Virus record (IMG/VR): IMGVR_UViG_3300020467_000058
Span: 1-22,286 of that record
DNA length: 22,286 bases
Source of the DNA: a virus
Direction: 5' to 3' (one strand)
In this document: piece after piece, positions 1-22,286 of the stretch
Layout: each line of letters opens with the position of its first letter
How positions within the stretch are numbered: the first letter of the stretch is position 1
Notes under the pieces: model-generated
Database searches by the model: none
What the model was told of the DNA's origin: nothing
Seen by the model: only the letters and a program-made list of their open reading frames with translations
Program-made: the position numbers and the translations under genes

Positions 1-624
1 AAAGATCCAGTATCTGAGTACAACTCACAACTCTGGAACAATGGAACAGATGCAGGTAAAGATACTGCTCGTAAGCAAAAGCGTAAGCTAACTTACATCA
101 GCAATATCTACGTTGTAAAAGATCCAGCAAATCCTGAAAACGAAGGTAAGACATTCTTATACAAGTATGGTAAGAAGATCTTTGATAAACTAACTGCAGC
201 AATGCAGCCTGAGTTTGAGGATGAGGAAGCAATTGATCCATTCGATTTCTGGCAAGGTGCTAACTTCAAGTTGAAGGCAAAGAACGTTGCTGGTTATAGA
301 AACTACGACTCTTCTGAGTTCGCTGCTACTAGTGCTTTACTAGATGATGACGATGCGATGGAAGCAGTCTGGAAGAAGGAGCATTCCTTAGCAGAATTAG
401 TTGCTGCCGATCAGTTTAAGTCTTATGATGAACTCAAGACTCGTTTGAATAATGTTCTTGGCAATAAGCCAGTTCGTAATGATGCTGAAACTGTAGAGCA
501 AGAGTTTGAAGATGTTAAAGCATCTGCTCCTGTTGAGACGGTAGAATCAGTATCAAGATCTTCTGCTACAGAAGATGAAGATGATGATGCTATGTCATAC
601 TTTGCAAAATTAGCTGCAGACTAA
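1..624 (+). CDS. gp32: gp32 single-stranded DNA-binding protein (C-terminal part, 5' truncated)
   Basis: This is the 3' part of the T4-type gene 32 protein, which coats single-stranded DNA during replication, recombination and repair. The frame is open from base 1 with no start in the window, so about 207 codons are present; T4 gp32 has about 301. The visible part has core-like sequence (KQKRKLTYISNIYVVKDP, FLYKYGKKIFDKL, DPFDFWQGANFKLKAKNV, YRNYDSSEF), then a linker, then a very acidic tail with a run of Glu/Asp ending in AMSYFAKLAAD. An acidic C-terminal tail that contacts other replication proteins is characteristic of gp32. An internal ATG at 202 lies inside the core and is not a real start. 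It is the only replication gene in the window, is co-oriented with the hub genes but separated from them by a minus-strand block, and is followed by a strong terminator. Confidence 0.93.
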   Translation, partial: KDPVSEYNSQLWNNGTDAGKDTARKQKRKLTYISNIYVVKDPANPENEGKTFLYKYGKKIFDKLTAAMQPEFEDEEAIDPFDFWQGANFKLKAKNVAGYRNYDSSEFAATSALLDDDDAMEAVWKKEHSLAELVAADQFKSYDELKTRLNNVLGNKPVRNDAETVEQEFEDVKASAPVETVESVSRSSATEDEDDDAMSYFAKLAAD

Positions 625-663
625 TGAAAATCAAGCCTCTTAAACAGAGAGACTGAATACTGG

Positions 664-692
664 AAAGACTCACCTTCGGGTGGGTCTTTTTT
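664..692 (+). terminator. Rho-independent terminator after gp32
   Basis: An 11-bp stem (664-674 pairing with 679-689, including one T-G wobble) is closed by a TTCG loop flanked by C and G, the very stable UUCG tetraloop, and followed by a T run at 687-692. It starts 39 nt after the gp32 stop. On the minus strand the same hairpin lies just beyond the gp53 stop (696) but is followed by only three T residues, so termination in that direction would be weaker. Confidence 0.93.
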
Positions 693-695
693 ATG

Positions 696-1475
696 TTAGT
701 TTATAAATTTATTATTTTCAGTATTAATTAGATAATCATTTATATATTGAGTGTTTCTATCATATTTCATTATTCTTCTAAAATCATTTAGAAATTGTTG
801 AACATACTGTGGTCGTAATAGATCTATTTCTCTTTTATCTTCATTTATCCGTTGTTCGTATTCTTCATTAGTAATTGCTACATAAGGACTAATATGCTCA
901 ACATTTTCTGGAACGTAATTTACTTGATTTCTATAAAGAACTTTCCATACTTTTCCTACATTTTCTTTCGTTGTTTTATATCTTGCAGGACCATCAATTG
1001 TAAATTTAGTATGGATGGTATTACCCTCAAAATCTATTAAAGAATCAAGATGAGTTGTATTAATACTAGCATTAACCTGTTGACCTGCTGGCAAGATTAA
1101 TCTATTCTTATCATCTCTTACTTCAAGAGTTTCGTAGTGATGTACTTCAGTTTTGCTTGCTCCATACTTTTCATCAATAAATTGCCATAGATCTTGTGAT
1201 GATAATGGCCATTGATTTGTAATGTTTGTAATACCTGCACTGATAATAACTATAAAATCAAGATCAGGATCTCCATAATAATCTTCTGCTACCATTTCAG
1301 GTCTTGCTCCATCAGAGATTATAGACTTGTTAAACAACATTACATTTGCAGATAACCAATCTAATAATTTAGTGCTTCTGAATATATTTTTTATAATAAC
1401 AAAATCACCAGAAGAATTTTTTACATTTAATGGTGAAGGATAATTTATATTTGGTAGTTCTCTAAAATATCCCAT
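696..1475 (-). CDS. gp53: Baseplate wedge subunit gp53
   Basis: This 259-residue protein is the gp53-type baseplate wedge component, which joins wedges around the hub during tail assembly. Recognition rests on the order of motifs: an N-terminal 'I.R' segment (FVIIKNIFRSTKLLDWL), RPEMVAEDYYGDPDLDFIVIISAGI near residues 58-82 (in T4: RPEELANAIYGNP followed by a hydrophobic stretch), a central substituted region, and the C-terminal QQFLNDFRRIMKYD, which resembles the FMNDLIRIME end of T4 gp53. It is somewhat longer than T4 gp53 (about 196 residues). The start ATG overlaps the gp48 stop by one base (TAATG), so it is translationally coupled to gp48 and is the last gene of the leftward unit. Confidence 0.88.
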   Translation of the reverse strand: MGYFRELPNINYPSPLNVKNSSGDFVIIKNIFRSTKLLDWLSANVMLFNKSIISDGARPEMVAEDYYGDPDLDFIVIISAGITNITNQWPLSSQDLWQFIDEKYGASKTEVHHYETLEVRDDKNRLILPAGQQVNASINTTHLDSLIDFEGNTIHTKFTIDGPARYKTTKENVGKVWKVLYRNQVNYVPENVEHISPYVAITNEEYEQRINEDKREIDLLRPQYVQQFLNDFRRIMKYDRNTQYINDYLINTENNKFIN

Positions 1476-2701
1476 TAGTATCCAACTCCTGCTACTTGTT
1501 CGTAATCTTCTGCATATATTGGGTTAGTCTCCTTAAATTGCATTTGCAATCTAGTCTGTATAGGAGTTCCATCATGGTATGATGCCCAGTTACCACCACC
1601 AGTATAATCAACTGACATTTGTGCTAATGCACATGGCTTGAATGAATGTAAGAATGGATGGGGTTCACCTTTATGCATATATTTTAATAAGAATATATCA
1701 GGTGCTCCTAAGAATGCACCTGCATTTTTAGATCCAGCACCCCCATTATAACCACCACCAGCTTTAGCAGCCATTGATATTTTTAGATTTCTAATAATTT
1801 TCATTACTAGATCAGCTTCATCCTTTTCTCTAGGTGTAAATGTTACATCAAATGCAAATGATCTTAGGTTTACACCATCAAATAACATTTCTTTATTTGA
1901 GTTCAGAATTTGACCTGAAGCTCTTGACATTACACTATTAGTAGTTACGTTAGCACCAAATTGGTTAACTGCTAGTCCACCTATTGCTGCTTTAACTGCA
2001 TTTACTACTTTGTCACTACCTTCAAGACCCATTGATTTAAGATCAACACCACGAGTAATCATTTGGTTTATTACATCTAGACCAGCACCATAATTTTCTT
2101 CTTCAACTGCCCTTCCAGCAATATCTAAACCAGCTAGGGTGAATAAATTCATATTGCTTTCACCCCAAGTCACAGAAGTAGTATCACTTATTTTTTGTGG
2201 TATTGGTAATTCTACGAAAAATTTAGTGTACATAGCAAGATTTTTAATCCCTGCTCTGTATCTCCAGTCTAAAGATTTTCCCATTGAAAAATCTAGTTTG
2301 ACTTTATTACTTTTTTCTAATTGTGATTCTAATGAGTCTTCACCTTTTGATAATCCTCCAGCAGTTCCATCATCTCTTTTTCCACCAACCCATGCAGACA
2401 TTGCTTCTGTGTCGTCAGGTGGAACATATTTAACTGCTTGAATGAGTAAACTATCTTCTGTTCCGTCAGTACTTCTTTTTAATGGGTATGAATAATATTT
2501 GTCAGATAAATTTCCACCATATCCAGCTTTTCTTAAATTTCCAACTTGTGTTGCTAAATCTGTTTGTGCTGTATCTGCTCCAGTACCACTAGGAGTGTCT
2601 TGCGTAACAGCAGTTACTTCTGTTTCATTTCTTTTATCAAAGTCCCATCTATTACCAGTAACGAAATCTGCTGTTCCACCAATCCAACGTTTGATCCCCA
2701 T
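1475..2701 (-). CDS. gp48: Baseplate tail-tube cap gp48
   Basis: This 408-residue protein is called the gp48-type tail-tube cap, the piece between the central baseplate hub and the first tube ring. The N-terminus has a Trp-rich segment (RWIGGTADFVTGNRWDFDKR) and a low-complexity linker. The C-terminal half looks like the tube-fold part: NLRSFAFDVTFTPREKDEADLVMKII, then APDIFLLKYMHKG, then FKPCALAQMSVDYT and a final TRLQMQFKETNPIYAEDY. The order of an F-x-F/TPR strand, an 'I' helix and a late 'L.m.F.E...i' strand is shared by gp48/gp54/gp19-like proteins. It is upstream of and one base overlapping with gp53. A TATAAATA late-promoter motif lies 27 nt before the ATG. Assignment to gp48 rather than another tube-like protein rests partly on position next to gp53. 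Confidence 0.8.
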   Translation of the reverse strand: MGIKRWIGGTADFVTGNRWDFDKRNETEVTAVTQDTPSGTGADTAQTDLATQVGNLRKAGYGGNLSDKYYSYPLKRSTDGTEDSLLIQAVKYVPPDDTEAMSAWVGGKRDDGTAGGLSKGEDSLESQLEKSNKVKLDFSMGKSLDWRYRAGIKNLAMYTKFFVELPIPQKISDTTSVTWGESNMNLFTLAGLDIAGRAVEEENYGAGLDVINQMITRGVDLKSMGLEGSDKVVNAVKAAIGGLAVNQFGANVTTNSVMSRASGQILNSNKEMLFDGVNLRSFAFDVTFTPREKDEADLVMKIIRNLKISMAAKAGGGYNGGAGSKNAGAFLGAPDIFLLKYMHKGEPHPFLHSFKPCALAQMSVDYTGGGNWASYHDGTPIQTRLQMQFKETNPIYAEDYEQVAGVGY

Positions 2702-2728
2702 TATCGACCTATTCTAGTAGTATCCAGC

Positions 2729-2736
2729 TATTTATA
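2729..2736 (-). promoter_or_regulatory. Late promoter motif TATAAATA for gp48-gp53
   Basis: Read on the minus strand, positions 2736 to 2729 give TATAAATA, the perfect T4 late-promoter core, 27 nt before the gp48 ATG at 2701. The TAA stop codon of the upstream oxygenase gene (2734-2732) lies inside the motif. It would give gp48 and gp53 their own late transcript in addition to read-through from gp4. Confidence 0.7.
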
Positions 2737-3298
2737 TCTTTTTTTGTGGTTTATAGAATACTGCCCATCCAGTTGCAATATATTTTTTTCCTATGTTAGG
2801 TGTTACACCTTTATGTGGATGAGTCCATCCTGCGGACCATATAACACCCTTTCCTTGTTCTGCATTTACTGTAGTTTTTTGATATGGAAATTCAGTTCCA
2901 CATTCTGCATCATTTAAGTAGATCATCCATGCCATCATTCTATTTGGATAACTACTTGATTGTTCACAATGAGTAGCAAAATATCCTTGACCATCTTCAT
3001 ACTTTTGTATATTATACCAATTATCCATATGCCAATAATCACATTGTTTATCTAAGAATTTGTAAGTTTTTTTGATTCTTTTTGATAACTCGATTACGGA
3101 TGGCATTAATATATCATTATAAACTTTAGTTTTTGGATTTGCAAAATTGCAGTGGATATCTGTAGATCTTTTCTGTTCAGATACTTTATTTCTTCCAGTT
3201 GATCCTGCTTCACGTTTATCATCATTATCAAAAAGATCAATAATTTTCTCACATGATTCTTTCGATAAAATATTATGATATATTTCTAGACCGTGCAT
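2732..3298 (-). CDS. 2OG-Fe(II) oxygenase (prolyl/lysyl-hydroxylase type)
   Basis: A 2-oxoglutarate- and Fe(II)-dependent dioxygenase of the prolyl-4-hydroxylase superfamily, which hydroxylates a substrate using O2 and 2-oxoglutarate. Numbered from the chosen start, the proposed iron ligands are H110 and E112 (GYFATHCEQ) and H162 (THPHKG), with K171/K172 (IGKKYIATGW) positioned to bind the 2-oxoglutarate carboxylate. The GTEFP strand before the distal His is typical of the double-stranded beta-helix core. The first iron motif is HxE rather than the commoner HxD. The frame is open to an ATG at 3364, but that start overlaps the preceding gene by 35 nt and adds 22 residues with no domain match. 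The ATG at 3298 begins directly at the domain (LEIYHNILSKESCEKIIDLF), so 188 residues is preferred. No strong Shine-Dalgarno decides it. It sits between virion genes, so its substrate may be a phage structural protein; such oxygenases are frequent in cyanophages and their targets are mostly unknown. Confidence 0.85.
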   Translation of the reverse strand: MHGLEIYHNILSKESCEKIIDLFDNDDKREAGSTGRNKVSEQKRSTDIHCNFANPKTKVYNDILMPSVIELSKRIKKTYKFLDKQCDYWHMDNWYNIQKYEDGQGYFATHCEQSSSYPNRMMAWMIYLNDAECGTEFPYQKTTVNAEQGKGVIWSAGWTHPHKGVTPNIGKKYIATGWAVFYKPQKKI

Positions 3299-3329
3299 TG
3301 ATTCAAGTTCTGGTATTAACCCTATTCTA

Positions 3330-3737
3330 CTACGAATAGAGGAATTTAGCAAAAGGTATACCATCTAGATCGGTTAATTCTGAAAAGGTTATTTCATAAA
3401 GACCACCAATTACTTCATTCCAAGTATATTGACGATATGTATTCCAATGGTAATTAACACCACGAAATCCTTTCTCATAAACATCAGTAACTGCAACCAT
3501 TGGATGCATATCATATCTTAGATTGGGTGTTTTAGCTCTATAGAAGAACACATAAAACTTTCCTTCTTGTGGAGTTTTTCCACCTTCTGATAATGATTCT
3601 ATTATTTTCATCATTAAATCATCTGCACTCTCAGTTCCAACTAATTCATTAAGTATGTGAGATACTCTATTTCTTTCTTCTCTTGATTCTTTGAGTTTTC
3701 TTTTTTGACTTACTAGAAACGATTCTCTTCTTGCCAT
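3330..3737 (-). CDS. Conserved hypothetical protein, co-transcribed with gp4
   Basis: I do not recognise a named function. The 135-residue protein starts with a basic, charged helix (MARRESFLVSQKRKLKESREERNR) followed by a helical stretch to about residue 52. A beta-rich part then has the striking segments GKFYVFFYRAKTP, LRYDMHPMVAVTDVY and FRGVNYHW. An 'F-Y.P...YDxfPmv...GF.G.N.Hy' pattern is, from memory, seen in small proteins of other tailed phages, but I cannot name the family. Its ATG overlaps the gp4 stop by one base (TAATG), indicating translational coupling with the head-completion nuclease. Expression is late by position. A DNA-packaging or head-completion accessory role would fit the context but is a guess. 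Confidence 0.8.
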   Translation of the reverse strand: MARRESFLVSQKRKLKESREERNRVSHILNELVGTESADDLMMKIIESLSEGGKTPQEGKFYVFFYRAKTPNLRYDMHPMVAVTDVYEKGFRGVNYHWNTYRQYTWNEVIGGLYEITFSELTDLDGIPFAKFLYS

Positions 3738-4174
3738 TATTTAATTCCCAATTCTTTCTCTGTAATCACCTTAAATTCCCATTGACGATCTTTACAAAAG
3801 GATGTTGCTGCTTGCCATTTTGCTTGATTTTTTGCATATTCATATGCCTCATACAAATAACCTTTTGTTTGTCTTTTTGGTTTTTTGGGTGGACTACATT
3901 GTTTTAATGGTTTTACTTCTATGATATATTTTTTTATTGTCCCATTATTTTCTTTAACTTTCATATAAAAATCTGGAAAATATCTATGGAATTTATTATC
4001 TACAGGAGATTTGTATGGTAATGCTATTTCTTCACTTGCCCATTCTAAGACATTTTGATTATTATCACAGTAAACCATGAACTTTCGTTCCCATAATGAT
4101 CTAAAAACTATCTCTGTCGGATCACCTTTATACTTTTTAGGGTGAGATGGTCGATATTTTCCTTTATAAGCCAT
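3737..4174 (-). CDS. gp4: Head completion nuclease-like protein gp4
   Basis: This 145-residue protein is the T4 gp4 (gp50) head-completion protein, needed after DNA packaging for filled heads to join tails. The N-terminal basic motif YKGKYRPSHPKKYKGDPT and the FRSLWERKFMVYCD segment are typical. The core has a TnsA/PD-(D/E)xK-like nuclease arrangement: E29 in WER, D68 in FPDFY, and E86-V-K88 in IIEVKP, all spaced as expected for a metal-binding active site. The conserved SPVDNKFHRYFPDF segment sits in the middle. It is the first gene of the leftward unit, transcribed from a late promoter in the divergent region that starts directly at its ATG. No Shine-Dalgarno is evident before the start. 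Confidence 0.88.
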   Translation of the reverse strand: MAYKGKYRPSHPKKYKGDPTEIVFRSLWERKFMVYCDNNQNVLEWASEEIALPYKSPVDNKFHRYFPDFYMKVKENNGTIKKYIIEVKPLKQCSPPKKPKRQTKGYLYEAYEYAKNQAKWQAATSFCKDRQWEFKVITEKELGIK

Positions 4175-4182
4175 CTAAATAG
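4175..4182 (+). promoter_or_regulatory. Late promoter motif CTAAATAG for gp54
   Basis: CTAAATAG lies immediately after the gp4 start codon and 25 nt before the gp54 GTG. Late T4-like promoters consist of a single -10-type box of this kind. It is the left arm of a perfect inverted repeat (TCTAAATAG at 4174-4182, CTATTTAGA at 4199-4207). Confidence 0.65.
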
Positions 4183-4198
4183 AAATAATGTAATAAGA

Positions 4199-4206
4199 CT
4201 ATTTAG
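4199..4206 (-). promoter_or_regulatory. Late promoter motif CTAAATAG for gp4 operon
   Basis: On the minus strand positions 4206 to 4199 read CTAAATAG, 24 nt before the gp4 ATG at 4174. It is the mirror of the gp54 promoter, with the two boxes facing each other across 16 bp, so both predicted transcription starts fall inside the 4183-4198 spacer. Confidence 0.65.
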
Positions 4207-4207
4207 A

Positions 4208-5041
4208 GTGCCGACTCCAATACCAAAGAAGATATCACAAATTCTTCCAACATTTCAGAATGTTGCACAGAGTTCTCATTACCTAGTTAACTTTGGATTA
4301 CCTGGTGGTGGGATAAGAGACTACTTAAGAAGAAAGGGCGTTGACGATAGATTTGATCTTCGTGAAATTGGTTTACTTTGTAGTGCTGCAGTTTTACCTG
4401 GATCTAGTTTTGCAACTACTAATGCAATAGGTGAATACCAAGGTGTTATTGAAAAAGTACCACATACCAAAACATTTATTCAGATGCAACTAGAATTCTA
4501 TGTTGATAATGAATATAAATCATTAAAATTTTTAGAGCATTGGATGGAATATATTTCTGGTGGATCCGAAGCGGATAGCACCAGAGATGCTTATCATTTT
4601 AGAATGAATTATCCAAATTCATATAAATCAAATACTACAACTGTTACAAAGTTTGAGAAAAATTATAGACAGAGTATTGAATATGAATTTCGTGGTTTAT
4701 ATCCTTTAGATCTTACTTCTGTAAGAGTTGCATATCAAAACTCACAAGTATTGAAAGCAACTGCTGCATTTCATTATGATCGGTATATTTGTGGAAAAAC
4801 AAAAACATGGGATAAAGAAAGGGGAGTGGATCGTAACAATATGTCTACGACTAAATCTGCTTATCTTGACAAAAATAGATCTACTTGGAAGACTAGCGAT
4901 GCAGATCTAGGTTTAACCAAACCTGGTACTTTTACCGAATTAATTAATGCCAATGCACCAGGTAATAAAGAGTTGATGTCTTATGCTCAAAATCTAAAAA
5001 CTTATGATAATGATGGTGGTTGGTTTAACAAAAATATCTAA
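4208..5041 (+). CDS. gp54: Baseplate tail-tube initiator gp54
   Basis: A 277-residue protein of the gp54 type, the baseplate piece from which tail-tube polymerisation starts. The GTG at 4208 gives MPTPIPKKISQILPTFQNVAQ. The ATG at 4142 in the same frame would run through gp4 and both promoter boxes, so it is rejected. The tube-like fold is suggested by HYLVNFGLP near the start, CSAAVLPGSSFATT, EYQGVIEKVPH, and FIQMQLEFYVDNEYKSLKFLEHWMEYI, a pattern of 'PG...' loop, 'P' strand and 'F.vD.....fl..W...i' helix common to tail-tube proteins. A later FRGLYPLDLTSVRVAY strand continues it. It is the first gene of the rightward unit, preceded by a late promoter. The gp54 name follows fold and neighbours (gp26 next). 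Confidence 0.75.
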   Translation: MPTPIPKKISQILPTFQNVAQSSHYLVNFGLPGGGIRDYLRRKGVDDRFDLREIGLLCSAAVLPGSSFATTNAIGEYQGVIEKVPHTKTFIQMQLEFYVDNEYKSLKFLEHWMEYISGGSEADSTRDAYHFRMNYPNSYKSNTTTVTKFEKNYRQSIEYEFRGLYPLDLTSVRVAYQNSQVLKATAAFHYDRYICGKTKTWDKERGVDRNNMSTTKSAYLDKNRSTWKTSDADLGLTKPGTFTELINANAPGNKELMSYAQNLKTYDNDGGWFNKNI

Positions 5042-5042
5042 T

Positions 5043-5050
5043 CTAAATAG
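5043..5050 (+). promoter_or_regulatory. Late promoter motif CTAAATAG before gp26
   Basis: CTAAATAG begins one base after the gp54 TAA stop (5039-5041) and ends 21 nt before the gp26 ATG at 5072. Spacing and sequence match the promoter at 4175. Confidence 0.65.
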
Positions 5051-5071
5051 AGACACTGAACTGAGATTATT

Positions 5072-5791
5072 ATGCCTTTACCAAAAATTTCGACTCCTTC
5101 TTATGAGCTGGTTATACCATCTACAAAAAAGAAAGTTAAGTTTAGACCCTTTTTAGTTAAAGAAGAAAAAATTCTTATTTTAGCTATGGAGAGTCAGAAC
5201 AATAAACAGATTGCTAATGCAGTTAAAGATGTAATATCATCTTGCATTACGACTAGAGGAGTGAAAGTAGAAAATCTTGCAACATTTGATATTGAATATT
5301 TGTTCCTTAATATTAGAGGTAAATCTGTTGGTGAGGAAGTTGAAGTAACTATTACTTGTCCTGATGATGGAGAAACTAAAGTTCCGTCAACAATTAATTT
5401 GGATGAAATTAAAGTTATTCATGATCCAGAACATTCTAATATGATTAAATTAGATGATAATTATACATTATTGATGAAGTATCCTTCAATGGAGGAATTT
5501 ATTAAAACTAATTTTGGATCTATAGAGGGTGTTAGTGTTGATGATACCTTTAAGTTAATTGCAAGTTGTATAGATCAAGTTTATTCTGAAGAAGAATCTT
5601 GGGCATCTAGTGACTGTACTACTAAGGAATTGTCAGATTTTGTTGAGCAATTAAACTCAAAACAATTTAAGGAAATTGAACATTTCTTTGAGACTATGCC
5701 TAAGTTACAACATAAAGTAATGGTAACAAATCCTAATACTAAAGTTGAAAGTGAAGTTGTATTGGAGGGATTACAGAGTTTTTTCGAGTAA
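5072..5791 (+). CDS. gp26: Baseplate hub subunit gp26
   Basis: A 239-residue protein of the T4 gp26 family, needed for baseplate hub assembly. The strongest marker is the N-terminus: LPKISTPSYELVIPSTKKKVKFRPFLVKEEKILILAMES, whose 'YEL.lPST.k.vkyRPFLVKEEK.L..A.ES' signature is conserved across T4-like phages. The rest is mixed helix and strand with a cysteine-containing TCPDDGE turn (residues 99-105) and an acidic C-terminal half (SMEEFIKTNFGS, SDFVEQLNSKQFKEIEHFFETMPKL). A late-promoter box is placed 21 nt upstream, and the sequence gagattatt before the ATG offers a weak ribosome-binding site. The downstream gp51 gene begins two bases after the stop, as in the T4 order 26-51. Confidence 0.88.
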   Translation: MPLPKISTPSYELVIPSTKKKVKFRPFLVKEEKILILAMESQNNKQIANAVKDVISSCITTRGVKVENLATFDIEYLFLNIRGKSVGEEVEVTITCPDDGETKVPSTINLDEIKVIHDPEHSNMIKLDDNYTLLMKYPSMEEFIKTNFGSIEGVSVDDTFKLIASCIDQVYSEEESWASSDCTTKELSDFVEQLNSKQFKEIEHFFETMPKLQHKVMVTNPNTKVESEVVLEGLQSFFE

Positions 5792-5793
5792 GT

Positions 5794-5976
5794 ATGGCTC
5801 ATGAAGATCTTGAGTCATACTATAAGGTAAATTTTGCTCTGATACAGCACCATAAATATAGTTTAACAGAGCTAGAAAATATGATACCTTGGGAAAGAGA
5901 AATTTATCTTTCACTTTTACAACAATATATTGAAGAGGAGAATCTGAAACAACAACAAGAAGCAGGAATGAGTTAA
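5794..5976 (+). CDS. gp51: Baseplate hub assembly protein gp51-like
   Basis: A 60-residue, mostly helical protein: MAHEDLESYYKVNFALIQ, then HHKYSLTELENMIPWEREIY, then a Gln/Glu-rich C-terminal helix. The 'fF.LMQ.H.ySl.Ele.MlPWEReIYv.lL' type signature is carried by small proteins placed directly after gp26 in T4-like cyanophages and named gp51, the hub assembly catalyst; T4 gp51 itself is much larger (about 249 residues), so the relationship is partial and rests on gene order (26-51-27). The same PWEREIY pattern is also reminiscent of tail-assembly chaperones that bind tape-measure proteins, which would fit, since the next two genes look like tape-measure proteins. Its stop overlaps the next ATG by one base (TAATG). 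Confidence 0.7.
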   Translation: MAHEDLESYYKVNFALIQHHKYSLTELENMIPWEREIYLSLLQQYIEEENLKQQQEAGMS

Positions 5977-7568
5977 TGGCAGTAGGATCAGCAATAACAG
6001 GAGGTTTACAGGGTATTAGAAGAAGTGTTTCTCCTAGTGCTTTTACTCTTAATGCAAGGGCAGTTCAGCCTGCAGAACCAGATCCAGTAACTACTAGTCT
6101 AATACAAAGAAATAGTGCAGCTTTATCACAGTTAGGTAATCAATTTAATTCTGTTGGTGCTCAAATTGCTTCATTAAATCAATCATTAACAATAATACAA
6201 CAGAATTTAACAACTAAATCGAATATAGAGAGACAGCAAGCAGAAGCAGAGAATCAAAGGCAGAGACAATTAACAAGATTAAGACTTAGAGAAGGAAAAG
6301 AAGGTGAGATAGAAAGAAAAATACAGAATGCTTTGATGAAACCAATTAATAAAATTGGTGCAAAGGTTCAGTTTGGTTTATCAAGACTGCAGAACTTCTT
6401 TACCATTCTTTTGAGTGGTTGGATAACTATGAGGTTCCTTGATTTTTTCAAGGCACAGTCTGACGGAAATAAAGAAAAACTAGATCAAATAAAATCTAAA
6501 CTATTAGGAAATCTTGCTTTTGTTGGTGGGGCACTTTTCTTAATACAAGGTGGATTAGGTGTAGTAGTTGGAACTCTTACCAGAATAGGGATGAAAGTCC
6601 TCAGATTTGGTCTGAGCAAGATGATATGGAAACCTATTAAGTCATTGATAGGTTTAATTGGAAGATTATTTGGTGGAGCATTAGCAAAAGCTGGTGTACC
6701 AGGATTAACAAAGATGTTTGGTGGTGGAGCAGGTGCTCTTACTCAAAGTTTAACTAATAAGAATAAGCAGAATATTCCTCAAGGAGGTTCAGGAGGTCAA
6801 ACTGGTGGTGTTACTCCTAAAAAAGGACCTAGATTTCCTTGGTTAGCTGCTGGTCTTCAATGGACTGCTGATGTTATTAGGGGTAAAGATCCAAGAGAAT
6901 CTGCAAAAGATACTGCTGGTGGTATTACTGGATCTATGCTTACTACCAAGGCATTAAGAAAAGTTTTACCTAATAAATTAAAAATTCTAGCAGATATTGG
7001 TGGTGGTGTATTTGGTTGGATGACTGGATATCAGTTAGCTGATATGATTAATATATGGGAAAAACCAGAAGGCGACCAAACGCAAAAGGTTGAGGAAACG
7101 GGATCTAAATTTGGCGATGCAAATTGGGCAAGTGAGAGAAATAGAAATCTAACAGAGGAGCAAAGAGCTATATTAGAATCGCAAGGTGGTGCAGAAAACA
7201 TTTCACCTGCGATGATGAGTGAGATACCAGAAGAGAAAGGAAATCGTGGATTCCTTGGTTGGAGATCTTCTCTTGATTGGATGTCAGGTGGATTACTTGA
7301 TCTTGATAAAAAAGGAAGTGATTTTAATCTTATTAATCCTAAACCAGAAAGAAAATTTGACTCACAGAATCTAGGTTCTGTAGATGAAGAAGCACCACCT
7401 GTTATTACTGCACCAGTTGGTGGTGGTAATGGAGGGCAACAAGCATCTGCTACTAATAGTGGTAGTGGTGGTAATGGCAGTACACCTAATATTGCATCAA
7501 ATAATCAATCTAATAATTATCCATATTATGCATTTAGAGAATTTAATATATCTGCGGCGGTAGCATAG
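5976..7568 (+). CDS. Tape-measure-like tail protein A (gp29-position)
   Basis: A 530-residue virion protein with tape-measure features. Residues 40-130 form a Gln/Ser/Arg-rich helical region with likely coiled coil (SLIQRNSAALSQLGNQFNSV ... RQQAEAENQRQRQLTRLRLRE). A hydrophobic segment follows at 134-160 (GLSRLQNFFTILLSGWITMRF) and another at about 175-235 (NLAFVGGALFLIQGGLGVVVG, SLIGLIGRLFGG). The C-terminal third is Gly/Asn-rich linker around a conserved module at residues 422-452 (GNRGFLGWRSSLDWMSGG). Both the hydrophobic segment and the C-terminal module recur in the next gene, so the two are tandem paralogs. It lies where T4 has the 27-29 hub/tape-measure genes, but no clear gp29 match is seen by eye. 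It starts on the overlapping TAATG of gp51 and ends 4 nt before the next ATG. Confidence 0.75.
   Translation: MAVGSAITGGLQGIRRSVSPSAFTLNARAVQPAEPDPVTTSLIQRNSAALSQLGNQFNSVGAQIASLNQSLTIIQQNLTTKSNIERQQAEAENQRQRQLTRLRLREGKEGEIERKIQNALMKPINKIGAKVQFGLSRLQNFFTILLSGWITMRFLDFFKAQSDGNKEKLDQIKSKLLGNLAFVGGALFLIQGGLGVVVGTLTRIGMKVLRFGLSKMIWKPIKSLIGLIGRLFGGALAKAGVPGLTKMFGGGAGALTQSLTNKNKQNIPQGGSGGQTGGVTPKKGPRFPWLAAGLQWTADVIRGKDPRESAKDTAGGITGSMLTTKALRKVLPNKLKILADIGGGVFGWMTGYQLADMINIWEKPEGDQTQKVEETGSKFGDANWASERNRNLTEEQRAILESQGGAENISPAMMSEIPEEKGNRGFLGWRSSLDWMSGGLLDLDKKGSDFNLINPKPERKFDSQNLGSVDEEAPPVITAPVGGGNGGQQASATNSGSGGNGSTPNIASNNQSNNYPYYAFREFNISAAVA
7239..7330 (+). repeat. Direct repeat copy 1 shared by tape-measure-like genes
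   Basis: A 92-nt stretch encoding G422 onward in protein A aligns without gaps to 8935-9026. The first 26 nt (7239-7264) are identical, and the last 11 nt (7320-7330) are also identical. It encodes the GNRGFLGWRS...DFNL module. Confidence 0.85.
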
Positions 7569-7572
7569 TTAA

Positions 7573-9234
7573 ATGGCAGCAAATACCCAAAAAGTTAGAA
7601 GTGCATTACTTAAATCCTCTATGAATATAGGGGTTATAAGTAAGGGTGCTAATGTTTTCGTTAAAGCACTTTCTAGATCTAGAAAGATATCTCAAAATAT
7701 TGCTAAATCAACCAGTGATGACAATAAAGTTCAGAGAAGAGTTTTAGTAGATGAAGCATCTTGGTTTAGGAGAAGGAGACAGGCAGTACTTAAAAGAGAG
7801 AAAGAAAATGAAATAGAGGCAGCTGGTGTAGGCGGTGCAATGAAGACTCAAGGTAAAGTAATGAGTAGCAGTACCAAAGGGTTTTTAGGTAGAATATTAG
7901 ATGTTTTTGGTATTTTATTATTGGGATGGATGATTCGTTATCTTCCTAGATTAATAAAAGGTATTTCTACATTAATTAAAACTATACAGACTGCTGTTAC
8001 TTTCTTCACTGAAGCTATTAATGTTCCACTTAATTTTGTTATAGGTATAGGACAAGGTTTAACTAATGTTCTGGAACAAATAACTCCTTTTGATTTTTCT
8101 CCTCAAGAGAAGGAAATAAGAAAGGGAATGGAAGATATTGATGGTGGACTTAATTTAGTTGATCGTGAAATTGGTGGTGCATTTAGAACTTTAGGGGATC
8201 CCTCAAGTTATGGATTTAGTAGTTGGAATGAAGTTGATGAAGTAGGTAAAGAGAAGGAAAAGAAACCTGAAGGAGCTAAAAGAAACTTTGCAGGGTTTGC
8301 AGATTTTATGACCTTTGGTATATGGGATTTTGATAAAAGAGGAAATCTATTTGGTGGACAACATGGTAGATCTGGGCATACTAATGTAGACCAAGAAGAA
8401 TATCAAGCAGATGAAAACGAAGAACCAGAATTTGGTAGTGAAGCATGGATGCAGAAGTATCGTAGTAGAGATAATAGTACCACTGGTGAGGATGAACAGA
8501 CACAAGAAACAGATAAAGAAAAAACTAAAGATCAAAATAATGAAGAGGATTTAATTCAGGGTGAAAGTACAACAGGTGATATTCCTGATGTTAAATCAGA
8601 TCAATTGCAAGAGGTTAAAAATAAAGATGGTGGTGGTGATGGTGAACCACCATATATGATTAATGGTAAGAAAAATCCTGCATGGGAAAAATGGTATAAA
8701 GGAGAAAGTGAGGCAATAGAAAAGGATCCTCCTTTAGATATGTTTGCTGATGGTGGTCGTCCTGAAGTTGGTAAAACAAGTATTGTTGGTGAAAAAGGTC
8801 CAGAGTTGTTTGTTGCTGATAAACCAGGAACAATTGTACCAAATTCTTACTTTAAGGATAGAATAGATGCTCAAAACGAAGAACAAAAAGCTTATGAGAA
8901 AGAATTAGCAGCAATTAAAAAGAAGAAAGATGAGGGAAATCGTGGATTCCTTGGTTGGAGGTCTGCTGCTGATTGGATGACTGGTGGATTAACTGATCTT
9001 GATGGAAAAGGAAATGATTTTAATCTCATAAAGAGAGAAAAAAATATAAAGGTACAGGAACCTTTTAAGAAGAAAAAGACTCCAATTGTCGTATCAGTTC
9101 CAACTGGTGGGCAATCTGGTGGAGTAATGCCATCAGGTGGAGGCGGTACTTCTCCAATGCCAATGGTAGCTAGTGTAAATAATAGTAAGGAAACAATAGC
9201 TAAAGTTCAATCAATAGCATACGCATATACTTAA
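7573..9234 (+). CDS. Tape-measure-like tail protein B (paralog of protein A)
   Basis: A 553-residue paralog of the preceding protein. It has a basic N-terminus (ALSRSRKISQNIAKS, WFRRRRQAVLKREKENEIE), a hydrophobic segment at residues 103-160 (GFLGRILDVFGILLLGWMIRY and following), a long acidic low-complexity linker at about 235-385, and then MFADGGRPEVGKTSIVGEKG with PELFVADKPGTIVPN at residues 390-425. That 'ADGG...VGE.GPEL.v....gtIvPN' pattern is characteristic of the C-terminal region of many phage tape-measure proteins. A conserved module follows at residues 455-485 (GNRGFLGWRSAADWMTGG) and a Gly/Pro-rich end. A role in setting tail length, and exit of the hydrophobic segments into the membrane on ejection, are inferred from the family. 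It directly abuts the hub gene (stop 9234, next ATG 9235). Confidence 0.75.
   Translation: MAANTQKVRSALLKSSMNIGVISKGANVFVKALSRSRKISQNIAKSTSDDNKVQRRVLVDEASWFRRRRQAVLKREKENEIEAAGVGGAMKTQGKVMSSSTKGFLGRILDVFGILLLGWMIRYLPRLIKGISTLIKTIQTAVTFFTEAINVPLNFVIGIGQGLTNVLEQITPFDFSPQEKEIRKGMEDIDGGLNLVDREIGGAFRTLGDPSSYGFSSWNEVDEVGKEKEKKPEGAKRNFAGFADFMTFGIWDFDKRGNLFGGQHGRSGHTNVDQEEYQADENEEPEFGSEAWMQKYRSRDNSTTGEDEQTQETDKEKTKDQNNEEDLIQGESTTGDIPDVKSDQLQEVKNKDGGGDGEPPYMINGKKNPAWEKWYKGESEAIEKDPPLDMFADGGRPEVGKTSIVGEKGPELFVADKPGTIVPNSYFKDRIDAQNEEQKAYEKELAAIKKKKDEGNRGFLGWRSAADWMTGGLTDLDGKGNDFNLIKREKNIKVQEPFKKKKTPIVVSVPTGGQSGGVMPSGGGGTSPMPMVASVNNSKETIAKVQSIAYAYT
8935..9026 (+). repeat. Direct repeat copy 2 shared by tape-measure-like genes
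   Basis: Second copy of the 92-nt module, in protein B. Nucleotide identity is high over the ends, whereas the surrounding linkers do not align, which suggests duplication or recombination confined to the module. Confidence 0.85.
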
Positions 9235-10536
9235 ATGTCAGCAATAGATAAATCCCAATATGAAGAGATTGTAATCGAATCTGCAGACGGTGAGAGAACC
9301 GTTGATATTTCTGCTGGTGCAATTGCAATAGATTATTATGAAGATGTTCTATCACCAACTATTACATGTAAAATAACTGTAGTTAATACTGGTAATGTTA
9401 TAGAAGGAGCAGATGGTAAATTAACTTCAATATATAATGGTTTACCTTTAAGGGGTGGTGAGAGAGTATCATTAAAGGTAAAGGGAAATTGTAATCATAA
9501 TCCAGGTTTAGATTTTCTTGACAATCCATTAATTGTTGGTTCAATTACAAATGTGTTGTCGTCTACGGAATTTGAGACTTTTACTCTAAATTTAGTTTCT
9601 CGTGAAGCAATAACAAATGAAACTGCAAGAGTTCCTAAAAGATATCCAAGTTCATTGAAGATCTCTGAATCTGTTAAAAAAATTATTGAAGAATATTTAC
9701 AGACAAATAAAAAGCTTTTTATAGACGAAACCCAAAATAAGTATGCGTTTATGGGTAATTTGAGAAAACCATTCACAATATTGACATGGTTGGCATCAAA
9801 ATCTGTACCTGTGTCAAAATCTAATGATGCGACAGCAGGATTCTTTTTCTTTGAGACTCAAAGAGGTTATAATTATAATTCTATTGATGGATTAATTTCT
9901 TCAGATGTATTTCCAGAGAAATATGTATACAGTGAAGTTAGAGTTGATAAAGCACCTGATGAAGATTTTAAGATATTAAAATATACTACTAATAGGAATC
10001 AGAATCTTCTTGAAAGTTTACAGAGAGGTGCTTTCTGTAGTAATAGAACATTCTTTAATCCATTAGATTTTTCATATACTAATCCTCAAAAAGGTTTATT
10101 TAAGTTAGCAGACTATAAAGGAAAAGCTGAAACTATGGGTAAGGAGATTGTTCTACCTAAAATTAGTGATAATTCTGGTAAAACTTTGGGTGATTTACCA
10201 ACTAGAAATATAACTGGTGTTTTAGATATTGGTACACTGGAAAGAGGTGTTTCAATTGATAAAAATGCAGATCCTGCTAAAATCCAATCACAATCTATGA
10301 TGAGGTATAATACAATTTTTACTCAAACGGTTTCAATGACTGTTGCATCAAATACTGCTTTACATGCAGGTGATGTCATTGAATGTCAGTTTCCAAGAAT
10401 TGATATTACAGAGAAAAAAACTACTGATTCTGAACAAACTGGTCTATATATGATTAAGGAATTATGTCATCATTTTGATTCTACGGGTTCTTACACCGCA
10501 TTAGTACTAATTAAAGATACATTTGGGCAAAAATGA
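9235..10536 (+). CDS. Baseplate hub protein, gp27-like
   Basis: A 433-residue protein called a gp27-type hub subunit, the ring on which the gp5 spike complex sits. Evidence is architecture and position: an N-terminal barrel-like region (IVIESADGERTVDISAGAIA, then SPTITCKITVVNT), a middle with RYPSSLKISESVKKIIEEYL and a Trp-containing FTILTWLASKSV, and a C-terminal barrel with the hub hallmarks AGDVIECQFPRI followed by GLYMIKELCHHF and YTALVLIKDTFG. The 'pGD.ie..fP......sG.Y.I..l.H.f....y.t.l.l.rD.fG' ending is shared by gp27-like and other contractile-tail hub proteins. The stop overlaps the start of the gp5-like gene (ATGA), as expected for partners made in matched amounts. It is slightly longer than T4 gp27 (about 391 residues). 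Sequence identity to T4 gp27 is low. Confidence 0.75.
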   Translation: MSAIDKSQYEEIVIESADGERTVDISAGAIAIDYYEDVLSPTITCKITVVNTGNVIEGADGKLTSIYNGLPLRGGERVSLKVKGNCNHNPGLDFLDNPLIVGSITNVLSSTEFETFTLNLVSREAITNETARVPKRYPSSLKISESVKKIIEEYLQTNKKLFIDETQNKYAFMGNLRKPFTILTWLASKSVPVSKSNDATAGFFFFETQRGYNYNSIDGLISSDVFPEKYVYSEVRVDKAPDEDFKILKYTTNRNQNLLESLQRGAFCSNRTFFNPLDFSYTNPQKGLFKLADYKGKAETMGKEIVLPKISDNSGKTLGDLPTRNITGVLDIGTLERGVSIDKNADPAKIQSQSMMRYNTIFTQTVSMTVASNTALHAGDVIECQFPRIDITEKKTTDSEQTGLYMIKELCHHFDSTGSYTALVLIKDTFGQK

Positions 10537-12632
10537 CAATAGAACAATCTATTCTAAAAAGTAATTTTGTAGGAAGAGATAATTTCCTCTGGTGGATAGG
10601 ACAAATAGCACCAGAGAAAGCTCAGGGTCTACAAATAAATGGTGCTGGATGGGGTAATAGACGTAAAGTTCGTATTATGGGTTATCATCCACCCAGTCTT
10701 GTAGATTTACCTGATAGTGATCTTCCTTGGGCACAAATTTTATTACCACCTACTGCTGGATCTGGTAAAGGAAATAAAGCAACAAGTGTTTCTGTATCTC
10801 CAGGTGATAATGTATTTGGATTTTTCTTAGATGGTGATGATGCACAAATACCAGTAATTGTAGGTGTATTTGGCAATACAATGTATGGTGCTACTGATAA
10901 ATATTCTTCTCCGTTCGTACCTTTTACAGGATATACTGGAAAAGTAAAAAATGATGGTACGTTTTTTGTTAAGAATGAAACTAATGAGGAAAATTCACAA
11001 TCTCAAAAATCACCAAGACATGTATCAGCAAGTGATGCTAAAAAGATAGGAAAGGATGAAAGAGCTGCTAATCAAGCAGAAGGTCAAACTGTTGTTTTTG
11101 GTAGTAATAGTCCTAGTGCAGCTATCAGTAAAATAGAATCTGAAGTTGAAGGGATGGTTAGTAGGGTTCAAGATCTAAAGGGAAGTCTTGCTAATGTGTC
11201 TGATGCTGTTGGATCAGTGAAAGGTAAGTTGAATAAGTTACTGTCTGAAAAGACTGAAAAAATTGCTGGATTAGCGTCTGGTCTTGTTGGAAATATGACT
11301 AATAGCCTTTATAAAGGTATGGCTCCACAAATAAATGGTGGATTAAAGGCATTATATAATACTACATTTGCAACTGTGTTTGCTGCTACTAAGAGTCGTA
11401 AGGTTGCTAAAAAAGCTGGTGCAATGGCACAGGCTGCTATGATGGGACCAATTCAAGCGGTGCAGCAATTTTTACCTTGTGCTATAGGTAATGTAATTGG
11501 TGGTATTGGAGATTCTATAAAGGGTATGCTTGATGGAATATTAAATAATGTTCAGAACTTTGTGTCTTGTATTGGTGAACAATTCATGGGTGGTTTAATG
11601 AATCATATTATTGGGGGATTGACTAAGGCAATAGGACCACTTCTTGGTGGAAATTTAGGAGATATGCTTAGTAAGGTTGGTGGTTTTAATATAGGTGATT
11701 TTCTTAGATCTAAGGCAGAAGGGTTAATGGGTATTGCTAATGCATTAGATTGTGAACTTCCTTCTGTAAATGTTGATGAGAATGTTAAAGAATGGGTACT
11801 TGGTAAAGGTCCTAAGAGTGCAATTGGTGTTTCAGTTGATACTATTTTAGATGCTGCTAATACTGCTGATAAATTAACTTCTAAATTGGTTCAAGGTGTT
11901 CAAGATCTTAGTGTTGCTGCTGGACCAGCATCATTAGGTTTATTTGATTTTATGAATCCTAGCGTAAGTAAGCCTGGATTTAAGAGTTCTCTTGGTAAAT
12001 GTTATTCAGGTCCACCATTAAAATGTGCTGGATTGAAGGTTAATATTTTTGGTAGTAGAGGTAAAGGTGCTATTGGTAAAGCAATTGTTGGTGCTATTGT
12101 TGGTGAGGGCAATACTGCAGTAGGAAGTATAATTGGTGTTGATTTAGTTAGTGGTGGTTCTGGGTATAATAGTCCACCATTTGTTGAAATAACTGATACT
12201 TGTAAGAAAGGAAGAGGTGCAATTGGAAGAGCAGTTGTTGATTATGATCCAGATTCACCTACTTATCAGCAAGTAACTGAAATATATGTTGTATCTGAGG
12301 GTGAAAATTATCCAGTTCCTGAAGATATAGATGATGAGGACCTTATTATTGATAGGGTAATACCTATTAATCCAGGCGAAGATTATGATCCTGATGATAA
12401 AGTTACTGATAATGATGGTAATGAATATAAAATTTACGTTGATGTGGATGGTAGAATTGTGAATGTAACAGTTCCAGATAGTACAAAAGTTAATGTTAAT
12501 CCTCTTAAGGAACTACCAGAACTTAATATTGACACTAGAACTGGGCATGGTGCAATATTAAAACCAATAATTAAGACTAGACCTGATAATTATCAGGGAG
12601 AAGTTAAGCAAGTTATTGATTGTGTTAGTTGA
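10533..12632 (+). CDS. gp5: Baseplate hub gp5-like OB-fold protein without lysozyme domain
   Basis: A 699-residue protein. Residues 1-125 match the N-terminal OB-fold of T4 gp5: FLWWIGQIAP, RRKVRIMGYHPP, LPWAQILLPPT, SPGDNVFGFFLDGDDAQIPVIVGVFGNT. After a charged linker, residues 240-420 are Gly/Ala-rich and hydrophobic (GLASGLVGNMTNSLY, AMAQAAMMGPIQAVQQFLPC, CAIGNVIGGIGDSIKGMLDG), a long amphipathic or membrane-active-looking block where T4 gp5 has its lysozyme. The C-terminal part has GSGY-type repeats (VDLVSGGSGYNSPPFVEITD at about 535-554) and an acidic end. No lysozyme catalytic E-D-T arrangement is seen, and the beta-helix needle is encoded by the next gene. The ATG overlaps the gp27-like stop by four bases (ATGA). 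Confidence 0.8.
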   Translation: MTIEQSILKSNFVGRDNFLWWIGQIAPEKAQGLQINGAGWGNRRKVRIMGYHPPSLVDLPDSDLPWAQILLPPTAGSGKGNKATSVSVSPGDNVFGFFLDGDDAQIPVIVGVFGNTMYGATDKYSSPFVPFTGYTGKVKNDGTFFVKNETNEENSQSQKSPRHVSASDAKKIGKDERAANQAEGQTVVFGSNSPSAAISKIESEVEGMVSRVQDLKGSLANVSDAVGSVKGKLNKLLSEKTEKIAGLASGLVGNMTNSLYKGMAPQINGGLKALYNTTFATVFAATKSRKVAKKAGAMAQAAMMGPIQAVQQFLPCAIGNVIGGIGDSIKGMLDGILNNVQNFVSCIGEQFMGGLMNHIIGGLTKAIGPLLGGNLGDMLSKVGGFNIGDFLRSKAEGLMGIANALDCELPSVNVDENVKEWVLGKGPKSAIGVSVDTILDAANTADKLTSKLVQGVQDLSVAAGPASLGLFDFMNPSVSKPGFKSSLGKCYSGPPLKCAGLKVNIFGSRGKGAIGKAIVGAIVGEGNTAVGSIIGVDLVSGGSGYNSPPFVEITDTCKKGRGAIGRAVVDYDPDSPTYQQVTEIYVVSEGENYPVPEDIDDEDLIIDRVIPINPGEDYDPDDKVTDNDGNEYKIYVDVDGRIVNVTVPDSTKVNVNPLKELPELNIDTRTGHGAILKPIIKTRPDNYQGEVKQVIDCVS

Positions 12633-12640
12633 AATAAATA
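12633..12640 (+). promoter_or_regulatory. Late promoter motif AATAAATA before the spike gene
   Basis: AATAAATA follows directly after the TGA stop of the gp5-like gene (12630-12632) and ends 20 nt before the spike ATG at 12661. A purine-rich AAGGTAAGG lies between it and the start. Confidence 0.55.
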
Positions 12641-12660
12641 AGAAGGTAAGGTATTAATTA

Positions 12661-13332
12661 ATGTCTGATTCAGAAAGACCTATTACTAATCAAAATTGGC
12701 AGGGACGAGAATTTATTAATTTTGGACCTCATTTTAGGGTAGATACTGGAAATCCACAGATGGGTTATAACGGATCTGTGGTGTATGATATACTTGGATA
12801 TGGTGGTGATTCTTATACCAGTAGTGTTGGTATGAATTATGGTGGAATATTTCATATTGAAAATGATGGTAGTATTGAAATTACTGGTGGAACTAAGGAA
12901 GATGGTGGTTGTAATATTGTTATAACTGGAATGACAGGTGATGTTAATATCACAGCAATGGGAAATGGTCAAATTAAACTTACCGCAAAGAATCTTATAA
13001 TTGATGCAGATGAAGATATTGTCTTAGATGCTGGAAAGAATATTAAATTGAATGCTGGTAATGAAATTAGACTTGAAAGTAATATTGCTAACTGTGATGC
13101 TTTAACTGGTAATTTGGCTCCAAGAGATGTAACTTTTGGTGGTTGGTGTTTTGATGGAACAGAAATTGGTGGACCAGAGTTAGCAGCATCATTTACTGGG
13201 GGTAAATTTAAGGAAGTTGCTTCAGAAATGAAAGGTATGGCAGAATCTATTGATACTGATGCATTAAAGAGTGGTCTTAAAGATGCTGCAAGTGGTCTTA
13301 GTGATGCAATGTCTAACTTTGGAGGATTTTAG
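12661..13332 (+). CDS. Spike / needle protein, gp5 C-terminal beta-helix-like
   Basis: A 223-residue protein whose middle is a beta-helix. The N-terminal part is Gly/Tyr-rich (SVVYDILGYGGDSYTSSVGM, NYGGIFHIENDGSIEI). From about residue 75 to 141 short repeats of the 'D/N-I-x-L-x-A' kind appear (GDVNITAMGNGQIKLTAKNL, IIDADEDIVLDAGKNIKLNA, GNEIRLESN). These resemble the octad-repeat triple beta-helix of the T4 gp5 C-terminus and VgrG spikes. The C-terminal part is helical and Ala-rich (DAASGLSDAMSNFGGF). It follows the OB-fold gp5 protein and has its own late promoter, so it probably forms the membrane-piercing needle as a separate chain. A strong Shine-Dalgarno for the next gene overlaps its last codons. 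Confidence 0.78.
   Translation: MSDSERPITNQNWQGREFINFGPHFRVDTGNPQMGYNGSVVYDILGYGGDSYTSSVGMNYGGIFHIENDGSIEITGGTKEDGGCNIVITGMTGDVNITAMGNGQIKLTAKNLIIDADEDIVLDAGKNIKLNAGNEIRLESNIANCDALTGNLAPRDVTFGGWCFDGTEIGGPELAASFTGGKFKEVASEMKGMAESIDTDALKSGLKDAASGLSDAMSNFGGF
13321..13326 (+). promoter_or_regulatory. Strong Shine-Dalgarno GGAGGA for the long fibre gene
   Basis: GGAGGA lies 8 nt before the ATG at 13335, inside the last codons of the spike gene. It is the best ribosome-binding site in the window and supports the 13335 start. Confidence 0.8.
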
Positions 13333-13334
13333 AA

Positions 13335-16300
13335 ATGCCAGAGTCAGATAATTTTGGGGGATTAGGTAATTATAAAGTAAGTAATGTATCTGAATTTTAT
13401 AATGATGTACATGTTTATGGGAAATTATATGCTGATCTAGTTGGAGCAGCAGCAGTTCAAGATGTTAATGATTTCCAAGTAGAGAATCTTAGAGTTACTG
13501 GTGTTTCTACTTTTTATGGTGATGTTTTTATTGATGCTGAACTATACAGTGATTATCTAACAGTAAAACATAGATTTAATGTAGGTACTGGTGGTACTGT
13601 ATTTACTGCTATATCATCTGAAAAATATGAAGATGATGGACAGTTTCCTGGTAGAGTAGGTATTGGAACATCTCAACCAGACGGAAGATTCCAAATAGGT
13701 ATTGGTGGAACTTGGTATGGTACTACTAGTGAGGAATTTGAGAGTGCGTTTATTGTTGCTGATGACGGTAATGTTGGTATAGGAACCACGCAACCTGACG
13801 GTGCTTTCCAAGTTGGAAATCGATGTTTAACTATTTTAGTAGACCCGTGTAAAGTTGGTATTGGAACTACAAATCCTGATGCTAAGTTCCAGATAGGTGA
13901 TCAGTATACCAATACATTTGCAGTTTCAACAATAACACATGGTTTTGATATTACTGGTGCGTCAACTGGAGTAGTTGGTGTTGAAACTACTAGGGTTGGA
14001 ATTGGAACTACAACTCCTGTAGATACTTTCCAGATAGGATTTAGTGAATATAATAATCAACCATCTCAACCTACCTTCGTGGTATCTGGTATGGGTACAG
14101 TTGGTATTGGAACAACTAGAGCAGCTGGAGATTGGGCAGAAGGTAATGCTTTGTTTAATGAATCTACACAAGGAAAGTTAAAACTTGATGTAGATGGTAG
14201 TGTTCGTATTTCTAGAAACATTTATGATTCTGGTGATTCACCAGGTGCTAATGGATATTATCTAAATCGAGATGGTACTGGAATTAGATGGGTACAAGCA
14301 TCTCCTGTAGATTTAGATGGAATATATGTTCAAGATGAGAGCGTATATTTACCGACTAATGGTACTGCACAGTTATTCCAGACTCTTAATTTTAGACAAA
14401 AGAATAGTTTAGGTTTAGGAACTGATACTATTATTCCTATTCCTGATCCTGCTAACCCAACAACAATTGCAAGGATATTTTCTCAAGATTTATGGGGTCA
14501 TACCAGTGAGGTATCACCTTCACCTTCAGATTCTCCTATTTACAGGATGTCTAAGGTTGGTATTCTTAATAATAACCCACAGAAAGAATTAGATGTAACT
14601 GGTGAAGCTCATGTAACTGGTAATGTTAAATTTGATTCTGAGTTAGAAGTAGATGGTGATACATTCTTAAATTCTGCGTTAGATGTTGATGGTGCTACTA
14701 CATTAAATGCTACTCTTGATGTAGATGGTAAGACAACATTTAATGATGCAACAGATGCATCAAGTACTACAAATGCTTCTGTACAAATTGATGGTGGTCT
14801 TGCTATTGTTAAGAGTGTTATTATTGGAGCTAATGCAAAAGTTCAATCAACTGTAGATTCTACTAGTTGCAATACTGGTGCTTTAGTTGTTTTGGGTGGT
14901 GTAGGTATTGCTAAAAATCTAAATGTTTGTGGATCACAAATAATTGACTCTACATTACAATCTACTGATTGTAATACTGGTGCTTTAATTGTTAAGGGTG
15001 GTGTTGGTATTGCAGGTAATCTAAATGTTTGTGGTGATGAGAAGATTTTTGGTACAACACAATCTACAAATAAAGATACTGGTGCTCTTACCGTAGAAGG
15101 TGGTGTTGGTATTGAGAAGAACTTAAATGTAGGTAGTAATACAAAGCTTGTTGGTACATTAGAACTAGAGAATAGAATAATTGATTTATTTGATGATGAT
15201 GGACATGATGCCACTCGTGCTAAAAATGATTATAGATTATCTGCTTCTGGTGTTGGTGTTTCTTGGAGACCATCTGGTGTAGAAACAACTAATATAATCT
15301 ATGTTACTAGAGATGGTGATGATAATAATAGTGGATTATTAGAAGGAGATGCAAAAAGAACAATTGGTGCTGCAGCAGCAATAGCACAAGAAGGAGATAC
15401 AATTAAGGTTCGTTCTGGTGTTTATGAAGAAAATAATCCAATTGGATTAAGAAATAAAGTTACTATTACTGGAGAAGATATTAGACTAGTAACTATTGTT
15501 CCCAATAATCCTAATAGAGATGTGATTCATGTTAGAAATGGATGTTTAATCGAGAATCTTAACTTTGCAGGAACCTCTGTATTACAAGATCATCCAGATT
15601 GTGCTGCTATTGCATTCCCACCAACAACAGAATACATTACTGAAGGTTTATCATTTGGTGCTGTAACTGGTTATACTGCTGTTGGTCCTGCTAATGAAGG
15701 TCCAAATGGTAGATACAGAAGTCCATATATTAGAAACTGTACTAACTTTATGACGGGTAGTATAGGTATGAGAATAAATGGACATCATGTTGATGCTTCA
15801 TTTACAGGAACCAATGATTTAGGGCAAGACTTAAAGAGTATGGTATGTGATGCATTTACTCAATATAATGAAGCAGGTATCGGTGTTTCTATCTCTCACA
15901 ATGCTTATGCTCAGTTAGTTTCAATATTTACAATTGGTTGTGATATAGCAATTGGTTGTACTTCTGGTGGTCAGTGTGATTTAACTAACTCTAACTCATC
16001 ATTTGGTAATTATGGATTAGTTGCTGATGGTGTAGGTGCTGTTGAATTTGATGCAACTACAAATACTGCAGTAAATGGTGAATCAGATGTTGTTATTGTA
16101 AGTGATTGTCAAGATTTTAATACTCCTAATAGGAGATATAGAACACCTTTTGACGGACAGGCAGCATATTTCCATTTAGATATGAATGACTATCCAGATA
16201 GTATTTCTACAGATTCAATAACAGAACCCATGCAATTAATAAGGGGAGTTACTGTTGTTGATGGTGGTAATCCTGGAGACTATAGTGCTTCTGCACCTCC

Positions 16301-16898
16301 AATTATTACTGCTACTTTACCTCAAGGACCAGAAGCAATTTTTGCTGAGTTTTCTCCAAATGTAAGTGCTGCTGGAACTATTACTTCTGTTGATGTTATT
16401 GCTAGTGGTAGAAACTTCTTACCTACTCAAAATGTTACATTGAATATTTCTGGAAGTGGAGCTGCACAATTAGTAGCAGATATGGATCCAATATTATATA
16501 CAGTTGATAAGGCAACAGATAATGCTACTACAGGAATTTATGCTGGAATAACTACAGTTACCTTTAATGAATTTATTCCATATGCTATTCCAAGTGGAAC
16601 TAAGATGGAACTGGTTAGGTTGAGTAGGATTATAACCAGTTCACATTCGTTTGAGTATATCGGTGCTGGTACAGATATAAATAAAGCCAACCCCTTCCAG
16701 GGTGGAAAACCAATACCTGAAAATGAGGTCATTGCTATTAATGGAGGTCAAGTTCCATTTACAAGCACGGATCAGAAGGGTAATTTTAGAATCGGTGATG
16801 GTTTGACGATTGATCAGACAACTTCAACTATTCGTGGAAGAGACTTTAACAGAGCAATCCAAGCACAATTAACTCCATTAATATTAGCGTTGAGATAA
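13335..16898 (+). CDS. Tail fibre protein with repeats and pectin-lyase-like beta-helix
   Basis: An 1187-residue virion fibre. Residues 1-100 hold an attachment-like part with VSNVSEFYNDVHVYGKLYAD and LRVTGVSTFYGDVFIDAELY. Residues 108-262 contain about five VGIGTT-P...FQIG repeats, common in phage fibre shafts. Residues 436-471 are three 12-residue ALDVDG-TT-N repeats, and residues 503-604 hold three 34-residue NTGALVV-GGVGIAKNLNVCG repeats. A right-handed beta-helix of the pectin-lyase/DUF1565 kind follows (IIYVTRDGDDNNSG, KRTIGAAAAIAQEGDTIKVR, SGVYEENNP, NGCLIENLNFAG). The C-terminal 350 residues end in GNFRIGDGLTIDQTTSTIRG and RDFNRAIQAQLTPLILALR, a closing block I associate with cyanophage fibres. 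Role: host contact or fibre shaft; the beta-helix could bind or cut a polysaccharide, but no catalytic residues are identified. Confidence 0.8.
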   Translation: MPESDNFGGLGNYKVSNVSEFYNDVHVYGKLYADLVGAAAVQDVNDFQVENLRVTGVSTFYGDVFIDAELYSDYLTVKHRFNVGTGGTVFTAISSEKYEDDGQFPGRVGIGTSQPDGRFQIGIGGTWYGTTSEEFESAFIVADDGNVGIGTTQPDGAFQVGNRCLTILVDPCKVGIGTTNPDAKFQIGDQYTNTFAVSTITHGFDITGASTGVVGVETTRVGIGTTTPVDTFQIGFSEYNNQPSQPTFVVSGMGTVGIGTTRAAGDWAEGNALFNESTQGKLKLDVDGSVRISRNIYDSGDSPGANGYYLNRDGTGIRWVQASPVDLDGIYVQDESVYLPTNGTAQLFQTLNFRQKNSLGLGTDTIIPIPDPANPTTIARIFSQDLWGHTSEVSPSPSDSPIYRMSKVGILNNNPQKELDVTGEAHVTGNVKFDSELEVDGDTFLNSALDVDGATTLNATLDVDGKTTFNDATDASSTTNASVQIDGGLAIVKSVIIGANAKVQSTVDSTSCNTGALVVLGGVGIAKNLNVCGSQIIDSTLQSTDCNTGALIVKGGVGIAGNLNVCGDEKIFGTTQSTNKDTGALTVEGGVGIEKNLNVGSNTKLVGTLELENRIIDLFDDDGHDATRAKNDYRLSASGVGVSWRPSGVETTNIIYVTRDGDDNNSGLLEGDAKRTIGAAAAIAQEGDTIKVRSGVYEENNPIGLRNKVTITGEDIRLVTIVPNNPNRDVIHVRNGCLIENLNFAGTSVLQDHPDCAAIAFPPTTEYITEGLSFGAVTGYTAVGPANEGPNGRYRSPYIRNCTNFMTGSIGMRINGHHVDASFTGTNDLGQDLKSMVCDAFTQYNEAGIGVSISHNAYAQLVSIFTIGCDIAIGCTSGGQCDLTNSNSSFGNYGLVADGVGAVEFDATTNTAVNGESDVVIVSDCQDFNTPNRRYRTPFDGQAAYFHLDMNDYPDSISTDSITEPMQLIRGVTVVDGGNPGDYSASAPPIITATLPQGPEAIFAEFSPNVSAAGTITSVDVIASGRNFLPTQNVTLNISGSGAAQLVADMDPILYTVDKATDNATTGIYAGITTVTFNEFIPYAIPSGTKMELVRLSRIITSSHSFEYIGAGTDINKANPFQGGKPIPENEVIAINGGQVPFTSTDQKGNFRIGDGLTIDQTTSTIRGRDFNRAIQAQLTPLILALR
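13656..14120 (+). repeat. VGIGTT shaft repeats (about five units)
   Basis: Within the fibre gene the protein repeats VGIGTSQPDGRFQIG, VGIGTTQPDGAFQVG, VGIGTTNPDAKFQIG, VGIGTTTPVDTFQIG and a degenerate VGIGTTRAAGDWAEG. Spacing between units varies, so these are a strand motif rather than an exact tandem repeat. Confidence 0.85.
14640..14747 (+). repeat. Three 36-bp tandem repeats (12-residue LDVDG units)
   Basis: Three consecutive 12-residue units read ELEVDGDTFLNS, ALDVDGATTLNA and TLDVDGKTTFND. The period is exactly 36 nt, consistent with one beta-helix turn per unit. Confidence 0.85.
14841..15146 (+). repeat. Three 102-bp tandem repeats (34-residue units)
   Basis: The anchors aatactggtgc at 14871 and 14973 and gatactggtgc at 15075 are exactly 102 nt apart. 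Each unit carries an 'NTGAL-V-GGVGI-KNLNV' core. A diverged earlier unit (NASVQIDGGLAIVKSVIIGA) lies just upstream, about 35 residues before the first copy. Confidence 0.88.
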
Positions 16899-16899
16899 T

Positions 16900-18204
16900 A
16901 TGGCAATAGCACCAGTAAATAAATTTCTTAATATTGCTGTTCCTGTAGCACCAGGAGTGCAGAAACTTTATGAGGTTCCTACTGGAACTTCTTCTTTGTT
17001 ATTGTATGCACAAGTATCTAATGTTGCAATAGGAGATACATATCCAACAGTTACATTTTTTCAGAGAAGAGAGCAGAGAAGTACGGGAAATACTAGAGAT
17101 GTACGGGTAATAAAAGAAGCAGAGATACCACCAAATGATGCTTTAATATTGGTGGATGGTAGAATAGTATTAGAAAAGACTCCATTAGTAGTTGATTCAG
17201 TATATCTTCAAGGAACTCAGGTTGGTGTTACAACTATTAGTAATGTTGTTTATGATGAACCAACAGGAATAGCGACTGTTACTACAATGGCAGATCATGG
17301 ATTTTCTGCTACTGAAAAAATTACTTTAGCTGGTATATATTTTGATTGTGGATATAAAGCAACTCCTGGTAATGCAACAACATATGATCCTACTACTGGT
17401 CTTCTTGTATTAGATATTGGTGCTCATCCACTTAAAGTTGGGCAGAGTGTTAAGATTTCTGATGATGCAATGCAATTTACTTGTACTCATGGTTCTGGTA
17501 ATAAGAGTTATCCAAGATCAACAGACCCTGCTAGTGGTAAATCTTTGATTATTCAGGCAATTACTTCAACTACTATTACAGTTCAGGTTCTTGAAACTAT
17601 ACCTTCTACTAACCAAACTGCTCATACATTCGTAAGTGGTAGTGGTGTTGCGAATTCAATTGAAAATACTTATACTGGGATAACTACAAATATATTTCCT
17701 GATCCACAACAGTCATATATTGTAGACACTGTTCCTACTAGTACTAGTTTTTCTGTAGAAGTTGGTAGATCTTCAGGAAATATACATAATTATCAACCAG
17801 CAGTACATAAATTTGTAAGAGCAAGACCAGAAACTGTAGAAGTTGTTGATGGTAGTGGTAGTGGACATGCTAATGGTACAAAATTCCCATGTTGGAATGC
17901 TGAATATAATCCTACTAGTGGAGAATTAGTATTAGAGATAGGTCCTAACACTCTCACGAATAGTAATACGGTAAAGATATTAGATAATACAATGTTCTTT
18001 ACCTGTTCTATGGATAATCATTATAGTGAGCATTCTTATCCAAGAGAATCAGATCCTGCAGGGGATGGAACTACTTTACCTATGGCAGTTGCTTCTACCA
18101 ATAAATCTATTAGAGTTAATGTTGGTAGTACTAATGCTGGTGGTTATGCTGCTCCATTACAGATGGAATTTATCGCAAGTGTGTTAGAAAATAGTAATGT
18201 CTAA
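16900..18204 (+). CDS. Virion structural protein with internally duplicated domain
   Basis: A 434-residue protein, most likely a fibre or baseplate-peripheral component by context; I cannot name it. Residues 1-125 form a beta-rich N-terminal domain (NIAVPVAPGVQKLYEVPTGT, SSLLLYAQVSNVA, VTFFQRREQRS, ILVDGRIVLEKTPLVVDSVY) that looks like an attachment domain. A homologous pair of domains follows. Copy 1 at about residues 158-237 has TYDPTTGLLVLDIGAHPL, FTCTHGSGNKSYPRSTDPAS. Copy 2 at about 333-408 has EYNPTSGELVLEIGPNTL, FTCSMDNHYSEHSYPRESDP. Both keep a Cys and a SYPR.(S/T)DP motif that I associate with cyanophage tail proteins. The ATG is two bases after the fibre stop; the 3' end overlaps the collagen-like gene by 8 nt. 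Confidence 0.78.
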   Translation: MAIAPVNKFLNIAVPVAPGVQKLYEVPTGTSSLLLYAQVSNVAIGDTYPTVTFFQRREQRSTGNTRDVRVIKEAEIPPNDALILVDGRIVLEKTPLVVDSVYLQGTQVGVTTISNVVYDEPTGIATVTTMADHGFSATEKITLAGIYFDCGYKATPGNATTYDPTTGLLVLDIGAHPLKVGQSVKISDDAMQFTCTHGSGNKSYPRSTDPASGKSLIIQAITSTTITVQVLETIPSTNQTAHTFVSGSGVANSIENTYTGITTNIFPDPQQSYIVDTVPTSTSFSVEVGRSSGNIHNYQPAVHKFVRARPETVEVVDGSGSGHANGTKFPCWNAEYNPTSGELVLEIGPNTLTNSNTVKILDNTMFFTCSMDNHYSEHSYPRESDPAGDGTTLPMAVASTNKSIRVNVGSTNAGGYAAPLQMEFIASVLENSNV

Positions 18205-21200
18205 CAAATATATTAGCGGAAGGGTTAAAAAAACCCCACAAGATAGATTAAAAGGTGATAGGTATAAGTATCTTGGATTGGGTGAAGCTGAACCTAATTT
18301 AGGTGATCCTTTATATCATCCCGAAAATAATAATCCACCTACAGGACAGAAATATCAATTAATATCTGTTGATGGTGATCCAGGTAGAAGATATTGGATT
18401 CCCACTGGTGGTGGTTTCCAAGAAGGATCTATCAGCATTTATGATGAAAGTGTTCTTGTAGGTGTTGCTAAAAGTATAACCGAACTAGATTTTAAGGGAG
18501 CTTCTGTAACTGCTTTTGTTGATGTTCAGAATCCTTCAGGTCATCCAGGTATTGCTGCGACAATAACAGTTATACCTACTACCATATCAGATAATGCACC
18601 AACAGGACCACTTGAAGGTGAGTTATGGTGGGAAAGTGATGTTGAGAGGATGAAAATTTATAAGGATGGACAATGGATTGAAGCTGTTAGTGGAGAGAAG
18701 GGTCAGAAGGGTGAACTTGGTAACAAGGGTAATAAAGGAGAAGTAGGTTTAACTGGACAAAAAGGAGAACCAGGTCAAAAGGGTCAGAAAGGTGATTTTG
18801 TAAAAGGTGATAAAGGTGAAGTAGGTACTAAAGGTCAGAAGGGTCAGAAGGGTCAGAAAGGTGATGTAGAAGAGAAAGGTAATAAGGGTGAAAAGGGAGA
18901 AAAAGGTGAAAAAGGACAAAAGGGTGAAAAAGGACAAAAAGGACAAAAAGGACAAATTGGTGATGTAACTGAAAAAGGTAATAAAGGAGAAAAGGGTCAG
19001 AAAGGAACTAAGGGTCAGAAAGGACAGAAAGGATCCAAAGGTCAGAAGGGTGAAGTTGGTGAAAAAGGTGCGGTAGACGAAAAAGGTAACAAGGGAGAAA
19101 AAGGAGAAAAGGGAGAAAAAGGTCAAAAAGGTCAAAAAGGTACTAAAGGACAGAAGGGGCAGAAAGGTCAGAAAGGTCAGGAAGGATATGTTAATGCTAA
19201 AGGTGCTAAGGGAGAAAAGGGCCAAAAAGGCGAGAAGGGTGAAAAGGGTCAGAAAGGTGAAAAGGGTCAGAAAGGTCAAAAAGGAGAGAAGGGTAATAAA
19301 GGTGGTAAAGGTGAGATACTAGGAAAAGGTAATAAGGGTGAAAAGGGACAGAAAGGTGAAAAAGGACAAAAGGGTCAGAAGGGCGAAAAAGGTCAGAAGG
19401 GTCAGAAGGGTCAAATTGGTGATGTAGAGGAAAAAGGTAATAAGGGTCAAAAGGGGCAAAAAGGACAGAAGGGTGAATTTAAAGGACAAAAAGGTGAGGT
19501 AGGAGAAAAGGGACAGAAAGGTCAGGAAGTTAAAGGTGATAAGGGTGAACCTAGTCAGGTTAAAGGACAAAAAGGAGAAAAAGGTAATAAGGGTCAGAAA
19601 GGTGAATCTGTAAAAGGACAGAAAGGAGAAGCACAAAAGGGTCAGAAAGGTGAACTAAATGATAAAGGTGAAAAAGGACAGAAGGGTCAGAAGGGGCAAA
19701 AAGGGGAGAAAGGTGTAAAAGGTCAAAAAGGTATCAGAGGAGATAGAACTTTTAACATAACAAACAGTGGATCTGGTTCTTACTGTGTCGATAGTGTATG
19801 TAATAATCCAACAATAAAGTTAATAAGAGGATTTAGTTATACTTTTACTGTAAGTGCAAGTGGACATCCTTTCTGGATTAAGACTTCTCAAACTACTGGA
19901 ACTGGTAATCAATATAATACTGGTATAACAGGTAATGGTACTCAGTCAGGAACTATGACTTGGACTGTTGCAGCCGACGCACCAAGTACTCTTTATTATA
20001 TTTGTCAATATCATAGTTCTATGAAAGGAACTATTGAAATTAGTGATTTCGGACCAAAAGGACAGAAAGGAGAAGAAGGGCAAAAAGGTCAAAAGGGTGA
20101 AAAAGGTTCAATAGGATTAACTGGTAAAGGTGGTGATAAAGGACAGAAAGGTGAATCTGTAAAAGGACAGAAGGGTGAAGTAGCACAGAAAGGACAAAAA
20201 GGTGAGGTAGGAGAAAAGGGTCAGAAAGGACAAAAAGGTGCTATAGATGAGAAGGGTAATAAGGGTGAAAAAGGTAATAAGGGTCAGAAGGGTGAATATA
20301 AAGGACAGAAAGGTGAAGGGGGTGATAAAGGACAGAAAGGTGAGGATAACTCTACCAAGGGTGATAAGGGTGAACCTAGTCAGGTTAAAGGGCAAAAAGG
20401 TGAATCTGTAAAAGGTGATAAGGGTGAACCTAGTGATGTTAAAGGGCAAAAAGGTGAACCTTCAGAGGAAAAGGGTCAGAAAGGTGAATCTGTAAAAGGA
20501 CAGAAGGGTGAACCTAATGATGAAAAAGGACAGAAAGGTGAATCTGTAAAGGGTCAAAAAGGAGAGGGTGATAAAGGACAGAAGGGTGAACCTAGTGATG
20601 TTAAAGGGCAAAAAGGTGAACCTGGTCAAGATAATTCCACTAAAGGACAAAAAGGTGCACCAGGTCAAGACAACTCCACTAAAGGAAGTAAAGGAGAGCC
20701 AGGTCAAGACAACTCCACTAAAGGAAATAAAGGAGAACCTGGTCAAGATAATTCCACTAAAGGAAATAAAGGTCAGAAGGGTGGATCTGGTAGTAGTATA
20801 AAAGGACAAAAAGGACAGAAAGGACCTAAAGGACAGAAGGGTGGAGCATCAAGTTCATCCTCTACTCAAGGAATGGATTGTGCCACATATACTGGTTCTA
20901 CCAATACTTACCATGATGCAAATGTTAGCACTTATAATAGATGGGTTGTTCTAATTACTGGTCCTGGTGGTGGAGGAGGAGATGGTAGTTCCTCTGGTGC
21001 TGGCGGCGGTGGCGGCGGTGGCGGTACTGCACTTCGTGAATATAGCTATGCTCAAATGAGTCAGAGTTATTATGGAGTACAAGGTAGATGTAGAGTCTTT
21101 ATTGGTAATGGTGGATCTGCTGGAACTGGTGGTGGTAATGGAAACTTTGGTGGTATAGCAGAATTTGTTGGTGCTAATGGAACTGCATCAGTTGCTTATA

Positions 21201-21472
21201 ATGCTAATGGTGGTACTGGTGGTAATAGTGGTAACTTAGTTGCAGGTGGTGGAGGTGCTGCTTGTTATGGTGACATCTCTACAATGGGTGAAGAAGGTGG
21301 AGCTGGTGCTTACGGTGCATCTGGACGATGCGGTAGTTCTTATTGGGGTGCTTTGCAGTTCAGTCCTGGTAGTGGTGGTAGAGGTGGTGTTGCAGGAAGT
21401 ACTGGTACTGCCCAAGGTGGTAATTCAGGTGCTATAATAATATTCTCGTTCTCTAAAGGTAATCCAACATGA
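18197..21472 (+). CDS. Collagen-like tail fibre with embedded cupredoxin domain and glycine-rich tip
   Basis: A 1091-residue fibre in five parts. Residues 1-165: head domain with GELWWESDVERMKIYKDGQW, a motif I associate with phage fibre attachment regions. Residues 166-515: collagen-like Gly-X-Y repeats, dominated by GQK and GEK, with regular short interruptions (DVEEK, ESVK, EPSQVK). Residues 516-618: a cupredoxin-like domain with ligands H557 (SGHPFWIKT), C603, H606 and M609 (YYICQYHSSMKGTIEI). Residues 619-883: second collagen block, ending with four GEPGQDNSTKGNK-type units. Residues 892-1091: a glycine-rich domain with runs of Gly (GAGGGGGGGG) resembling polyglycine-II receptor-binding tips such as S16 gp38. 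Proline is sparse and lysine in the Y position is abundant. The start overlaps the previous stop (ATGTCTAA) and the stop overlaps the next start (ATGA). Predicted to form a trimeric adhesion fibre. Confidence 0.85.
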   Translation: MSNKYISGRVKKTPQDRLKGDRYKYLGLGEAEPNLGDPLYHPENNNPPTGQKYQLISVDGDPGRRYWIPTGGGFQEGSISIYDESVLVGVAKSITELDFKGASVTAFVDVQNPSGHPGIAATITVIPTTISDNAPTGPLEGELWWESDVERMKIYKDGQWIEAVSGEKGQKGELGNKGNKGEVGLTGQKGEPGQKGQKGDFVKGDKGEVGTKGQKGQKGQKGDVEEKGNKGEKGEKGEKGQKGEKGQKGQKGQIGDVTEKGNKGEKGQKGTKGQKGQKGSKGQKGEVGEKGAVDEKGNKGEKGEKGEKGQKGQKGTKGQKGQKGQKGQEGYVNAKGAKGEKGQKGEKGEKGQKGEKGQKGQKGEKGNKGGKGEILGKGNKGEKGQKGEKGQKGQKGEKGQKGQKGQIGDVEEKGNKGQKGQKGQKGEFKGQKGEVGEKGQKGQEVKGDKGEPSQVKGQKGEKGNKGQKGESVKGQKGEAQKGQKGELNDKGEKGQKGQKGQKGEKGVKGQKGIRGDRTFNITNSGSGSYCVDSVCNNPTIKLIRGFSYTFTVSASGHPFWIKTSQTTGTGNQYNTGITGNGTQSGTMTWTVAADAPSTLYYICQYHSSMKGTIEISDFGPKGQKGEEGQKGQKGEKGSIGLTGKGGDKGQKGESVKGQKGEVAQKGQKGEVGEKGQKGQKGAIDEKGNKGEKGNKGQKGEYKGQKGEGGDKGQKGEDNSTKGDKGEPSQVKGQKGESVKGDKGEPSDVKGQKGEPSEEKGQKGESVKGQKGEPNDEKGQKGESVKGQKGEGDKGQKGEPSDVKGQKGEPGQDNSTKGQKGAPGQDNSTKGSKGEPGQDNSTKGNKGEPGQDNSTKGNKGQKGGSGSSIKGQKGQKGPKGQKGGASSSSSTQGMDCATYTGSTNTYHDANVSTYNRWVVLITGPGGGGGDGSSSGAGGGGGGGGTALREYSYAQMSQSYYGVQGRCRVFIGNGGSAGTGGGNGNFGGIAEFVGANGTASVAYNANGGTGGNSGNLVAGGGGAACYGDISTMGEEGGAGAYGASGRCGSSYWGALQFSPGSGGRGGVAGSTGTAQGGNSGAIIIFSFSKGNPT
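18692..19738 (+). repeat. Collagen-like block 1 (Gly-X-Lys)
   Basis: About 349 codons in a low-complexity run of GGN-CAR/GAR-AAR triplets. Gly occurs every third residue, with Lys in nearly every Y position. Interruptions of 4-7 residues between glycines recur every few dozen residues. The opposite strand shows long open frames rich in Phe, Leu and Thr that are shadows of this bias. Confidence 0.92.
19742..20050 (+). other. Cupredoxin-like domain coding segment inside the fibre gene
   Basis: The 103-codon segment between the collagen blocks has no Gly-X-Y pattern. It reads as a beta-sandwich: FNITNSGSGSYCVDSVCNNP, IKLIRGFSYTFTVSASGHPF, WTVAADAPSTLYYICQYHS, SMKGTIEI. His557, Cys603, His606 and Met609 correspond to the type-1 copper ligands. 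C-x2-H-x2-M is the spacing of amicyanin. Two further Cys (528 and 533) could form a disulfide. Confidence 0.8.
20051..20845 (+). repeat. Collagen-like block 2 (Gly-X-Lys)
   Basis: About 265 codons of Gly-X-Lys repeats, more often interrupted than block 1 by ESVK, EPSDVK and EPGQDNSTK. It ends at the change to a serine-rich linker (ASSSSSTQG) leading to the glycine-rich tip. Confidence 0.9.
20615..20770 (+). repeat. Four 39-bp tandem repeats (GEPGQDNSTKGNK units)
   Basis: Units start at 20615, 20654, 20693 and 20732. Each encodes 13 residues, G(E/A)PGQDNSTKG(Q/S/N)K. Because 13 is not a multiple of 3, each unit shifts the Gly register by one residue, which makes this a distinctive interruption. 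Confidence 0.92.
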
Positions 21473-22014
21473 GTTTTATTTCTGACGATTTACTTGCAAA
21501 ATTAGGTGGTATCACTGGAATGGTCAATATGGCTAATTCTGAGATTGAAAAAAAGACTACTGAATTTCTAGAAGATCAAAGAGTAGGTATAGGAACTGAA
21601 TTTATAGACTATGCTTATATTGATCCTTCTACAAATTTAGTGACAACTACTTGGACTGGTTATGCAGATACAACTAAAAACCCACCACCTTTACATGATT
21701 GGCTTGAAGTTGGAATTGGTAGTACATATAGAGGAAGTAAAAATGAATGTCTAGTGCAAGCTGGATGGACATACACTACGGCATCTGGATTCTATAATGG
21801 AAATCTTCCTGCAGAACTAGCCGATAATTGGGTTGGTTTAAGAAAAGTAAGAGATCAAAAACTATTAGATAGTGATTGGACTCAAGCTATAGCAGATTCT
21901 CCATTATCATCAGATAAAAAGACCGAGTGGGCAACTTACAGGCAACAATTAAGAGATTTCCCTGCTACATTAAGTTCTCCTCAGAATCCTACTTGGCCAA
22001 CACCACCTTCTTGA
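21469..22014 (+). CDS. Tail-assembly-chaperone-like (Phage_tail_APC type) protein
   Basis: A 181-residue protein. Its C-terminal third matches by eye the pattern of the Phage_tail_APC family (Pfam PF16778 by memory): LRKVRDQKLLDSDWTQAIAD, SPLSSDKKTEWATYRQQLRD, then PATLSSPQNPTWPTPPS. The signature is 'R..RD.LL..sDWTQ..DsPLs...k..Wa.YRQ.LRD.p......P.WPt.P'. These proteins often end fibre modules in tailed phages, and some are thought to aid fibre assembly. The N-terminal part (VGIGTEFIDYAYIDPSTNLV, PPLHDWLEVGIGSTYRGS) is unrecognised and beta-rich. It is translationally coupled to the collagen fibre gene by an ATGA overlap, so a role with that fibre is likely. Its TGA stop lies inside the -35 box of the next promoter. 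Confidence 0.78.
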   Translation: MSFISDDLLAKLGGITGMVNMANSEIEKKTTEFLEDQRVGIGTEFIDYAYIDPSTNLVTTTWTGYADTTKNPPPLHDWLEVGIGSTYRGSKNECLVQAGWTYTTASGFYNGNLPAELADNWVGLRKVRDQKLLDSDWTQAIADSPLSSDKKTEWATYRQQLRDFPATLSSPQNPTWPTPPS

Positions 22015-22039
22015 CATATCGTACTTAATATAGTATGAT
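22011..22039 (+). promoter_or_regulatory. Sigma70-type promoter
   Basis: A perfect -35 TTGACA (22011-22016) and a -10 TATGAT (22034-22039; five of six bases) are separated by exactly 17 bp. The predicted transcript begins near 22046, shortly before the 22060 gene. This is a host-polymerase (early) type promoter, unlike the single-box late motifs elsewhere in the window. The -35 box contains the stop codon of the preceding gene. Confidence 0.82.
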
Positions 22040-22059
22040 GACAAAAATGGAGTATTTTA

Positions 22060-22257
22060 ATGAATACTGAGGAAACCGTACAAGACATTATAGTTGATGT
22101 ATGCAAAAGGAGAATTACTTTGATTAGTAATGAGGGTGAAACTAGATTTGTTAAATGTGAAAGCGGAGACCAATTCTTATCAGTAATGGAAGTTATAAAA
22201 GATCATGCTGAACCTGATATGATTACTTACGTAGATCCTGTCAGTAAAGAAAGCTAA
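22060..22257 (+). CDS. Small hypothetical protein (65 aa), early-type promoter
   Basis: A 65-residue, mildly acidic protein (MNTEETVQDIIVDVCKRRIT, LISNEGETRFVKCESGDQF, LSVMEVIKDHAEPDMITYV) with a likely beta-alpha fold. No function is recognised; it contains two Cys but no zinc motif. A Shine-Dalgarno GGAG (22049-22052) is placed seven bases before the ATG. It has its own sigma70-type promoter at the end of a late structural block, so it is probably made early. It could be a host-takeover or regulatory protein, but that is inference from its promoter alone. Confidence 0.75.
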   Translation: MNTEETVQDIIVDVCKRRITLISNEGETRFVKCESGDQFLSVMEVIKDHAEPDMITYVDPVSKES

Positions 22258-22261
22258 ATAG
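22254..22261 (+). promoter_or_regulatory. Late promoter motif CTAAATAG for the gene beyond the window
   Basis: CTAAATAG overlaps the TAA stop (22255-22257) of the small gene and points right. At the usual 20-27 nt spacing the next start codon would fall near the window end (about 22282-22289). Confidence 0.6.
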
Positions 22262-22286
22262 AACATAGAAATATCTTGGCCAATAT

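Follow-up and report, generated by a model that had tools for sequence, protein, structure and literature searches.

The tail fibre encoded by a virus in IMG/VR record IMGVR_UViG_3300020467_000058 raises the question whether a beta-rich segment in its shaft is a cupredoxin domain with a type-1 copper site, as the initial annotation had proposed, and what such a domain would do on a virion. The window, i.e. the whole stretch of 22,286 nucleotides that was analysed (positions 1 to 22,286 of the record), comes from a P-SSM2-related cyanophage of the T4 type. A quarter of its length is covered by nucleotide matches at ~79% identity, and it also encodes gp32, gp53, tail tube, and gp5-like genes.

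The collagen fibre and its genomic setting

Collagen (PF01391) is the sole Pfam match in the 1091-aa fibre (E 9.7e-32), and its N-terminal part has hits to tail fiber families in PHROG (E 3.6e-10). Long GXY blocks and the adjoining Phage_tail_APC gene, which overlaps the fibre stop, place the protein among the collagen-like phage fibres (Table 1). GXY triplets on both sides bear out the proposal that the domain is inserted between two collagen blocks. Its description as the only non-collagenous part of the shaft is valid for folded domains, since the collagen blocks themselves contain short interruptions. Residues 1–165 are presumably the virion attachment end. The glycine-rich C-terminus, which had no match in Pfam and PHROG searches, is presumably the receptor-contact tip and is reminiscent of the glycine-rich receptor-binding tips of T-even phages.

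Table 1. Positions of the fibre gene, its parts, the candidate copper ligands, and the adjoining chaperone gene in the window.
Feature	Position	Strand	Basis or remark
Collagen-type tail fibre gene, 1091 aa	18197..21472	+	ORF; Pfam Collagen; PHROG
N-terminal non-collagen region, residues 1–165	18197..18691	+	phrog_2097 tail fiber match, residues 1–94
Collagen block 1, residues 166–515	18692..19741	+	~92 GXY triplets, mostly GQK and GEK
Cupredoxin domain, residues 516–618	19742..20050	+	AlphaFold2; PDB matches all cupredoxins
C530-x4-C535 pair (YCVDSVC)	19784..19801	+	in the window and P-SSM2-type copies
H557, N-terminal His ligand (GHPF)	19865..19867	+	aligned with amicyanin H53
C603, thiolate ligand	20003..20005	+	aligned with amicyanin C92
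H606, second His ligand	20012..20014	+	aligned with amicyanin H95
M609, axial Met ligand	20021..20023	+	aligned with amicyanin M98
Collagen block 2, residues 619–886 (about)	20051..20854	+	~50 GXY triplets; frequent interruptions
Glycine-rich fibre C-terminus	20864..21469	+	sequence
Tail fibre assembly chaperone gene	21469..22014	+	PF16778 Phage_tail_APC, E 3.8e-16; PHROG tail fiber / tail fiber assembly

Elsewhere in the window, this phage with collagen fibres encodes a 2OG-Fe(II) oxygenase (PF13640; 2732–3364, minus strand); in P-SSM2, piuC adjoins the fibre genes. A protein encoded at 3737–4174 (minus strand) has a TnsA-like endonuclease N-terminal domain (PF08722, E 2.7e-25), and the counterpart region in P-SSM2 includes a gene annotated as head completion protein.

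Fold, ligands, and family placement of the inserted domain

AlphaFold2, supplied with a 72-sequence alignment from viral and genome contigs, modelled residues 516–618 with eight strands (pLDDT 95.6), in which C603 ends strand 7, and H606 and M609 are in the loop ahead of strand 8. In a Foldseek search of the PDB, every match at E ≤ 0.001 was a cupredoxin-fold chain, comprising rusticyanin, AcoP, a CuA/amicyanin-loop chimera, nitrite reductases, multicopper oxidases, and plastocyanin, and no non-cupredoxin family was among the matches listed near the top of the fold searches. The best VIA-align 2 match was rusticyanin (2cal, Z 10.8, rmsd 2.1 over 94 residues). There the end of the model, residue 103, meets chain residue 155, and judging from the alignment ranges M609 would coincide with the axial Met148 of rusticyanin if the last strand is ungapped. 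On the predicted structure, residues 516–618 belong to the cupredoxin fold superfamily, whose mark is a Greek-key beta sandwich, and form the eight-stranded sandwich that had been anticipated; a different predicted fold, the main outcome named in advance as speaking against the proposal, did not appear.

All four proposed ligands are exactly where the initial annotation had put them, H557 within SGHPF and C603, H606, and M609 within YYICQYHSSMKG. Alignment with hhalign to a profile of amicyanin and plastocyanin paired them one to one with the type-1 ligands (E 1.8e-4, probability 49), which supports the claim of a full ligand set. The amicyanin row of the profile, the one compared with the PDB, was identical to 1aac, and its CTPHPFM loop has the same C-x2-H-x2-M spacing as the window domain, also as claimed. 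The type-1 pattern His...Cys-x(n)-His-x(n)-Met is thus present at equivalent positions, as judged from this alignment and from the joint retention of ligands described below. The additional cysteine pair C530-x4-C535 is restricted to a P-SSM2-like subgroup and missing from most other copies; it may form a disulfide.

Profile searches set the domain apart from named copper protein families. It had no match to PF00127 (Copper-bind), missed all curated Pfam cut-offs, and had no NCBIfam match, including to amicyanin (TIGR02657); without a PF00127 profile match, it stands outside that family. Three of its 72 relatives match PF00127 at E ≤ 0.01, an archaeal member (L199) passes the curated cut-off (24.8 vs 21.2 bits), and family members weakly match plastocyanin, amicyanin, and rusticyanin models. 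Weak similarity to the At5g54830-like plant domain PF25489 was seen in 15 of the 72 members (best E 1.6e-5) and suggests, at the level of profiles, a wider uncurated cupredoxin-like family.

With amicyanin, plastocyanin, and rusticyanin the window domain shares the fold and the ligand order His, Cys, His, Met. These proteins are free periplasmic or lumenal electron carriers, whereas the window domain is fused into a virion fibre and has no known redox partner. In amicyanin and plastocyanin the first ligand His is followed by Asn (HN), in the window domain by Pro (HP), and its spectral properties should therefore not be assumed to be the same. Fold matches also connect it with the cupredoxin domains of multicopper oxidases and nitrite reductases: it shares the HP of the HPxHxHG motif with multicopper oxidases (6vox alignment), and its C-terminal half resembles nitrite reductase 9cck (YICTLHPWMKGTI; YIC..H..MKGTI). 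Unlike multicopper oxidases, it is a single domain without a trinuclear site, and its HPFWIKT and YICQYH segments are without type-2/type-3 histidines. Membership of that family was rejected since the combination of HPxHxHG and HCH motifs is missing.

Among phage proteins, positions 308–411 of phrog_677, the cyanophage baseplate wedge tail fiber connector gp9, match the window domain with E 8.2e-27 and carry the same ligands. The connector has a T4_gp9_10 N-terminal domain, in contrast to the collagen fibre of the window, which shows Collagen only in Pfam and hence was not assigned to the T4 gp9 connectors. In S-SSM5, gp9 (L239:629-1855) consists of T4_gp9_10_N and a C-terminal cupredoxin domain, and the gene that follows also holds divergent copies of the domain; we know of no C-terminal cupredoxin domain in T4 gp9 itself. 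Closest in make-up is the tail fibre-like protein PSSM2_028 of P-SSM2/P-SSM5, which contains collagen and a domain 81–82% identical, but it is shorter, at 559 aa, and bears no annotation beyond phage tail fiber-like.

Distribution of the module and joint retention of its ligands

Similar motifs had been said to recur in marine phage fibres, which proved true and understated. Full-length tblastn recovered homologues in 339 of 50,697 phage records, nearly all from Synechococcus and Prochlorococcus phages, and 349 phage records were recovered with the gp9 domain as query. The domain is most often located at the C-terminal end of gp9, which connects baseplate and tail fibre; it also occurs in proximal long tail fibre subunits, collagen fibres, S8 peptidases (subtilisins), podovirus proteins, and an Actinomycetia phage. 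P-SSM2 alone has four copies, and 50 of 111 distinct viral-contig copies are flanked by collagen on both sides. In ACG-2014j and S-H9-1 (L002, L006), a phage subtilisin carries the domain fused at its C-terminal end, and in S-SCSM2R (L005) a small stand-alone copy with the annotation PetE immediately follows a gene for an S8 peptidase.

A motif-based genome scan (40 loci) found cellular relatives in Alphaproteobacteria, Flavobacteria, Acidobacteria, and archaea. The acidobacterial relative (159 aa) is 59% identical and has a signal-like N-terminus; others are flavobacterial CHRD lipoprotein-like proteins and haloarchaeal and other euryarchaeal proteins. From their sequences, the cellular relatives look exported. 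A search of open-licence papers, in which absence is not proof, found no cupredoxin or copper domain in phage fibres. The fold is old and the type-1 site known, and what appears undescribed in the literature searched is their wide use as a virion fibre and baseplate module.

Whether the ligands are maintained as a set was assessed on 46 distinct phage copies from full-length tblastn and genome-wide profile matches, for which the motif was not required. All four ligands are present in 36 of them, none in eight, and a single one in two, while no copy has two or three. Shuffling of alignment columns, which preserves column make-up and ignores relatedness among copies, gave an expectation of ~26 partial copies and never reached zero in 20,000 shuffles; clustering at 60% and 45% identity (33 or 15 sequences) did not change the result. 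The profile does favour ligand-bearing copies, a bias that would conceal copies lacking the ligands to a greater extent than those with some of them. Conservation seen in the motif-based scans was excluded as evidence, because C, H, and M were already required by the pattern used for searching. Such joint retention or loss of the ligands is what selection on a metal site would predict. Homology, fold, and joint ligand retention together rule out a chance motif.

These data also bear on the alternative that only the structure is reused, the domain being a stable beta-sandwich spacer, like Ig-like virion domains, with the ligands as relics and metal optional. It is favoured by the presence of the domain in many unrelated virion proteins and by the ligand-free copies that this virus group also has, chiefly within very long ORFs; about a fifth of the sampled phage copies are ligand-free yet recognisable, so the module can work without metal. 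Relics, however, decay residue by residue, whereas copies with two or three ligands are lacking in the sample; the C-x2-H-x2-M spacing is also kept in 204 of 218 copies, a set that is partly motif-selected. We therefore regard reuse of the fold alone as unlikely. Ligand-free cupredoxin-like copies were noted at L229, L230, L231, L232, L233, and L117:865-1203, several of them within ORFs of great length, up to 6268 aa.

Proposed role of the site and alternative readings

We consider it probable that the domain is a cupredoxin with a full type-1 ligand set and an amicyanin-type short loop, which forms a bead joining two collagen helices of a trimeric fibre and belongs to a family of mobile modules across cyanophage host-contact proteins. 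The computed fold, ligand set, homology, joint retention or loss of ligands, and virion-type context are best read as a type-1-like copper-binding cupredoxin module on host-recognition fibres, with putative copper binding, redox activity, and role. The fibre is probably trimeric and would therefore carry three copies of the domain. The site may bind copper. Since the cytoplasm in which the protein is synthesised is poor in copper, the metal would probably be acquired once the cell has lysed. Metal binding would clamp together the two loops that bear the ligands, giving a rigid bead, which could cap and register the collagen helices, and the bead would be exposed at the contact between fibre and host or, in gp9, between fibre and baseplate.

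Should copper be bound, ocean viruses of a highly abundant group would bear type-1 centres on the apparatus with which they recognise hosts; extrapolated from three-fold fibres and gp9, the number per particle would probably be in the dozens. Copper would then join the known iron story of phage tails, and the C-terminal domain of cyanophage gp9 would have its first chemical function. Blue colour, an EPR signal, and copper-dependent adsorption are the measurable predictions. Even metal-free, the domain merits a named family: it recurs widely, and its present annotation is either hypothetical or taken from the protein to which it is fused.

Instead of stabilising the fibre, its copper or another metal might act as a lure or nutrient that attracts or exploits a metal-uptake receptor of the host. 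Carriage of the domain by host-contact proteins agrees with this, as does a published precedent: T4 gp37 and marine phage tail fibres have metal sites, with iron-binding HxH motifs and a Trojan Horse idea (PMC11705849). That iron is held between the trimer chains, unlike the predicted type-1-like copper site within the window domain. The window domain is also mid-shaft in the collagen fibre and not at its tip. Type-1 copper sites are usually buried and saturated and hence are poor ligand presenters, and we judge a lure to be quite improbable.

A broader proposal appears very improbable to us: the cyanophage virion would be a copper protein whose blue, redox-active centres, located in the fibres and at the gp9 joint, respond at the host surface to light, redox state, or copper and thereby switch adsorption or triggering. 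As a redox or light gate, the copper centre might change its oxidation state upon contact with the host or under illumination, shift the conformation of fibre or baseplate, and so aid the light-dependent adsorption of some cyanophages. For P-HM2, poor adsorption in the dark has been inferred, and for P-SSP7 no difference (PMC7112961). The former has ligand-bearing copies and the latter none, and gp9 is located at the fibre/baseplate joint, in line with such a gate. The comparison, however, involves two phages from different families. P-HM1 has the same kinds of copies as P-HM2; because both carry them, light-dependent adsorption fails to discriminate and was dropped as an explanation. S-PM2, a light-dependent phage, gave only weak matches without the full ligand set. 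Cupredoxins moreover change shape little with redox state, which leaves a redox or light gate extremely doubtful.

Capture of host plastocyanin (petE) as an auxiliary metabolic gene fused to the fibre has next to no chance of being correct and was rejected: many cyanophages carry petE (PMC3037559) and one relative is annotated PetE, but neither Pfam nor NCBIfam yields a plastocyanin match for the window domain, the 40 loci of the motif-based genome scan include no cyanobacteria, and the domain is fused to structural proteins.

In a Bacteroidetes MAG, a 1006-aa protein (L189:3026-6046) has collagen repeats immediately ahead of this cupredoxin domain; the locus could be prophage or contaminating phage DNA.
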